Positions 1-64,000 of a stretch of 64,000 nucleotides of DNA are shown piece by piece; the first letter of the stretch is position 1, and each line of letters starts with the position of its first letter. Source of the DNA: Acidobacteriaceae bacterium. Its GTDB lineage: Bacteria; Acidobacteriota; Terriglobia; Bryobacterales; Bryobacteraceae. The notes below the pieces were generated by a model, which worked only from the letters and a program-made list of their open reading frames with translations, searched no databases and had not been told where the DNA came from. The translations under genes and the position numbers were made by a program. The stretch is from the NCBI GenBank assembly GCA_019244055.1, contig JAFATG010000253.1:1-64000 (forward strand), given 5' to 3'.

Positions 1-187
1 CGGAAGCGGGCCATCAGACTAGAGACGGTCAGGAGTTGCTCAGCCGCCACAGCAGGACAAATTATCTCACTTTGCGGCGGAATGATTTTTTTTTCGCGTG
101 AATGGCAGTTTTTTATGAGCTCCTCTCGCTCGTATTTGCGAAGCCCGTTTGGGCTTAGCTCAACTCGACCCACAAGGAGAAGGGATC

Positions 188-2434
188 ATGAAAAGTTTTC
201 CATGGGCTGCCCGCCAATGGCTGGTCGCCTTGCTCGTAGTCAGCCCGGTCTGGGTAGCCGGCTCTCGTCTGAATGCGGCTCCGCCCGCTCATCCTGCACA
301 TTGGATGCAAGATATCTCGGACCAAATCGGCGGGGTTCCGCTAAGAGGAATAGCGATGCCTGGCACTCACGACGCCGCCATGTACAAGGGAATGGCCGAC
401 GGCGATATCGCGAAAACGCAAACCGGTGATTTCACCGCGCAACTGAACGCGGGCGCGCGCTGGCTTGATTTCCGGTTTCTTTATCTGGATAACACCACCT
501 GTTCATCCGTGGTAACCGGTTCCGAAACGCTGCATACCACACCCCATACCGGCTTCTACATGGACGGTCACAGCGCCCGGTGTATCAACATCCTCGTTTC
601 AGATGCCCTGACTCAAATAGGAACATTCCTCCAAAATCATCCACAGGAGATCATCACGTTGCTGATGGTGCAAAACGGCAATAAGCTGACAGCCGATCAG
701 ATAGCGGCCTTCCAGCAGATGGTAGCTCAAATCCTGGTGAATCCCGCGACGGGCCAGTCCTACATTTACAACGATCAGGTTGCCTGCACGCTGGGCGGGG
801 GTGAATGGCAGGGCAACGGTCCCTGCGACGATCCTCTGGCCCCGATTTCCCCACAAAACGTGACGCCAAACCAGTTATGGTCCACTCCTGCTCGCGTCAT
901 TCTGCTGCAAACTGATTCAAGTCTTGCCGGTCCGCTCATCGGTTCGTGGCTAGATGCGAACGTCGAGGTTCAAGGCGGCTACAACGATGCTTCGGGCGGC
1001 ACGTCTAACCCCGAGTACGAGGTGTTCTGGCTCGATCACGGCACGCCGGCCGGTGCTCCCGGCTTGTATCCTACTCATCCCGCTTACGCCAACTGGACCT
1101 CTGACCCCAAGATGCTCTATCTTTCCGCCTGCTTGACGCCGTTTGGTTCCCCCTCGAGCATTTTAGGCGGAGTCAGCCCGATCTATGAGTCGGACGTATT
1201 CAATCCTTTACTGACCCAGGTGATTCAAAACACCGTTACTTCCACTGAGCAACAGATCTATGCGCCAGATCTCTCGCCGTCCGACCTGAACTGGCTGCCC
1301 TACGTTGTGAACGTCGTTGAGTTAGACAACATCACCGTCGGCGGGACAGCGGCCGCCGTCATTGCAATCAACGACCAGCAATGGCCGGCTTTGAACTCCG
1401 GACCGAACGGCACTTCGGAACTAGCCTCGGGTGGAGGTTTCACGTATAAGCTGGAATCCGCCACGCTCCCCGGAAGCGATCCGGAACTCGATGTCTGGAA
1501 CGATAATGGCCAGGGCTGGAGTCAAGTTACCCGGCTCGGCTCATTTGCACAGACCGGCGCCCGGGTCGCGGTCGATCCGACAGGAAATCCTTGGGTCGTC
1601 AGTTCCTCGGGCGTGATCTCGCGCCAGCTCTCGCCATCCAACTGGACCACGGTCAGCGGCCTTCAGGCGACAGACATCGGAATCGGCTCCAACGGCACTG
1701 TTTGGGCGATCGGGCCGGCCAACGTTCCCTATTTGTACAATTCGACCGCACAAACCTGGACTCCTTACGCGGGAGTTGCAGCTTCGCACATCGCTGTTGA
1801 TAACAGCGGCAATCCGTGGGTCGTCACTACTGCCGGAGTAATCTACAACTTGCCCGCCGGCAGCAGCGCGCCTCCGGCAGGACAGAACGCAGCTTGGCAA
1901 AGCATCAGTGCGCCTTTCGCACCGAGCGCCATCGCAATCGGGCCCGGCAATGCCGTGTGGGCACTGGGACCGAACGTGTATCAGTACAACGGCTCCGGTT
2001 GGACCGAATACAAGAACGGCGGTGTCGCTCTATCCGTCGATTATGCCGGTTCGCCTTGGGTTGCCGATGGCCTGGGCCGGCTCTTCAAGGGCAAGCTGCG
2101 TGGCGTATTGCCCGACCCGCTGTCGCTCGAAACAGTCGCATCTCAGCCCACTAACCTCGGCCGGGGGCTGTGGACCTCTACCGTAACCGTGACCAACACC
2201 TCGACCACCGCCCTATCCGGTCCGTTTTACCTGGTGCCAGTTGCCCTGACGAATGGCACGGGCAATAAAGTGCCTGTCCTTAACGCGACCGGCCAGTTCC
2301 ACGGATTTCCGTATGTGGTTCTGCCGGATAGTACTCTCCAGCCCGGCGAGTCTACGGTCGTTGTTCTCGCATTCCACTCAGTAGCGCCGACGCCGATTTA
2401 CTTCGATCCGAAGGTTTTTCTCGGAACGCAGTAA
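188..2434 (+). CDS. Secreted PI-PLC X-domain-like protein with C-terminal tectonin-like repeats
   Basis: Start set at 188, behind a strong AAGGAG; 748 residues. Residues 1-30 form a signal peptide (hydrophobic WLVALLVVSPVWVAG, then small residues). The next part looks like a phosphatidylinositol-specific phospholipase C X domain: MPGTHDAAM supplies a His at 61, and GFYMDGHSAR near 125 could supply the second. About residues 440-640 repeat a unit like VDPTGNPWVVSSSG / IGSNGTVWAIG / VDNSGNPWVV, typical of tectonin (beta-propeller) repeats that bind carbohydrate or surface ligands. A beta-sandwich-like tail with VTNTSTTALSGP follows. The protein is probably exported and acts on a lipid or glycan surface. 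Enzyme activity is inferred; such X-domain proteins in bacteria are often uncharacterised. It stands alone, with no obvious operon partner. Confidence 0.8.
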   Translation: MKSFPWAARQWLVALLVVSPVWVAGSRLNAAPPAHPAHWMQDISDQIGGVPLRGIAMPGTHDAAMYKGMADGDIAKTQTGDFTAQLNAGARWLDFRFLYLDNTTCSSVVTGSETLHTTPHTGFYMDGHSARCINILVSDALTQIGTFLQNHPQEIITLLMVQNGNKLTADQIAAFQQMVAQILVNPATGQSYIYNDQVACTLGGGEWQGNGPCDDPLAPISPQNVTPNQLWSTPARVILLQTDSSLAGPLIGSWLDANVEVQGGYNDASGGTSNPEYEVFWLDHGTPAGAPGLYPTHPAYANWTSDPKMLYLSACLTPFGSPSSILGGVSPIYESDVFNPLLTQVIQNTVTSTEQQIYAPDLSPSDLNWLPYVVNVVELDNITVGGTAAAVIAINDQQWPALNSGPNGTSELASGGGFTYKLESATLPGSDPELDVWNDNGQGWSQVTRLGSFAQTGARVAVDPTGNPWVVSSSGVISRQLSPSNWTTVSGLQATDIGIGSNGTVWAIGPANVPYLYNSTAQTWTPYAGVAASHIAVDNSGNPWVVTTAGVIYNLPAGSSAPPAGQNAAWQSISAPFAPSAIAIGPGNAVWALGPNVYQYNGSGWTEYKNGGVALSVDYAGSPWVADGLGRLFKGKLRGVLPDPLSLETVASQPTNLGRGLWTSTVTVTNTSTTALSGPFYLVPVALTNGTGNKVPVLNATGQFHGFPYVVLPDSTLQPGESTVVVLAFHSVAPTPIYFDPKVFLGTQ

Positions 2435-2540
2435 ACGTCCAGGCAAGATCTCTCTGTAAACAAGCGGCGATGCAATGGTCTACCGGCGAGTCTCTCGTCG
2501 ATGCCCAAAGCATCGCTGCTGTTAAATGCTGGCTCCACTC

Positions 2541-2703
2541 AGGCTATTGGCTCTGTTGCCGTTCGGCCCGGCTGTCGACGCGATCCGCGTCGACAATTGC
2601 ACCGATCCGCGAGGCAACAAGATCACCACGGACCAGCGCGGCATCAAGCCGCCCGCAAGGACCGGCGTGCGATACCGGCGCATTCGAACTGGTCGAAGTA
2701 CCG
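2541..2703 (+). pseudogene. Remnant of a choice-of-anchor Q domain C-terminus
   Basis: Two adjoining frames together read like the end of a secreted right-handed beta-helix / choice-of-anchor Q protein: LLALLPFGPAVDAI and TTDQRGIK in one frame, then RPQGPACDTGAFELVEV (from 2650) in another. In the family these segments are contiguous (LLPGSPAID..., DQRG..RP, CDIGAFE). The frame change near 2650 and the absence of any upstream body make this a short relic, not a gene. The identification is from pattern memory and is moderately sure. Confidence 0.5.
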
Positions 2704-3357
2704 GGCTCTTGTCTCACGGTGTGGTTGACCCTGGGAAAGTCCAGTAATGGATGATACAGGCACCACGTCGGTAAACGCTCTGATCACGCAGTAGTAACTC
2801 AGAGTTCGTATCACTGATGGGGTGGTTGAGCCAGGGTGTGTTCTGCGCCGGCTACCCCGAGATCAACTAGCAAGCACAGTCAAACTCACGAGAAGGCTCC
2901 CTGGATGCTTTGCTGCTTGTTCCAAAGCACAGAAGCCAGAGGTAGTAAAGCTCGCGAGCAATCGAAACCAGGCAAGGGCTCCGGAGGTTAAGCCCGCCGG
3001 AGCTTTTTCCTGTTCACCGGGCGCGATTGAAAATGCCGTTTGGGTGAGCCGGTTGTTGTCACGCTGACAGGGCTGGCGATTACGTGATGGTAGATCAAGA
3101 AAAAAGCATCTACCCGGGTCCCTGATCTCCGTGACGTGATGACGAGATCAGAACCGGCTCTCTATTCTGCAAAGGCGTGCACTGGAACGGGCGAGCCCCT
3201 CCGATTCTGAGCTTGCGGAATATGTTGGATAGCTCCTGCCTTGTTACGGAGGGTCAGCGATGCCCGAGCAAAGTTTCCAGATTGCGCCAGAATAACGCGC
3301 GACTCGGACAGAATACCAGCCGTCTCAGCGGCGCTCAATCGCGCTCGCGCGGCCCAG
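2704..3357. other. Intergenic stretch without a convincing gene
   Basis: Short open frames exist on both strands but none has a good ribosome site, recognisable motif or protein-like composition. The only structured element seen is the terminator-like hairpin at 2978-3008. This looks like eroded sequence between the PI-PLC-like gene and the XRE regulator. Confidence 0.5.
2978..3008 (+). terminator. Intrinsic terminator-like hairpin
   Basis: GCTCCGG (2978-2984) pairs perfectly with CCGGAGC (2997-3003), leaving a 12-nt loop, and is followed directly by TTTTT. No intact gene precedes it on the plus strand, so it probably belonged to a gene now degraded. Confidence 0.6.
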
Positions 3358-3358
3358 G

Positions 3359-3574
3359 TTAGCGCTTACCGCGAGGGTCATACTGAAAGCACTGCTCAAG
3401 CGACACGCCAAGCGCCATTGCCACTTTGAACGCAGTCTCAAGAGAGGGCGAATACTTGTCTTGTTCCATGGCTATGACCGCCTGCCGTGCAACACCGATC
3501 TTATCCGCGAGTTCTTGCTGTGTGATCTCACGAAGTGCTCGGAGTTCTCGAATCTGATTGCGTATGGCTGGCAT
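3359..3574 (-). CDS. Small XRE-family helix-turn-helix regulator
   Basis: 71 residues, start at 3574 behind GGAAGG. Nearly the whole protein is a Cro/C1-type HTH: IRELRALREITQQELADKIG, then VARQAVIAMEQDKYSPS as recognition helix and the following turn, then LETAFKVAMALGVSLEQCF. This stand-alone short form usually represses a small integral membrane protein encoded next to it. Here the preceding minus-strand reading frame (3711-3574) encodes a hydrophobic stretch and its TGA overlaps this ATG (TGATG), indicating translational coupling. The target is unknown. Confidence 0.85.
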   Translation of the reverse strand: MPAIRNQIRELRALREITQQELADKIGVARQAVIAMEQDKYSPSLETAFKVAMALGVSLEQCFQYDPRGKR

Positions 3575-3711
3575 CAGAGTGCCTTCCGGTAAGCCACAAT
3601 GTGGGTGGCGGTTTTGGTGATATCGGCGATGATCAACATCCCCAACAAGACGCTCAAGAAATGGAGCCCTACCATTCGGCTGTCCAATCGGAGATGGCCC
3701 GAGCAAATCAT
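3574..3711 (-). CDS. Tiny membrane ORF coupled to the XRE regulator, probably a truncated partner
   Basis: 45 codons from ATG 3711 to a TGA that shares bases with the regulator's ATG. The product contains one hydrophobic segment (LSVLLGMLIIADI) followed by TKTATHIVAYRKAL. XRE regulators of this size are often preceded by a multi-helix membrane protein (DUF2178-like) whose last helix looks like this. The frame stays open a further ~55 nt upstream but reaches a stop near 3766, so only the last helix remains. It could be a functional microprotein or the stump of a larger gene; I favour a stump kept in place by the coupling. Confidence 0.4.
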   Translation of the reverse strand: MICSGHLRLDSRMVGLHFLSVLLGMLIIADITKTATHIVAYRKAL

Positions 3712-3732
3712 AACGAGACCCGCAGATATCCC

Positions 3733-3915
3733 ATGAGTAGCAACCGCGACCGAGTCGCTATTTTAAACGTGCACGCCGACACCCCCCACGATCTGAACCA
3801 AGTGATGCGACGCTTGGAAAATATTGTAAGCTCAGCGTTGCGGCAGCTTACTAGAAATACTAGTTCGCCTCGGGAGACATTGCGATCCGAGCTTCATATC
3901 GAAGAAGCCAGGTAG
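3733..3915 (+). CDS. Possible 60-residue hypothetical protein ahead of the sulfite oxidase
   Basis: Begins at ATG 3733 (MSSNRDRVAILNVHADTPHD) and ends with a TAG lying next to the AGGAG that serves the next gene (start 3927), so its position fits a first operon gene. The composition is soluble with a predicted helix (LNQVMRRLENIVSSALRQL). I do not recognise a family, and no strong ribosome site precedes it. It runs antisense to the start of the 45-codon membrane ORF's upstream region. Treat as tentative. Confidence 0.3.
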   Translation: MSSNRDRVAILNVHADTPHDLNQVMRRLENIVSSALRQLTRNTSSPRETLRSELHIEEAR

Positions 3916-4027
3916 GAGACCTCGCCGTGAAGAGTGACTTGAGAATTGCTATAAATCGGCGAGAGCTGCTGGCCTCACTACGGCGCTAGCGAGCATCAGC
4001 CAGGCTCAGGATAAGTCTCCGGAACTC

Positions 4028-5095
4028 GTGACGATTCCCGGCAAGCGCGGCATGATCCTACATAACGATCGTCCAGAGGATCTGGAAACGCCCGTTCGCC
4101 ACTTGGATCAATGGTTGACGCCGAACGATGTCTTCTTCGTTCGCCAACATTTGCCTCGACCTACCATCACGGAAAGTGACTTTCGCCTTTCGATACAAGG
4201 ACGCGTTTCGCGCCAGATCGAACTGTCTGTAGCTGATCTTCGTAAGTTGTCTCAGCACACAGTTCCAGCCGTTCTGGAATGTACCGGCAATGGACGGGGG
4301 TTCTTTCGGCCCCGGGTGGCAGGCATACAGTGGGGACGAGGCGCGATCGGAAATGCAGAATGGAGCGGACCTCGATTGCTGGATCTCACGAAACTTGTGG
4401 GAGCGGATGAGCAAGCCGCGTTCGTCACTGCAAACGGAGCCGATGTCGGCGTTGCGAAGACTCCGGACTTCATTCGGTCTTTGCCAATGCATAAAGCAGC
4501 GGATCCTTCCACGCTGTTGGCGCTGAACATGAACGGCGAGCCACTCTCGCCACTACACGGGTTCCCCGTCCGCCTCATTGTGCCAGGTTGGGACGGTACG
4601 AGCTGGGTGAAATGGGTCACCTCGCTGTCCGTCACCAACGAACCGGACCACGGCTTCTTTATGAATCCTGCTTATCGCTTTCCGAAACACCCCGTGCCTC
4701 CCGGCAGTTCGGCAAATCCGGCGGACCTCGACGTGATTGAAGCTATGCCGGTCAAGTCTTTCATTACGGGGCAGGCCGATGGAGATAAAATTCCACTGTC
4801 GACAACAACACTTCGCGGTATCGCATGGGCGGGCGAGGAGCGGATTATGAAAGTCGAAGTCTCGACCGACTCAGGAGTAAGTTGGAGCGAAGCGCAGCTC
4901 TCTGCGAAAGCCCTTCCATTCACATGGCGGTTGTGGACGCTCGATTGGAAGCCGAAGGCACCTGGCTATTACACAATCTTGTCACGAGCGACGGATTCGG
5001 CGGGACGCGTTCAGCCGATCGTTCCTGTCTGGAATCCATCAGGATATTTGTTCAATGCCGTTGACAGAATCGGAGTGATCGTAGAGGAAGGATGA
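4028..5095 (+). CDS. Sulfite oxidase-type molybdopterin oxidoreductase (signal peptide split by frameshift)
   Basis: Reads from GTG 4028 as 355 residues of the sulfite oxidase/SorA fold: Moco domain with VLECTGNGRGFFRP (Cys85 in this reading is the expected molybdenum ligand), then a Mo-co dimerisation domain (HPVPPGS, RGIAWAGEERIMKVEVSTDSG, WTLDW). The expected reaction is oxidation of sulfite or a related substrate in the periplasm, passing electrons to the c-type cytochrome encoded next. The true gene appears to begin at GTG 3927 (AGGAG eight bases upstream), giving a Tat signal NRRELLAS; then one base seems missing near 3975, and the signal resumes in the 4028 frame as TTALASISQAQDKSPEL. 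As written, the catalytic domain lacks an export signal. It overlaps the next gene by 4 bp. Confidence 0.85.
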   Translation: MTIPGKRGMILHNDRPEDLETPVRHLDQWLTPNDVFFVRQHLPRPTITESDFRLSIQGRVSRQIELSVADLRKLSQHTVPAVLECTGNGRGFFRPRVAGIQWGRGAIGNAEWSGPRLLDLTKLVGADEQAAFVTANGADVGVAKTPDFIRSLPMHKAADPSTLLALNMNGEPLSPLHGFPVRLIVPGWDGTSWVKWVTSLSVTNEPDHGFFMNPAYRFPKHPVPPGSSANPADLDVIEAMPVKSFITGQADGDKIPLSTTTLRGIAWAGEERIMKVEVSTDSGVSWSEAQLSAKALPFTWRLWTLDWKPKAPGYYTILSRATDSAGRVQPIVPVWNPSGYLFNAVDRIGVIVEEG

Positions 5096-5413
5096 ACATC
5101 AGATTTCTTATCGTGAGTGCTACGTTTGGTCTTGCTCCGCTCTGCTTTTCCGCCTCCGACGAGTCCTTGACGGGGAGAAGGGCGGAAGAGCGGAGTTGTA
5201 CTCCCTGCCACAGTCTCCGACTTGTCGATTCTCAAAGACTCTCACGAACGGCGTGGAGCAAAGAACTGGACAAGATGATTGGTTGGGGCGGTAGTGCCGG
5301 ACCGTCAGCTGCTGCTCGATTACCTATCTTCCGAATACAGCGAAGCGAAACCCATTCCCTCTCCGGTTTTGTCTGCTAATGGTAGCAAGGCGCCCAGACC
5401 GCACGACCAGTAG
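5092..5413 (+). pseudogene. Monohaem cytochrome c subunit (SorB-like), frameshifted
   Basis: Starts at ATG 5092, overlapping the oxidoreductase stop (ATGA coupling). Residues 1-21 are a signal peptide (FLIVSATFGLAPLCFSA); the haem site is SCTPCHSL. This frame reads cleanly to KMIGWG near 5288, after which the natural continuation (VVPDRQLLLDYLSSEYSEAK, ending PHDQ) lies in another frame and stops at 5413. One extra base in the G-rich stretch 5281-5293 explains it. The intact protein would be about 107 residues and would be the electron acceptor of the upstream enzyme. Either the operon is decaying or the assembly has indels here; the neighbour carries one too. Confidence 0.7.
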
Positions 5414-5726
5414 CTTGGGCGATACTTCAGCATGGCCCAGAATAAGAGTTGAGGCGCCAGGCATAAGCGGCTGTCACGAGAGCGGTTCAGGTTAGTAAAC
5501 GCGCTTGGCTTCTCCTTCTAATTTCCGGTTCCGGACGACAAGATAACTGCCCGTTTCCAATCGAGGTCTTGTCGGCCCGGCTCTATCAGCTGTTGACTCT
5601 CCGCGACCGCCGGTATTCCGCCCACGAAAGAAGCCAAAGCTCCCCGCCGCACGTCGAGGTCAGCAACAACTCCGCCAATGTTACCCAAATACCGCCCCAC
5701 TTAAAAATCCGTTCACGACCCTCAAA
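5414..5726. other. Intergenic region ahead of the leader repeat
   Basis: No convincing gene. Weak open frames on both strands lack ribosome sites. Bases from about 5673 resemble the flank of the second repeat copy at 45.8 kb (both contain GCCAAT...CCCAA), so the repeated module may begin here rather than at 5727. Confidence 0.4.
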
Positions 5727-5773
5727 CCCACGCCAATCGCTATTTTTCGCCAAAATCGCTTGACATGCATGCT
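5727..5773 (+). repeat. Dispersed leader repeat, copy A
   Basis: 47 bases beginning CCCACGCCAATCGC and ending ATCGCTTGACATGCATGCT-like match the minus-strand copy at 45808-45762 at about 39 of 47 positions without gaps. The conserved TCGCTTGACA contains a perfect -35 hexamer (TTGACA, 5760-5765), so the element may be a mobile or conserved promoter for the gene at 5866. No ideal -10 box lies 17 bases downstream. Confidence 0.6.
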
Positions 5774-5811
5774 AGTGTTTACTCGGGAAGCTCGCCGCCC
5801 CGCTCCCACAC

Positions 5812-5840
5812 GCCCGGTACCGCTCGTATCGGGCTTTTTT
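5812..5840 (+). terminator. Terminator/attenuator hairpin in the leader of the STGP-family gene
   Basis: GCCCGGTAC (5812-5820) pairs with GTATCGGGC (5826-5834) over nine pairs with one G-T wobble, loop CGCTC, followed by TTTTTT (5835-5840). It lies between the TTGACA of the leader repeat and the start codon at 5866, so it would terminate transcripts before the gene unless bypassed. Confidence 0.7.
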
Positions 5841-5865
5841 CATTTCCAAAGGAGCCGATTTCTAC

Positions 5866-6560
5866 ATGCCAACTGAAGCCCAGATCGCCGCGAATCAACA
5901 GAACGCAACCCTAAGCACAGGACCCGTTACACAGGAAGGAAAAGACGCCATCTGCTTTAACGCGTTTCGCCACGGTCTCGCCGGCCGCTTCGTCATCCTG
6001 CCCCACGAAGACAAGCACGAATTTCAAGAACTCTATTTCAGCTTAAAAGCAGAGCATCGTCCTTCGACTCCCACTGAGCACCTGCTGGTCGAGCGCATGG
6101 CCGAACACTGGTGGCTCGCCCAACGCGCTCTCTATCTTCAGCAGCTCTGTTTCGGCGACTCCGAAATCTGCCAGGATCCAAAGCACCTCGCGCTCTATCT
6201 CCGCTACCAAACGACCCACGATCGCGGGTTCCATAAATGCCTGAACGAGCTGCTAAAACTTAGAGCGCAAAAGCGCAAAGCAGAAATTGGCTTTGTTTCG
6301 GAAGAGCGAAAGCGGAAAGAAGAAGCCCAAAAAGAAACCGACGAGGTCCGCAAGCAGGAGCTGCACGAAGCGCGTGTTCGGCTCGCCAACGCCCGCGCTT
6401 CGCATCTCGAAATTGATTCCGATATCCGCCAGACCATCGAAGCGCCGCTGCCGGCCACGTTCGCATCCCGTTCGGAGAGCTGTGCGATGCTTTCAAGGTC
6501 GTTGTCAACGAAGTGAACGGCAAATACAAAGCGAAGTTGGAGGAAAAGGCCGCCGCCTAG
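5866..6560 (+). CDS. STGPxTxEGK-family hypothetical protein with C-terminal frameshift
   Basis: ATG 5866 follows AAAGGAG. The N-terminus ANQQNATLSTGPVTQEGKDA...NAFRHGLAGR is the signature of a DNA- or RNA-associated-looking family of unknown function that I recall as repeated many times in acidobacterial genomes. Residues 60-115 are helical (TEHLLVERMAEHWWLAQRAL), followed by a charged coiled coil (EERKRKEEAQKETDEVRKQ). The unshifted frame ends at 6516 with unnatural sequence; a shift near 6460 restores IPFGELCDAFKVVVNEVNGK...KLEEKAAA and a stop at 6560, so the last 32 or so residues are displaced. Function is unknown. The leader holds a repeat and a hairpin. Confidence 0.65.
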
Positions 6561-6675
6561 CCGAATTTTCTCTGGCCACAAATCAGTGGCGTGGACGATC
6601 TTGTCCTCTGCGTGGTCTATGCGAGTTGTGATCCCATGAAAGCGCCTGCAGCAGGTTCTGCCATAAACTGGCAGG

Positions 6676-7446
6676 ATGCCCGAGTATCCGAGTTTCGATC
6701 TAACCGGCCAGGTGGCCTTGGTCACGGGTGCGGCCAGGGGCTTAGGGCGCGCTATCTCACTCGCCCTCGCCAATGCGGGAGCCAGCGTGGCTCTCGGTTT
6801 TCGTGACATCGAGCGCCCCGGCGACACATCGAAGGTGATTGATGAGATGGGGCCAAAGGCATTGCCGCTCCAGATGGATACTTCAAGGCTCGATCAGGTC
6901 CATCGTGCTATCGAGAACGTGGTGGAACATTTTGGGCGCATCGACCTCCTTGTTAACAATGCAGGCATTGCTCCGGAGAACCTAGCTGAAAGTGTAAACG
7001 AAAAAGACTTCGACCAGACGTTAGCAGTCAATTTGAAGGGCACGTTCTTCGCTAGCCAATATGCAGCTCGGCACATGATGCGGCAGAAGAGCGGAAGCAT
7101 CGTAAACATGAGCTCTCAGGCCGGATTCGCGGCGCTTCCTTCAGAATCTGTGTATTGCATGACCAAGGCCGGCATCGCGCATCTCACGAAATGCCTGGCT
7201 GTTGAATGGGGACGTTACGGGATCCGGGTCAATGCTGTCGCACCCACGTTTATTCGGACACCGGGCACGGAGCCGGCTCTTTCCGATCCTCAATTCGAAG
7301 CCGAGGTGGTCGAAAGAATCGCCGGCTTGCATCGGATCGGGCAGCCGGTGGAAGTAGCCGGTGCGGTCGTCTTTCTTGCGTCGCCAGCGGCTTCACTCAT
7401 AACCGGTCATACACTGCTGATTGATGGTGGGTGGACCGCGCGCTAG
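6676..7446 (+). CDS. SDR-family NAD(P)-dependent oxidoreductase (FabG-like)
   Basis: 256 residues, a classical short-chain dehydrogenase. The cofactor loop is TGAARGLG (17-24), structural motif NNAG near 94-97, catalytic Ser147 in NMSSQAG, Tyr160 and Lys164 in YCMTK, and the C-terminal SLITGHTLLIDGGW close typical of 3-oxoacyl-ACP-reductase and sugar/alcohol dehydrogenases. The cytosolic reaction is reversible oxidation of a hydroxyl to a carbonyl; the substrate cannot be read from sequence. A weak GGCAGG precedes the ATG. The next gene starts about 70 bases after the stop, so the two may be co-transcribed. Confidence 0.9.
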   Translation: MPEYPSFDLTGQVALVTGAARGLGRAISLALANAGASVALGFRDIERPGDTSKVIDEMGPKALPLQMDTSRLDQVHRAIENVVEHFGRIDLLVNNAGIAPENLAESVNEKDFDQTLAVNLKGTFFASQYAARHMMRQKSGSIVNMSSQAGFAALPSESVYCMTKAGIAHLTKCLAVEWGRYGIRVNAVAPTFIRTPGTEPALSDPQFEAEVVERIAGLHRIGQPVEVAGAVVFLASPAASLITGHTLLIDGGWTAR

Positions 7447-7519
7447 CGGCGCGCACGAGGCTCAACAGATTCGTAGCGTGGCCAGCGCGATCGCGCTAGG
7501 ATGGCCGAAGCCAGCGGAT

Positions 7520-8626
7520 ATGACGGATCACTGCGCAGTCGTCAGCGGCAGTTTTCGATCTCTGCTGCTGTTCGACATCGCGGAGGAGATCGATTTGGCT
7601 CTTCTCCGCAGCGTATTGGGAATTGCGGAGAGCAAGCGCGAACCCGCTTTTCGCCACCCCACGCCTGAATACGTCCGCTTCGAGCGGCCTCCTGTGGTGG
7701 AACCGCTCCAACCCTGCCGGACAGAGGACGGCAGTGAACTGCAAACGCGGATTCGGTACTTCGATTACGGGGTCGCGAGTGTCGAATTAGCATTGCCGTT
7801 CCAAACCTCGTGGGAGGGTTTGGTTCGGGTCGCGAATCGCTGGATTATGTCGCCTGAGGTGGAGAGGCGTGCGCACCAGTTGTTGCGCGAGCGTCTGCCC
7901 GGCATCAAACAGGTGCTCAAAAAGCCCTATGCGGACTGGATCTCTGAAGATTACTACCTCATTCAGATCGATCCCATCCGGCCAGAAAGCTGTGCGATTA
8001 TCTCAGCGGAGGAACTGGTTAGAGAGCGCGGGGCCCTAATTGCGCAAATTGTGCGTGGCGAAGAAGCACCGCTCTCCAGCAGCGAACGCCAGGAAGTCCT
8101 GCAGTCGAGCCTGTCGTACTACCCGACGGATCTCTTGGTTGTCGGATGGGTGGCAGCGCTTGTGTACGATTCGCCCGCGAGCGCGTCCGCCACAATCGAT
8201 CTGCTCGAATACGCTAACAGCCAACTCCTGGAATTCCGCTATTACGACGAGGTGTTGACCCGCGTACTGGCCGACGTTTACAAACGCCTCGCCGAAAAAC
8301 GAGGTTTCTGGGGACAGTGGAAACTGGCCAGAGAAGCCGCAAGCCTGAACACGATCCGTCTTGATTATGGAGAGCTTGTCGAGCGTACGGAGAACGCTAT
8401 AAAATTTCTCAGTGACATGTTTTATGCGCGCGCTTACCGGCTGGCAGCGGACCGGATCGGCGTCGGAGACTACCGCAACCTGGTGACTGACAAATTGCGA
8501 ACCGCACGCGACTTGTACGAATCGATGGTGAATGAGTTTCACCAGGCGCGCGCGTTTCTCCTCGAACTTTCTGTTGTGATCATTCTTGTAATTGAGATCG
8601 TCTTCCTGTTTCGAGGGAAAGCTTAA
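7520..8626 (+). CDS. RMD1/YagE (DUF155)-like membrane-anchored protein
   Basis: Start chosen at ATG 7520 (MTDHCAVVSGSFRSLLLFDIAEEID), because the upstream extension overlaps the SDR gene and looks non-coding; 368 residues. IRYFDYGVASVELALPF matches the FxYGv..v motif of the RMD1/DUF155 family, and the C-terminus carries the expected helical stretch (LYESMVNEFHQARAFLLELSVVIILVIEIVFLF), a single tail anchor. Family members in eukaryotes sit in mitochondrial membranes; the bacterial role is unknown. The family assignment is by motif and architecture, not by search. Confidence 0.6.
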   Translation: MTDHCAVVSGSFRSLLLFDIAEEIDLALLRSVLGIAESKREPAFRHPTPEYVRFERPPVVEPLQPCRTEDGSELQTRIRYFDYGVASVELALPFQTSWEGLVRVANRWIMSPEVERRAHQLLRERLPGIKQVLKKPYADWISEDYYLIQIDPIRPESCAIISAEELVRERGALIAQIVRGEEAPLSSSERQEVLQSSLSYYPTDLLVVGWVAALVYDSPASASATIDLLEYANSQLLEFRYYDEVLTRVLADVYKRLAEKRGFWGQWKLAREAASLNTIRLDYGELVERTENAIKFLSDMFYARAYRLAADRIGVGDYRNLVTDKLRTARDLYESMVNEFHQARAFLLELSVVIILVIEIVFLFRGKA

Positions 8627-8639
8627 GGCGATTTTGTGC

Positions 8640-10955
8640 TCAAATGCGAGTTCGCAACGAGTAGTCCTCGTCGTTGCGTGTGAGATTCGGGCTATAGTAC
8701 GGATCCTGCGCAATCACCGTTCCCCACTTGGAACGCATCGCCGCCACTTCCTCGGGGTGGGGGATGAGGTCCTTGGAGGTCTTTGAGAATGCCTCATGAT
8801 GATAAAGCTGGGCGTGAGGCGTGTACAAGATTCGGTAACCAAGGGCGCCCATTTTCAAACAGAGATCAACGTCATTGAAGGCAACGGCAAACTGCTCTTC
8901 ATCGAAGCCTCCTGCGCGCCAAAAGACTTCCGCCCTGGTCATTAGACACGCGCCCGTTACTGCGCTCACGTTACGAATGATGTCGGGAAAATCGAAGTAG
9001 TGAGCGGCGCCACCGTTCAGACCCTTGAACGCATGCCCACAGTTATCGTACAGACCCATCACTACACCGCCGTGCTGGATGTAGCCATTCGGATATAGCA
9101 GCTTAGGACCCACTGCGCCGACTTCGGGCCGCAGAGCCAGTTCCAGCATTGCTTCCAACCATTCAGGCATTATGACCGAAGTATCGTCATTCAAGAACAG
9201 CAGGACGGGGGAGTCGCATTGACGTGCTGCGGTGTTGTTCATTTCGGAATAGTTGAACGGCTTATGCCGCCAGTCGATGTAGCGGACATTGGCGTGGTGG
9301 CGCCGGTAGCTTTGAACCAGACTCTGTATCGCATTCGTACGCGAGTTGTCGCTCACCACAACTTCGTAAGCGGAGTAAGTCGTTTTTCGAAGGAGGCTCT
9401 CGAGATTTGCCCGAAGGACGTCAGTTCGGCCTCCGGAGGCAATGATGATGCTGACGCGCGTACCCGATGGAATCGGATAACGAGCGCGCCAACGCCCCGT
9501 AATTTTCGAAGGTTCGATGCGGGAACCGTTGCCGGCCCGCTCACAGGATTGCTGAAGCGCTTTGCGGGCGGCCTCTACCGCGTATTCCTTGTTCCCGAGG
9601 GTGGAAGCGGTTGAGCTTTCACCCGCCCGCCAGTGGTAGAGAACTTTGGCGATGTGCTCAACGTGTCGCGCTTGTTCGGATGCTCTGAGAATTAAATCGT
9701 AATCCTGGCTGCCATCGTATTCGGGTCGAAACTTGCCGGCTTGGTTCGCCAAATCCCTGCGAAGTACTAGCAGATGGCAGACGTAATTTTCTGAGCGGAG
9801 CAAATCGGGCGACCAATCCGGTTTGAAAAACGGATCGAAGCGCCGGTCTTGCCGGTCAATCTTGTCTTCATCGCTGTAGAGCAGGTCGGCCTCGCGGGTG
9901 TTATTCAAAGCCTCAATGATGTAGGCCAGAGCGTGAGGGGAAAGCGTGTCGTCGTGATCGAGAAAGCAGAGGTAATCGCCGGTCGCCAGATCCCACGCCG
10001 TGTTGCTGGCTCGAGAAATTCCGCCATTTTCAGAGCGAAACGCTACTTTAATACGGCTGTCTGTTCGCGCGAAATGGTCGAGCGTTTCGCGCACATGCGG
10101 GGCGGGGGAGTGATCATCGGCGATGCAAAGTTCCCAGTTGTCGTAGGACTGATTGATCACGGACTGGATGGCTGAAGTTAGCTCCCCAGCGATCGTGTTA
10201 TACACCGGCATGATAACGCTGATCCGGGGTCGACACTCGAAGCTCCTGAGCTTCAGTTCGATCAGCTCGTCATCGGAGTGCTCGAACTCATGGATCCAGC
10301 GATCGTAATCTGATGCGAAGCCCTTCTGATGATCGACGGTAATGGCCGTTTCGAGTTCGACGAGAACAGCGCCTCTCGAGACGAGCCGGAGGAAGATAGG
10401 GTGGCGCCCGGAAGGCAACGCCTGCGAGTCGAACCGGATTGCGAATCCCGCACGGCCGGTACGGTCCAAACCTGGGTATGACTTCTTTACATCTGGCCGC
10501 GGAACCGTAGGCTCGGCTTCGATCGGCTCCAATCCTGGAATCTCCAGACGAATGGAATCGACGCCGTGCTCAGCAAGGGCCCAACCGCGCACTGTAATCA
10601 TTCCACCGCGGGGTTTGCGGTCCTTCGGTTTAGGATCATCACAGGTGAGATACGAATTCTCCGGGCCTCTGACGAGACCTGGCATCGTCCGAGAACGAAC
10701 GGGCCGAAGCAGGCGCTTAGCGACCCGGCTCGTCGCACTCAGAGTGCGCCAGATGCCGCCGGTAAGCAGCTCCATGAGGATGCGGTCAAGCCGGGAAATC
10801 GAGGTATCGTGAGCGCTCAGCCGGGACTCGTGTTTTTGCAGCAGCTCCAGGGCCTTCGCAAGCTGCCGCTCCGAGGCGTCCAGGTCTCGCTGGAGCTTGC
10901 GAAGTTCTTCCGCGAGCGCTTCCAACTGGGCTTCCGCCGTGTCCTGCGGGTGCAT
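8640..10955 (-). CDS. Large glycosyltransferase with two GT2 domains
   Basis: About 771 residues from ATG 10955, chosen because upstream residues would run antisense into ksgA. Order: coiled coil (1-65, LEALAEELRKLQRDLDASERQL), a beta-rich segment (GWALAEHGVDSIRLEIPGLEP), GT2 domain one (RISVIMPVYNT...CIADDHSP...FLDHDDTLSP...DEDKIDR) and GT2 domain two (VSIIIASGGRTDVL...VVVSDNS...LFLNDDTSV...PKLLYPNGYIQHGGVV). The DHDD and NDDT motifs are the metal/nucleotide-sugar sites. Such double transferases build O-antigen or other surface polysaccharides (rhamnan/galactan-like). It is convergent with the DUF155-like gene, leaving 13 bases between stops. Confidence 0.85.
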   Translation of the reverse strand: MHPQDTAEAQLEALAEELRKLQRDLDASERQLAKALELLQKHESRLSAHDTSISRLDRILMELLTGGIWRTLSATSRVAKRLLRPVRSRTMPGLVRGPENSYLTCDDPKPKDRKPRGGMITVRGWALAEHGVDSIRLEIPGLEPIEAEPTVPRPDVKKSYPGLDRTGRAGFAIRFDSQALPSGRHPIFLRLVSRGAVLVELETAITVDHQKGFASDYDRWIHEFEHSDDELIELKLRSFECRPRISVIMPVYNTIAGELTSAIQSVINQSYDNWELCIADDHSPAPHVRETLDHFARTDSRIKVAFRSENGGISRASNTAWDLATGDYLCFLDHDDTLSPHALAYIIEALNNTREADLLYSDEDKIDRQDRRFDPFFKPDWSPDLLRSENYVCHLLVLRRDLANQAGKFRPEYDGSQDYDLILRASEQARHVEHIAKVLYHWRAGESSTASTLGNKEYAVEAARKALQQSCERAGNGSRIEPSKITGRWRARYPIPSGTRVSIIIASGGRTDVLRANLESLLRKTTYSAYEVVVSDNSRTNAIQSLVQSYRRHHANVRYIDWRHKPFNYSEMNNTAARQCDSPVLLFLNDDTSVIMPEWLEAMLELALRPEVGAVGPKLLYPNGYIQHGGVVMGLYDNCGHAFKGLNGGAAHYFDFPDIIRNVSAVTGACLMTRAEVFWRAGGFDEEQFAVAFNDVDLCLKMGALGYRILYTPHAQLYHHEAFSKTSKDLIPHPEEVAAMRSKWGTVIAQDPYYSPNLTRNDEDYSLRTRI

Positions 10956-11019
10956 CTTTGAGACAACGATAGCAAGCTGTCCGCCTTTGTCGGGTTCGAA
11001 TCCTGTTTTACACTGAGGC

Positions 11020-11775
11020 GTGCCTCGACGGCTCGGACAGCATTTTCTGGTGCGCGAGTCGATTCTGGAACGTCTCGCGGCGGCCGCGTGTGGGGAGCAC
11101 ATCCCCCGTGTAATCGAAATTGGCCCTGGACGCGGCGCTCTGACCAAACATCTCCTTCCGCGCACAGGTGAGTTACACGCCATCGAGCTGGATGCTGAGC
11201 TCGCCAGTTATCTGCGAAATAAATTTCGAGACGAGCCGAAGCTGCATATTCATGAGGGCAACGTGTTAGACGCCGACCTCGCGCAGTGGGGTCCGGCGGT
11301 AATCGCCGGCAATTTACCGTACTACATCACCTCACCCGTCGTGCACAAATTCCTGGACTTGGACCGCCGGTTCGATACCGCAGTGTTTCTGATGCAGCGG
11401 GAAGTCGCGGACCGCATCGTCGCAACCCCTGGGACAAGAGATTACGGTTACCTGACGGTCGCCGCACAGATGATCTGTGAGGTGGATCTGATATGCAAAG
11501 TTTCACCAGAAGCGTTCCGGCCGCCACCGAAGGTCCATTCGGCTGGGGTCCGGTTCAAGCGCCGCGCTCAAATTCCTGCCAATGTCGGCGAGGTCCTCTC
11601 GTTTGTGAGCCAGTGTTTCGAGCGGAAGCGGAAAACGTTGCGGAACAATTTGCGGGCCGCCTATGGAACACGGATCGATCAGTTTCCGGAGGCGGGCTTG
11701 CGGGCGGAACAGTTGAGTATCGATCAGTTTATCGGCCTACATCAGCGCCTTGCAGGCGCTAGCGGAATTTCTTAG
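11020..11775 (+). CDS. ksgA: 16S rRNA (adenine1518/1519-N6) dimethyltransferase KsgA
   Basis: GTG start at 11020, the only start after an in-frame TGA; the protein opens directly with the family hallmark RRLGQHFL. The SAM site IEIGPGRGALTKHLL and catalytic NLPYYITSPV are both present, followed by FRPPPKVHSAGVRF and the C-terminal helical domain (CFERKRKTLRNNL). It dimethylates two adenines near the 3' end of 16S rRNA during 30S assembly. 251 residues is normal. It is divergent from the GT2 gene with about 64 bases between starts and is followed 23 bases later by gltX. Confidence 0.95.
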   Translation: MPRRLGQHFLVRESILERLAAAACGEHIPRVIEIGPGRGALTKHLLPRTGELHAIELDAELASYLRNKFRDEPKLHIHEGNVLDADLAQWGPAVIAGNLPYYITSPVVHKFLDLDRRFDTAVFLMQREVADRIVATPGTRDYGYLTVAAQMICEVDLICKVSPEAFRPPPKVHSAGVRFKRRAQIPANVGEVLSFVSQCFERKRKTLRNNLRAAYGTRIDQFPEAGLRAEQLSIDQFIGLHQRLAGASGIS

Positions 11776-11798
11776 GCCGATCTGTACACTAAAAATTC

Positions 11799-13223
11799 AT
11801 GACGCGGGCTCGCTTCGCGCCGTCACCAACCGGCTATCTGCACATTGGCAGTGCGCACACTTTTATCTTCAACTGGCTCTACGTACGCAAGCATCAAGGC
11901 AAGTTGGTGCTGCGTATCGACGACACAGACGTGGACCGGAACACTCAAGCATCTCTGGATTCGATTTACGACGGGTTGAATTGGCTCGCGCTCGGATGGG
12001 ACGAGTGTTACCGGGAATCGGATCGGTTGGAAGTTCATCGCAAGCTCGCAGACGAACTCCTGGCCAAGCGCTTCGCTTATCGCGACTTTACACCAGCGGC
12101 AGCCGATGTTCCCGAGGATAGGCCGCATGGAGAGGGACCCTGGCTCTGCAATCCGGATATGAGAGCACTCTCCGGAGAGGAGAGCGACCGGCGGGCGGCT
12201 GCCGGCGAGCCGTTCGTGATTCGCTTTCGAGTGCAACGCGACCCTGCCTATGAGGTCGCCTTCCATGACGAAGTATACGGGCCGCAATCAAAACTGACGG
12301 CCGATATCGAAGATTTTGCCCTGCTGCGCAGCAACGGATTGCCGACGTATCACTTGGCATCCTGTGCGGACGACATCGATATGAAGATCACGCACGTGAT
12401 CCGCGGTCAAGATCACCTATCGAATACCTTTAAGCACATCCTCATTTTCCAGGGCGCGAACGCTCCCTTGCCCCGCTTCGCTCATTTGCCTCTTCTGATA
12501 GCCCCCGACGGATCAAAGCTGTCTAAGCGAAAGCACGGACCGGTAGTTAGCGTCACTACTTATCGCGACAAAGGTTTCTTGGCCGTCGCTTATATCAACT
12601 TCCTTTGCCTGTTGGGATGGTCCCCAAAAGACAACCGGGAGCAGATGACGCTCTATGAATTGACCAGCGCCTTCAACCTTGACGGAGTGCATCGCAGCAA
12701 TGCGGTCGTGAACTTCAGCGAAGCGGATCCGATTGATCCGAAAGCGCTGTGGCTGAATTCCCAGCACCTTCGGTCGATACCCGTCGCAGTGCTCGCACCA
12801 CTGGTAAGAAAGACACTCGAGGAGCAGGGTCTCGAGCCGCCCGCAGACGAAGTATTCTTCCATCACGTAATCGATACGATCCGAACCCGGTTTTCTACCT
12901 TACTTGACTTTGCGACAAAGGGCCGCGCTTATTTCAGCGATGATTATCCAATCGAGAAACAAGCGTTGGAAAAGTTGGACGCGCCGGGCGCTCGCGAACT
13001 TCTGCATGAGCTTGCGAACCGGATTGAATCCGACCCCGAATTCACTGAAGCGAGCGTTGAGAGAGACCTGAGAAAACTGGCCGAAGAGCGAGGTGTGAAA
13101 GCAGGATTGATCATCAACTCGAGCCGTGCGGCTTTAACGGGACAACCGGTTGGGCCGAGCGCGTTCGCGGTGTTTACCTGCATCGGACGAGAGCGCGTCA
13201 TTCGCAGATTGAGGAAGGTCTGA
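11799..13223 (+). CDS. gltX: Glutamate--tRNA ligase
   Basis: 474 residues, class I synthetase: RFAPSPTGYLHIGSAHTF (HIGH-type motif HIGS 15-18), LRIDDTDVDR, tRNA/ATP-site THVIRGQDHLSNT, KMSKS-type motif KLSKRK at 240-245, and a helical anticodon-binding C-terminus. It charges tRNA-Glu (and possibly tRNA-Gln for amidotransferase correction). There is no Shine-Dalgarno sequence; TACACT lies nine bases before the ATG, so a very short or leaderless transcript is possible, besides read-through from ksgA. GAGGAAGG near its 3' end serves the next gene. Confidence 0.95.
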   Translation: MTRARFAPSPTGYLHIGSAHTFIFNWLYVRKHQGKLVLRIDDTDVDRNTQASLDSIYDGLNWLALGWDECYRESDRLEVHRKLADELLAKRFAYRDFTPAAADVPEDRPHGEGPWLCNPDMRALSGEESDRRAAAGEPFVIRFRVQRDPAYEVAFHDEVYGPQSKLTADIEDFALLRSNGLPTYHLASCADDIDMKITHVIRGQDHLSNTFKHILIFQGANAPLPRFAHLPLLIAPDGSKLSKRKHGPVVSVTTYRDKGFLAVAYINFLCLLGWSPKDNREQMTLYELTSAFNLDGVHRSNAVVNFSEADPIDPKALWLNSQHLRSIPVAVLAPLVRKTLEEQGLEPPADEVFFHHVIDTIRTRFSTLLDFATKGRAYFSDDYPIEKQALEKLDAPGARELLHELANRIESDPEFTEASVERDLRKLAEERGVKAGLIINSSRAALTGQPVGPSAFAVFTCIGRERVIRRLRKV

Positions 13224-13227
13224 AAGA

Positions 13228-14805
13228 GTGCCGCACGTTATCGTTGGGCTTGGCGGACTGCTGAGCGATCCCGCTTGCTGTGTCGTTAAGAATGGGCGAC
13301 TCGCTTTCGCGATAGAGCAGACGAAAGTGTCGCGCCAGGACCGCCGGGGAGCTTTTCCCGACGAGGCCCTTGAAGTTGCTCTCCTCGGCGCCTCAATAAA
13401 GCGGGAAGAGATCGACTGTGTTTCGATCGCCCGTCCTTTCGCGGCAGGAAGCGAGAGCTCTGCGCAACTCGATTTGCGCTCTCGGTTTCCGCGGAGCGAG
13501 ATCGTCGTGGTCGAACATCCGCACGCGCATGCCGCGTCTGCTTTCTATGCGTCGCAATTCGATTCGGCGGCGGTATTGAGCGTGGATAGAGCAGGGGACT
13601 TCCGCTCCGCGGTTCTGTTTGAAGGACAGGGAAACCAACTCACGCGGGTGCGCGAGCTGTATTATCCGGATTCCATTGGCGATCTCTATAACCGTGTCAC
13701 CGAGCTGCTTGGATTCGAACCGCAAGCAGACGAGCACAAAGTGCAGTGGATGTCCGCTTCAGGCAGACCCGAGCACATTGATGTATTTCGACAGATGTTG
13801 CGGCGCAGTGGATCGGGGTGGCCCCAAACTGATCGCACATATTTGGATGCGGAGCGGAGAACGGCCGGAGGCTTCAGCAGCCGTTTCTATGAGGCGATCG
13901 GCGTAACGAACGGCAAGACGTTGGCAGGCGACATAAAAGCAAACCTGGCGAGCAGCCTGCAACGGGCTGTGGAAGAAACCGTGATTGGGATGCTCGGCGA
14001 TGCGGAACGCGTTTGCATTGCGGGCGGTTTAGCGCTCAACGCCATGCTCATTCAATCACTGGAGCAGCGGTTCAAACAGGTATTTGTACAGCCCGTCGCA
14101 GGCAATGCCGGAACTGCGCTAGGTGCCGCGCTCTATGCCTGGCACAATTTCTACCGCGAAACCGATCGAATTCCGTTCGAAACTCTCTGTCTCGGTCCAT
14201 CGTATGCACCGCAACAAATCAAACAGATTCTGGAAAACTGTAAACTGCGGTTCCGATTTTTGCTAACGGAAGGTGAACTAATCGAGCGGGCAATTCAAGC
14301 TCTGAACGAGAACAAAATCGTTGCCTGGATGCAGGGCAGGATGGAATTCGGACCGCGGGCCTTGGGCAACCGGAGCATTCTGGCATCCCCGCTAGACCTG
14401 TATTCAACAGAGAACCTCAACGTGTACATTAAGCACCGCGAAAGTTTTCGTAAATTCGCAGCCTCCGTTCCAGAAGAGCTGGCAGAGGAGTATTTCGAAG
14501 TGGGCCAGAATGCGCGCTGGCTGGCCACAGTAGGGCGAGTGAAGGCGAAACACCGACAGTTATTCGAGGCCGCAATTCTCGGGAATGACATGATCCGCGT
14601 GCATACGGTAACCAAAGAGGAGAATCCTCTTTACCACGCGTTGCTGGTTGCGGCAGGCGCTTCAACCGGGGTACCCGTTCTCTATAACACCAGTTTCAAT
14701 CTATTTGGAGACCCCCTAGTCTGCACGCCGCGCGATGCCGTACGCAGCTTCTACTCGTCCGGGATAGACACACTGTTTGCGGGAAGCTTCTGTCTGGAGA
14801 AGTGA
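13228..14805 (+). CDS. Carbamoyltransferase (NodU/CmcH/TobZ family)
   Basis: 525 residues from GTG 13228, four bases after the gltX stop and behind GAGGAAGG. The N-terminal ASKHA-type domain reads VIVGLGGLLSDPACCVVKNGRLAFAIEQTKVSR with the His cluster HPHAHAASAFYAS; IAGGLALNAMLIQ follows. The C-terminal YrdC-like part contains FGPRALGNRSILASP and NTSFNLFGDPLVCTP. These enzymes make carbamoyladenylate from carbamoyl phosphate and ATP and place the carbamoyl group on a sugar or antibiotic hydroxyl. Neighbouring GT2 suggests decoration of a surface glycan, but that is inference. The gltX pairing is probably only transcriptional. Confidence 0.88.
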   Translation: MPHVIVGLGGLLSDPACCVVKNGRLAFAIEQTKVSRQDRRGAFPDEALEVALLGASIKREEIDCVSIARPFAAGSESSAQLDLRSRFPRSEIVVVEHPHAHAASAFYASQFDSAAVLSVDRAGDFRSAVLFEGQGNQLTRVRELYYPDSIGDLYNRVTELLGFEPQADEHKVQWMSASGRPEHIDVFRQMLRRSGSGWPQTDRTYLDAERRTAGGFSSRFYEAIGVTNGKTLAGDIKANLASSLQRAVEETVIGMLGDAERVCIAGGLALNAMLIQSLEQRFKQVFVQPVAGNAGTALGAALYAWHNFYRETDRIPFETLCLGPSYAPQQIKQILENCKLRFRFLLTEGELIERAIQALNENKIVAWMQGRMEFGPRALGNRSILASPLDLYSTENLNVYIKHRESFRKFAASVPEELAEEYFEVGQNARWLATVGRVKAKHRQLFEAAILGNDMIRVHTVTKEENPLYHALLVAAGASTGVPVLYNTSFNLFGDPLVCTPRDAVRSFYSSGIDTLFAGSFCLEK

Positions 14806-14859
14806 ACGAGTTTGTCGATTGCCGTTTGAGCAATGGGGTGATATCTAGAGCCCGCAATT

Positions 14860-15620
14860 GGGTTCTCCATGCCGCCAAAAGGGAAAACTCGGAGGCAGCA
14901 CCAAGAGTTTGCAACGGCCCCAGCGATAAGGACCAAACAGTCTCTCGACGGTGGAGACTAGCTTTTCGAGATCTTCGAAGTCTCGCTTCGCCGCGGCAAG
15001 CACGACCGGCTCGGCGTAAATGCCCGTGCGCGGACCGACTGAGGCGAAATCAATATCGCCGATGGCAATTGCAATCAGGTAAGCCGGAACCGGCCGAGTC
15101 ATGCGAAACGGTTGAGATCCGTCCTGGATTTCCGAGAGATTCCGCAGCCATAACGACACGCAGCGTCGGATCTGTAGCAACGCGCGCATCAAACGTCATG
15201 CGGATGCCGGGAGAATCCTGGATCGGATCCAACTCCGCGCGTGAATTGATTGGTTCTGGCTGAAAGAAAAGGATGACTGCGGCCTGTCGTCTGTTCAGGC
15301 GCGAGCCACTGGAGACCGCGGGCGAGTGGGGATGAGGCGTAATGGATGATAACGGAATCCGCGCTGGCCGGTAGATCGATCTCCAGCGAGCTTCCGAGCA
15401 CAGCGTCCGGAGAACCAATTCTAAAAGGCACGGGTGCGTTTTGCGAGAGGACCTGCCTGATATCTAAATCGCGCGTGTCCAAAAGCAGAGGCTTTGTGGG
15501 ATCGGCGCGCCGCAGTTTCAGTTCAGCGATGCCGCTCAATATCTGGCGCTCAAAGTCAGCGCGCACCGAGAGGGAGCAATGCGTGACACAAACTTCTTCG
15601 GGCCGAGCGTAGGAATTGGA
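14860..15620 (-). pseudogene. M1-family aminopeptidase / LTA4-hydrolase-like, N-terminal relic with three frameshifts
   Basis: Reading the minus strand in changing frames recovers a contiguous M1 N-terminal domain: NSYARPEEVCVTHCSL and SGIAELKLRRADP...PLLLDTRDLDIRQV...LQWLAPEQTTG (15610-15265), then PINSRA...PIQDSPGIRMTFDARV (15262-15130), then FRMTRPVPAYLIAIAIGDIDF...GPYRWGR...LVLPPS (15120-14890), and finally FPFGGMENP (to about 14860). GGMENP is the exopeptidase motif just before the zinc site. Nothing follows it, so the HExxH catalytic core is gone. Shifts fall near 15262, 15125 and 14880. It lies 15 bases after the TolC gene on the same strand. Confidence 0.85.
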
Positions 15621-15635
15621 AATCGCGCCGGCTCA

Positions 15636-17144
15636 TCACGGCTGCTTATTGAAATAAGCGCGTATACCTTCCTCCGCCAAACCAAGAGCCCGTGCGAGAG
15701 ACACCTTTGCGAGGTTGTACTGGTACCGCGCCGAAATCAAGTTTTCATTTGCTTCGGCGACTGCCTGTTGGGCTTGTACCACCTCGACAGTATTTGTCAC
15801 CCCGGCTGCGAAGCGGTCGCGCGATTCTTTCAGCGACTGGTTGGCGAGATCCATATTGCTTGTGGCGACTTCCACCTGGTCACCGGAAGATTTCAGATCG
15901 AGCAGCGCGTTGCGAACTTCATAATCAATTTGCCCCCGCAAATTGGCAAGTTCATTGCGTCGGTTCGTCAGTTCGGATTCGCTCTGAAGAATATCTCCGC
16001 GAATTCGGCCGCCATCGAAGATATTGAACTGGAGGGAACCGGTCACGTTGAATACACCATGAGAGTTCGAGAAAAGCCGCAAGCCTTCATCACCATAGAA
16101 ACCGGAGATAGTCAAGGTGGGATAGCGCTCCGCTCTCGCGGCCCGCAACGCGAATTGTGCAGCAAGGGCGCGAGCCCGCGCGGCTTGGTAGTCGGGGCGG
16201 TTCGCGTAGGCTTTCGCTTCGGCATCCTGCAATGAGATGCTTTCGAGCGGGATTGAGGGGGAAGGATCAGCAGTTGTGAAATCCTGACCCACGGGCAAGC
16301 CGATGACGCGTCCGAGCGTGAGCTTGTCTTTTTCAAACTGGTTCGTGACGGCAACTAACTGTTGCTGCCGCTGCTTTAGCTCGACCTGGGATCGAAGAAC
16401 GTCGATCCCAATAGCAGTGCCTGCATTATGCCGTCGAACTGCATTGTTGTAGACCGCGGTATCAGCATCAATCTCGGCTTGGGTAGCGGTGATCCGTGCT
16501 GCGTCGGCAATAATTTGGAGATACGCATTCCCGACCGCCTCCACTACCAAGTCGCGCGCATTTTTCACAGATAATGCCGAAGCCTTCACGTCTTCACGTA
16601 AGGAACGGAAGTTGTTGATCGCGGTGTAGTCGAAGACGGGGATGCTTGCGTTAACCTGGACGGCCTGATAGGAGTATGGGCCAACGATGTTGGGAATTGT
16701 GAAGCCAAGTTGTGGTGGAGGATGGATCAGAAAACCGAGAGCCTGCAAGTTCAACTGCTGCTCCGTCATACTCAGTTGCCCATTCAAGTTGGGCAACAAG
16801 GCGCTAAGCGCGCGATACCGTTCAGCGCGAATTTGGTTGCTCGACTGTTGGCTGGTGAGCAAACCGAGATTTGTTCGCAAGCCTCGCTCGATCGCATCTG
16901 CGAAACTGAGCGGAATCGGATTTGGTGTTGCGGCGCCTTGAGGAACGCTGCCTTGGAATGAGGCATCCCCTATTTGCGGCGGAGGCGCAGGCTCGGGTAC
17001 GGCGGATTGAGAGGACGAAAGCGCCGCAGCACCGCCCTGGGTGTAGCTACTGGATGGGGCCGGGTTCGATGTCTGCCCGTAGCTGAGCGCTCCGGCCACT
17101 GTACAGCAAAAGAATAACGCGACAGCGTGTTTTCCGTTACTCAT
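15636..17144 (-). CDS. TolC-family outer membrane efflux channel
   Basis: 502 residues with a signal peptide (HAVALFFCCTVAGALSYGQT), a Pro/Ser-rich linker to about residue 65, then two outer membrane efflux protein repeats. Typical pieces are PIPLSFADAIERGLRTNLGLL, long alpha-helical stretches (ARITATQAEIDADTAVYNNAVRRHNAGTAIGIDVLRSQVELKQRQQQL) and the second repeat ending RFAAGVTNTVEVVQAQQAVAEANENLISARYQYNLAKVSLARALG. A GAGGATG lies just before the ATG. It forms the trimeric outer-membrane exit duct for an RND or ABC exporter; no inner-membrane partner is adjacent here. Confidence 0.92.
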   Translation of the reverse strand: MSNGKHAVALFFCCTVAGALSYGQTSNPAPSSSYTQGGAAALSSSQSAVPEPAPPPQIGDASFQGSVPQGAATPNPIPLSFADAIERGLRTNLGLLTSQQSSNQIRAERYRALSALLPNLNGQLSMTEQQLNLQALGFLIHPPPQLGFTIPNIVGPYSYQAVQVNASIPVFDYTAINNFRSLREDVKASALSVKNARDLVVEAVGNAYLQIIADAARITATQAEIDADTAVYNNAVRRHNAGTAIGIDVLRSQVELKQRQQQLVAVTNQFEKDKLTLGRVIGLPVGQDFTTADPSPSIPLESISLQDAEAKAYANRPDYQAARARALAAQFALRAARAERYPTLTISGFYGDEGLRLFSNSHGVFNVTGSLQFNIFDGGRIRGDILQSESELTNRRNELANLRGQIDYEVRNALLDLKSSGDQVEVATSNMDLANQSLKESRDRFAAGVTNTVEVVQAQQAVAEANENLISARYQYNLAKVSLARALGLAEEGIRAYFNKQP

Positions 17145-17260
17145 TCATCCTCATGATTTGGAAATGGTTGACACAAGAGTTCGATGCTCGATTTTGGCGT
17201 TTGGTACGGTTAAGGCAAAATTATTAACTTCTTAACTTTTTCGAAGTAGTTGCGACAGAT

Positions 17261-18319
17261 CTATAGGTTGCGCTTGATAAAAGAACAGATCTCGTATCCC
17301 GTGACGTATTTAAATGGAAATTCTCCCATCGTGTAATGCCCGCACGGCAGAACCGTCACGTCGTGATCCCAGTTGCGCTTGCGCGCACCTGCAATGACCT
17401 GTCTCGAAAGGTGGACCGGGAAGGTTGTGTCGTAACGCGTGTAGATGAATTTCGAGCGTTTCTTCATCTGTGTGTAGAGATCCCAATACTTCGGAGGACT
17501 GATGCATGCCCAAAGCTCTCGAAGTGTGGACAGGTCAATGGCCTGCTCGAGGCTCTCGCGCACGTGGCGCGTCGATAGCCCTTCCCAAACAACGTCCGCG
17601 AAATACGTAGAGCAATGATTGAAGACGTTTACTTTGATGCGAGGGTCATGCGCGCTGGCGAGAAACGCGTAGCAGGACCCGAGACTAGTGCCGATGATAC
17701 CGAAGTCCTCAAACCCTTTCCGTTGAAGCCAATCGATACAAGCCCGTGCGTCGATGACGGCCTGGCGGGTTGCATCAACCGTGCGGCACACGTTCGACGA
17801 GACGGCGTAATCCGCGCGTGCGAGTCCAGCCGGCATCCGGGTGTCGTGGTAGGGCAGGCTCAACCGCAGGACGGAGATGCCCAACCGTTGCAAGCCAGCG
17901 CACAGTGAGTTGTGCTGTGGGAGTTTGGAATTCCAGTGTGGCAGCAGGACGACGGCTTTGCGATTCGCACTACGTGCTGGAAACCAAAGTGCGTGGACGG
18001 CGTTGTTTTCAGGAAAGGGCGTTGCCACAGGCGAGGGGAACTCCAGCCAATCACCTTTCAGTACAAATTGCCGCGGGCTTTCGTAGCCGAAGAACTCATC
18101 ACTCCGGGCGATGTTCGCCTGATTTAGTCCCAAGACGTAGGCGAGTGGATTCGAGCCGTTCAGGCTAAGCCGTTGAGCGGACGGCCAATGTCGCGTCCAT
18201 TCGAGTCCGAACTCAAACGGACGAACCACGCGATCAGTGGCACGAAATGCGAGCTCGCCTTCCCAACGATCGATCCATTTCTGATAGCGGTGAGAAAAGA
18301 CGTGGACCAACGATCTCAT
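17261..18319 (-). CDS. Alpha/beta hydrolase (ABHD18-like)
   Basis: 352 residues, no signal peptide. Core alpha/beta-hydrolase signs: KAVVLLPHWNSK (strand plus oxyanion loop), nucleophile elbow GIIGTSLGSCYA (Ser within GTSLGS), a late acid region (KFIYTRYDTTFP) and final His in VLPCGHYTMGEFPF. Length and the DWLQRKGF/CHYTMG layout fit the abhydrolase-18 group, whose substrates are mostly unknown. It is alone on the minus strand, downstream of the unknown exported protein with 254 bases between them. Confidence 0.75.
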   Translation of the reverse strand: MRSLVHVFSHRYQKWIDRWEGELAFRATDRVVRPFEFGLEWTRHWPSAQRLSLNGSNPLAYVLGLNQANIARSDEFFGYESPRQFVLKGDWLEFPSPVATPFPENNAVHALWFPARSANRKAVVLLPHWNSKLPQHNSLCAGLQRLGISVLRLSLPYHDTRMPAGLARADYAVSSNVCRTVDATRQAVIDARACIDWLQRKGFEDFGIIGTSLGSCYAFLASAHDPRIKVNVFNHCSTYFADVVWEGLSTRHVRESLEQAIDLSTLRELWACISPPKYWDLYTQMKKRSKFIYTRYDTTFPVHLSRQVIAGARKRNWDHDVTVLPCGHYTMGEFPFKYVTGYEICSFIKRNL

Positions 18320-18573
18320 GCTAGGGCGAAGTGATTGAAACCGGCTTGCAAGATTTCAGGATACGAAGTTGCGGATCTTAAGTCCCCTTACGGGCTGCTT
18401 ACTAGTCGTCGTATCGGTCGGTACCAGAGAAATGGTTGTGGTATGTTCGGGCCGCTACATCAAACCGTTGTTGGGCGTCCGCGCCATGAGCGGGAGGGCA
18501 AATATTCTCGGATTTTCACCTCCCGCGTCCACCAGCCCCGCAACGGTCGCGTCATTCAATCGAGCTACGGACT

Positions 18574-19545
18574 TCAGGGCATCAAGCCGTTTTGAACGCG
18601 AGCGGCTGATACGTTATTGGACAAGGCCGACTTTGCCGGAGGCTCGTCGTTCTTCTGGTTGCTTTTCGCAGCGAGGGTGGTTGCTAGCACTGCTCCTTCC
18701 GTCTTCTGAAGCGAGATAACCATCGAGCTTTTGGAGGTGCGCCGTACGATCGGATCGACGAGCCATCGAAGCGCACCCGGGACATCCCGGCTGAGGACGA
18801 CCGCTTCCAGTTCGACGTACACTCCGCCGTCTCGCTGCTCAAATCGCGAGATGCTGTACAGGCGCCAGATCAAGCCACGGCCTGTGTTTGCGGGCGCTTC
18901 GTGTTCATCCGCCAGATCTAAATTCTCGATTTCGCGAACGCGGGTAGTGTAGGAAATGCTGTACCACCTGTTTTCATCGATACGTGTATAAGTGTCCTGG
19001 AAATCGGTGTCGAGCGCAAATTTGGCGACCACTGCTTTGTTCAGCATGCGAAGGGAGAATGTGTCTTCCGTGTCCGTCTGACGCAATAAGGTGGACTCAA
19101 TGACATTAGGCGCATAGAAGTCTTTGTATCTGCCGTAGTCGCGCACGACAGAGAGAACGTTATCCAAGCGAGCTCCGTGGAGGAACACAGCACCAATCCA
19201 ATGATGAATGAGGCCTTGGGGAACTCGGCGCGGGTTCTCGCCGATGGGAGCGACTACCGTCTCTCCGTTGTGCAGACGGCGAAGCCGGTCGGGCGACTGA
19301 TCGCTCCACAGAAACGTTATTCCGTTGGAGTATGCGGCGACACGAGCGTTTTGAGCCTTCACATAGGCGTCCCAGGCCTGTAGAGTCTCCGGGCGCAGTT
19401 CGGCACCCTTTGAGGTGAGGGAAGCGGCGAGGATGAGGAGCGCTGCCGCAAGGAAAGCTCCGAGAAACCGTTTACGCTCCGGCTTGGAGAAAACGGGGGG
19501 AGCGAACGTCTGCTGCCGAGTATTCAATCTCATTTCGGTCACCAT
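18574..19545 (-). CDS. Exported protein of unknown function (SRPBCC/START-like?)
   Basis: 323 residues from 19545, or 319 from ATG 19533 (MRLNTRQQ), which I prefer. An N-terminal signal or anchor helix (RKRFLGAFLAAALLILAASL) is followed by a soluble domain: NGITFLWSDQSPDRL, IHHWIGAVFLHGARLDNVL, DYGRYKDFYAPNV, RWYSISYTTRVREIENL and VYVELEAVVLSRDVPGALRWLV. The alternation of strands, ending in a helix rich in VDPIVRRTSKSSMVISLQKT, is reminiscent of the SRPBCC/START lipid-binding fold common in acidobacterial exported proteins, but I cannot name a family. It is divergent from the AraC regulator with 90 bases between starts. Confidence 0.7.
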   Translation of the reverse strand: MVTEMRLNTRQQTFAPPVFSKPERKRFLGAFLAAALLILAASLTSKGAELRPETLQAWDAYVKAQNARVAAYSNGITFLWSDQSPDRLRRLHNGETVVAPIGENPRRVPQGLIHHWIGAVFLHGARLDNVLSVVRDYGRYKDFYAPNVIESTLLRQTDTEDTFSLRMLNKAVVAKFALDTDFQDTYTRIDENRWYSISYTTRVREIENLDLADEHEAPANTGRGLIWRLYSISRFEQRDGGVYVELEAVVLSRDVPGALRWLVDPIVRRTSKSSMVISLQKTEGAVLATTLAAKSNQKNDEPPAKSALSNNVSAARVQNGLMP

Positions 19546-19634
19546 CTGCTAACATGCAGATGTTGCGGAGTATGGACGCGAGGCTGCCAATCATCCAGAA
19601 GTGTTGTTCATTCGTCCAATTCTGAGGAGCTAAC

Positions 19635-20591
19635 GTGGACCCGATAACCGACATTTTCACCGCGATGCGAGTGGAAAGCATTGTCTACGGGCGAATTGAA
19701 CTGACCGCTCCGTGGGGGCTGAGGTTCGAAAAGGGCGAATATGCGTGTTTCGGTTCGGTCGCGCGCGGCAATGCATGGCTGATGGTTGAAGGGCAGGAAC
19801 AACCGATCGCTTTGACGGGTGGCGACTGCTTTTGCTTGTTCGCGCAATCCCACGAGCACAGTCTGGGAGACGATGTGAAAAGACCGACCACGAATATGCA
19901 AGACGTGGCGCGGACAAAATGCGGCAATGTGATTCATTTCGGGGGAGGGGGCGCGTCGACGACTATTCTGGGCGGTAAGTTCACATTTGACAAGACCAAT
20001 AGCAAGCCGCTGATGGACTTACTCCCGCCGTTCATTCATGTGCGAAATGACCGTGTACAAGCATTGCCGCTACAGCAGAGCCTGCAACTGTTTGCGGCGG
20101 AGGCAGCGCAGTCGTGTCTGGGCTCGTACCTAGTGCTGAAGCGGCTGGCGGATATTCTTCTGCTTCAACTCATCCGTGAGTACGTTTCATCGAGCACTTG
20201 CCGTGAGACGGGCTGGCTGCGGGCGTTGTCGGACCCGCGAATCGGCGGTGTCCTGCGATCGGTGCACGAGAAGATTGAGCAGCCGTGGACGGTGGCCGAA
20301 CTGGCTTCGGCGGCGGGGATGTCTCGATCAGCCTTCGCCTTGCGTTTCAAGGAAGTTGTGGGGGAGACGCCGCTTGACTATCTGACGCGGTGGCGAGTCT
20401 ACAGGGCGGCCGTGCTGTTGACGGAAGGCGACAAGAAACTGACTGAGATCGCGAACGCGGTTGGGTATGATTCGGACGGATCATTCAATAAGACGTTCAA
20501 GCGAATTGTGGGAGTAACACCCGGTGAGTATCGGCGAGCAGGCGACCGGTTAGCTTTGGAAGTGAAAACGTTTTGTGATGACCGAGCTTAA
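19635..20591 (+). CDS. AraC-family transcriptional regulator with cupin-6 sensor domain
   Basis: 318 residues. Residues 1-190 form the AraC-binding cupin-6 domain: DIFTAMRVESIVYGRIELTAPWGLRF, GGDCFCLFAQ. The C-terminal 100 residues are the double-HTH AraC domain: PWTVAELASAAGMSRSAFALRFKEVVGETPLDYLTRWRV, then LTEIANAVGYDSDGSFNKTFKRIVGVTPGEYRR. Binds DNA and, by analogy, responds to a small molecule such as a sugar or thiol compound. A beta-galactosidase relic follows it, so its former target may have been that gene. A GAGGAG-type site lies upstream of the GTG (AGGAGCTAAC). Confidence 0.9.
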   Translation: MDPITDIFTAMRVESIVYGRIELTAPWGLRFEKGEYACFGSVARGNAWLMVEGQEQPIALTGGDCFCLFAQSHEHSLGDDVKRPTTNMQDVARTKCGNVIHFGGGGASTTILGGKFTFDKTNSKPLMDLLPPFIHVRNDRVQALPLQQSLQLFAAEAAQSCLGSYLVLKRLADILLLQLIREYVSSSTCRETGWLRALSDPRIGGVLRSVHEKIEQPWTVAELASAAGMSRSAFALRFKEVVGETPLDYLTRWRVYRAAVLLTEGDKKLTEIANAVGYDSDGSFNKTFKRIVGVTPGEYRRAGDRLALEVKTFCDDRA

Positions 20592-20939
20592 GCGGCTCTG
20601 GGTAGCCAAACGTGAGCTTTCGGCAAGCCTGCGTAAGAGCGAACCAGAATTAGTGAGGGTCATCCGCTTGCCGCGCAATGAGTGCGGCGTTAATCGTGTA
20701 ACTCTCGGGTGCGATGAGATTCGGTTCAAGCATGCCCGCGGGAGTATTCGCTGCGAATTCCTTCAGGGCTTAGGGCTTGACGCAGTGCTTCCCGATTTCG
20801 AGAGATGGCTCGCTCCAGTAGGGCCCGATCGGCGCCCACGCAGTTCCCACCTTTCATAAGCATTGCCGTTTTGTGGAACTATGGCTTAAACGCGCTCACG
20901 ACGTGCCATCGCCAGGCGAAAACCTGTAGGCGCGCCATA
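20592..20939. other. Gene-poor stretch behind the AraC gene
   Basis: An open frame runs 20575-20859 on the plus strand (94 codons) but begins inside the AraC gene, lacks a ribosome site and has no motif I recognise. Given the GH42 relic just downstream, this may be unrecognisable upstream debris of the same gene. Confidence 0.4.
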
Positions 20940-21390
20940 GTCGAATGCGCCATGCGTTGCCGACTTAGCGCTGTGCGACTATTTGGCCCTTTACTGTATG
21001 TCGTCTCCCGGCAACAGGCCGAGCGCATACGAGGTTCTGGCGACGTACACGGTTGGCGCGTACGCCGGCAAGGTTGCCATTACTACGCACACCTTCGGGA
21101 AAGGAAAGTCCATCTATCTCGGTGCCAATCTCGACCCGCCTCAGCTCGCACGCGCGCTACTTATGCTGATGGCGCGAGCGGCGTCAAGAGTTCTTTTCAA
21201 TCGCCGCATGGAGTCGAGGTAACGACGCGCCGTCACGACCAGAGGACAACTATCTACGTTCTGAATCACACGGCTGGGCCACAAACACTCAACGGCGCCG
21301 GGAGTGGCAAGGACCTGCTTACAAATTCCAATTACTCGGGGGAGTATTCGCCTCGATCCGTACGGTGTGGGTGTTCTTCAACCGGCTTAA
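20940..21390 (+). pseudogene. GH42 beta-galactosidase C-terminal relic
   Basis: Three frames joined give the end of a GH42 beta-galactosidase: SAYEVLATYTVGAYAGKVAI, FGKGKSIYLGANLDPPQLARALL (20998-21160), then GVKSSFQSPHGVEVTTRRHD...TTIYVLNHTAGPQTL (about 21180-21300), and finally LDPYGVGVLQPA with a TAA at 21388-21390. These are the trimerisation and beta-sandwich end of the family (LGTNLDP, FLLNH, LPPYGV.VL). Frame jumps fall near 21165 and 21350. The catalytic TIM barrel is absent. Confidence 0.75.
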
Positions 21391-21402
21391 GCGTTCGCTC
21401 AA

Positions 21403-21953
21403 TCAAGCAGCAGATTGTTCCGCGTATTTCTGATGCGATGAAGTGACAATCTTTCGTTTGCGTTTGAGCGTGGCTGTGGGCCTGCGGATCGCGAGAGCCA
21501 GGCCGCTATACACCAGTACACATGCGCCAAGCGACACAATCGCCGCAATCGCCTGGCCGGGCCACCCACGATACTCACCCGTATGGCCGAAACGGACAAA
21601 CGCGCGCAGTCTTTGGCCGAGGCTGCCGTCCGCGAAAGCGATGGTTTTGACGACCGCGCCAGTGTTGCGATTCAAAGGTACTGAGTGCGCTTTTGGGGCT
21701 GCCCTCCGGTGCCCGTATCGACAGTCGCGGACAACGGTGCCTTCACGTCACCAACGATATTCAGTGTGATTGTTCGCCAATCCGGGTTGAGAGTTTTCAA
21801 AGCAGAGAACAGTTGATCGTAGTTGGGCTGGTCCGCAATTCCGGATTTAGGTGCGTGACACGCTGGCCATCGCGGTTGTTAGCCGGTTGTGGAGAACTCG
21901 TCAGTCGGTACAGCAAGGTGTTTGCCCAGCCAAATGACATCTCCACTCCCGTG
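21403..21953 (-). pseudogene. PepSY-associated TM protein, C-terminal half
   Basis: On the minus strand, successive frames spell the last third of a PepSY-TM (iron-regulated membrane) protein: TGVEMSFGWANTLLYRLTSS (from 21953), NPELR, then GIADQPNYDQLFSALKTLNP...VKAPLSATVDTGTGGQPQKRTQYL (to 21678), then LNRNTGAVVKTIAFADGSLGQRLRAFVRFGHTGEYRGWPGQAIAAIVSLGACVLVYSGLAL (to 21403). Frameshifts lie near 21850 and 21678. The missing first part lies at 23450-23870; the two are separated by the AbiJ-carrying insert. Confidence 0.8.
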
Positions 21954-22022
21954 CCTTTAGGCCGCGCCCTTGCCGCGCGAGGGGCGAAGCCCATTAGCGA
22001 ATGCAGTTGCTACAGTGCGGTT

Positions 22023-22163
22023 ATGTCACCGGAAACAGAAATCCAGAAAAGGGTCGAAGAAGTGTCTCGAATGATTGAACAGCTTCAAGCGGAGCAGGAG
22101 CGATTAAAGCAAAAACTGGGGGACCTTGAGTTCCGGTTGCATCTCGTGGAACAACGCAGTTAA
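22023..22163 (+). CDS. Possible 46-residue coiled-coil protein
   Basis: ATG 22023 to TAA 22163. The product is a single amphipathic helix: RVEEVSRMIEQLQAEQERLK then QKLGDLEFRLHLVEQ, with regular heptads. No good Shine-Dalgarno sequence is seen. Composition is strongly protein-like, unlike the surrounding debris, and it lies at the left end of the insert ahead of the AbiJ-type gene. It might be a small partner of that gene or a fragment. Confidence 0.4.
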   Translation: MSPETEIQKRVEEVSRMIEQLQAEQERLKQKLGDLEFRLHLVEQRS

Positions 22164-22305
22164 GAAACAAATGCGCGCGAGGAGAGCTACCCCGCATCAT
22201 GATGTCACATTGGATTGTTGGATGCGATTGCCCTCGCTGTGATAGGGATAGTGAATCGCATCTGCTGCCGTAGCGCAAAAGCACTCCAGCTTAGGACTCC
22301 GAATT

Positions 22306-22341
22306 ACTACAACATAAGGGATGTTGTGTTGTAGTCCTTTT
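22306..22341 (+). promoter_or_regulatory. Inverted repeat with T-run upstream of the AbiJ-type gene
   Basis: ACTACAACA (22306-22314) and TGTTGTAGT (22327-22335) are exact inverted copies separated by 12 bases, followed by CCTTTT. It ends 27 bases before the ATG at 22368. It could be an operator dyad or a weak terminator/attenuator holding expression of the defence gene low. Confidence 0.55.
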
Positions 22342-22367
22342 GCCTGCGCCATGCTAGCGTCGGGTTA

Positions 22368-23222
22368 ATGTCTTCTTTCTCGCAACGCCATGGCTATTCC
22401 GGCCAAGCTAAGGAAATCACCATACGGGACGATGCCCCGGAGAGCATCCGTGTCGTTGCCTTTAACAAGGCATCATCGCTCGGCTTGAGCGGCCACGCAT
22501 TACGGGATATTGTGTGCGATGCTCTGCGAAAGCGGCCAGACCCGGATAACTGGAGTGAGGGCAATGTCTGGCGGGAGGCGGAATACCTTTTCTATGAATG
22601 TGACTGGTTTCGAGTCTACGACATTATCGAAGCGTTCTATAGAGCCCTTGTGAAACGTGACGAGAGCCTTGTGGGTGACCCGTTTGACGATAACTTTCAT
22701 CAGAAGGCTGACAGGTTTCACGAGGCAATAAATAAGGCTTTTCTGGAAGAGGGAATCGGCTGGCAGCTTGTTAAGGGACAAATCGTCGCGCGCGGTGATG
22801 AAGGATTCCAGGAAGCGGTAAAAACCGCCGCCTCGCAACTGAACAAGAATCAGCGCCCTACTGCGGCAGGCCATATCCAATGCGCTGTAAGAGCGCTCTC
22901 CGAACGGCCGAGGGCGAACACGCCAGGAGCGGTTTCACACGCGACAAACGCGGTGGAATGCGTTCTGCATGACATCACCGGCCAGGAAATGACACTTGGC
23001 GGCTACCTCGATAAGTATCCGCAGTTGTTTCATCCCGCACTAAAGAAGGCGCTCAACGGTGTTTACGGGTATGCATCTGACGCAGGGGCACGGCACGGCA
23101 GAGAGGGGAAAGCGCCGAGTTTCGATGAAGCGCAGTTTGCGGTGACGACATGCGCAGCCACCTGTACGCTTCTGACGGCAATGAATCCAAAGAAGGAAGA
23201 AGAGGAGGAGTTCTCATGGTGA
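22368..23222 (+). CDS. AbiJ-NTD4 domain protein (abortive-infection-like)
   Basis: 284 residues. The first 110 match the AbiJ N-terminal domain 4 pattern: SFSQRHGY, KEITIRDDAPESIR, LRDIVCDALRKRPDPDNWSE, NVWREAEYLFYECDWFRVYDIIEAFY. The rest (from about 130) is helical, with QLVKGQIVARGDEGFQEAVKTA, HIQCAVRALSERPRANTPGAVSHATNAVECVLH and LDKYPQLFHPALKKAL...ARHGREG, resembling an AbiJ C-terminal/HEPN-like effector; RHGREG-type Arg-His pairs are seen in HEPN RNases. AbiJ proteins are linked to phage exclusion through cell shutdown. There is no separate antitoxin gene. It sits in a disrupted gene beside an integrase stub, consistent with transfer. The last 7 bases overlap the integrase ATG. Confidence 0.8.
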   Translation: MSSFSQRHGYSGQAKEITIRDDAPESIRVVAFNKASSLGLSGHALRDIVCDALRKRPDPDNWSEGNVWREAEYLFYECDWFRVYDIIEAFYRALVKRDESLVGDPFDDNFHQKADRFHEAINKAFLEEGIGWQLVKGQIVARGDEGFQEAVKTAASQLNKNQRPTAAGHIQCAVRALSERPRANTPGAVSHATNAVECVLHDITGQEMTLGGYLDKYPQLFHPALKKALNGVYGYASDAGARHGREGKAPSFDEAQFAVTTCAATCTLLTAMNPKKEEEEEFSW

Positions 23223-23454
23223 CGTTAGTCGCAACGGAAATCATCCCTCTGCCTTCATCGCCGAACTTGCCCGCGCTCATTACCCAGGCAGGCAAGAAAG
23301 CAGCCTGGCGCTTCCTCGAATTCTTCACGGTAAATATCCGCACAAAAACACCCGCGCGGCCCACGGGCACGGGGCGGGCACATTCCCGCGCTGGTGCGAG
23401 GGCAGGGGGATTGCGCGCATCAAGAACGTGCAGCCGATGCATGTCGCGGGCTAA
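23216..23454 (+). pseudogene. Tyrosine recombinase/integrase N-terminal stub, frameshifted
   Basis: ATG 23216 overlaps the AbiJ-type stop, behind AGGAGG. It reads VTLVATEIIPLPSSPNLPAL, AWRFLEFFTVNIR, then after a shift near 23343 NTRAAHGHGAGTFPRWCEGRGIARIKNVQPMHVAG before a TAA at 23452-23454. This is the SAM-like core-binding domain of phage-type integrases (family pattern EFFTANIRNPNTRRAY...W). The catalytic domain with the R-H-R-Y residues is missing because the sequence ends at the junction with the PepSY-TM gene. Confidence 0.7.
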
Positions 23455-23870
23455 GAACGATCAGCAGCACCGGCACTGCACACCAGATCCCGACCACGTT
23501 ATGCCAATTCCACTCGCGTGCTCTTCCGCGCAATCCAGATCGAAAGGCGATCGGCGGGCGGGCAGCTTTCGAACTCCACTTGCGCAGGCATCCGAGAACT
23601 ACGCCGACGAGAATCAAGCGCCAAAGAGGAGATTCGGTACGGCCGCCAACCAATGGCCAACGTTCTTAGATCCAAGCGGCGCCGACTGCCCGATGAAGCC
23701 GCTCGACTACGAAGAAGAGTGCATGCACACGGACCGAGCTGAGACCAAGCACAGCACCGCTGTAAGGGTCGACATAAACTATTTTGTTCCGGTTGATTGA
23801 AAACTGAGCTGCTGCCTGAGGCTGATTGCGCACCGCACATTGTTGGTCGTCAAGTTCCCACAATCAGCCG
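23450..23870 (-). pseudogene. PepSY-associated TM protein, middle part
   Basis: Minus-strand frames give INRNKIVYVDPYSGAVLGLS...VERLHRAVGA (about 23800-23670) and then ESPLWRLILVGVVLGCLRKW...GRAREWNWHNVVGIWCAVPVLLIVLS (23640-23450). In intact homologues these are followed directly by the segment found at 21953. A shift near 23660 breaks the frame and the first ~150 residues upstream are not recognisable before the DUF3500 gene begins at 23948. Confidence 0.75.
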
Positions 23871-23947
23871 CCCTCGTGAGTGGCGAAGAATCCGGAAACG
23901 TAGACATACCGGCACTCGCTTGAGCGCGAGTGGTAGGAGAAGAGAAG

Positions 23948-25093
23948 ATGAATGCATTCTCGATACGAACAACGTGGGGTATCGGTGTGTTGGCACTGAT
24001 CTGCCTTTCGCTGATACCCGCCCACGAGCAGACAGCGACCTCGCGAATCGTCGCCGCGGCAAATACATTTCTCTCGACACTCAATGACAAGCAGCGGCAA
24101 ACCGTTTTATTTGCGTTTAATGATGAGGAGCAGCGCAAACGCTGGTCGAATCTCCCGGTTTCCTTCGTTCCGCGCGGCGGCATCAGCTTGAAGGAAATGA
24201 ATACTACTCAGCGCGCCGCCGCCATGGCTCTGGTTGCGTCTGCGCTCAGTGCGAGGGGCTTTGAAAAGGTTCAGCAAATCATGGAGGGTGACGAGGTCAA
24301 CAAGAATACTGATCAGGGCCCACCAGGCAATCGGGGACCGCGCCCACCCGCCGGTGCTGGAGGCCCTCCACCATCTGGCAATGGAGGTCCTCCACCGTCC
24401 GGTCGCGGCGGCAACCGCCCGCCCGCTTGGAATGGTCCCATATTTGGCAAAGATCTCTATTACATCTCCATACTCGGCAAGCCCTCCGAAAAAGATCCCT
24501 GGATGTTGCAGTTTGGCGGGCACCACTTGGCTCTCAACGTCACGATTGCGGGCGAACAGGGCGTTCTTACACCGACGCTCACCGGCGCTCAGCCCGCACT
24601 CTACACCATCGACGGGAAAACGGTGCGACCCCTTGGCCAGGAGAGCGACAAAGCGCTCGCATTGCTCAACGCGCTGGATGAGAACCAGCGAAAACAAGCG
24701 ATCCTGAGCTACCGTCTGGCGGATCTTGTGCTCGGTCCCGGACAAGATGGCAAAACGATCCAGCCGGAGGGGTTGAAAGCTTCCGACATGAATGAGCGTC
24801 AGCGCGCGATGCTGCTCGACGTCATCTCGGAATGGGCGAACATCATCCACGAGAGCGCCGCCGCGGCGCGGATGGCGGAGATGAAGGCTGGTCTTAATGA
24901 CACGTGGTTCGCCTGGAGTGGCCCAACCACCGCTACTCCGGGCCACAACATAGCCGCTTATTACCGAGTTCAAGGACCGAATCTCGTTATCGAGTACGCA
25001 CCTCAGAAACTGGGTGGTGATCCCGCCATGCATGTGCACACCATGTACCGCGATCCGACCAACGATTACGGGCGCAAATTCACCGCAAAATGA
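23948..25093 (+). CDS. Exported DUF3500 protein with Gly/Pro-rich linker
   Basis: 381 residues from ATG 23948, behind GGAGAAGAG. Signal peptide WGIGVLALICLSLIPAH. Then DUF3500: FLSTLNDKQRQTVLFAFNDEEQRKRWSNLPV, PRGGISLKEMNTTQRAAAMALVASALSARG. A linker GPRPPAGAGGPPPSGNGG... (about 130-170) is peculiar. The second part has WMLQFGGHHLALNVTI, LTGAQP, ALLNALDENQRKQAIL, TWFAWSGPT, YYRVQGPNLVIEYAPQ and a closing HVHTMYRDPTNDYG, the His-rich end of the family. The biochemical role of DUF3500 is unknown. It is translationally coupled (ATGA) to the HupE-like gene, the usual acidobacterial partner. Confidence 0.85.
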   Translation: MNAFSIRTTWGIGVLALICLSLIPAHEQTATSRIVAAANTFLSTLNDKQRQTVLFAFNDEEQRKRWSNLPVSFVPRGGISLKEMNTTQRAAAMALVASALSARGFEKVQQIMEGDEVNKNTDQGPPGNRGPRPPAGAGGPPPSGNGGPPPSGRGGNRPPAWNGPIFGKDLYYISILGKPSEKDPWMLQFGGHHLALNVTIAGEQGVLTPTLTGAQPALYTIDGKTVRPLGQESDKALALLNALDENQRKQAILSYRLADLVLGPGQDGKTIQPEGLKASDMNERQRAMLLDVISEWANIIHESAAAARMAEMKAGLNDTWFAWSGPTTATPGHNIAAYYRVQGPNLVIEYAPQKLGGDPAMHVHTMYRDPTNDYGRKFTAK

Positions 25094-26418
25094 AGACGAA
25101 GTTGACTGCGGCCGCCGCCATCTTTCTCGCGCTAGGAGTCTCTGGCTTCGCGCACAGGCTCGATGAATACCTGCAGGCCACTCTGTTTTCGCTGGGCGAA
25201 AACCGTGTGGGAGCCGTCATGCGCTTGGTGCCCGGGGTTGCGGTTTTTCCCGGTGTCTTCGCAACCATCGATACCAATGGGGATGGCATTCTCTCAGAGG
25301 CCGAGCAGCAAGCGTACGCCGAGCGGGTTCTTGGCGACGTTTCACTCAGCGTGGACGGCAAGCGCCTGAGGCCCCGGTTAGTATCGGTCAATTTCCCGAC
25401 GACCGAGGCGATGAAAGAAGGGCTCGGGGAAATTCAGATCAACTTCATGGCGGACTTGCCCGCCGGCGACCCTAACCGCAAGCTCGTGTTCGAGAATCAC
25501 CATCAAACCCCGATCTCGGCATACCTGGTGAATTGCTTAGTACCTCGCAACCGTGACATTCGAGTCGTGGCGCAAAATCGAAACTCGAATCAATCGTTCT
25601 ACGAGTTGGACTACGTGCAGGCCGACGGCCGCTCAGGCCCGCTGTCACTTGTTAAGTCGTGGTCAGGCGTACGCGCCGCGCTGGGAAGCAGCGTCGGCTT
25701 CGCGAGCATATTCCGCCTCGGGATTCGACACATCGCGGAAGGTACTGACCATCTCCTTTTTCTATTGGCGCTACTTCTGCCGGCGCCTTTGCTGGCGTCT
25801 CGTTCCCAGTGGGTCGGATTCGAAGATGTACACCACAGCCTGCTGCGGATTTTGAAAGTGGTAACGGCGTTTACCATCGGGCACTCGATCACGCTGGCAT
25901 TAGCGGCGTTGGGAGTGGTCCGCGTGCCCAGCCGCCCCATTGAAGTGCTGATCGCTGTTTCGATCCTTGTCTCAGCGGTTCACGCTCTGCATCCGCTCTT
26001 CCCCGGACGTGAAGCTGCTATAGCGGCTTTCTTCGGCCTAATTCATGGTCTGGCGTTTGCGACAACACTAGGACAACTAGGCCTCGGCCGGTGGGAGCGT
26101 GTCACCGGTATCCTGGCATTCAACCTGGGCATCGAAACCATGCAGTTATTCGTGGTCGCAGCAACCATGCCGTCGCTCGTTTTGCTGAGCCGCACACGTG
26201 CGTACTCAGTTCTAAGAATCGGCGGCGCTCTCTTTGCTGGTTTTGCCTCCGTGGGCTGGATCGTTGAGCGACTTCTCGAGGCGCACAGTTCAGTAGATTT
26301 GGTCGTGGATCGCGTTGCGCATCAAGCCATTTGGATCGCTGTTGCCTTGTTCCTGATGAGTCTGGTTTGCTGGTTCCGCCGTAACGTTCTCGCTAAGCAG
26401 GCGCGGGGATTTGCTTAA
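25090..26418 (+). CDS. HupE/UreJ_2-family membrane protein with EF-hand-like loop
   Basis: 442 residues overlapping the DUF3500 stop by 4 bp. Signal peptide (LTAAAAIFLALGVSGFAHRLDEYLQ), an extracytoplasmic domain with an EF-hand-like loop DTNGDGILSEAEQ (61-73) and beta strands, then at least seven helices beginning at FRLGIRHIAEGTDHLLFLLALLLP, with VVTAFTIGHSITLALAALG and FFGLIHGLAFATTLGQLGLG, the conserved His-bearing helices of HupE/UreJ (transition-metal permease superfamily). It probably moves nickel or another metal ion, with the exported domain possibly regulating by Ca2+; substrate is inferred. DUF3500 is its partner gene. Confidence 0.85.
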   Translation: MKTKLTAAAAIFLALGVSGFAHRLDEYLQATLFSLGENRVGAVMRLVPGVAVFPGVFATIDTNGDGILSEAEQQAYAERVLGDVSLSVDGKRLRPRLVSVNFPTTEAMKEGLGEIQINFMADLPAGDPNRKLVFENHHQTPISAYLVNCLVPRNRDIRVVAQNRNSNQSFYELDYVQADGRSGPLSLVKSWSGVRAALGSSVGFASIFRLGIRHIAEGTDHLLFLLALLLPAPLLASRSQWVGFEDVHHSLLRILKVVTAFTIGHSITLALAALGVVRVPSRPIEVLIAVSILVSAVHALHPLFPGREAAIAAFFGLIHGLAFATTLGQLGLGRWERVTGILAFNLGIETMQLFVVAATMPSLVLLSRTRAYSVLRIGGALFAGFASVGWIVERLLEAHSSVDLVVDRVAHQAIWIAVALFLMSLVCWFRRNVLAKQARGFA

Positions 26419-26567
26419 GCCGGCCGCTGATTTTGGCCAATTCCAAGCCCGGAGTGCCGCCCACCTGCAACAGGAATAGGCAATAAATCGGAAGGATCGG
26501 GATATCGCTTCGGCAGCATCTATTTCTAGTCTGGAGACAGGGGCAAAAGACTCCGAAGGAGAAGTAA

Positions 26568-27569
<1,002 letters not shown>

Positions 27570-27611
27570 GCGTCAATAAGCTGTTCTGTGGTTGCATGGA
27601 AGGAGACGGCT

Positions 27612-28142
27612 ATGGCGACTATCCTGGTTAACGGAGTAAAGCGCGAAGTTCAGGCCCCAAGCGACACGCCTTTACTCTACGTCTTGCGAAACGATCTCGA
27701 GCTTTCCGGCCCTCAGTTTGGCTGTGGGCTCGCGCAATGTGGAGCGTGTTCCGTCCTGCTCAACGGCAAGGAAGTGCGCTCCTGCATCACCCCTCTGGCT
27801 GCGGTGGGCGATAAGGAGGTCACCACCTTAGAAGGTCTTCCGACGCGATGGGCCAAACAAAGAGGCCTATCCGCGGACCAGGCGGCGAAAACTCTTCACC
27901 CCGTCCAGGAGACATGGATCGAAGAGCAGGCGCCACTCTGTGGGTTTTGCCAGAACGGCATGATAATCAAAGCCACCGAACTGCTGGAGCGCGTTGCGTC
28001 ACCCACACTCGCAGAGATCAAAGAGGCATTTACCACATCTGGCCCTTCCCCGCATCTTTGCCGTTGCGGAAGCTACACGGCGATCATCCAGGCTGTGCAA
28101 CGCGCCGCCACTCGAATGGTGAAAAGGAGTGACGTATTATGA
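27612..28142 (+). CDS. 2Fe-2S subunit of a molybdenum hydroxylase (IorA-like)
   Basis: 176 residues from ATG 27612 behind GGAAGGAGAC. N-terminal plant-type ferredoxin domain with Cys38, 43, 46, 58 (FGCGLAQCGACSVLLNG...RSCIT) and C-terminal helical domain with the second cluster Cys110, 113, 150, 152 (LCGFCQNGM, HLCRCGSY). It carries electrons out from the catalytic partner encoded next (ATGA overlap). Family: xanthine-oxidase-type small subunit; the two-subunit layout without an FAD subunit matches isoquinoline 1-oxidoreductase or aldehyde/nicotinate-type enzymes with a cytochrome acceptor. Confidence 0.93.
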   Translation: MATILVNGVKREVQAPSDTPLLYVLRNDLELSGPQFGCGLAQCGACSVLLNGKEVRSCITPLAAVGDKEVTTLEGLPTRWAKQRGLSADQAAKTLHPVQETWIEEQAPLCGFCQNGMIIKATELLERVASPTLAEIKEAFTTSGPSPHLCRCGSYTAIIQAVQRAATRMVKRSDVL

Positions 28143-30484
28143 TCGCGACCCAACAGAAAGTGGCGACCAGTACAACCGATGTTTTCGGTGCATTCCTTTC
28201 GCGCCGGGGCTTCGTTAAGACAGGCGGAGCACTGCTGGTCGGCTTCGGCCTGGTCAGCGCGGACGGCATGCAAAAAACCGACGTGGCTGCCAGCGGCAAC
28301 ACATTGAACGCCGCCCTACCCGAATCCTGGATCGAACTCCATGCCGACAATACGATCTTGATTCGCGTAGGTAAGCCGGATTTCGGTACCGGCAGCGTGT
28401 TCACCGCGTACCGGCAGATTGCGGCCGAAGAACTTAGGGTACCGGTTGAAGCCATCAGGACTGTTATTTCGGGCGACACAGATCGCACGCCCGACGGTAG
28501 CGGAGCCTTCGATTTTCTGCAAGGTGGCATGCCGAATATCCGTAAGGCGGGAGCTTACGTTTACCAGGCGCTGCTCGATTTGGCATCCGAAAGGCTCGGT
28601 GTACCGAAGGATCAACTTTCCGTCAGAGACAGCATTATCTCCGGCGGCGGCAAGAGTGTGTCCTACGGGGACCTTGTTAAGAACCAACACTTGAATCTCA
28701 CGATCCCCGTCAAAGGCGACGTACACAGCATGTTCGGATTAACAGTGGAAGGGAATCCTCCGCTGAAGCCTGTTAGCGAGTACACGATTGTAGGAAAGTC
28801 GTTTCGCAACTCTGTAACCGTTTCAAAAGTGACTGCAAAAGAGACGTGGGTTACCGATGTGCGTCTTCCCGGCATGCTGCACGCCCGCATGGTGCATCCG
28901 AAGACCCTGGGATCCAAACTCGTTTCTGTGGGCCCGCTGGATAAAGCTCGTTTTCCGAACACGCAAGTCGTCGTAAGGGGAAACCTCGTCGGCGTGGTTG
29001 CACCAACGGAGTGGGAAGCGATCAAAGCCGCGCAACAGATCGCCGCAGGCACAAAGTGGACGGACTGGAAGGGACTTCCCGGAAATGAACGCCTGTTCCA
29101 GTTCCTGAAAGAAGACGCCGACTGGAAGAGCACTCCCGCCGAGACGAGCAAGAAATCCAACGGCGATGTCGCCTCCGCGCTAGCGAAACCGTCGAAGAAG
29201 CTTTCGGCGACGTACCAGCGTCCGTACCTAAAACACGCGCCCATTGGGCCGACGATGGCGCTCGCCGATGTTCGTTCTGACGGGACCGTCTACGTCTACA
29301 CGCATACCCAGAACCCCCAAGCCCTGCGCTCCGGGATCGCCCACATGCTCTCTACTTCTGTAGATCGCGTCGTAGTGCGTACGTTCGCAGGACCTGGCCA
29401 CTATGGGCGGTCTAACGGGGGCAACGCCGGGGCCGAGGACGAAGCAGTGATTCTGTCGCAGGCGGTCGGCAAGCCCGTTCGAGTGCAATGGATGCGCCCT
29501 GAAGATTTCCAGTGGTCCACCCAATCTTCCGCAGCATTTTCGGACGTTGAGATCGGTCTTGATGCCGAAGGCAAGATGACGGCGTTCCAAATCGACCACT
29601 ACATGCCGGCGATGCAAGACGACCGTCTGGTTGGCGCGATCCTGGCCGGTCTTCCCACTATCCCCGCACCGAACGAGCAAGGCGCTGTCATCGGTGTCCG
29701 GAATGATGTGCACGACCCATGGATTTACGACGGCACGCCGGCCGTATTGGAACGTGCGTACGGAACTTTCCAGATTGGGCAGAAGTCATCCGCGCTGAAT
29801 GTCGGGTTACGCGACCATAGCCTGAGAACGCCGGGGCAGTATCAACAGAACTTCCCGCGCGAACTGGCGATCACAGAAGCCGCTGTGCTCGCCGGAGCAG
29901 ATCCGCTTCAGTTTCGAATTCAACACGCGCGTGAGAAACGGCTCATCGGCGTGCTGGAATCCGTCCGGGATGCTTCGGGGTGGAAACCGCGTTCGGAGCC
30001 GCCGAGCGCTGTCAACGGTCTGAAGCGAGGCCAAGGGGTCTCGGCACTCTTCCGGGGCGGAAGTTACTGGGCTTGCGTGGCCAATATCGCAGTCAATATG
30101 ACCAGTGGCGCCATAAAGGTCGAAAGGGTGACCGTCGCAGTGGACCCAGGCATTGTCATCAATCCGATGCAGTTGAAGCGTCAGGTAGAGGGTGGCACGG
30201 TCATGGGAATCAGTATGACCTTGCTTGAGGAACTACGCTTCGACGAGAGCGGAGTAATCGTCAATGACTGGCGGAGCTACCCGATTGCGACGGTGGCTGA
30301 TCTTCCGGAGATCAAGGTTGTTCTGATAAATCGGCCTGAAGTTGGTAAGTACGGCCAGGGGTCTGAGGCGGCGAACGCTCTAGCGGCTTCCGCTATCGCC
30401 GGAGCATTCTTGGACGCGACGGGTAAGCCTGCGCGCCGGCTTCCCCTGAAGCCCGATTATGTCCAAGCGCTGCTGAGAGCCTGA
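28139..30484 (+). CDS. Molybdopterin-binding large subunit (IorB-like xanthine dehydrogenase family)
   Basis: 781 residues. N-terminus SRRGFVKTGGALLVGFGLVSADG is a twin-arginine-type signal (33 residues in), so the complex may be exported. The Moco-binding domains follow: TPDGSGAFDFLQGGMPN, LPGMLHARMVHPKTLGSKL, GPGHYGRSNGGNAGAEDEAVILSQ, and the C-terminal GQGSEAANALAASAIAGAFLDA (the conserved Glu of the family is expected here). It hydroxylates an N-heterocycle or aldehyde; substrate unknown. Partner is the 2Fe-2S subunit upstream. Unusually, no FAD subunit gene and no cytochrome gene is nearby. Confidence 0.9.
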   Translation: MIATQQKVATSTTDVFGAFLSRRGFVKTGGALLVGFGLVSADGMQKTDVAASGNTLNAALPESWIELHADNTILIRVGKPDFGTGSVFTAYRQIAAEELRVPVEAIRTVISGDTDRTPDGSGAFDFLQGGMPNIRKAGAYVYQALLDLASERLGVPKDQLSVRDSIISGGGKSVSYGDLVKNQHLNLTIPVKGDVHSMFGLTVEGNPPLKPVSEYTIVGKSFRNSVTVSKVTAKETWVTDVRLPGMLHARMVHPKTLGSKLVSVGPLDKARFPNTQVVVRGNLVGVVAPTEWEAIKAAQQIAAGTKWTDWKGLPGNERLFQFLKEDADWKSTPAETSKKSNGDVASALAKPSKKLSATYQRPYLKHAPIGPTMALADVRSDGTVYVYTHTQNPQALRSGIAHMLSTSVDRVVVRTFAGPGHYGRSNGGNAGAEDEAVILSQAVGKPVRVQWMRPEDFQWSTQSSAAFSDVEIGLDAEGKMTAFQIDHYMPAMQDDRLVGAILAGLPTIPAPNEQGAVIGVRNDVHDPWIYDGTPAVLERAYGTFQIGQKSSALNVGLRDHSLRTPGQYQQNFPRELAITEAAVLAGADPLQFRIQHAREKRLIGVLESVRDASGWKPRSEPPSAVNGLKRGQGVSALFRGGSYWACVANIAVNMTSGAIKVERVTVAVDPGIVINPMQLKRQVEGGTVMGISMTLLEELRFDESGVIVNDWRSYPIATVADLPEIKVVLINRPEVGKYGQGSEAANALAASAIAGAFLDATGKPARRLPLKPDYVQALLRA

Positions 30485-30495
30485 GAGCTCCAGGG

Positions 30496-30975
30496 ATGCC
30501 TTCCGGCACAGAGGGCCTCGTCGAAGCCTGGCGGGTGAACAACCGTATCAATCTCTTTCTGCTCGACCGCATTACGGACGCCGGAATGGCGAGCACGACC
30601 TCTACGCGCGGGGGCCGCAATGTGGCACGGCAGTTCGCGCATTTGCATAACAACCGCGTCGATTTTCTGATGCATCACGCGCCTCGCGATCTGTCGGAGG
30701 GGATTGTGAAATTCGAAGGTAGCTATAGTCCGACAAAGGAAGAGCTCAAGACGGCGCTGGAAAGTTCTGCCGAATCCATCGCGCGCTTGATCGAGCACTC
30801 AATGAATCAAGGGGGAACCATTCGCGCGTTCCGGCGCGGAGTATTCGCTGCCTTCGGATATCTGGTCGCCCACGATAGCCACCATCGCGGCAGCATTCTT
30901 CTGACCCTGAAACTTACCGGCAATAAGTTGGACAGTGATGCGCAGTATCTGATCTGGGATTGGAACAATAGATAA
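30496..30975 (+). CDS. DinB-family protein
   Basis: 159 residues starting 12 bases after the molybdenum hydroxylase stop. DinB four-helix fold: LLDRITDAGM, RNVARQFAHLHNNRVDFL (first metal-binding His), and GYLVAHDSHHRGSILLTLKL (HDSHHRG, the metal-site histidines of the family). Members are thiol-S-transferases or metal-dependent enzymes; the exact role is not readable. No secretion signal. Confidence 0.85.
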   Translation: MPSGTEGLVEAWRVNNRINLFLLDRITDAGMASTTSTRGGRNVARQFAHLHNNRVDFLMHHAPRDLSEGIVKFEGSYSPTKEELKTALESSAESIARLIEHSMNQGGTIRAFRRGVFAAFGYLVAHDSHHRGSILLTLKLTGNKLDSDAQYLIWDWNNR

Positions 30976-30988
30976 CGGGAGATAACGG

Positions 30989-31840
30989 ATGACGAAGCCG
31001 ACGATTCAGCACATCTCCGACACTGCGCGCTGGGCAGCGGTGTTCCGTGCTTGCGAGAGCGAGCGTCCGGATGCGTTATTCAAGGATCCATTCGCTCGGA
31101 AGCTGGCTGGTGCGCGCGGCGAAGACATTGCCGCGGCTAATCCGTTTCATAACGAGAATTCGTGGTCTTGGGTCGCGCGTACTTGCGCCTTCGATGAATT
31201 CATCAGCAGCGAGATTCGCTCGGGCGCGGATACCGTGCTGAACCTTGCAGCCGGCCTAGATGCTCGTCCTTACCGCATGGACTTACCGCAACAGTTAACT
31301 TGGGTGGAAGTCGATTTACCCGGTATTCTCGACTATAAAGAAGAAGTTATCGACGGAGAAACGCCCCGTTGCAAATTGGAGCGCATTCGGCTGGACTTGG
31401 GCGACCTCGCCGCGCGCCGCGAGTTGTTTCGTGATCTCAATGCCCGGTCAAAGCGAGTCCTGATTTTGACTGAGGGTCTAATTATTTATCTGACCGCCGA
31501 AGAAGCCGGCAGTCTGGCCGAGGATTTGATACGTCAGGAGTCGTTCCACCGCTGGATTTTGGATCTCACATCGCCGGGACTCCTGAAAATGCTGCTCGAC
31601 AACACAGGATCGCAGTTTGCGGGAGGCGTGGAGACCTTCAAGTTTGCTCCAGAGAACGGGCCGGATTTCTTCCTCCCGCACGGATGGAGAGCATTGGACA
31701 TCCGTTCCATGCTAAAGACGGGCGCGGCTATCAAGCGTCTTCCGGGCAATCTGGAACCCTTCCTCGAGTTCCCTGAGGACCCCGTGGCCATGGGAGAACG
31801 TCCCTGGTCCGGCGTCTGCCTGATGGGCAGATCCTCGTAA
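30989..31840 (+). CDS. Class I SAM-dependent methyltransferase, leucine carboxymethyltransferase (PPM1) family
   Basis: 283 residues. Features of the TIGR00027/LCM group: SDTARWAAVFRACESERPDALFKDPFARKLAG, the SAM site TVLNLAAGLDARPYRMDLP, acidic end EVDLPGILDYKEEVI, and VLILTEGLIIYL. Methyl acceptor unknown in bacteria. Follows DinB with 14 bases between, so the four genes 27.6-31.8 kb likely form one transcript. Confidence 0.9.
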   Translation: MTKPTIQHISDTARWAAVFRACESERPDALFKDPFARKLAGARGEDIAAANPFHNENSWSWVARTCAFDEFISSEIRSGADTVLNLAAGLDARPYRMDLPQQLTWVEVDLPGILDYKEEVIDGETPRCKLERIRLDLGDLAARRELFRDLNARSKRVLILTEGLIIYLTAEEAGSLAEDLIRQESFHRWILDLTSPGLLKMLLDNTGSQFAGGVETFKFAPENGPDFFLPHGWRALDIRSMLKTGAAIKRLPGNLEPFLEFPEDPVAMGERPWSGVCLMGRSS

Positions 31841-31875
31841 CGGAACGTAAGCGTCTCGACCTCTATCATGGTTCT

Positions 31876-33762
31876 TTGAATAGGGTTCTTTTTTTCCTGG
31901 GAATCGCGGCAGGTTCTCTGTTCGCGCAATCCAATCGCCCGATCCAAATCAGCCTCGATTTGAGCGACGCCCCGCGCAAGATCCTGCGCGCTGAGTTGCA
32001 CATTCCGGTGGCGCCTGGACCCGCCACTCTGGTGTTCCCCGGATGGATTCCCGGCGAGCACGGGCCGACGGGACCAATTGATAATCTCTCCGGGATCACT
32101 TTTATAGCCAACGGCCAGACCCTTTCATGGCGGCGCGACGACGTGAACATGTATATGTTCCACCTCGAGGTCCCGGCGGGCGTTTCGGATCTCGAAGCGA
32201 AGGTCGACTTCTTGGCAACCGCCGCCCCTACGGGATTCTCCGCTGGAGCGTCCACCAACGCAAATCTGGCCATTGTGAGTTGGAACGAGTTTGTGCTCTA
32301 CCCATCTGGGTCGGCCGCCGCGCAACTTGAGATCGAACCTTCCATCCGCTTCCCTGAGGAATGGAAGTTTGGAACGGCACTGAGGGAAGTGTCGCGCGAC
32401 GGGAATTCGGTTCGGTTTCGAGCAGTGCCACTGAACATGCTCGTGGATTCGCCCGTGCTCGCGGGCCGCTTTTTCAAGGAGATTCCACTCGCTCCCGAGA
32501 TCACCCCGAAGCACTTCCTTGACATGGCCGCCGATGGACCCGAAGATTTGAATCCGAGCGCCGAGCAGCTAGCCGCCTTCAGCAATCTGGTTCGCGAGAC
32601 CGGCGCGCTCTACAAGTCGCGGCACTATGAGAGCTACCACTTCCTTCTCACGCTGAGCGATAGCGTCGCCCACTTCGGTCTCGAACACCATGAATCGAGC
32701 GACGATCGCGTGGAGGCTCGGACATTTCTCGACGAAGATCTTGCGCTCGTGGAGGGCGACCTCCTGCCGCATGAATTTACACACTCCTGGAACGGGAAGT
32801 ACCGGCGTCCCGCCGGTTTGGTCACTGCGAATTACCAGCAGCCCATGAAAGGTGATCTGCTGTGGGTCTATGAGGGCTTGACTCAATACCTGGGCGATGT
32901 TCTCGCCGCGAGAAGCGGAATCTGGACGCCCGAGGAATACCGTGCGTATCTGGCGGATTCGGCTGCATCTCTCGACCACCGTCCTGGCCGCACCTGGAGA
33001 GACCTCGAAGATACCGCCATCTCCGCGCAAATTCTCTCTGGGACCACCGACCAGTGGGACAACTGGCGCCGGTCGGTGGACTACTATCCCGAAGGCGAGT
33101 TGATCTGGCTCGAAGTGGATACCATCATCCGAAAGACTTCCGCCGGAAGGAAATCGCTCAACGATTTTTGCGCGCGCTTCTTCGGGTTGGGCGGAAACAC
33201 GCCTCCTGAAGTGATTCCGTACACGTTTCAGGATCTGGTTACCGAACTGAACGCAGTTCAACCCTATGACTGGGCAGATTTTCTGCGCGAAAAGGTGACC
33301 ACAAAGGCACCCCACGCGCCTCTAGGCGGCATCACGGCTGCAGGCTATCGGATTGAATATACAGATCGGCCCAATGAATATACTCGCGCCACAGATGCAC
33401 ATGAGCGCGCTGTAAACGCTTGGTATTCGATTGGGCTTCGAGTCGCCGATGGCGTCATCAGCGACGTCTTGATCGGCTCGCCCGCGTACCGGGCTGGGCT
33501 CGGTCCTGGGATGAAGATCATAGCCGTAAATGGGCGCCAAATGAATGAGGATGTCTTCAGGCAGGCAATTAAGGACACGGCCGGCACCGCTCACAACTTG
33601 GAGCTGATTGTAGAGAATACCGGCTATTACAAATTCGTGCGGATCGAGTATCACGGAGGAGAGAAATATCCGCATCTCGTGCGAGAGCCGAATACGCCAG
33701 CGCTGCTGGATGACATTCTGAAGCCGTTATTGAAACATCCCGAGGTGAAGACAGCCGAGTGA
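31876..33762 (+). CDS. Exported M61-family metallopeptidase with PDZ domain
   Basis: 628 residues; TTG start at 31876 gives a signal peptide RVLFFLGIAAGSLFAQ. Beta-rich N-terminal domain, then the zinc site HEFTHSWNGKYRRP (His299, Glu300, His303) with third ligand Glu333 in VYEGLTQYLGD. PDZ domain at about 520-600 (SDVLIGSPAYRAGLGPGMKIIAVNGRQM). M61 members are glycyl aminopeptidases in acidobacteria and cyanobacteria. It probably digests peptides in the periplasm or outside. No good Shine-Dalgarno precedes the TTG, so the true start is a little uncertain. Confidence 0.9.
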   Translation: MNRVLFFLGIAAGSLFAQSNRPIQISLDLSDAPRKILRAELHIPVAPGPATLVFPGWIPGEHGPTGPIDNLSGITFIANGQTLSWRRDDVNMYMFHLEVPAGVSDLEAKVDFLATAAPTGFSAGASTNANLAIVSWNEFVLYPSGSAAAQLEIEPSIRFPEEWKFGTALREVSRDGNSVRFRAVPLNMLVDSPVLAGRFFKEIPLAPEITPKHFLDMAADGPEDLNPSAEQLAAFSNLVRETGALYKSRHYESYHFLLTLSDSVAHFGLEHHESSDDRVEARTFLDEDLALVEGDLLPHEFTHSWNGKYRRPAGLVTANYQQPMKGDLLWVYEGLTQYLGDVLAARSGIWTPEEYRAYLADSAASLDHRPGRTWRDLEDTAISAQILSGTTDQWDNWRRSVDYYPEGELIWLEVDTIIRKTSAGRKSLNDFCARFFGLGGNTPPEVIPYTFQDLVTELNAVQPYDWADFLREKVTTKAPHAPLGGITAAGYRIEYTDRPNEYTRATDAHERAVNAWYSIGLRVADGVISDVLIGSPAYRAGLGPGMKIIAVNGRQMNEDVFRQAIKDTAGTAHNLELIVENTGYYKFVRIEYHGGEKYPHLVREPNTPALLDDILKPLLKHPEVKTAE

Positions 33763-33781
33763 GCGTCGGTACCCTATCAAT

Positions 33782-34012
33782 ATGCCAACATCGATCGAGC
33801 TGCCCGAACGCGTCTACCGAGAGCTTGAGCGCATCGCGCGAGCGAAGGGATATACGCCGGAACAGTTGGTAGTGCTGGTGCTCGAGCACGAGTTCTCACG
33901 GGAGACGCTGGCCGCTGGTTCGCGAACCAGGGTTTCACTTCCTCTCATCCATTCAAAGCACCCAGCGACCCTGGATCTATCAAATTTTGACTTTGATGAT
34001 CTACTTGCCTGA
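33782..34012 (+). CDS. VapB-type antitoxin
   Basis: 76 residues. Begins SIELPERVYRELERIARAKGYTPEQLVVLVLE, an RHH-like N-terminus, and ends TLDLSNFDFDDLLA, the acidic tail that would block the PIN toxin. It overlaps the next gene by 17 bases, typical of TA pairs, and the order antitoxin-toxin is usual. Expected to bind its own promoter. Confidence 0.75.
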   Translation: MPTSIELPERVYRELERIARAKGYTPEQLVVLVLEHEFSRETLAAGSRTRVSLPLIHSKHPATLDLSNFDFDDLLA

Positions 34013-34382
34013 CATCAACGTCTGGATCGCTTTGGTTCCCGATCGACACATTCACCACGAAGAAGCTAAAGGGTGGTTTGACCGGGTCGCTAGTAACAAT
34101 GTCGGCTTTTGTCGCATTACTGAAATCGGTTTTTTACGGCTCCTTACGAACAGACAAGTAATGAAAGAAGATACCTCGACTCCGATGGAAGCTTGGCAAA
34201 TCTATGATGCGCTCCGGCTGGACCCGAGGGTAATCTTCCTCGACGAGATTGCGGGAGTGGGCGCCGCCTGGCGTAAAAAGTCTGAATCAGCCATTGGTGG
34301 ACCGAATACCTGGACAGATATGTACCTCGCAGCTTTCGCAACGGCCCATGAGGCTACGCTTGTGACGTTCGATCAACGTTAG
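33996..34382 (+). CDS. VapC-type PIN-domain ribonuclease toxin
   Basis: 128 residues from ATG 33996 (a TTG at 33987 is possible). PIN-domain acids: Asp in LPDINVWIAL, Glu in RITEIGFLRLL, Asp in TWTDMYLAAFA, and Asp in TLVTFDQR. VapC toxins cleave tRNA or rRNA when released from VapB. The end is unusually abrupt: family members generally continue 10-15 residues past TFDxxF, so the last strand may be shortened here and activity could be weak. Confidence 0.85.
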   Translation: MIYLPDINVWIALVPDRHIHHEEAKGWFDRVASNNVGFCRITEIGFLRLLTNRQVMKEDTSTPMEAWQIYDALRLDPRVIFLDEIAGVGAAWRKKSESAIGGPNTWTDMYLAAFATAHEATLVTFDQR

Positions 34383-34520
34383 GTGCGAAGGAAGCAGCAG
34401 AAGTTCTTGGCGCCCGCTAGCACAAGTCGGTTGTTAAAGCATGGCAGTGATCTGCCGGAAATGGAAACAGCGACGCCTCCGGACTTGCGCGTCAGAACCG
34501 GATGACATCGTTTCGGGCGT

Positions 34521-34526
34521 TATAAT
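34521..34526 (+). promoter_or_regulatory. Consensus -10 box TATAAT ahead of the VOC-PP2C gene
   Basis: A perfect TATAAT at 34521-34526 lies eight bases before GTG 34534. No good -35 box is visible. If transcription starts about seven bases downstream, the mRNA would begin at or just before the GTG, a leaderless arrangement that supports 34534 over 34441 as start. Confidence 0.5.
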
Positions 34527-34533
34527 TCTGTGG

Positions 34534-35796
34534 GTGAGCGGTTCGCCTTCACCTCATCGAGCGCATCGGTGCAGTTTTCTACCGGGCCGGCAGGATCCCT
34601 ATCTCCGCCTCGGCACGGTTCCTGTTTTCGTTCGCGATCAGGAACGAAGCCTTCGGTTCTATCTGGAGCGGCTTGGGTTCCGTCTGGCCTTCGATATCCT
34701 GCTCCCATGCGGCAACCGGTGCTTAACTGTTAGCCCCCCGGATGGTACGGCAAGTCTCGCGCTGATCGCTCCAAACCCCAGCTCTGAAGAATTCAAGCTC
34801 ATTGGCCGCCCTACTCAGATCGCTTTCCTGACCGAGGATGTTTACGGCAAGTTCGAAGAATGGCGAAACCGGGGGGTCCGCTTTCATAATTCGCCGCAGG
34901 CGCAGCCTTCCGGCGAAATGTTCTCCACCTTCGAAGATGAGGATGGGAACTCGTTTATGCTTCTGAGCATTAACGAGCTGACTTTGGAACTCGAGGAGCA
35001 GCGGCGCGCTCATGCGGAGAGGCTGAATTCCGAACGCCGTGCTGCCGAGGAATTGGAAGCCGCGAGAGAGGTACAGGCGAGACTCTTTCCGCAAACGCAG
35101 CCACGCCTTGCGACCTTGGACTATGCAGGTCTTTGCATCCCGGCCCGCCATGTGGGCGGTGATTATTATGACTTTCTGGATTTAGGCCGTCGGCATCTCG
35201 GGCTGGTGACTGCCGACATTTCAGGAAAGGGGACTGCTGCGGCTCTTTTGATGGCCAATTTGCAGGCGTCTCTGCACAACCAGTGTGCGACTTACTGGAG
35301 CCGCCCCTACACGCCGTTCGCGTTGGAGCAGCCGCAACGGTTCCTGATCTCGGTAAATCGGCTTTTCCGCGAGAACACAACGAACAGTGCATACGCTACG
35401 CTCTTCTTTGCCGAATACGATGATGCGACGCGGCGGTTGCGCTACGCGAACTGTGGCCATCCTCCAGCGCTTCTGCTCCGGCGTAGTAGCGAGGTGGAAC
35501 GGCTCGATTCCACGTCCGCTGTTCTGGGGCTCTTCGAACAGTGGGATTGCGCCGCCGCAGAGCGTGAGTTACTCCCAGGCGACACTTTGGCGCTCTATAC
35601 CGATGGGGTAACGGAATCGTTCAACAGAGAGGACGAAGAATTCGGCGAACACCGCTTGATAGAAGCGCTGCAACAGCACCGCGAGCTGCCTTGTGAGAGC
35701 TTACTACGCTGCTTAGTTGATCACGTGAGGCAATTCAGTCCCAATGAGCAGCACGACGACATCACTCTGGTAGTTGCCCGCTGTACGGGAGATTAG
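34534..35796 (+). CDS. VOC (glyoxalase-like) domain fused to SpoIIE-type PP2C phosphatase
   Basis: Start taken at GTG 34534 (420 residues); an in-frame ATG at 34441 would add 31. The VOC domain reads LRLGTVPVFVRDQERSLRFYLERLGFRLAFDI, ... STFEDEDGNSFMLL; a coiled linker LELEEQRRAHAERLNSERRAAEELEAAREVQARLFP leads into a SpoIIE PP2C domain with the metal acids GGDYYDF, LVTADISGKGTAAALLMANL, YTDGVTE and HDDITLVV. RsbU-like proteins dephosphorylate anti-anti-sigma factors; here a small-molecule-binding VOC domain would replace the usual sensor. No kinase or STAS partner is nearby. Domain calls are solid; the signal is inferred. Confidence 0.88.
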   Translation: MSGSPSPHRAHRCSFLPGRQDPYLRLGTVPVFVRDQERSLRFYLERLGFRLAFDILLPCGNRCLTVSPPDGTASLALIAPNPSSEEFKLIGRPTQIAFLTEDVYGKFEEWRNRGVRFHNSPQAQPSGEMFSTFEDEDGNSFMLLSINELTLELEEQRRAHAERLNSERRAAEELEAAREVQARLFPQTQPRLATLDYAGLCIPARHVGGDYYDFLDLGRRHLGLVTADISGKGTAAALLMANLQASLHNQCATYWSRPYTPFALEQPQRFLISVNRLFRENTTNSAYATLFFAEYDDATRRLRYANCGHPPALLLRRSSEVERLDSTSAVLGLFEQWDCAAAERELLPGDTLALYTDGVTESFNREDEEFGEHRLIEALQQHRELPCESLLRCLVDHVRQFSPNEQHDDITLVVARCTGD

Positions 35797-35814
35797 CCGA
35801 TCTCAGGCCTGCTG

Positions 35815-35831
35815 CTACTACACTGTAGTAG
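35815..35831 (+). promoter_or_regulatory. Palindromic BlaI-type operator
   Basis: CTACTACACTGTAGTAG is a perfect 17-base palindrome around the C at 35823. It matches the TACTACA/TGTAGTA half-sites bound by BlaI/MecI repressors, and a further TAGTAG half-site is seen at 35846-35851. It lies 26 bases before the blaI-like ATG, so the operon is probably autoregulated. Confidence 0.8.
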
Positions 35832-35857
35832 AATAAAATAGGTGATAGTAGAGCCGT

Positions 35858-36265
35858 ATGGTCCAGCCAAGGCTAAGTAAGCTAGAACTTCAAATCCTGG
35901 AGGCTCTCTGGGCCAATGGGAAAGCATCCATTCGGGAGATCCAGGAGTCCTTTCCGGAGCCTCGCCCCGCTTACACAACCATCCAAACAACCGTGTACCG
36001 GATGGAAGGGAAGAACGTGGTACGCCGCGTCCGAAAAATCAGCAATGCCCATATTTTTGAGCCGGTCCTGGCGCGCGAGGTGACGCGGCACCGCGTGCTC
36101 GATGAAATTCTGAGTCTCTTCGGAGGGCGCGCCCAACCGATGATGGCACAGTTGGCTGAAGCCGGGAAGCTTACTCTCGACGATGTTCGCGAGTTGGAAA
36201 CAACTCTTAAAAAGCTCGAGTCGGAACGAAAGCGGAAAGGACGAGTGAGTCCAAATGACCGGTGA
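35858..36265 (+). CDS. BlaI/MecI/CopY-family transcriptional repressor
   Basis: 135 residues. Winged-helix N-terminus LSKLELQILEALWANGKASIREIQESFPEPRPAYTTIQTTVYRMEGKNVVRRVRK, then a helical dimerisation/cleavage region ILSLFGGRAQPMMAQLAEAGKLTLDDVRELE. In the family the linked M56 protease inactivates it by cleavage between the domains. The operator palindrome precedes it and the protease gene overlaps its 3' end (36255-36265). Confidence 0.9.
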   Translation: MVQPRLSKLELQILEALWANGKASIREIQESFPEPRPAYTTIQTTVYRMEGKNVVRRVRKISNAHIFEPVLAREVTRHRVLDEILSLFGGRAQPMMAQLAEAGKLTLDDVRELETTLKKLESERKRKGRVSPNDR

Positions 36266-38003
36266 ACTGATAAACCATGTTTGGCAATCGACGATCTTCG
36301 CGATTGTCGTCGGAGTGATAACTATCGCCTTTCGCAAGAATCGCGCCCGTGTTCGCTATTGGTTGTGGCTGAGCGCCTCCTTGAAATTCCTCTTACCGTT
36401 CTCCTTGCTAATGAGCCTCGGCAGCCGCTTCGAGTGGACTCCCGCGTCGGACGTGATGCTGGCGATTCCACCTGCCGCGCTCACGATCGCCCAAGCAACT
36501 CAGCCATTTCTCGAAACCTTATCGGTAGGGTCGCCCGCGCCAAGCGTTCGCGATTGGACCGCCATCGCGATCTTTGCAGTGTGGGCCTGTGGGTTCGCGG
36601 GCGTAATGCTGACACGCTTTCGCGAGTGGCGGCGTATTCGAGCCGCGGTACGCGCCAGCACTCGAATCGAAGGTCTAGGGACTCTGCAGGTTCGCTCTTC
36701 GCCAGGCCTGCTGGAACCGGGAGTCGTCGGGCTATTCCGCCCGATCCTTCTTCTGCCCGCCGATATCGCCGAACGCCTGCAACCACCTCAATTAAAGGCG
36801 GTGCTGGCGCACGAGCTGTGCCACGCGCGCCGGCGCGACAATCTGACTTCCGCTATTCACATGATTGTAGAGGCGCTCTTCTGGTTTCACCCACTGGTTT
36901 GGTGGATCGGTGCGCGCCTGATGGAGGAACGCGAACGAGCCTGCGACGAAGCCGTGTTGAGCTTCGGCAATGAGCCGCACGATTACGCCGAAGGAATTCT
37001 CAATATTTGTAAGAGCTATCTTGAGTCGCGACTATCTTGTGTCTCCGGAGTAACTGGGTCCAATCTCAAGAGACGAATCCAAACGATCCTGACTGGACGC
37101 GTCGCGCGCGACCTGAACGTTCCTAAGAAACTGGCCCTCGCGGCCATGGCGATAGCGGCCCTAGCCCTGCCCGTCACAGTTGGCGTAATCAATGCGCCCC
37201 GCATGCTGGCTCAATCGCAGTTGGCCACACTGAAATTCGAATCGGCCTCCATCAAACCCTGCAATGCCTTCCGCAAGGCAGGGGCCCAAGATTGGTCTCC
37301 CGCAACGATCTTTCAATCACAGTGCACGACGCTGCAGCGCTTCATCCAGCAAGCGTATGGTCTGTTCGCGAATGGCCATTGGAATCCCGGGTCGTCTCTC
37401 GCGGTCACTGGAGGGCCGGCCTGGACCAGGTCTGATCTTTACGAAATCAACGCCAAAGCGATGGTCCCGCAAAGCAGAGCAACGATGAATGGACCCATGC
37501 TGGAAGCGCTTCTCAAATCCAGGTTTCAGTTGGAGGTTCATCGCGAGAGCCGACAAGTCCCAGTCTATGCGTTGAGAGTCGCCGAGGGTGGCACCAAAAT
37601 GCAGCCATTTCAAGGGAGTTGCATTCCCAGGGACTTCGATAAACCACCGTCCGATGCGGATTGTGGAACGGTTCGAGGCTATGGCAACGGCTTTTACATG
37701 AAGGCTGCGACGCTGGCAGATCTTTGCGCGGGTTTCTCAGTCTTGCTGGATCGGCCCGTTGTCGACGAAACCGGAATTGCGGGAAGATTCAACATGCGCT
37801 TGGATATGTCCGAAGACCGCGAATCGCTAGACCGCCCTCGCTCGCTACCTGCGGTCAGTGATCCCGCCGCTTCCCCGCCTCCGCCCGTCTCTTTCGATGC
37901 AGCGAAAGCCGCCATGAAAAATCTCGGCCTGAACCTCGAGCCAACCACCGGGCCCGGCGAGTTCATCGTCATCGACCACGTCGAGAAACCTTCCGGGAGC
38001 TAG
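36255..38003 (+). CDS. BlaR1-like M56 metalloprotease fused to a TIGR03435 domain
   Basis: 582 residues. Four N-terminal membrane helices (residues 5-120, VWQSTIFAIVVGVITIAF, LKFLLPFSLLMSLG, WTAIAIFAVWACGFAGVML) around the zinc site HELCH (His186, Glu187, His190) with ARRRDNLTSAIHMIVEALFWFHPLVWWIGARLMEERERACDE; then the fifth helix (LALAAMAIAALALPVTVGVI) and a C-terminal extracytoplasmic TIGR03435 domain (SASIKPCNA, LQRFIQQAYG, LLKSRFQLEVHRE, LRVAEGGTKMQPF, TLADLCAGFSVLLDRPVVDETGIAGRFNMRLDM). TIGR03435 is characteristic of Solibacter-like acidobacteria and here replaces the usual penicillin sensor. It likely cleaves the BlaI repressor upon a signal sensed outside. Confidence 0.92.
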   Translation: MTGELINHVWQSTIFAIVVGVITIAFRKNRARVRYWLWLSASLKFLLPFSLLMSLGSRFEWTPASDVMLAIPPAALTIAQATQPFLETLSVGSPAPSVRDWTAIAIFAVWACGFAGVMLTRFREWRRIRAAVRASTRIEGLGTLQVRSSPGLLEPGVVGLFRPILLLPADIAERLQPPQLKAVLAHELCHARRRDNLTSAIHMIVEALFWFHPLVWWIGARLMEERERACDEAVLSFGNEPHDYAEGILNICKSYLESRLSCVSGVTGSNLKRRIQTILTGRVARDLNVPKKLALAAMAIAALALPVTVGVINAPRMLAQSQLATLKFESASIKPCNAFRKAGAQDWSPATIFQSQCTTLQRFIQQAYGLFANGHWNPGSSLAVTGGPAWTRSDLYEINAKAMVPQSRATMNGPMLEALLKSRFQLEVHRESRQVPVYALRVAEGGTKMQPFQGSCIPRDFDKPPSDADCGTVRGYGNGFYMKAATLADLCAGFSVLLDRPVVDETGIAGRFNMRLDMSEDRESLDRPRSLPAVSDPAASPPPPVSFDAAKAAMKNLGLNLEPTTGPGEFIVIDHVEKPSGS

Positions 38004-38005
38004 AG

Positions 38006-38578
38006 ATGAAACGAACAAATGCTCGATGGACGATTTTGTACGTTGCAACTCTTTTGGTTGCTGTGTTGCCGCATGCCGCTAAAGCTGCCGCCGTCCGCGC
38101 CCCCCTCCAGCCGCCGAATGCCCGCAGACCCGCTCCGAACTTTAGCCTCCTGGACGCATCGGGCAGAGCGAGCCGCCTTTCGGAGTATCGCGGCAAAGTA
38201 GTGGTGCTCAATTTCTGGGCATCCGAATGTGGCGGCTGTAGGCTGGAAATTCCGTCCTTTGTCGAATTGGATCAGGCTTACCAAGGCAACGGTGTAGTTG
38301 TGCTCGGAGTTTCAATGGACATCTCATATGAGAGCTTAAAAAACGCCCAGGAGGCCTGGACACGGGTGAGACCGTTCGTTCAATCGCATCGAATCAACTA
38401 CCCAATTTTGATGGGGGACGATGAAGTGACAAAGCTCTACGACATTCAAGCTTTGCCCGTAACTCATCTGATCGACGCGAGCGGCAGGATAGCCGCCACA
38501 TATGTCGGCATTGTGGACAAGAACGATGTAGAGGCGAATATCAAAACTCTCGTGAAAGAAACGTTAGTTAAACGTTAG
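38006..38578 (+). CDS. TlpA/ResA-type thioredoxin-like protein
   Basis: 190 residues, starting two bases after the M56 stop. Signal peptide (ILYVATLLVAVLPHAAKAAA). The thioredoxin-fold core is PAPNFSLLDASGRASRLSEYRGKVVVLNFWASECGGCRLEIP with redox Cys75/Cys78 (CGGC) and cis-Pro in ALPVTHLID. It probably reduces or isomerises periplasmic disulfides. Being the third gene of the BlaI/M56 operon, it may be the regulated output. Confidence 0.9.
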   Translation: MKRTNARWTILYVATLLVAVLPHAAKAAAVRAPLQPPNARRPAPNFSLLDASGRASRLSEYRGKVVVLNFWASECGGCRLEIPSFVELDQAYQGNGVVVLGVSMDISYESLKNAQEAWTRVRPFVQSHRINYPILMGDDEVTKLYDIQALPVTHLIDASGRIAATYVGIVDKNDVEANIKTLVKETLVKR

Positions 38579-38605
38579 GGGCTTCGCCCGGCTAAGCTTG
38601 AAGAA

Positions 38606-39535
38606 ATGAAATTTGTGAGCGTGGACGCGTGGCCGTCCGAAGCACGCGTGGATTATCGGCCCGAGCTGGAAGCGGGCAACGTGCTGTTCTTCCCGACAAC
38701 TCCGTTTGTCTTTTCTGAAGAATCGCAGAGTTTCTTACGAGGATTGGATTTTGCGGGCGGGGCGATTCACAAGAACATCGCCTACCGTCCGGCGAGCGAT
38801 CGCGTGACCGGCACCGAAGCCAACGACTCCCAAGCCGAGCGGCTACGCGGCATTATGCGTGACTACTCCCGCGTTGTGGTAGCTTTCGCGAGCCGGTTAT
38901 TGCCCGAATATGCCGCGCACTGGAAGCTCGATTACGCGAGCTTCCGGCCGCTTGAAGAAGAAGGACGCGATCTCCCTCTCAATAAGAGGAACGATCTCAT
39001 TCACACGGATGCGTTCCCCTCGCGTCCAACGAACGGCGATCTCATATTGCGCATCTTTACGAACGTTCACCCGTCAAAGACACGGAATTGGGTCGTAACC
39101 GATCCCTTTCTTGTCCTCGCGGAAAAATACGCGCGGGCCGCCGGATTGGACGAGATCGCGGCGGCGTCTGCCTCGGCTGGCGGGAAGCTATGGAATCAAT
39201 CCGCTCGTCTCTTGAAAACAATGGGCCTGCCGGTTGTGCCGCGTTCCGGATACGACCGCTTCATGCTGCGCTTCCACGAATATCTAAAGCGCAACACAGA
39301 TTTTCAGGAGCACTGCGCAAAATACCGCTTCAATTTTCCTCCCGGGTCTACCTGGCTCACTTTTACCGATGTCGTCCCGCATTCCGTCCTTTCCGGCCAG
39401 CACGCGCTGGAGCAGACGTTCATCATTGCTCATCGATCATTGGCGACGCCCGAAAACGCGCCGATCTCCGTCTTGGAGCGGCTCTGTGGCAAGCTACTAG
39501 TCGAGCGCAACAGGCAACAGCAGCGCGTCGCATAA
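38606..39535 (+). CDS. kdoO: Kdo hydroxylase-like Fe(II)/2-oxoglutarate dioxygenase
   Basis: 309 residues, cytosolic. Characteristic blocks: FPTTPFVFSEESQSFLRGLDFAGG, HKNIAYRP, RPLEEEGRDLPLNKRNDLIHTDAFPSRPTNGDLILRIFTNVHP (HTD supplies the HxD iron site), FPPGSTWLTFTDVVPHSVLSGQHALEQTF (His and Arg/Gln of the double-stranded beta-helix). The family converts Kdo in lipid A core to 3-hydroxy-Kdo (Ko). It suggests an LPS-bearing outer membrane. Gene symbol by family, not verified. Confidence 0.8.
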   Translation: MKFVSVDAWPSEARVDYRPELEAGNVLFFPTTPFVFSEESQSFLRGLDFAGGAIHKNIAYRPASDRVTGTEANDSQAERLRGIMRDYSRVVVAFASRLLPEYAAHWKLDYASFRPLEEEGRDLPLNKRNDLIHTDAFPSRPTNGDLILRIFTNVHPSKTRNWVVTDPFLVLAEKYARAAGLDEIAAASASAGGKLWNQSARLLKTMGLPVVPRSGYDRFMLRFHEYLKRNTDFQEHCAKYRFNFPPGSTWLTFTDVVPHSVLSGQHALEQTFIIAHRSLATPENAPISVLERLCGKLLVERNRQQQRVA

Positions 39536-39590
39536 CCGTCGGATTCGCTTTTCGCAACCTTAATCTCTTAGCCGGTCCAAACTCCTCATT

Positions 39591-39603
39591 CCAGTTAAAC
39601 TGG
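39591..39603 (+). promoter_or_regulatory. 13-base palindrome before secA
   Basis: CCAGTTAAACTGG is an exact palindrome about a central A, ending 17 bases before the secA ATG. Such compact dyads are often operators; no regulator is known here. secA lacks a Shine-Dalgarno sequence, so the site is also close to a possible start of transcription. Confidence 0.4.
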
Positions 39604-39620
39604 GATAAAAGCTCATATAT

Positions 39621-42449
39621 ATGATGTTCGAGAGTACGCTTGCCAAGGTCTTTGGCACGAAACATGATCGCGAGATCAAACGCTTACGTCCCATGGTGGC
39701 GGCGATCAACGATCTCGAGCCTCAGATGCAGCAGCTCTCGGACGCAGAGTTAGCCGCCAAAACACAAGAATTCAAACAACGTATCGCCAACGGCGCAATG
39801 CTCGATGATCTCCTGATCGAAGCCTTTGCCGTGTGCCGTGAGGCAGGTCGCCGTGTCTTGAATATGCGCCACTTCGATGTGCAGCTCATCGGAGGCATGA
39901 CGCTTCACAGGGGCCGCATTGCCGAAATGAAAACCGGTGAAGGAAAAACGCTTGTTGCGACCCTCCCGGGTTACCTGAACGCCCTGGAGGGCAAAGGCGT
40001 TCACGTCGTAACAGTCAACGATTATCTGGCGCGGCGCGACTCTGAGTGGATGGGCCGCCTCCACAGGTTTCTCGGATTATCTGTCGGAACCATTGTTCAT
40101 GATCTGGACGATAGCGAGCGCCGCACAGCCTACCATTCCGATATCACCTACGGCACGAACAACGAATTCGGCTTCGATTATCTCCGCGACAACATGAAGT
40201 TCCGCCTGGAAGACTACGTCCAGCGCGATTTCAATTTCGGCATCGTCGACGAGGTGGACTCGATTCTGATCGATGAAGCCCGTACGCCGCTCATCATCGC
40301 CGGCCCGAGCGAGGAATCCACCGACAAGTATTATCGCGTCAATCGCATTATCCCCTATCTCGAGCGTGGCGAAGTGATCGAGGGCAAGGAGCCGGGCCAA
40401 TCCTACACGACTGGCGACTTTACAGTCGATGAAAAGCACCGCAGTGCCGCCTTAACCGAAGAAGGGTTCGACAAGGCTGCCAAGCTTCTGAGCTTGCGTG
40501 ATATCTACAGCCTCGAAACTATCGAATGGAAGCACCACGTGGAAGCGGCGCTAAAGGCGCATGTGCTCTATCAACGCGACCGCGATTACGTCGTGCAGGA
40601 CGGCCAGGTGGTCATCGTCGACGAGTTCACGGGGCGCCTCATGCCCGGGCGTCGCTGGAGTGATGGTTTGCACCAGGCGGTCGAAGCCAAGGAGGGCGTG
40701 AAAATCGAGCGCGAAACACAAACTCTCGCTTCGGTTACCTTCCAGAACTTCTTCCGCATGTACAAGAAGCTAGCCGGAATGACCGGAACCGCGGACACCG
40801 AAGCGCCCGAGTTCAGCAGCATCTACAAACTGGAAGTCACTGTCATTCCGACGAACCGGCCCTTGATCCGCACCGAGTTTCCGGACATTGTGTACCGCAC
40901 CGAGGAAGAGAAGTTCCGCAACGCGGCGAAAGAGATCAAGAAACTCAATGAGAAAGGCCAGCCGGTGCTGGTCGGCACCATCTCGGTCGAAAAATCCGAG
41001 CGACTCTCCAACCTATTAAAGAAGATAGGCGTCAAGCACGAAGTGCTGAACGCCAAGAATCACGAGCGCGAAGCGCACATTGTCGCGCAGGCCGGACGCA
41101 AAGGCGCCGTTACTGTCTCGACTAACATGGCTGGCCGCGGTACCGACATTCTGCTCGGTGGCAATCCGGACTTCCTCCTGGAAGACCGGCTAAGGAAGTA
41201 CGGCAAAGCAGCAGAAACGCTCCCGCCACCAGAACTCGAGAGCATCCGGAACGAAGTGAAGGAGGAGATTGAAGCCGAGCGCCAAGAGGTTATTGCGATG
41301 GGCGGTCTCCATATTCTGGGGACCGAACGCCACGAATCGCGGCGCATCGATAACCAGTTGCGCGGGCGCGCTGGACGCCAGGGCGACCCGGGAAGCTCGC
41401 GTTTTTATCTTTCCCTTCAAGACGATCTACTGCGCATCTTCGGCGGCGAGCGTATGCAGAATCTGATGCTGCGGCTCGGCATGGAAGAGGATGTGCCGAT
41501 CGAGTCTCGTATGATCAGCAAACGCATCCAGGCGGCGCAACAGGCCGTGGAAGCCCAGCATTTCGCCTCGCGCAAACACGTCCTCGAATATGACGACGTG
41601 ATGAACAAGCAGCGCCAGGCCGTCTACGGCATGCGCCGCCAATTGCTCGAAGGCGAGAACCAGAAAGAGCGGATTCTCGATATTGTGCGCGGTATTATCG
41701 CCGGCTTCATCGATCAGTTCTGCGGTGAAGGCATGCGCTACGACCAATATGATCTCAACGGGCTGCAAACAGCGGTGCTAAATCAATTCGGCGCGAAGTT
41801 GGATGTCGACGAGCTGAAAGCAATCAGCGGCCGCGAGATCGAGCAAAAAGTCGAGGATCTGGTCACTGCGCGCTATGAAGAGAAGGAGCAGATGATCGGC
41901 GCGGACAATCTGCGTCAGGCCGAGCGGATCATCATGCTCAACGTGGTCGACAACCAGTGGAAAGACCACCTGCTCTCGATGGATCACTTGCGGGAAGGTA
42001 TCGGTCTGCGCGGTTACGGGCAGAAAGATCCGCTCATCGAGTACAAGAAGGAATCGTTCACCATGTTCCAGGACATGATGGACCGTATCGAGGACGAAAC
42101 CGTCAGGTTCCTGTACTTCATGCGTATCGAGACGGGCATGCCTCCGCTGCCGTATCCGGAGCCCGAGGAACTGGAAGCGGAAGCGTTCGATGGCAACGGA
42201 ATTCCAATCGACAGGGGCGCACCCGCCCAGATCGAAGCGCAAAATCGCGAAGCGCAGCAATCTGTCCTGGATCTTACGAGGAACATTCAGCGTCGAAAAG
42301 ATAAGGAGCTAGCGGAACTGCAATTCAGTGGCGGCGAAGCGGCGAGCAAGCCGCAGACCGTCTCCAAGGCTCCGAAGGTCGGCCGCAACGAGCTTTGCCC
42401 GTGCGGCAGCGGAAAGAAGTACAAGAAATGTCACGGCGCTGCGGCGTAG
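39621..42449 (+). CDS. secA: Preprotein translocase ATPase SecA
   Basis: 942 residues. N-terminal NBD1 with [14 protein letters not shown] (Walker A) and [19 protein letters not shown] (DEVD Walker B), [16 protein letters not shown] region with [22 protein letters not shown]2 with [10 protein letters not shown] and [28 protein letters not shown], helical scaffold/wing domains, and the zinc-binding tail [17 protein letters not shown]. It drives protein export through SecYEG at the inner membrane. The C-terminus overlaps the following gene's start by 22 bases. Start: two adjacent ATGs; no ribosome site visible. Confidence 0.97.
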
Positions 42450-43351
42450 CACTCGCCTGTTTAGTTTCGCTATTTGCAACCTCCCTATTTGCTGACGACG
42501 TAACCCTGTGGCGTGAGTATGGCCTCGTGCGCACGTCAACCGAGAAGCGTGGGCGCACAACTCTAACGACCTACGAAATGAAAGACCTCACGGGCGCTTT
42601 GGCGGCGTGGGAAATGCTTCGCTCTCCCAAAGGCCGCACGTGTGATCTCGCTCCGTTCTGCACCGTGGACGGCACCCGAACCGTGATCACCGACGCCAAC
42701 GTCGTTCTGGTGTTCGATGGCGCGAAGCCCCCCAAGGCTCAAGTCGAAACTGCGTTAAACGCGTTGCCGAACAAGCGTGCGACATCGTTGCCCGCAATTC
42801 TGAGCTTTCTTCCAAAGGAGGGTTTGGTTCCTGATAGCGCGCGCTATATCTTAGGGCCGGCATCGCTCGCCGCCTTCGCTCCCGATCTCGCCTCCGCCAA
42901 CCCCGGATTCGCGGAAGGAGCTGAGGCACAGGTCGCCGAGTATCATCTCGATCCCGGCAAGCCGCCGCTGCATCTCGCACTCTTTTACTACGCGACGCCG
43001 GAACAGGCGCGCCTGCACGCAATCGATTTCAAACTCATCTCAGGTGCGCACGTGAAACGATCAGACGTGCTCCTCGCCGTTGTCTACGGAGCCGCAACGG
43101 ATCAGGAAGCGGATACGCTGCTGAGCCGCGTGCAATACGAAGCGAAGATCACCTGGAATGATGTTCCGCCGCCGAGCCCGATTAAGCCCCTCTACGCGCT
43201 GTTGCTGAACATTCTGTATCTCAGTATCATCCTCTCCGGTATCTGTCTTGCGGCCGGTTTGATCTATGCCGGCATGCGAATCTACCGGCGGCGCTATGGC
43301 ACGCTCGAAGCTGACGAAGCCATGACGACATTGCGTTTAACCGGCGAATGA
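42428..43351 (+). CDS. Exported protein with C-terminal membrane helix (DUF6599-like?)
   Basis: 307 residues from ATG 42428, overlapping secA. Signal peptide [20 protein letters not shown]; a soluble region with [73 protein letters not shown]; then a transmembrane helix ([28 protein letters not shown]) and a basic cytoplasmic tail (RIYRRRYG). The layout recalls a small acidobacterial family of unknown function (DUF6599-like, from memory only). Its coupling to secA suggests an envelope or secretion role, but no direct evidence. Confidence 0.7.
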
Positions 43352-43514
43352 CTGAATGGTAAGTTGCAGAATCTACGGTGCTTAGGTGAATTTAGAACAG
43401 GCTTTTGCACACCATTCTAAGAGGTTTTGCACAACCTGTCGAAAAACAGTTCGCCGGGTAAATGGTTTGTAGCGCGGTACTTACGGAGTGCAGCCGAACC
43501 GAGGAAAAATGCCC

Positions 43515-43543
43515 TTGACTTCCCCCCCTGCTGGCCCTACACT
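43515..43543 (+). promoter_or_regulatory. Sigma70-type promoter of the ABC exporter gene
   Basis: TTGACT (43515-43520) and TACACT (43538-43543) are separated by exactly 17 bases. Transcription should start near 43550, giving a leader of roughly 150 bases. Confidence 0.65.
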
Positions 43544-43549
43544 CCAATC

Positions 43550-43699
43550 ACAAACAGGTTTTGGCGGTTGCGATACCGTCGAATCTGATTCTCCCATCAA
43601 ACGTAAGCTCCGGGGGACCGGAGCCCTGGCGACAGGAAGAGAGATGCTCATTCGACAGAATGAGCATTTTCTCTTAGAACCCGGGTGCGCTCCCAGCTT
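43550..43699 (+). promoter_or_regulatory. Structured 5' leader of the ABC exporter
   Basis: After the promoter come three clean hairpins: GCTCCG (43607-43612) with CGGAGC (43619-43624), loop of six; CCTG/CAGG (43625-43636) with a GCGA tetraloop; and a 10-bp perfect stem at 43644-43667 (see terminator). The order resembles a small attenuator or a riboswitch-like aptamer plus expression platform. I do not recognise a known riboswitch class. Confidence 0.5.
43644..43675 (+). terminator. Terminator-like hairpin in the ABC leader
   Basis: ATGCTCATTC (43644-43653) and GAATGAGCAT (43658-43667) form a perfect 10-bp stem with loop GACA, followed by TTTCTCTT. It ends about 25 bases before the ATG, so premature termination may control the gene. 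Confidence 0.65.
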
Positions 43700-45532
43700 A
43701 TGAGACCAGTACCCCCAAAAGCGTCAGACACTCCACAAACTTGGCGTGAGCGCTTCCAGGCTCTCCGGAACGTCCCGCCCCTACTCCGGATGGTGTGGGC
43801 GACCAGCCCTGTCCTGACCCTATCAACCCTGCTCCTTAGAGGCTTGGCTGCCCTGTTTCCATTAGCCACCCTGTGGGTTTCAAAGCTGATCATCGATCTG
43901 GTGGTCCGCGCCATTCGGCATCAGCGTTTCGATCACTCTTTGATCTGGAAGCTCTTGATTTTGGAACTCCTGCTGGCGGTAGGCTCGGACACGCTTGGTC
44001 GCTTTATTTCTCTGGTTGACAGCTTGTTGGGGGATCGTTTCACCAATCACGTCACGATTAAGCTGATGGAACATGCCAACTCGCTCGATCTTGTGAGCTT
44101 TGAAGATCCTGTGTTCTACGACAAGATGGAACGGGCCCGCCGCCAGACTACCGCCCGCCTCGGTATGCTGGCTGGTTTGGCCGCCATGGGCCAGCAACTG
44201 ATCACCCTGTTGTCGATGCTATCGGCGGTTATCTTCTTCTATCCGTGGCTCTTGCTGCTTCTCCTAGCGGCTACTGTGCCGGTGTTTCTGGGCGAAACTC
44301 GCTTCGCCATGTTGAACTATTCCATGCTGTTCCGCTACACGCCAGAGCGCCGTGAACTCGATTACCTCCGCTACCTCGGAGCGAGCAATGAGAGCGCCAA
44401 GGAAGTTAAAATCTTTGGCCTGGGCGGATATCTAGTGGACCGTTCGCGAACGCTCTTTGAACGCTTCTACGCCGAGAACAGGCATCTTGCGATCCATCGG
44501 GCTTGGCATGGAACTCTCCTCAACCTGATCCCGACTGGTGCCTACTACCTGGCGTACGCCCTGATCATCTTGCGTGCGCTCGCCGGAGCACTCACTGTAG
44601 GCGATCTCACATTAATGGTTGGCGCCTTCTCGCGAGCCCGATCCACTATGGAAAGCCTCGTATCCGGGTTGGTGGGTGTATCCGAACAAGCTTTGTTTAT
44701 CAAAGACCTGTTCGACTTTTTCCAAACGAACCCAACGATCGCTTCGCCGCCGAATGCTCTGCCCGCGCCGCGACCGATTCGGGATGGCTTCGAGTTTGCC
44801 AATGTCTGGTTTTCCTATCCAGAATCAGCGAAACAAGTGCTTTCCGGAGTCAGTTTCCGATTTCACCCAGGTGAGCGGATCGCGCTCGTTGGCGAAAACG
44901 GGGCGGGGAAGACCACGCTCGTCAAACTGCTCGCGCGGCTGTACGACCCCACCGAAGGCCGCATCCTGCTCGATGGTGTCGATCTCCGAGAATACGACGT
45001 GGACGAGCTTAGGCATGAGGTCGGAGTGATCTTCCAGGATTACATGCGATACGACATGTTAGCAGCAGAAAACATTGCAGTTGGTCGTGTGGCCCAGATG
45101 GAAAACACGGAACGCGTGCAAGCCTCCGCTGAGAAGAGTCTGGCGGCGGAGGTGATCCGCGGGCTGCCCAATAACTACCGCCAGATGTTGGGGCGCCGCT
45201 TTGAAGGAGGCGTGGATCTCTCAACCGGCCAATGGCAGAAAATCGCCTTGGCGCGAGCTTACATGCGCGATGCTCAGATCCTAATTCTGGATGAGCCGAC
45301 CGCCAGCCTGGACGCCAAAGCCGAGTTCGAAGTTTATCAACGCTTCGCCGAGCTGACCTCGGGCAAGATGGCGGTGCTAATCTCGCACCGGTTCTCCACA
45401 GTTCGAATGGCGGATCGCATTCTCGTGTTAGAAAACGGCCGCGTCATCGAACAGGGTTCCCATCAACAACTGCTGGCTCTAGGTGGCACTTACGCGGAGC
45501 TTTTCGAACTGCAGGCAGCCGGATATCGTTGA
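43700..45532 (+). CDS. ABC transporter, fused permease and ATPase
   Basis: About 610 residues (a GTG at 43685 would add five). N-terminal membrane half: PPLLRMVWATSPVLTLSTLLLRGLAALFPLATLWVSKL, further helices around FYPWLLLLLLAATVPVFL and LIPTGAYYLAYALIILRALAG. Nucleotide domain: Walker A ALVGENGAGKTTLVKLL, signature LSTGQWQKIALARAY, Walker B ILILDEPTASLD and H-loop LISHRFSTV. A type-I (ABCB-like) exporter that acts as a homodimer; the substrate is unknown. Controlled by the promoter and hairpins upstream. Confidence 0.93.
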   Translation: MRPVPPKASDTPQTWRERFQALRNVPPLLRMVWATSPVLTLSTLLLRGLAALFPLATLWVSKLIIDLVVRAIRHQRFDHSLIWKLLILELLLAVGSDTLGRFISLVDSLLGDRFTNHVTIKLMEHANSLDLVSFEDPVFYDKMERARRQTTARLGMLAGLAAMGQQLITLLSMLSAVIFFYPWLLLLLLAATVPVFLGETRFAMLNYSMLFRYTPERRELDYLRYLGASNESAKEVKIFGLGGYLVDRSRTLFERFYAENRHLAIHRAWHGTLLNLIPTGAYYLAYALIILRALAGALTVGDLTLMVGAFSRARSTMESLVSGLVGVSEQALFIKDLFDFFQTNPTIASPPNALPAPRPIRDGFEFANVWFSYPESAKQVLSGVSFRFHPGERIALVGENGAGKTTLVKLLARLYDPTEGRILLDGVDLREYDVDELRHEVGVIFQDYMRYDMLAAENIAVGRVAQMENTERVQASAEKSLAAEVIRGLPNNYRQMLGRRFEGGVDLSTGQWQKIALARAYMRDAQILILDEPTASLDAKAEFEVYQRFAELTSGKMAVLISHRFSTVRMADRILVLENGRVIEQGSHQQLLALGGTYAELFELQAAGYR

Positions 45533-45761
45533 TCGTTCCGGTCTGGTACCGGCCGGCAACCGAACGCGATATATACAAATGCGGAACCGCTATGTTCTCC
45601 TGGACCGGATAGGCCAGGTCAGCGTCAGCCGGATTGAGGCGCAGCACTTTGCTTGATATCGCGGCGGCGGGCTCTAGCTCGTAAAATGGGCGCAACCCAG
45701 GCTTCTCATCGTATGAGAGAGCTGCCGTAAGTAGAGGGCGTCTGGCTGATTTCACCAATTA
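45533..45761. other. Intergenic region after the ABC gene
   Basis: A minus-strand reading frame at 45758-45444 runs partly into the ABC gene and has no ribosome site, so it is not called. In it the words ALSYDEKPGLRPFYELEP look protein-like, but without support. No terminator was found immediately after the ABC stop. Confidence 0.4.
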
Positions 45762-45808
45762 AGCCTGCGTGTCAAGCGATTTGGCTGAGAAATGGCGATT
45801 GGCGTGGG
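45762..45808 (-). repeat. Dispersed leader repeat, copy B
   Basis: Minus-strand counterpart of 5727-5773, starting CCCACGCCAATCGC at 45808 and containing TCGCTTGACA. Similarity extends weakly upstream (CAATCAAAATCGCGACCACGG). No STGP-family gene follows it here; instead the coiled-coil gene lies upstream on the same strand. It may be the relic of a lost module. Confidence 0.6.
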
Positions 45809-45923
45809 CTTTAGGTCCGTGGTCGCGATTTTGATTGGGCGATATTGGCTGTGGGCAGGGAATCGGTAATGAGATGGTCGGACCGGCGCTCGAATAAGAC
45901 CGGGCCGGTGAAGTTGAAATAAT

Positions 45924-46193
45924 TCAGTCCTCCGCTTCAGCCTCTGGGAGGCCTTCGCGGCGCATCAGCCACATTGTGAGCGCATTCAACTTCTCATCGA
46001 TTTCGCGCATCAGGGTTTCGTGCCGGGCAATGAACTGGCTGTGCTGGGCGAGCAATTCGCTCTGCTTTTTCTCAAGATGAGATTGCACAATCATCGCATC
46101 CTGCAGCTCGCCGTATTGATCGCTCAGCCGCCGCAGCGCGGCATCCACTAACGGATTGCCAGTCGCCGGCAGCTCGTGGCCGTTGCCATTCAT
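45924..46193 (-). CDS. Small coiled-coil protein of unknown function
   Basis: 89 residues. Helical throughout: LVDAALRRLSDQYGELQDAMIVQSHLEKKQSELLAQHSQFIARHETLMREIDEKLNALTMWL. This kind of short coiled-coil gene is often found beside STGP-family genes and leader repeats in acidobacteria (from memory). Here a leader repeat copy lies just downstream. Its start ATG is 17 bases after the end of tRNA-Thr on the same strand. Confidence 0.6.
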   Translation of the reverse strand: MNGNGHELPATGNPLVDAALRRLSDQYGELQDAMIVQSHLEKKQSELLAQHSQFIARHETLMREIDEKLNALTMWLMRREGLPEAEAED

Positions 46194-46209
46194 GCCCTCA
46201 CCGTGGGGT

Positions 46210-46285
46210 TGGAGCCGGCAGAGGGACTTGAACCCCCGACCCGCAGTTTACAAAACTGCCGCTCTGCCAACTGAGCTATGCCGGC
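46210..46285 (-). tRNA. tRNA-Thr (anticodon UGU)
   Basis: Complete cloverleaf of 76 nt including an encoded CCA: acceptor GCCGGCA/TGCCGGC, D-arm AGCTCAGTTGGCAGAGC, anticodon arm GCAGTTTTGTAAACTGC with loop TTTGTAA (anticodon TGT, reads ACA), and T-arm GGGGGTTCAAGTCCCTC. It begins 11 bases downstream of the histidine kinase stop codon on the same strand, so it can be transcribed from that operon or its own promoter. Confidence 0.95.
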
Positions 46286-46296
46286 TTGATTGCATT

Positions 46297-48066
46297 CTAC
46301 ACTGCCCGGACGTGTTCGGGATTCTCGGTCTGTTTAGTCGCCGGCTCTGGAGCCTTTCCAAACCGCAGCCGGAAGCACGCGCCTGGTCCGGGTTTCTCGA
46401 CGATCTCCAGGTCTCCACCGAGATCAAGCATGGCCTGTCTGGACAAGGTAAGTCCCAGCCCGAGGCCAGAACGTTTTGCACTTACAAAAGGCCGAAAAAT
46501 ACGGCTTCGGATCTCCTTGGGAATGCCAGGCCCAGTATCTTCTACACACACGGTCAATGCGCCGTCTTCGTCAGCCGTGTAAATGAGAATGTCTCCACCG
46601 TCCGGCATGGCGTCGGCGGCATTCGATAGCAGATTTGCGAAAACGCGCTCAAGGCGACTGCGATTCGTAAACACCTCAGCTCGCTCGTCCACCGAAATCC
46701 GGACATTCACTCCATTCGCCGTTCCGGTAATCGGCTCCGCCGCGGACGCAATGATGTCCTGGAGGTTGCACGCTTCTACATTCCCGGTGTCTCCCAGCGA
46801 CACATTGAGGAGATCCCGAAGCATTCCCTGAAGCCGTTGGGACGCGCGGTAGATGTTTGAAGCAATCCGTTGTGTCTGATCCGGAGGCAAATGACCATCC
46901 ACGAGCATTTCCGCTCCTCCATAAATCGCGGCCAACGGGTTGCGCAGATCGTGGACCAGCGAGGTCGCTAAACGCCCAATCGTGAGAATCTGCTCTTGCC
47001 TGACCAGTTCCGCTTGCGTTTCCTGAATGGAATCGCACATATTGTTGAAAGTCGCGGAGAGCCTGGATAACTCATCTGTTCCAACCACCGGAACTCGGTA
47101 GTTGTAATTCCGCGCGGCGATCTGACTGGCGGCCCGGTCGAGAATTTTCACCGGCTCGAGCAGCCGCCGCGTCATGTACAGGCTAACCAGAAGCGCCGTC
47201 ATGATGGTCAGGAGCCAGGCCAACCCGAGACTCCGGCGAAGCTTGCTGATGGACGCCGCTACAGCCCCGTACGATCGAAGGACGCTCAATCTCGCAATTG
47301 GCTTTCCGGTAACGTCGGGGAGGTCCTGGCGAAATACTATGAATTTGTCCTTTTGAACGGCGTAGGGTTCACCCGTGCCGGCAAGCTGAGAGCTGACTTC
47401 CCGCATTGTATTGCTGTCTAGAGTGGACGCGAAAACGCCATGGCCGCTGAGAAATGCGAATTCGCTGCCGGGCGCCAGCGCCTTCAACTCTTCAACTACC
47501 CGATCATCGATCCGAAAGCCGGCACAAAGTACGTTCAGCAGGAGCGGCTCGCCCGTACTTTGCACGTAAACGGGCGTTAGGACGATATAGAACAAGTTCG
47601 ATCCTTCACTCAAATAGCCTGCGAGCTGCCGGGGAAACCGGGGAAGAACAGCCTTGAGCGGAATCGCCGAGACAGGAAGATCGTGGCTGCTCGTTCCTAA
47701 AGAGGAGATCAGGTGGCCTTCCGGATCGAGGACGAGAAACACGGCGAATTGGTCCGAAACTCGCGACCAGAGTTCTTCGGCTGAGTCACGAATTGTCTTC
47801 GGATCGCGTGTCATAAACGCCGCCCGGACATCCGACATGGCGCTCATCAGAGCCGTGGTCGCCGAAAGCACCTGGGTTCGCGATTTCCAAAGCGCCTGAT
47901 AAACCTGTATACTGGCGCGGACCTCCGCCCGTACACTTGCGTCCGCAGCAGACAGCGCGTATTGTTGCAGTCCCCAGCCCGCCCCCGCAAAAAGAACGCT
48001 AATCGTGATGGATGACGCGAGAAACACGCGCCAAGGAAGCGGCATTCTCTCGACCAGGCTTTTCAT
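46297..48066 (-). CDS. Membrane sensor histidine kinase
   Basis: 589 residues. Two membrane helices (about 13-30 and 283-300) flank an extracytoplasmic sensor region resembling a Cache/dCache fold (IVLTPVYVQSTGEPLLLNVLCAGFRIDDR). HAMP (MTRRLLEPVKILDRAASQIAARNYNYRVPV), HisKA with phospho-His372 in SLVHDLRNPLAAI, and an HATPase domain with LSNAADAMPDGG, DTGPGIP and GLGLGLTLSRQ. It autophosphorylates and most likely signals to the OmpR-type regulator at the head of the same operon. Its ATG overlaps the cupredoxin stop by 4 bases. Confidence 0.93.
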   Translation of the reverse strand: MKSLVERMPLPWRVFLASSITISVLFAGAGWGLQQYALSAADASVRAEVRASIQVYQALWKSRTQVLSATTALMSAMSDVRAAFMTRDPKTIRDSAEELWSRVSDQFAVFLVLDPEGHLISSLGTSSHDLPVSAIPLKAVLPRFPRQLAGYLSEGSNLFYIVLTPVYVQSTGEPLLLNVLCAGFRIDDRVVEELKALAPGSEFAFLSGHGVFASTLDSNTMREVSSQLAGTGEPYAVQKDKFIVFRQDLPDVTGKPIARLSVLRSYGAVAASISKLRRSLGLAWLLTIMTALLVSLYMTRRLLEPVKILDRAASQIAARNYNYRVPVVGTDELSRLSATFNNMCDSIQETQAELVRQEQILTIGRLATSLVHDLRNPLAAIYGGAEMLVDGHLPPDQTQRIASNIYRASQRLQGMLRDLLNVSLGDTGNVEACNLQDIIASAAEPITGTANGVNVRISVDERAEVFTNRSRLERVFANLLSNAADAMPDGGDILIYTADEDGALTVCVEDTGPGIPKEIRSRIFRPFVSAKRSGLGLGLTLSRQAMLDLGGDLEIVEKPGPGACFRLRFGKAPEPATKQTENPEHVRAV

Positions 48067-48776
48067 CGCGGCGGCCCGGCATAGGAGTCCGAGTCGGCAT
48101 CAACCGGGTAGTCCAAACCGTACTTGTTCTTGTGCGGCGGGCGCACATAACCGCGCTCCGAAAGGTGCATAGGAGGTGCCGAGACTTGTGGCGAGTCTAC
48201 GGTAAGCAGCACCGGTTTCGAATCGCCGGCGGTTTGACGCTCATCGAAGAAGTGCAATTGATACTGACCGGGGGGGAGGTTAGCGATTTCGTATTCTCCC
48301 TCGCGCCCCATCTTTGTGAAGTACGGTGTGTCCAGAACAACAATGACCGCGGACATGGAAGGATGTATATTGCAGAAGACCCGCACCACTCCGGGCCGAT
48401 GAAAGCGCACGGCCTTGCTGGTTCCCGGAGGATACAACCCTACGTCGAACATCTGGCCGTCAAAGACAGAAAATGCATTGTGAAAGATCGGGTCTGCGTT
48501 GGGAAAATCCACCGTGCTGCCGACCGTAATCGCCAGGACATGGGGCATGAAAGTCTTGTCCTTTTGAAGAAGCGTGACGTGCTCGGTGGGTAGTGCGGGT
48601 GCGTCCGCCGCGTCCGCAGGCTCAAGCCAAACCACGATTTCCGATGAATTCTGCGACCGCTCTCCGTGCGATTTGGCAGCGATGTCGATTCTGCCGCTAA
48701 CGGTAGCAGGGCTTGCGCTCTCTCCAAGAAGAAGCGCGAGGCAGCAGAAGCTAGAACAGGTAAGCGACGGTCGCAT
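48063..48776 (-). CDS. Exported cupredoxin-like (blue copper) protein
   Basis: 237 residues with a signal peptide (SFCCLALLLGESASPATV). An N-terminal beta domain (SEIVVWLEP) precedes the plastocyanin-like copper site: His99 in PIFHNAFS, Cys135 and His138 in VRVFCNIHPSMSA, axial Met141. A final beta domain with GEYEIANLPPGQYQLHFFDE is a carboxypeptidase-regulatory-like module. It would bind copper and shuttle electrons or sense redox/copper in the periplasm. It sits between the porin-like gene and the sensor kinase, overlapping both, which suggests it is part of the sensed system. Confidence 0.85.
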   Translation of the reverse strand: MRPSLTCSSFCCLALLLGESASPATVSGRIDIAAKSHGERSQNSSEIVVWLEPADAADAPALPTEHVTLLQKDKTFMPHVLAITVGSTVDFPNADPIFHNAFSVFDGQMFDVGLYPPGTSKAVRFHRPGVVRVFCNIHPSMSAVIVVLDTPYFTKMGREGEYEIANLPPGQYQLHFFDERQTAGDSKPVLLTVDSPQVSAPPMHLSERGYVRPPHKNKYGLDYPVDADSDSYAGPPR

Positions 48777-50085
48777 CGTAACGATTTGTCAGCAAGGGAC
48801 TGGACGCCAGAAATTGTAGGCGATTTTGTGAGGCCTCAAAACTAAGTACAACATTGGGCGCGACACGGTAAATGATATTGCCGGCATAGTTAAGCGTTCT
48901 CTCGACCTCATAGGCATTCAGGTCGTGCGGATTGTTAACCTGCCGGCCAGCGTATATGTCAAATGTAATCCTTGGGGTGACCGGAAAGGCAGCCTGCATC
49001 CATCCGGCAGCGCCCCGAATGGGAACGACTATTCCGTTCTCGATAGTCACACCGGGCGGTTCACCACCGAGGTTCGCGAAATTCTTTCCCTGAAAAAATC
49101 CTCCCGTCACTTCCATTTTCGAGAAGGGTCGGTAACGAAAATCCACACTCACCACTTGCGATGGAGCCGATTGCCCCAGAAGGTGGGTTGAACTGTGATC
49201 GAATCCAAGCCCAACAGCGAAGCGCGACCGCTCCCGCGGTTTGTCCGAAAACTCGACTCTGACCTGTCCCGCCGGGCGAGGCTGCGGAGGAGAAATTGTG
49301 CTGGGCAGCTCAGAAGTCGCATAACTTTCGTCCGTCTCGAACACACTGCCTTGCAAGGCCAGGCGCCAATCCGCCCCAATCGGAATTCTCTCCTCATAGG
49401 TCGCCTGCGGACGCCACAGCCATAGGTTTCCCGCTCCGGCCAGCGGCGGAATTCCGACGCGCGCGAACGAATCGGGCTCGAGCGGCGCGATAATCGATCT
49501 ATCCTGTCCGAAGGTGAGGCTGCGAGCGCGCCAATCGAATACCACAATTCCTCGCCGCAGGCGCATATAGTCCGTATCGTTCACCTGTGCGAAGAAATCT
49601 GCCTGCAGCGAACCCCAGACTTTACCTCCGCCGGGCAATTGCGGTCCGCGAAAATCGAAGCCGATGATGGATTGCCTCAGAGTCGCCCCATTTGGAGAAG
49701 ACGTTCCGTAAGGGCCGTATTCCTGAACAGCATATCCCGTCTGGCCCCCAGTGGCGAACGCATCGAACAGAAACATCCCAGTAAGTGATACCGGGAAGCG
49801 ATGAGAGGCCTCCACTTTGGTCTGCGCTTGATCCTTCACCTCCTGTTGAGTCGTGTTTACCTTTTCCTGGAGCTCTTCGGTCTGCGCCGGCGCACTCTCC
49901 TGAGAGGTCTTGATGGCCTTCTTCAACTCCTGGATCTCCGCGAGAAGCGCTTGATTTTGACGCTCCAGCGTATCCAGGCGGTGGAGAATTTGCTGCAAAG
50001 CATCCGGCGAAGTCTGTTGTGCCAGTACCGGCAGCACAATCATTCCGCCGATCAGTAACCTACCGAAGTAATTCGTCCAGGACAC
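48751..50085 (-). CDS. Outer-membrane porin-like protein with N-terminal coiled coil
   Basis: 444 residues from GTG 50085, behind AGGGAGGT (a longer frame opens at 50127). Signal peptide (LLIGGMIVLPVLAQ), coiled coil (ALQQILHRLDTLERQNQALLAEIQELKKAI...EKVNTTQQEVKDQ), and a beta-barrel with aromatic girdles: FPVSLTGMFLFDAF, FDFRGPQLPGGGKVWGSLQADFFAQV, MEVTGGFFQGKNFANLGG, ending VAYLF (terminal Phe). The design resembles DcaP/OprO-type porins. It overlaps the lone receiver upstream by 26 bases and the cupredoxin downstream by 26 bases. Confidence 0.82.
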   Translation of the reverse strand: MSWTNYFGRLLIGGMIVLPVLAQQTSPDALQQILHRLDTLERQNQALLAEIQELKKAIKTSQESAPAQTEELQEKVNTTQQEVKDQAQTKVEASHRFPVSLTGMFLFDAFATGGQTGYAVQEYGPYGTSSPNGATLRQSIIGFDFRGPQLPGGGKVWGSLQADFFAQVNDTDYMRLRRGIVVFDWRARSLTFGQDRSIIAPLEPDSFARVGIPPLAGAGNLWLWRPQATYEERIPIGADWRLALQGSVFETDESYATSELPSTISPPQPRPAGQVRVEFSDKPRERSRFAVGLGFDHSSTHLLGQSAPSQVVSVDFRYRPFSKMEVTGGFFQGKNFANLGGEPPGVTIENGIVVPIRGAAGWMQAAFPVTPRITFDIYAGRQVNNPHDLNAYEVERTLNYAGNIIYRVAPNVVLSFEASQNRLQFLASSPLLTNRYDATVAYLF

Positions 50086-50428
50086 GGCATACCTCCCTAA
50101 CAGAGAACGGCTTGCGGAATATAGCATTTGGAGTGTAGGACGAGTTTACGCGTTCCGCTCGTTCCTCGCCTGTGATCATGATGATGGGAATGTTGCCGTA
50201 GCGCGCGAGGCTTCGCACCTCTTTTATGAGTTGGTGGCCGTCGAAGTGGGGAAGGTTGAAATCCGTGACAATCGCAGCGACATTGGAATCCGGAGAGCGG
50301 AGAAGCTCTAGGGCCGATTTCGGATCGTGCTTGATTACGGCTGCAACATCCGGTATGTTCTCGAACGCGACCGCGAGAGAGGACGCCAGGCTTTCCGTAT
50401 CCTCGACAATAACCACGACTTTTGCCAT
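50060..50428 (-). CDS. Single-domain response regulator (CheY-like receiver)
   Basis: 122 residues. Receiver-only protein: acidic pair in VEDTES, phospho-acceptor Asp56 in IVTDFNLPHFDG, Thr in IMITGEE and Lys106 in FRKPFSVRE. It lacks an output domain, so it acts as phosphate sink or relay or by protein contact. It lies nine bases after the OmpR-type gene and overlaps the porin-like gene. Confidence 0.92.
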   Translation of the reverse strand: MAKVVVIVEDTESLASSLAVAFENIPDVAAVIKHDPKSALELLRSPDSNVAAIVTDFNLPHFDGHQLIKEVRSLARYGNIPIIMITGEERAERVNSSYTPNAIFRKPFSVREVCRVLDELLR

Positions 50429-50437
50429 CGCGGCTCT

Positions 50438-51112
50438 CTATGGCAAGAAGCGGTAACCGACGCCGTGTACGGTAACGAAATGAGTGGGGGCAGCGGGATC
50501 CTGTTCAAACTTTTGCCGCAGGCGGACGACATGAGCATCCACCGTTCGCGTGTTCGGATAGTATTCGTAGCCCCACACTGAATTGAGAATCAGGTCACGC
50601 GTGAGGACGCGTTCCGCATTCTGAAGAAAGAACAGCAGCAGGTTGTATTCAGCGGGAGTGACTTTGACCTCTTTGTTATTACGCCTTACGGTGCGCCGCT
50701 CGATATCGACTTCGACCTCGCCAAAACGCGCAGTGCGGGCTCCGTCGTCGCTGCTGCGCCGGAGAACGGCTCGAATGCGCGCCAGCAGTTCGCGCGTGCC
50801 AAAAGGCTTGACAACATAATCGTCGGCGCCGATCTCTAGGAGCAATACTTTGTCGACCTCGTCACCGATCGCACTGAGAATAATAATCGGCGTGGTGATT
50901 CGGTTGGCTCGCAACTGCTTACAGACTTCGATTCCGCTCATGCCGGGCAGCCGCAAATCAACCAGCATGAGATTAGGCTTCATCGAGAATGCCTTTTCTA
51001 ACGCACTCTGCCCGTCGACCGCCTGCAGAGGAACGAAACGTTCCCGCTCGAGCAGGATACTTACGGTTTCTCGCAGCTCAGGATCGTCGTCTACAATAAG
51101 AATCTTTTGCAT
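50438..51112 (-). CDS. OmpR/PhoB-family response regulator
   Basis: 224 residues, first gene of the minus-strand operon. Receiver with acidic DDD (8-10), phospho-acceptor Asp52 in MLVDLRLPGMSG and Lys102 in YVVKPFG; winged-helix DNA-binding domain ARFGEVEVDIERRTVRRNNKEVKVTPAEYNLLLFFLQNAERVLTRD...NTRTVDAHVVRLRQKF...VHGVGYRF. It should control the operon itself or metal/redox genes, phosphorylated by the kinase at the operon end. Confidence 0.95.
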   Translation of the reverse strand: MQKILIVDDDPELRETVSILLERERFVPLQAVDGQSALEKAFSMKPNLMLVDLRLPGMSGIEVCKQLRANRITTPIIILSAIGDEVDKVLLLEIGADDYVVKPFGTRELLARIRAVLRRSSDDGARTARFGEVEVDIERRTVRRNNKEVKVTPAEYNLLLFFLQNAERVLTRDLILNSVWGYEYYPNTRTVDAHVVRLRQKFEQDPAAPTHFVTVHGVGYRFLP

Positions 51113-51471
51113 TTCAAACTAGTAAGCGTGTGAACTATTGTGACGGTTTCCGTGACGCGGAAGCCGCGAACAGTCTCTCTGTTTACAAAGTTTTTACAAG
51201 CCAAGATCATCGAGTCAGGTCACGTCTCCGCCGTTTACAACAAATTTACTTCTTTTCAACCGATGTAGCCCCGTACTACTGCAAAACAAGGATTGTGACC
51301 TGAAAGCTGAGCATTGCCACTCCCGAACCAAACGGACTTCTTCTCTCTATCTGATTCAACAATCCTCCTCCTGAAGGGGCACAGGCCTTTTGCCTGGCCC
51401 CTATTTTTTGGATCGTAGCCGATAAGCAACATCGTCCGGAAGCAACCTGCAACTATGGATGGTTGGCATGA
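51113..51471. other. Intergenic region with a candidate small transcript or leader
   Basis: 359 bases between divergent genes. It must hold the minus-strand promoter of the response-regulator operon and the leader of the plus-strand GT-C gene. A plus-strand terminator at 51376-51409 lies 63 bases before that gene, so a transcript starting around 51250 would end here. No open frame looks real. Confidence 0.5.
51376..51409 (+). terminator. Intrinsic terminator upstream of the GT-C pair
   Basis: GGGGC-A-CAGGC (51376-51386) pairs with GCCTG-GCCCC (51392-51401) with one bulged A, loop CTTTT, followed by TATTTTTT. Orientation is plus. No plus-strand gene precedes it for 5.8 kb, so it ends a small RNA or attenuates the gene at 51472. 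Confidence 0.65.
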
Positions 51472-53217
51472 ATGCACCTCCTGCAGGTATCCGGCTCGTT
51501 TCTGTCTCCTGATAGTCCGTTAGGCTTTGGAGCTAGCGATTTTGCTGAATTGGCGCTGTTTGCGCTGCTGGTTGCGTTTTTCCAGTTGCGGCCACAGCTC
51601 GAGCACCTGATTCGAACGCTTGCGGGAAGAAGATGGCTGAGTGCCGCATGCATCGGCATTCTGCCGGTAGTCCTGCGGCTGATGCTGCTTCCCCATCATC
51701 CGGTTCCTTCGGCTGACGTTTATGACGAGTTCGGCCATCTGCTCGCGGCCGATACACTGCGCCATTTCCGGCTCGCGAACCCGCCACATCGTTTCCATCA
51801 GTTCTTTGAAACGTTCTTTGTCCTGCAGCAGCCGACCTACAGCTCCATTTATCCTCTGGGGCAAGGCATGGCGCTTGCGGTAGGGTGGATGCTGTTTGGG
51901 TTGCCGTGGGCCGGCGTAGTTTTATCAATCGCCCTTTTCTGTGCTTCGTGCTACTGGATGTTGCGTGGCTGGATCAGTCCGCCGTGGGCCCTGATCGGAG
52001 GCTCGCTCTCGATCATCGAATTCGGCCCACTGAATCAGTGGATGAACAGTTACTGGGGTGGCGCGGTGTCCGCGATCGCGGGCTGCCTCATATTCGGAGC
52101 TTTACCGAGATTGGTTGCGCAGTGGCGAACGCGCGATGCGATCCTGCTCGGTGCAGGTCTCGGGATTCAACTCATCACACGCCCATACGAATCCATTCTT
52201 CTCGTCTTGAGCGTTGCACTGTACTTTACTCTGATGCTGAGGACCGCACCGCAGTGGGTGCGGCTTTTGCGAACGACTCCAGTGATAACGCTGGCGATGC
52301 TGCCTGCCATTGCGTTGACATTACTTCAAAACAAAGAAGTGACTGGTAAGTGGACAACTCTCCCGTATTCGCTCAGCCAATACCAATATGGTGTGCCGAT
52401 GAGCTTGACCATTCAGCCCAACCCAGTTCCACACCTGCCACTGACGCGTGAACAGGAGCTCGAATATAAGTCTCAGCGCTCGTTTCACGGAGAAGCGCCT
52501 GATTCGCTTGAGAAGTTTTTTGCACGGCTCGAGTACCGGGTGCGATTCTACCGCTTCTTCTTCCTGCCACCTCTGTATCTGGCCCTTTTGGTCTTTCTTA
52601 TAACGATTCGCGAAGCCCGATTTGTTTGGGTTCTCCTGGCGGTCGCCGTGTTTGCCGCGGGTTCGAATCTGTTTCCGTATTTCTATCCCCGCTATGTAGC
52701 GGCCGTGACCAGCCTGTTCGTGCTTGTAAGTGTTGTGGGACTCGAACGGCTTGGAAGCGTCTACGTACGCGGCTGGCCGGCAGGCCGCTATGCGGCAGCT
52801 CTCATTCTGTTTGTCTGCGTCGCAAGCTTTGCGGTCTGGTGCGCGGCGCACTTGTTCGAAAACACCACTAGCACGATGGCCGTTACGCAATACGAAAGGT
52901 GGGACTCGATCGACACACATCCCGAGCGCCGCATTTTAGTTAGAGATCAGCTTGCGAAAGCCCCAGGACGCCAGCTTGTGTTTGTTCGCTACTGGCCCAA
53001 TCACGTTTTCCAGAATGAGTGGGTATACAACGCTGCCGATCTCGATCGTGCCCGGATTATCTGGGCGCGCGATCTCGGCCCGGAGCAAGATGAGATGCTT
53101 CGCCGAAACTACCCAGACAGAACCGCCTGGCTGCTGGAGCCCGATGCTGATCCGCCCAAACTGACCCCTTATGAAACGAATAGCACCCCGAGCACTCAGT
53201 TTCTCGATGTGAAATAG
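51472..53217 (+). CDS. Polytopic GT-C-like membrane protein, tandem paralogue 1
   Basis: 581 residues, at least ten hydrophobic helices and a soluble C-terminal domain (after about 470: MAVTQYERWDSIDTHPERR...RRNYPDRTAWLLEP). An acidic loop after the first helices, SADVYDEFGHLLAADTLRHFRLANPPH, matches the Asp/Glu-containing first loop of GT-C (PMT/ArnT-type) glycosyltransferases, which use polyprenyl-phosphate sugars. YSSIYPLGQG and MNSYWGGAVSA are shared with the next gene. It probably glycosylates lipid or protein at the inner membrane; donor and acceptor unknown. Confidence 0.75.
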   Translation: MHLLQVSGSFLSPDSPLGFGASDFAELALFALLVAFFQLRPQLEHLIRTLAGRRWLSAACIGILPVVLRLMLLPHHPVPSADVYDEFGHLLAADTLRHFRLANPPHRFHQFFETFFVLQQPTYSSIYPLGQGMALAVGWMLFGLPWAGVVLSIALFCASCYWMLRGWISPPWALIGGSLSIIEFGPLNQWMNSYWGGAVSAIAGCLIFGALPRLVAQWRTRDAILLGAGLGIQLITRPYESILLVLSVALYFTLMLRTAPQWVRLLRTTPVITLAMLPAIALTLLQNKEVTGKWTTLPYSLSQYQYGVPMSLTIQPNPVPHLPLTREQELEYKSQRSFHGEAPDSLEKFFARLEYRVRFYRFFFLPPLYLALLVFLITIREARFVWVLLAVAVFAAGSNLFPYFYPRYVAAVTSLFVLVSVVGLERLGSVYVRGWPAGRYAAALILFVCVASFAVWCAAHLFENTTSTMAVTQYERWDSIDTHPERRILVRDQLAKAPGRQLVFVRYWPNHVFQNEWVYNAADLDRARIIWARDLGPEQDEMLRRNYPDRTAWLLEPDADPPKLTPYETNSTPSTQFLDVK

Positions 53218-53232
53218 GCGGCCGGCACTCAG

Positions 53233-54951
53233 ATGTACCTCTTTCATCTCTTCCGCTCGCTGTTGCCCGTTCGGAACCCAATTGGTTTCGGAGCGAGTGA
53301 CTTCATTCTCATCGCCGTTTCCGTTCTCTTCGTCTTTGTCACTTTGCTATGGCCCGCAGTGAAGCCGTACCTTCAGAGACTTGCCGACAACCCACTCTGG
53401 TGCATGCTATGCGTCGGTGCGCTGCCCGTGCTCCTTCGGCTTGCTCTGCTTCCTTCTTGCCCCGTTCCCGTCCCCAGCGGATCCGACGATTTCAGTTATC
53501 TCCTCCTCGCGGACACGCTTTCCCATTTCCGGCTGGCTAACCCACCGCACCCGTTCCATCAGTTCTTCGAGACAATCTTCGTGCTACAACAGCCGACTTA
53601 TAGTTCCATCTATCCGTTAGGCCAAGGATTGGTCCTGACGTTCGGGTTGCTTCTGTTCAATTCGGCGTGGACAGGAGTTCTGTTGTCAATCGGCGCGTTT
53701 TCGGGGCTTTGCTATTGGATGCTCCGCGCCTGGACAACACCGCAGTGGGCGCTTCTCGGCGCCATTCTGGCTGGGATCCAGTTTGGGCCTTTGAGCTATT
53801 GGACAAACAGTTATTGGGGAGGCGCGGTTTCAGCCTCCGCCGGCTGCCTCGCATTTGGGGCGCTTCCGCGTCTCCAAAGCAGCGGACGAAAACGAGATGC
53901 AATATTCCTCGGACTTGGAATCGCCATTCAGTTGCTCACGCGTCCATTTGAGTCCGCTCTTCTCTCGCTGAGCATCGTTCTATATCTCGTGCTAGTCGTT
54001 CAAGAGCGACCAGAATGGCGGAGGATCGCGGCAGCGCTGCCGGTTGCCCTGCTCGCGGTGGTTCCGGCCATTGGTTTGACTCTTATGCAAAACAAGGCTG
54101 TCACGGGATCGTGGACCACGCTCCCCTATGTTTTGAACCGGTACGAATATGGCGTTCCAACCACGTTCACATTCCAAGCAAATCCGATACCGCACCGGCA
54201 GCTCACAAGTGACCAAGAGCTGGACTACAGAGCGCAAAGCGCCGTCCATGGCGACGACGCGGGCTCGCCGCAGCGTTTTGCAAGCCGTCTTGCATATCGC
54301 GCGCGCTTTGGTCGATTCTTCCTGCTACCTGCTCTTTACGTCGCCTTTCTCAGTTTTCTGGTCACCATACGCGAGCGGCGGTTCGCCTGGGTGATGGCAG
54401 CTCTCGCGGTATTTGCTCTGGGAACGACCTTCTTTCCCTATTTCTATCCGCATTACATCGCCGCCGTGACTTGTCTGTTCGTGCTGGGCGCAGTGCTTGG
54501 GCTCCAGCGGTTGAGTAAATGGAAGCTAGGCCGATGGCTGAACGGTGTGATCGTTGTTCAGGTGATCGTCCTCATCTGCCTCGTTCATTTCGGATTCTGG
54601 TACGGTGTACACCTCCTCGGCGATGATGAGATCGCCATGGCAATGAGCCAGTATGAAACCTGGGACTTCATCAACTATGGGGATCCTGAAGGGCGAATCG
54701 CAATCAACCAGGATCTGACCCGTTTGCCTGGAAAGCAACTAGTCTTCGTTCGATATGGTCCGCGGCACATGTTCCACAACTGGATCCACAATCGAGCGGA
54801 TATCGACACCTCCCGGATCATCTGGGCTCGGGATCTTGGGCCCGCTGAAAACGAAAAGCTGCTGAAGCGCTATCCCGATCGCACCGCGTGGCTCATTGAA
54901 CCTGATCGGTGGCCGCCACAATTACGTCTTTATGAAGCCGAACAACGTTGA
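53233..54951 (+). CDS. Polytopic GT-C-like membrane protein, tandem paralogue 2
   Basis: 572 residues, 15 bases after its paralogue; clearly duplicated from it: GFGASDF, PSGSDDFSYLLLADTLSHFRLANPPHPFHQFFET, YSSIYPLGQG, TNSYWGGAVSASAGC, LMQNKAVTGSWTTLPY, FPYFYPHYIAAVTCLFVLG. The acidic loop is altered (GSDDFSY versus ADVYDEF), so the two may differ in acceptor. It overlaps the methyltransferase start by 20 bases. Tandem divergence of this kind is uncommon for a single-copy enzyme. Confidence 0.75.
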   Translation: MYLFHLFRSLLPVRNPIGFGASDFILIAVSVLFVFVTLLWPAVKPYLQRLADNPLWCMLCVGALPVLLRLALLPSCPVPVPSGSDDFSYLLLADTLSHFRLANPPHPFHQFFETIFVLQQPTYSSIYPLGQGLVLTFGLLLFNSAWTGVLLSIGAFSGLCYWMLRAWTTPQWALLGAILAGIQFGPLSYWTNSYWGGAVSASAGCLAFGALPRLQSSGRKRDAIFLGLGIAIQLLTRPFESALLSLSIVLYLVLVVQERPEWRRIAAALPVALLAVVPAIGLTLMQNKAVTGSWTTLPYVLNRYEYGVPTTFTFQANPIPHRQLTSDQELDYRAQSAVHGDDAGSPQRFASRLAYRARFGRFFLLPALYVAFLSFLVTIRERRFAWVMAALAVFALGTTFFPYFYPHYIAAVTCLFVLGAVLGLQRLSKWKLGRWLNGVIVVQVIVLICLVHFGFWYGVHLLGDDEIAMAMSQYETWDFINYGDPEGRIAINQDLTRLPGKQLVFVRYGPRHMFHNWIHNRADIDTSRIIWARDLGPAENEKLLKRYPDRTAWLIEPDRWPPQLRLYEAEQR

Positions 54952-55648
54952 CCCGGCACGCGCCTCGGCGATGCTGCGCGCCATGGAAGATGCCGGTCGG
55001 TTCAATTGCTGGATGGCAGACACCATCAGACCATTCCTCGGAGACGAGGTGCTAGAGATTGGAGCCGGTATCGGTAATTTGACCCGGCTCCTTTGCCCGG
55101 CTCGCAGACGCTATATCGTCACCGACATCGATCCGGATTACCTGGATCACCTGCGATCAGAATTGCAGGCCTTCCCGAATGTCGAAACCGCCACGTGCGA
55201 TTTGCAAGACAGCGACGATTTCGCACCATTCCGCGCATCCGTGGACACGGTTGTTTGCCTGAACGTCCTGGAGCACATTGAGGACGACCGGCATGGGCTT
55301 CGCAACATTTACGAGTCCCTTCGCCCCGCCGGGCGTGCAATCGTGCTGGTTCCGCAAGGGGCTGCCGCGTTCGGAACAATTGACGAGGTACTCGGCCACT
55401 GCCGGCGTTATTCGCGAGCAGAACTCCAGAAGAAGATGCAAGCGACCGGCTTTCGTATGGAACGGATGCTCGAATTCAATCGCATCACGTATCCCACTTG
55501 GATTGTGAACGGGAGAGTCTTCCGAAGGCGGACGCTGAGCCGCTTCCAATTACAAACATTTGATCTTCTTGTTCCATTGTGGCGTCGCATCGATCCGTTC
55601 CTACCCTGGCCTCCAACATCTCTGATTGGCGTCGGGCGAAAGATATGA
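54932..55648 (+). CDS. Class I SAM-dependent methyltransferase
   Basis: About 238 residues from ATG 54932 (12 fewer than the longest frame). Core: FLGDEVLEIGAGIGNLTRLLC (SAM loop), YIVTDIDPDYLDHL, TATCDL, TVVCLNVLEHIEDDRHGLRNIYESLRPAGRAIVLVP (motif II/III). Methyltransf_25-type, often acting on sugars, lipids or quinones. It overlaps the GT-C gene upstream, so it is probably part of the same glycan-modification operon. Confidence 0.88.
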   Translation: MKPNNVDPARASAMLRAMEDAGRFNCWMADTIRPFLGDEVLEIGAGIGNLTRLLCPARRRYIVTDIDPDYLDHLRSELQAFPNVETATCDLQDSDDFAPFRASVDTVVCLNVLEHIEDDRHGLRNIYESLRPAGRAIVLVPQGAAAFGTIDEVLGHCRRYSRAELQKKMQATGFRMERMLEFNRITYPTWIVNGRVFRRRTLSRFQLQTFDLLVPLWRRIDPFLPWPPTSLIGVGRKI

Positions 55649-55682
55649 ATGCGCTCCCTCCCGCAGCTATCTAATAAAAGAC

Positions 55683-56327
55683 ATGGCGCGAGATCTGAAG
55701 ACAACGGCGGCACCGTGGGTACCTGAAGCCCACAAGCTTCCTCTCTTACGAGAAGCGGCGCCGTCGTGTAGAGGATGTGATTTGTACCAGCATGCAACCC
55801 AGGTGGTTTTCGGGGAGGGTCCTTCTGATGCCAAAGTGGTAATGGTCGGTGAACAACCGGGTGACGAGGAGGACCGGAAGGGACATCCTTTTGTGGGTCC
55901 CGCGGGGCGGCTCTTAAGTAGAGCGATGCACGACGCCAGTTTGGATCGCGAGAAGGTATATGTGACAAACGCGGTCAAACATTTCAAGTTTCTGGAGCGC
56001 GGCAAACGCCGGATACACGCCAAACCGAGCGGCATGGAGATCTCTGCCTGCAAGCCTTGGCTCGAGGCCGAATTGGATGCAATCGAGCCGGAGCTGATTG
56101 TTTGTCTTGGCGCGACTGCCGCGCAGTCCTTGATGGGCGGCACGTTCCGTATTACAGCTCAACGCGGAAAGTTCTTTCCGCATCCCTGGGCGAAGCAGAT
56201 CGTAGCGACTATCCACCCCTCGGCCATTCTGCGGATGCCGGAGCGTTACGACGAAGAATACGCGTTATTCGTGAAAGATCTGGAATTGATTGCGGCGCAT
56301 TTGAGGGAATTGGAGCGAGCGAGTTGA
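55683..56327 (+). CDS. UdgX-type uracil-DNA glycosylase
   Basis: 214 residues from ATG 55683. Family-4-like iron-sulfur UDG: VVMVGEQPGDEEDRKGHPFVGPAGRLL (residues 53-78), Cys30/Cys33 in SCRGCDLY plus Cys123 and Cys141 as 4Fe-4S ligands, and the UdgX insertion KRRIHAKP at 108-115, whose His112 forms a covalent bond with the abasic sugar after uracil removal. In UdgX homologues this traps the enzyme on DNA, so it acts as a uracil-binding suicide-type protein. The closing IVATIHPSAILR motif is also present. Confidence 0.9.
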   Translation: MARDLKTTAAPWVPEAHKLPLLREAAPSCRGCDLYQHATQVVFGEGPSDAKVVMVGEQPGDEEDRKGHPFVGPAGRLLSRAMHDASLDREKVYVTNAVKHFKFLERGKRRIHAKPSGMEISACKPWLEAELDAIEPELIVCLGATAAQSLMGGTFRITAQRGKFFPHPWAKQIVATIHPSAILRMPERYDEEYALFVKDLELIAAHLRELERAS

Positions 56328-56335
56328 TCAGTCCG

Positions 56336-57154
56336 TCAGTTCAGTCCAGCTTTCCACTTTTCGATCAGTAACAACTGCTTTTCGACCTGCTCCCGCTCAG
56401 GAGTATTGGGCTCGAGCCGGAGATATTTTTCCAGATCGGCCTTCGCCGCGCGGTGGTTTTGCTGCCGGAGGTGAACCACGGCGCGGTGCCGGTACTCCTC
56501 GGCGTACTCCGGCATGGCGTCAATCAGCAAGTCGAGCACCTGCCGGGCCTTCTCGAACGCCTCTCCTCGCAAGTAGATCGCTTTCAGATTACTGAGCATT
56601 CGGACCAGGATCTGGCGTTTTGTTACAGGCGCAAGTACGGCCGGATTCGCCCGCAGGTCCACGCCAGCGGTTTGCTTCGCCAGCGCGCAGCAATCCGCGA
56701 AGGACAGAATGCGGCCGCTATGAAATGGATCCACCCAGTAACGCGCCTGCTTATCTTCGTAGGCGACGATGAAATGACCAGGGAGGCCGACGCCGTAAAC
56801 CACACGGCGCAGCCGGCGCGCTACTTCGATGTAAACGATCGATAGCGAAATGGGAATACCCAGTCGCCTCATCAGCACGGAATTCAGGCAACTATTCCGG
56901 GGATCGTAGTAATCCTCCTCATTTCCGCGGAACTGCAGCACCTCAAATAGCAATTCGTTGGTGGCTTTGATGAAGTCCAGGCCGCTTGCATTCTCGGTCA
57001 GTTGAGAGCCGATCTGCTCTGCAAGATTATCCAGCCGGAACGTGGCCGCTGGGATATCCAGGCCAGGGAATTCGATGCTTGCCAGCTCGAGCGCCGCTAC
57101 ATCCAGGGTGACTGTCGAGCGTTCATCGCGGAGGGCTTCGAGCAACCTCTGCAC
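56336..57154 (-). CDS. SirB1-family protein (transglutaminase-like plus TPR)
   Basis: 272 residues. A transglutaminase-like core: LFEVLQFRGNEEDYYDPRNSCLNSVLMRRLGIPISLSIVYIEVARRL (Cys in NSCLN), VYGVGLPGHFIVAY (His), YWVDPFHSG (Asp), then a TPR-like C-terminus (FEKARQVLDLLIDAMPEYAEEYRHRAVVHLRQQNHRAAKADLEKYLRLEP). The catalytic triad residues appear intact. The role is unclear, related to cell-wall or protein quality functions. It converges on udgX with 8 bases between stops. Confidence 0.9.
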   Translation of the reverse strand: MQRLLEALRDERSTVTLDVAALELASIEFPGLDIPAATFRLDNLAEQIGSQLTENASGLDFIKATNELLFEVLQFRGNEEDYYDPRNSCLNSVLMRRLGIPISLSIVYIEVARRLRRVVYGVGLPGHFIVAYEDKQARYWVDPFHSGRILSFADCCALAKQTAGVDLRANPAVLAPVTKRQILVRMLSNLKAIYLRGEAFEKARQVLDLLIDAMPEYAEEYRHRAVVHLRQQNHRAAKADLEKYLRLEPNTPEREQVEKQLLLIEKWKAGLN

Positions 57155-57267
57155 GCGGATTAGATTATCACCTTTGGGGCTGACGGAACAGTAACGAAAC
57201 TTTGCGATTCACCATGTATAAAACGGCTGGCCGCAGCTAGTAGGGTTTGCGAGCTAAAGCGGTCCTA

Positions 57268-58197
57268 CTATGCCCCGATCCTGAACATCTTCTGACCGTT
57301 CTCCCACGTGATCTGACGGAAAAGGGCTGGCGAAGTGATCCCCTGCAGTAAACCGAGCGTTTCTCGTGCTACGCATTTTCCTGCCAACCGGCTGGCTTCC
57401 GGATTTCGGCCCTGCGAAATTCCTGCCCCTTTTCCATCGGTGCAACTGCAGTCGCTTCCGAAAATCAATTTCGTCCGATGGCGAATGATGAACTCGCGAG
57501 AGAAATCCTGGTCCCGTGAGAGAGCATTGTTTCCCGAGTTCGCAGACATGTCGGCGTAAAGATTCGCGTAGTCCGACAGAAATTTGTCTGTTAGCCCACC
57601 CGGCTTCACGGGTCCGGATGGATAGCCGCGATCCGTGGGCACGTCCGCGCTGATGTGAGCCCAAAACAGGTCGCCGTGTCCAATGAATTTGGTTTTCGGA
57701 TAGGCTCGAAGTACTTTGTCGAATTCCGGGTATCCGGTATTGTACGGGAGTTCGCCGGGAAAATGCGGGAAGTTCTGGATGTGCATCATCACTGGAACGT
57801 TCATTTCTGCGCAGATTTCGTAAACACGGCGCATCTCCGGCGAATCCAGTGCAAGGTGATATTTCAGTTCGCCGACACTTACGGCTCCTTCCTCAATCGC
57901 TTTGCGAATGATTTGGTCAGCGTTCGGCTGGGCGGGATCAGTAGCTACGGACCGGACAAAAACTCCGGGCCGTTTGGCCATCTCGTCCTTCGCCTTGTCC
58001 TCGTCAGTCGCCCGAGTGAGGAGAACGGCATTGGTCACGCCGCAGCCTTGCATATGCGTGAAGCACGCATCGGGATCCTGACGCAAATGGAGGTGAGTAT
58101 CTAATACCGGGCCACCCCAATCCGGCGCCGATTGTGAAAAGCTCCCGCCGACCGTCATAGTGGAAAGTGACAGCTTCAAAAACGTCCTTCGTTCCAT
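57268..58197 (-). CDS. Tat-exported amidohydrolase
   Basis: 309 residues. Signal ERRTFLKLSLSTMTVGGSFS with the RR motif. Metal-dependent TIM-barrel of the amidohydrolase-2 group: DTHLHLRQDPD (HxH), MMHIQNFPH, FIGHGDLFW and FGSDCSCTDG (Asp). The active metal sites look complete. It acts in the periplasm on an unknown C-N or C-C bond. Divergent from the alpha-galactosidase gene (50 bases between starts); the pair may share a promoter and a carbohydrate-related role. Confidence 0.88.
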   Translation of the reverse strand: MERRTFLKLSLSTMTVGGSFSQSAPDWGGPVLDTHLHLRQDPDACFTHMQGCGVTNAVLLTRATDEDKAKDEMAKRPGVFVRSVATDPAQPNADQIIRKAIEEGAVSVGELKYHLALDSPEMRRVYEICAEMNVPVMMHIQNFPHFPGELPYNTGYPEFDKVLRAYPKTKFIGHGDLFWAHISADVPTDRGYPSGPVKPGGLTDKFLSDYANLYADMSANSGNNALSRDQDFSREFIIRHRTKLIFGSDCSCTDGKGAGISQGRNPEASRLAGKCVARETLGLLQGITSPALFRQITWENGQKMFRIGA

Positions 58198-58247
58198 TCA
58201 AATCCTCACGAAAATAATATGGCAACCGCCGGATAGAATGGCACCAA

Positions 58248-60284
58248 ATGACAAAGAGGTGGTTCGGCTTCATCGCGGCAGCCGTGACGTGCGGCCACTT
58301 GGGCATGGCTCAGGTGGCTGTCGTCGAAGGCAAGAACATACGAATCGAGTTCGACGGCAAAATGCATTCCCGAGTCATAGCCATCTTCGATGGGCGCCAG
58401 TATATCGTCGGCGCATTCACGCCTTCGGAGACTGTTCAGCTCTCGAATGCGAACATTTCGGATTTCTCGATCGCCTCACGTAAGCGCGAACCTGTTCAGG
58501 ACCAGTTGGGCCCCGGATCACGTACGGTAATCACCGGCACTGCGGGATCCTTGAAGAAAGTTGAAGCTATTACCATCTACGATGCGTTCCCGCGCATGGC
58601 ATTTCTTGAGGTGGAATACACGAACACGGGAAAGGACGATCTGCAGATAACCGGCTGGATAAACCAACGCTACTCCATTTCTTCCGACGGCGCCGCGGAG
58701 CAGCCTGCGTTCTGGTCGTATCAAAGCGGCTCGTATGAAAAGCGTCCTGACTGGGTGCTTCCTCTCACGCCGGGCTTTAAGCAAGAAAATTTCATGGGCA
58801 TGAACGCATCCGATTACGGCGGCGGCACACCGGTGGTGGATGTCTCGCGACGCGACGTGGGGCTGGCCGTAGGTCACCTGGAACGCGCTCCGAAACTGGT
58901 CTCGCTCCCAGTGACAATGCCCGATGCAAGCCACACGAGTGTAGCGGTGGAATACAGACACGGTCATGTTCTCAAACCGGGTGAAACGATGAAGACCTTT
59001 CGAACCTTCGTCGCGGTTCATCATGGCGATTATTTCCGGGCCTTGCGCGACTATCGCGATGCGATGAAGGCGCGGTGGAGCGTGCGTTTCGATGCTGCAC
59101 CCGACAGCGCATTTGGTCCTGTCTGGTGCGCCTGGGGTTATGGCCGGAAGATGACCGAGAACCAGCTTTTTGGGACTCTGCCGGTGGTCAAGAAGCTGGG
59201 ATTCACCTGGGTCACGCTTGATGACGGCTGGCAAACGGCGCAAGGCGACTGGTTGCCGAACCCGCAAAAATATCCACGTGGCGATGCCGACATCCGCGCG
59301 ATGGTGGACAAAATTCATGCCGAAGGTTTTAAGGCCCAATTGTGGTGGGCGCCACTGGCTGCCGATCCGGGTTCGGAACTGGTGCGCAAACATCCGGAGA
59401 TGCTGCTGTTGAATGCCGATGGCGCCAAACAGAAGATCTCTTACTGGAACTCGTGGTATTTGTGCCCGGCAGATCCGGCGGTCGTTGAATACCACAAAGC
59501 GATCGTGGTGAAAATGATTCGCGACTGGGGATTCGATGGGTTGAAGCTGGATGGCCAGTTCATGAACGGCGCGCCGCCGTGTTATAACCCGGCACACCAC
59601 CACTCGCGGCCTGAGGAATCAGTGGAAGCCATGCCTCAGTTTTTCCGCGTTCTTTATGAAACAGCGCGCCAGATTAAGCCGGACGTGCTGGTGGAGTTCT
59701 GCCCTTGCGGCACGGGATATAACTTCTTCACGCTGCCATTCATGAATATGACTGTCGCTTCGGACCCCGAATCTGCCTGGCAGGTGCGGCTGAAAGGAAA
59801 GACGCTGAAAGCGCTGGAAGGCGACCGAATGGCCTACTTTGGCGATCACGTGGATATGGTGAAGGATGACCTGGCGTCCACCGTGGGAATCGGCGGGGTC
59901 GTGGGGACAGACTTCCGCTGGCCCGTTGGAGCCGGATCGTCGAGAGAGGGGAAGGATCTGACCCCAGCCCGCGAGCAACTCTTTGCGAAATGGATCGGGA
60001 TCTACAAAGAGAAGATGCTGTCGCGCGGAGAGTACCTGGGGACCCTCTATGACATCGGCTTTGATAAGCCGGAGACTCACGCGATCAGCAAAGACGGCAA
60101 CATGTATTACGCGTTCTATGCGCCGCAGTGGAACGGGAAGGTGGAGTTGCGAGGTTTGGAAGCGCGGACTTACTGGGTAACGGATTACGTGAATGCCCGG
60201 GACCTTGGTACGATTCAGGGTCCGGCAGCGACGCTTGATGTGCAATTTGAGAAGTATTTGCTGATCGAAGCGAAGCCGCAATAA
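58248..60284 (+). CDS. Exported alpha-galactosidase-like GH36/clan-D hydrolase
   Basis: 678 residues with a signal peptide (WFGFIAAAVTCGHLGMA). Residues 25-300 are a beta-sandwich; the TIM barrel has FTWVTLDDGWQTAQGDW, WDFGLKLDGQF-like FDGLKLDGQF with nucleophile Asp435, and VEFCPCGTGYNFF. The acid/base residue would be in ASDPE near 505. GH36/GH27-type enzymes remove alpha-galactosyl or related residues from oligosaccharides. C-terminal beta domain closes with YLLIEAKP. A Tat-type gene remnant follows after 16 bases. Confidence 0.9.
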   Translation: MTKRWFGFIAAAVTCGHLGMAQVAVVEGKNIRIEFDGKMHSRVIAIFDGRQYIVGAFTPSETVQLSNANISDFSIASRKREPVQDQLGPGSRTVITGTAGSLKKVEAITIYDAFPRMAFLEVEYTNTGKDDLQITGWINQRYSISSDGAAEQPAFWSYQSGSYEKRPDWVLPLTPGFKQENFMGMNASDYGGGTPVVDVSRRDVGLAVGHLERAPKLVSLPVTMPDASHTSVAVEYRHGHVLKPGETMKTFRTFVAVHHGDYFRALRDYRDAMKARWSVRFDAAPDSAFGPVWCAWGYGRKMTENQLFGTLPVVKKLGFTWVTLDDGWQTAQGDWLPNPQKYPRGDADIRAMVDKIHAEGFKAQLWWAPLAADPGSELVRKHPEMLLLNADGAKQKISYWNSWYLCPADPAVVEYHKAIVVKMIRDWGFDGLKLDGQFMNGAPPCYNPAHHHSRPEESVEAMPQFFRVLYETARQIKPDVLVEFCPCGTGYNFFTLPFMNMTVASDPESAWQVRLKGKTLKALEGDRMAYFGDHVDMVKDDLASTVGIGGVVGTDFRWPVGAGSSREGKDLTPAREQLFAKWIGIYKEKMLSRGEYLGTLYDIGFDKPETHAISKDGNMYYAFYAPQWNGKVELRGLEARTYWVTDYVNARDLGTIQGPAATLDVQFEKYLLIEAKPQ

Positions 60285-60299
60285 CGAACGGAGGAAAGC

Positions 60300-60587
60300 T
60301 TGAATCGACGCGGATTTCTGCACCTACTGGGCGGCGCCGGATCGGCTGCGACGCTTGCTCCCGGTGCCCCGCAGGCCGCGATCCCGGAGCACAACTGGGA
60401 GAAATATGACTTCGGCGCCGGGCCGCCCGTCAGCGATCGGCTGTACAAGGCCCGTTCCCACAATACTCCGCTGATGCCCTGGTTCCCGGCAGCGATGTAG
60501 TAATGGTCACCACGCCGTCGACGGACATCGTTCCCAATTACGGCATGGGTCTTCTTGTCTATGTTTCGGGCGATACCGGACCGTCGA
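60300..60587 (+). pseudogene. Truncated Tat-signal protein remnant
   Basis: TTG 60300 behind GAGGAAAG starts NRRGFLHLLGGAGSAATLAPG, a Tat signal. It reads HNWEKYDFGAGPPVSDRLYK to about 60480, then a frame shift gives PGSDVVMVTTPSTDIVPNYGMGLLVYVSGDTGP up to about 60587, where homology stops at the end of the convergent DUF4139 gene. Only the first ~95 residues remain of what is probably a large secreted enzyme. It lies downstream of the alpha-galactosidase gene and was likely in its operon. Confidence 0.65.
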
Positions 60588-62178
60588 TGTTCTGCCTTAG
60601 GCGGCTCTGATCTTCGCTCAGATCCTTGATTTGCGATATAGTTTCGCGGAGCGCGTCGCCGGTTTGGGCAATCTGCCGCTTTAAATCGAGTACGGCTTGC
60701 AGTTGCTTGCGGCCTTGCTGGTCCAGATCTTTGTTTACGACCACCTCAGCAAGGAAATCCGGGGTCGAGCTGAGGACCTCGGTCATGTTTAAGAACGTAC
60801 TCTCTTGCTCCACTTTCAACTGTTGAGAGCCGTTAGCGTTGAGCTTCACTTCGAAACGGTAACCGCTGGTGGTGCGCTCTGAGGGCTTGGGAGAGAGGAC
60901 GTTGTACTGGCTGATCCCCTCCTGCTGAAGGATCAGCGTCTTCGGCTTGGCGTCGACATTGCGAATCGTGTAAGTCCGGGTCTGATCTTGGGAGTAGTGC
61001 AGCCGCAGTGTGCCGTTCGAAACGTGAATCTCGCGGAGTTGTTGCTGGGCGGTGTCGAACGCCGTTGTGATCCGGGTGCCGTAATCTACTGCGTAGCCGA
61101 TCAGGCGCTTGTCGCCGGCTTTCAGGGTTTCAAATAGCGCTTCTCCCGCGTACGCGCCGCCATCGTACACAGTAATTGGGCCGCCGTCCAGTGTCTTGAC
61201 AGTGTCGTTGGTGATCTCGGCCGCATTCACCGGGTGCTCACCGTCTCCTTCCGTGTAGATCAGCAGTTTACGGGCGGCGATTTTGTCCTGTAAGAATGGG
61301 AGCATGGCGGACTGATTTTTCTTGATCGTCACCGGTGTGGCAAAGTTGTACTCGAAGAGTTCGCCGAGCGTGCCACCGGTGGCGCCTTCGACTGAGCTGG
61401 TGGCCTGCACTTCGGCTTGCGGAGCAGTTAGCATCGAAAAACCTTTGTTTAGACACACCGCCTGCGACTCCCCGTGCTGCTGCGCCCGGTCCGTAGCCGT
61501 CTCCGCTGCCACTTCCAATGGCAGCTCGAGCTTGATCCTGCAGCTCGCCGTTCACAGTGCCGCCATAGACGACCGGGCCAGCTGGTCGCGCGATTTCGCC
61601 TGTGCGACGGTCTGGAGATACTGCTTGAGCTGCTCTTCGAGCCGGGTATCAAGGAAGTGGAGCGAGCTGACCGCACCTAGATCGTAGTTCGCCAGGTCGC
61701 CGGAATCGAGCAGCAACGTGATTTGCTCGCGTACTACGCGCTTATCGGCGTCACTGTCAATCTGGACTGAACGCGCCGCCATAATGGAGCCCGAGGCGGT
61801 GCGCTCTCCAATGTTCAGTTCGATACGAGTGCCCTTCAGATTGTCGAGAAACGTGCTGAGTGGTTCCTGATTTCCGATTTGGAATGGATAGTGATCGAGG
61901 CGTTGATCAAGTGTTTCGTTTGAGTCATAGCGAATGGCGGAGATAAGGCCACCGGAGCTATCGCTGACGGTGAGCGACTTCAAGATGTCGTTCATTCCGG
62001 CGTTCTTGAAATCGAGCCGCGCTTCTTCGGGCGCCGGACCTTCACGCAGGAAATAGGCGCTGCCGTGTTTACAAAGCACGATTCTCTTGATCGGGATGTC
62101 TACCGCCGATAGCGGAGTTTCAGAAAAAAGGGCAATGATAGCGAGGGTGCTAATGCGCCTCCACAGCACGGCGTGCAT
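60559..62178 (-). pseudogene. DUF4139-family protein, frameshifted and truncated
   Basis: The N-terminal part (62178-61552) has a signal peptide (STLAIIALFSETPLSAV) and KRIVLCKHGSAYFLREGPAPEEARLDFKNAGMNDILKSLTVSDSSGG, matching the N-terminus of DUF4139 proteins. It ends prematurely at AARSSMAAL; the next frame resumes NGELQDQA, and the C-terminal part (from about 61480) reads GGTLGELFEYNFATPVTIKKNQSAMLPFLQDKIAARKLLIYTEGDGEHPVNAAE...RTYTIRNVDAKPKTL. The middle of the family (about 200 residues) is missing, and the 3' end stops at RLRQNID beside the convergent remnant. Confidence 0.75.
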
Positions 62179-62271
62179 ACTCGGGATTTCCTTTTTTGAG
62201 TCCTGAGTGTTTAGAAGTAAGTAGCTGAAAGAAGGTTCCCGATATGAGCGTGCGCTGCTGGGCGGTTAGGT

Positions 62272-63987
62272 CTAGACCTTCACGTTCAGTTTTTTGACTT
62301 GATCCGCGATGTATTCCGACGTTCGCCATCCGAGAGCGCTGATCGTTAGCGTCGGATTCTTATCGGCATTGCTCACGAATGGTGCGGCATCCGTGATGAA
62401 TAAGTTTTTGCAGTCCCAGGCCTGGCAATACTGGTTCAACACCGAAGTCTTCGGGTCATCGCCCATTCTGGCGGCGCCGACTTCGTGAATGATGGAGCCG
62501 CCCGGCGCGATTCCCCAATTCTGCGAAGCATCCGATTTGCTCAAAACCTCGCCTCCCGCCGCCTTGATGATCTCCTGAAATGTTTCCTGCATGTGCTTAG
62601 CCTGCAGAATTTCGTCCTGGCTCCATTTGAAATGAAATCGCAAAACGGGAATGCCCCATTCGTCGACGGTCTCCGGATCTATTTCGCAATAGCTGTCCTT
62701 ATTCGGAATCATTTCGCCGCGCCCGGAGAAATAGATTTCAATGCCGTACAACTTCCGGAGATTGCGCTTGAGTTCCAGGCCGTAACCGCCGCCCAGATAT
62801 TGCTCGGCGGCGCCGCCGAAGACTCCCGCATCGGGTTGCGAGCGCCCCCCGCCGAACTCGATATGATATCCGCGCGCGAATGGCAGCTTGCCGGCTTTCT
62901 GCTCCTTATACAGCCACCACGGCATATAAAGGTGCATGCCGCCGACGCCGTCCTCATTCTGAGGCGGGAGATCTTGCAGAATCGGGAGATACCCACCGAC
63001 ATCCGAGCCAACCGTATCCATCAAGTAGCGGCCGACGAGACCGGAGGAGTTCGCGACTCCATTCCGGAAGTGACTGCTTTTCGAGTTCAGCAGAATGCGC
63101 GCGGTTTCGCAGCAGCTTGCGGCGAGCACGATGATTTTGGCTTTCACCGTGATATCGCGCCGGGTCTTCTTGTCGATATAGGACACGCCGGTCGCCAGCC
63201 CGTCGCTGCCGACCGTGACTTCGCGGGCCATGGCTCCGGTGCGGACTTCGAGATTGCCGGTTTTCATCGCCGGGAAAATATGCACGCCCGGCGAATTGAA
63301 ATTCGCATTCACACCACAAGGCCGGCCGCACTGCGCGCAGTAATGACAGGAGGGCCGCCCATTCAAAGGACGGGTTAAAATTGCCAGCCGCGAGGGTATA
63401 CAGGGAATCTTGAGCTTCTGACTTCCCATCTGAACGATTCGCTCGTATGCGCGCGGCGCTGGAGCGGGAAGGAACTTCCCGTCGGGAGTATTTTCGAGAC
63501 CCTCTTGCGATCCAAAGACGCCGATCAATTCTTCTGCTTTGTCGTAATACGGCGCGAGATCGTCATAGGTGATCGGCCAATCAAAACCTTTGCCGTCGCG
63601 GCTGTAGGGTTTGAAATCGTACGGACCCATGCGCAGCGAGATCCGCCCGTAGTGGTTGGTTCGGCCACCAAGCATGCGCGCGCGCCACCACCACCAATCC
63701 GTCCCGGGCGCGTTGGTGTAGGGTTCGCCGTTGACGCGCCATCCGCCGTCGAGTGTGGCATCGAAGTAACCGAACGGCTTCTCCTTTGTCGCGGCCGCGC
63801 GGTGCGGGGCGTTATAGGGCCAGGAGAACATGGTCGACTGCTTGCGGTAATCGAACCACTCTCCAGCCTCGAGCAGGCAAATCTTCGCTCCTGCGAGCGC
63901 GAGAACATGAGCCGCTACTCCGCCGCCGGCCCCTGAGCCGACGATCACCACATCATAGGTCTTCGCGGATTCGCCTGCCTGAGCCAT
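62272..63987 (-). CDS. GMC-family FAD-dependent oxidoreductase
   Basis: 571 residues. FAD loop VVIVGSGAGGGVAAHVLALAG (13-33), LLEAGEW, the GMC middle section LGGRTNHYGRISLR, and the C-terminal active-site end HEVGAARMGDDPKTSVLNQYCQAWDCKNLFITDAAPFVSNADKNPTLTISAL with the conserved His/Asn pair. A signal peptide is not seen; many acidobacterial members pair with a Tat-exported small subunit, which is absent here. It oxidises an alcohol or sugar substrate. It starts 13 bases from the window edge. Confidence 0.93.
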   Translation of the reverse strand: MAQAGESAKTYDVVIVGSGAGGGVAAHVLALAGAKICLLEAGEWFDYRKQSTMFSWPYNAPHRAAATKEKPFGYFDATLDGGWRVNGEPYTNAPGTDWWWWRARMLGGRTNHYGRISLRMGPYDFKPYSRDGKGFDWPITYDDLAPYYDKAEELIGVFGSQEGLENTPDGKFLPAPAPRAYERIVQMGSQKLKIPCIPSRLAILTRPLNGRPSCHYCAQCGRPCGVNANFNSPGVHIFPAMKTGNLEVRTGAMAREVTVGSDGLATGVSYIDKKTRRDITVKAKIIVLAASCCETARILLNSKSSHFRNGVANSSGLVGRYLMDTVGSDVGGYLPILQDLPPQNEDGVGGMHLYMPWWLYKEQKAGKLPFARGYHIEFGGGRSQPDAGVFGGAAEQYLGGGYGLELKRNLRKLYGIEIYFSGRGEMIPNKDSYCEIDPETVDEWGIPVLRFHFKWSQDEILQAKHMQETFQEIIKAAGGEVLSKSDASQNWGIAPGGSIIHEVGAARMGDDPKTSVLNQYCQAWDCKNLFITDAAPFVSNADKNPTLTISALGWRTSEYIADQVKKLNVKV

Positions 63988-64000
63988 CCTCTGTACTGTA

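Follow-up and report, generated by a model that had tools for sequence, protein, structure and literature searches.

We analyzed a window of 64,000 nucleotides from a soil bacterium of the Acidobacteriaceae (contig JAFATG010000253.1, positions 1 to 64,000). In this window, three genes on the same strand follow a 17-bp palindrome and encode a BlaI-family repressor, an M56 protease fused to a DUF3738/TIGR03435 domain, and a TlpA-like protein with a CGGC active site. The features are as follows.

35815..35831, strand not assigned: candidate BlaI-type operator CTACTACACTGTAGTAG with a TACTA-N5-TAGTA core, proposed from the palindrome and its retention in relatives
35829..35834, plus strand: putative -10 element TAGAAT overlapping the operator, proposed from its position in the sequence and from the TTG[AC]-N16-17-TAGTA pattern of relatives
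35846..35851, plus strand: second TAGTAG half-site, 20 bp after the first, proposed from the TAGTA-N15-16-TAGTA pattern of upstream regions
35858..36265, plus strand: BlaI-family repressor, 135 aa (PF03965, E 1.2e-21)
36255..38003, plus strand: M56 protease with C-terminal DUF3738/TIGR03435 sensor, 582 aa (PF05569, 8.5e-35; PF12543, 7e-36; TIGR03435, 2.5e-42)
38006..38578, plus strand: TlpA/ResA-like exported thioredoxin-fold protein with a CGGC active site, 190 aa (PF00578, 8.5e-25; Redoxin; ResA structures 3c71 and 1st9, E 6e-17)

The original prediction had described a perfect 17-bp operator before a BlaI-like gene, a TIGR03435 domain replacing the penicillin-binding sensor of the protease, and a CGGC thioredoxin two bases after it, and all three descriptions were borne out. 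The palindrome consists of two inverted 8-bp arms flanking a single central base and lies exactly where it had been placed. BlaI scored 77.7 bits against PF03965 (cut-off, 22.6), as expected of a winged-helix BlaI/MecI repressor, and its nearest solved structures were 2g9w and the penicillinase repressor 1sd4. A copper repressor of the CopY/TcrY type was rejected (33.1 of 121.95 bits); the protein contains no cysteine at all and so no C-terminal CXC motif. The BlaI and M56 genes overlap by 11 nt. Within the protease, M56 occupies residues 11-278 and the sensor about residues 327-582, and the TIGR03435 model (Soli_TIGR03435) matched residues 327-580 with 145.2 bits (curated cut-off, 40), which places the domain in this family. 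Pfam and NCBIfam models gave no match to a penicillin-binding, transpeptidase, or beta-lactamase domain in the protease gene, and the blaR1_generic model reached 87 of 400 bits, below its cut-off.

Two bases separate the M56 stop codon from the ATG of the third gene. Its product, with the active-site motif NFWASECGGC and a PF00578 score of 87.5 bits (cut-off, 26), belongs to the TlpA-like/AhpC-TSA superfamily; NCBIfam ResA and TlpA memberships were rejected (90.7 of 170 and 55 of 230 bits). Like the ResA/TlpA oxidoreductases, it has a thioredoxin fold, a CxxC motif, and, as judged by eye, an exported N terminus; unlike them, it carries E rather than W before CGGC and falls below the NCBIfam cut-offs. 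Our scan found no plus-strand terminator-like site at the M56-TlpA junction. A Kdo hydroxylase gene (PF11004, 38606-39535) begins 27 nt past TlpA, and read-through into it is possible because no plus-strand terminator-like site lies between the two. In the orthologous locus of a genus mate (L214), the gene after TlpA is not a Kdo hydroxylase. On the other side, 61 nt separate BlaI from the end of a gene (34441-35796) whose product joins a glyoxalase domain to a SpoIIE phosphatase.

BlaR1-BlaI owes its reputation to antibiotic resistance, but its protease-repressor module has a much wider distribution. How closely does the protease of the window resemble BlaR1? A profile search of the PDB returned Staphylococcus aureus BlaR1 (8exs, E 5.5e-14), and Foldseek with the full-length model placed BlaR1 entries on top (8ext, E 1.2e-6; also 8exs and 8exp). 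DUF3738 begins directly past the last long helix (residues 289-321), the position of the sensor in BlaR1. Across an alignment of 61 M56-DUF3738 proteins, the histidines and glutamate of HExxH and the residues of ERxxxCD were invariant (61/61). These results support a BlaR1-like protease in which DUF3738 takes the place of the penicillin-binding sensor.

The window shares with the S. aureus systems BlaR1-BlaI and MecR1-MecI a BlaI-family repressor, an M56 zinc protease of matching fold, the adjacency of their genes, and a palindromic operator at the promoter. The systems differ in the sensor (DUF3738 in the window, a class-D beta-lactamase-like domain in S. aureus) and in the next gene (TlpA-like versus a beta-lactamase or PBP2a). 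They differ also in the repressor, since at the position aligned with the S. aureus BlaI cleavage site, which we take to be N-F, the window BlaI has Q-L and does not keep those residues. The operators are of different form as well, TACTA-N5-TAGTA in the window versus the TACA/TGTA form given for BlaR1-BlaI and MecR1-MecI in PMC7253601. Because neither the sensor nor the adjoining output corresponds, we place the locus outside the BlaR1-BlaI beta-lactam system, though it would work in the same manner and may have further targets elsewhere in the genome. Also related are two Clostridium thermocellum regulons, BlaI_0696 and BlaI_1845, which PMC8457756 describes as having an autoregulated BlaI with BlaR1 partners, inverted GTCTAT repeats five nucleotides apart, and an ordered array of sites accommodating as many as four protomers; on that description they differ from the window in half-site sequence, outputs, and host phylum.

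The palindrome is a candidate BlaI-type operator, and its sequence is conserved. In 100 dinucleotide shuffles of the window, no match to CTACTACACTGTAGTAG was found allowing up to 3 mismatches, and the exact 17-mer occurs a single time in the host genome (G000; 6,205,550 bases). The original prediction would have been undermined by the absence of the operator from relatives. An identical 17-mer precedes BlaI in the orthologous operon of a Bryobacteraceae metagenome-assembled genome (L084; JAICXK010000083.1), and the L214 ortholog, from genus mate G062, is preceded by the near-identical CTACTATTCAGTAGTAGAATAAAA, present there as CTACTATTCAGTAGTAG and then the same AATAAAA. A search of the 6.2-Mb host genome for the core TACTA-N5/6-TAGTA returned 3 places (the window, C369, and C125), versus 12 per strand for a backward-pattern control, and two of the three, those in the window and on C369, precede BlaI-M56-TlpA operons. 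The C369 site, ACTCTACTAATCGTGTAGTAGAGT, lies upstream of a second such operon in the host. The third, TACTA-N6-TAGTA at C125:2314 (L251), is located 22 nt before a minus-strand ORF that by eye resembles a response regulator, with no match to BlaI or M56 at the site. A more degenerate pattern, TACNACNNNGTNGTA, occurred at 4 places in the host versus 2 for its control, and no BlaI-like ORF was seen near the C307 occurrence (L021).

We then compared promoter regions. The sample comprised 89 distinct upstream regions from BlaI-M56 gene pairs, of which 80 had DUF3738; a BlaI ORF counted only if more than 100 nt preceded it and an M56 gene followed. TAGTAG or GTAGTA occurred within 80 nt in 68 of the 89 regions (shuffle mean, 6.0; maximum, 11), a count that is probably a lower bound owing to over-long BlaI ORF calls in some of the 21 regions with no half-site. 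TTG[AC]-N16-17-TAGTA was found in 54/89 (shuffle mean, 0.1), TAGTA-N15-16-TAGTA in 30/89 (0.02), and TACTA-N5-8-TAGTA in 19/89 (0.09), where the shuffles overstate independence because the 89 regions share descent. The 20-bp half-site spacing of the window is thus kept in relatives. With a -10 element TAGANT starting three bases into the half-site and a spacer of about 17 bp to TTGACA, the candidate operator of the relatives overlaps the predicted core promoter. At the window promoter, no TTGAC-like -35 element of the kind usual in relatives is recognizable, and GGCCTG stands at 35806-35811.

On the basis of these comparisons, we propose that the locus is an autoregulated repressor-protease switch working like BlaR1-BlaI, with TlpA as its output here, a reading to which we assign a probability of roughly 0.6 from sequence and structural models. 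BlaI dimers would bind both the palindrome, which shares bases with the -10 element, and the nearby half-site, blocking transcription of the three-gene operon. The M56 protease would span the inner membrane and expose DUF3738 to the periplasm, at the position of the penicillin-binding domain in BlaR1. A signal reaching DUF3738 there, which may be a redox, cell-wall, or beta-lactam cue, would activate the zinc protease, which would cleave BlaI, and with BlaI gone, the repressor, the protease, and TlpA would be made together. TlpA and ResA have general roles in thiol-disulfide handling, and the TlpA made in this way may then reduce or rearrange envelope disulfides. The earlier idea of a repressor-protease circuit controlling a disulfide enzyme fits the BlaR1-like protease and the conserved operator, whereas the pairing of TlpA with this sensor is confined to close relatives. 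Our open-access literature search found no report of a circuit combining BlaI, BlaR1, and TlpA.

Is TlpA a regular partner of this sensor? The window copy is a full match to the TIGR03435/DUF3738 family of Acidobacteriota in an M56 fusion and is set apart by the adjoining TlpA. We collected 134 fused M56-DUF3738 ORFs and reduced them by shared 7-mers to 107 non-redundant genes. BlaI lies upstream of 90; of the remaining 17, 4 come second in an M56 pair, 5 begin where a contig ends, and for 8 no BlaI was found. Tandem M56-DUF3738 genes occur at L056 and L064, the last copy having no BlaI of its own. Cultured acidobacteria that carry an M56-DUF3738 gene include Terriglobus roseus (L144) and Granulicella sp. 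S156 (L129 and L163). Next genes were counted with purpose-built HMMs on mechanical ORFs, and neighbors are undercounted because many contigs are short metagenome assemblies. TlpA was next in 2/107, both within the host genus, and was rejected as a general marker of DUF3738 operons; with so few cases, it is not a general partner of the sensor. The other next genes were an Oar-like outer-membrane barrel (12/107), a stand-alone DUF3738 (12/107), another M56 (13/107), a beta-lactamase-like PF00144 protein (3/107), or a different ORF of 150 aa or more (16/107); there was no recognized same-strand gene in 39/107 and a contig end in 10/107. Because the Oar HMM also picked up a number of M56 proteins at E 1e-3, it was applied to next genes only, at E 1e-5; the barrel was confirmed with Pfam in L020 only. 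The 25 best matches, in 20 of the 257 genomes of the order, had TlpA in the same two cases only, and several of these contigs end soon past M56. We read the repressor, protease, sensor, and operator as a module kept across Acidobacteriota while the third gene varies, TlpA being one of several exchangeable outputs.

One potential alternative is a switch that still responds to beta-lactams or to damage of the cell wall. DUF3738 would then recognize a product of peptidoglycan or the envelope, not the drug through acylation, and TlpA would serve as a general envelope-stress output. The PF00144 proteins, which directly adjoin M56-DUF3738 in L085 (7802-9595; Pfam run on this locus only), L088, and L091, keep a cell-wall signal in play and make the non-beta-lactam signal of the original prediction one candidate among several. 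Against it, PF00144 also includes esterases and peptidases, the window operon has no PF00144 gene, and the protease has no matched penicillin-binding domain. PMC8457756 does list a putative peptidoglycan gene in a C. thermocellum BlaI regulon. On balance, we consider this explanation rather unlikely, though the strongest of the alternatives, and favor the switch with TlpA as its output.

Within the genus, 7 of the 56 M56 places are followed by a Tlp-like gene: the window, L214, L019, L220, L206, L238, and L244 (six identified by the scan; the L220 Tlp ORF overlaps the M56 end). Only the window and L214 are of the DUF3738 type. L214 is an orthologous BlaI-M56-DUF3738-TlpA operon with a gap of 10 nt between M56 and TlpA, slightly weaker as a genus mate because G062 carries 8% contamination. 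In L019, L220, and L206, the Tlp-like gene follows a short M56 that has no DUF3738 and that in L019 and L220 is paired with BlaI (Pfam, run on L019 only, gave no further domain); in L206 (G073:C44), M56 has an in-frame TGA before the Tlp-like gene, and BlaI was not found. L238 and L244 are BlaI-M56-TonB_C-TlpA operons, and in L244, BlaI is preceded by two CTACA-N3-TGTAG boxes, related to but different from the window box. The Tlp proteins of L019, L220, L206, and L238 form one separate group in the tree (100/100), and no further Tlp match was found in 338 kb of 52 fetched loci. The co-conservation of TlpA that the original prediction called for is thus seen at the level of the genus and fails across M56-DUF3738 as a whole; likewise, its absence from other copies, named as grounds for refutation, is largely the case across the family and is not the case for the L214 ortholog. 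The host also carries a third BlaI-M56 pair (L018, 4552-6464, contig C1) whose C-terminal half looks like GWxTD by eye, and similar M56 proteins seem present in several genomes of the genus.

The history of the pairing can be read in two ways. In the closest M56 relative (L084/L219, 65%), the place of TlpA is taken by a protein of 434 aa that matched nothing in Pfam. In the M56 tree, the window pairs with L219/G074, which has no TlpA, and L214 falls outside (98/94 and 100/100), and the TlpA proteins of the window and L214 are only 46% identical. TlpA may have been ancestral to the window, L214, and G074 and lost in G074, or it may have been gained twice; this M56 grouping and the low TlpA identity make the two indistinguishable, and the TlpA tree, whose bootstrap had not settled, does not separate them.

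Could TlpA be an accidental neighbor of a circuit that regulates only itself, the next gene being whatever landed there? The widely variable next gene and the 39/107 loci with no recognized one would fit. The recurrence of Tlp-like genes at 7/56 places, next to three protease architectures and from more than one Tlp family, their absence elsewhere in the fetched loci, and the tight M56-TlpA spacing (two bases in the window, 10 nt in L214) make chance adjacency improbable and argue for TlpA as an output of the switch.

Modeled alone (window 37218-38000), the DUF3738 sensor gave a confident structure with a pLDDT of 89.6. Foldseek found no PDB match for this model (best E 1.6, probability 0.01), VIA-align returned only Z 3.4 (rmsd 3.9, 76 aligned) and Z 3.2 (rmsd 4.1, 74 aligned), and no PDB sequence matched (best E 0.38); the absence of a match to a predicted model does not establish that the fold is new. 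The two halves of the domain align in register (hhalign P 0.0034, probability 9.4, in a single comparison with no control), a weak hint of internal duplication. DUF3738 may be a pair of STN/secretin N0-type modules, which its strand-helix order resembles; STN was absent among the 25 families listed for 109 members and matched only 1 of 15 relatives, and the fold searches gave no match to such a domain. Our search of 5.39 million open-access papers found no mention of the TIGR03435/DUF3738 family and no function or structure for it.

In the 61 aligned sequences, the sensor cysteines C336 and C357 were both present in 15, both missing in 43, and single in 3, and C456 and C470 were both present in 26, both missing in 31, and single in 4. 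Because the cysteines come and go as pairs, the pattern is disulfide-like and consistent with a periplasmic location. A disulfide-state switch, in which the two pairs read periplasmic redox and the CGGC thiol-disulfide protein closes the loop, would explain this pairing, yet we rejected the cysteines as a sign of redox sensing and consider such a switch very improbable because TlpA is missing beside most copies that share these cysteines, 24/61 sensors are cysteine-free, and plain structural disulfides predict paired cysteines equally well. The BlaR1-like switch with TlpA as one output remains our preferred reading.

More broadly, and only tentatively, BlaI-M56-DUF3738 may represent a phylum-wide envelope-sensing cassette of Acidobacteriota with a conserved operator and exchangeable outputs. 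Its sensor would be a new fold with two disulfides in some clades, and this genus would have wired it to thiol-disulfide enzymes; the two host operons share an operator class and may cross-talk. The promoter-operator grammar (TTGAC-N16/17-TAGTAG, an inverted TACTA arm, and a direct repeat at 20-21 bp), together with the replaced sensor, makes target prediction possible. The same grammar and sensor swap offer a way to learn what DUF3738 detects, which would be the first function for this family.
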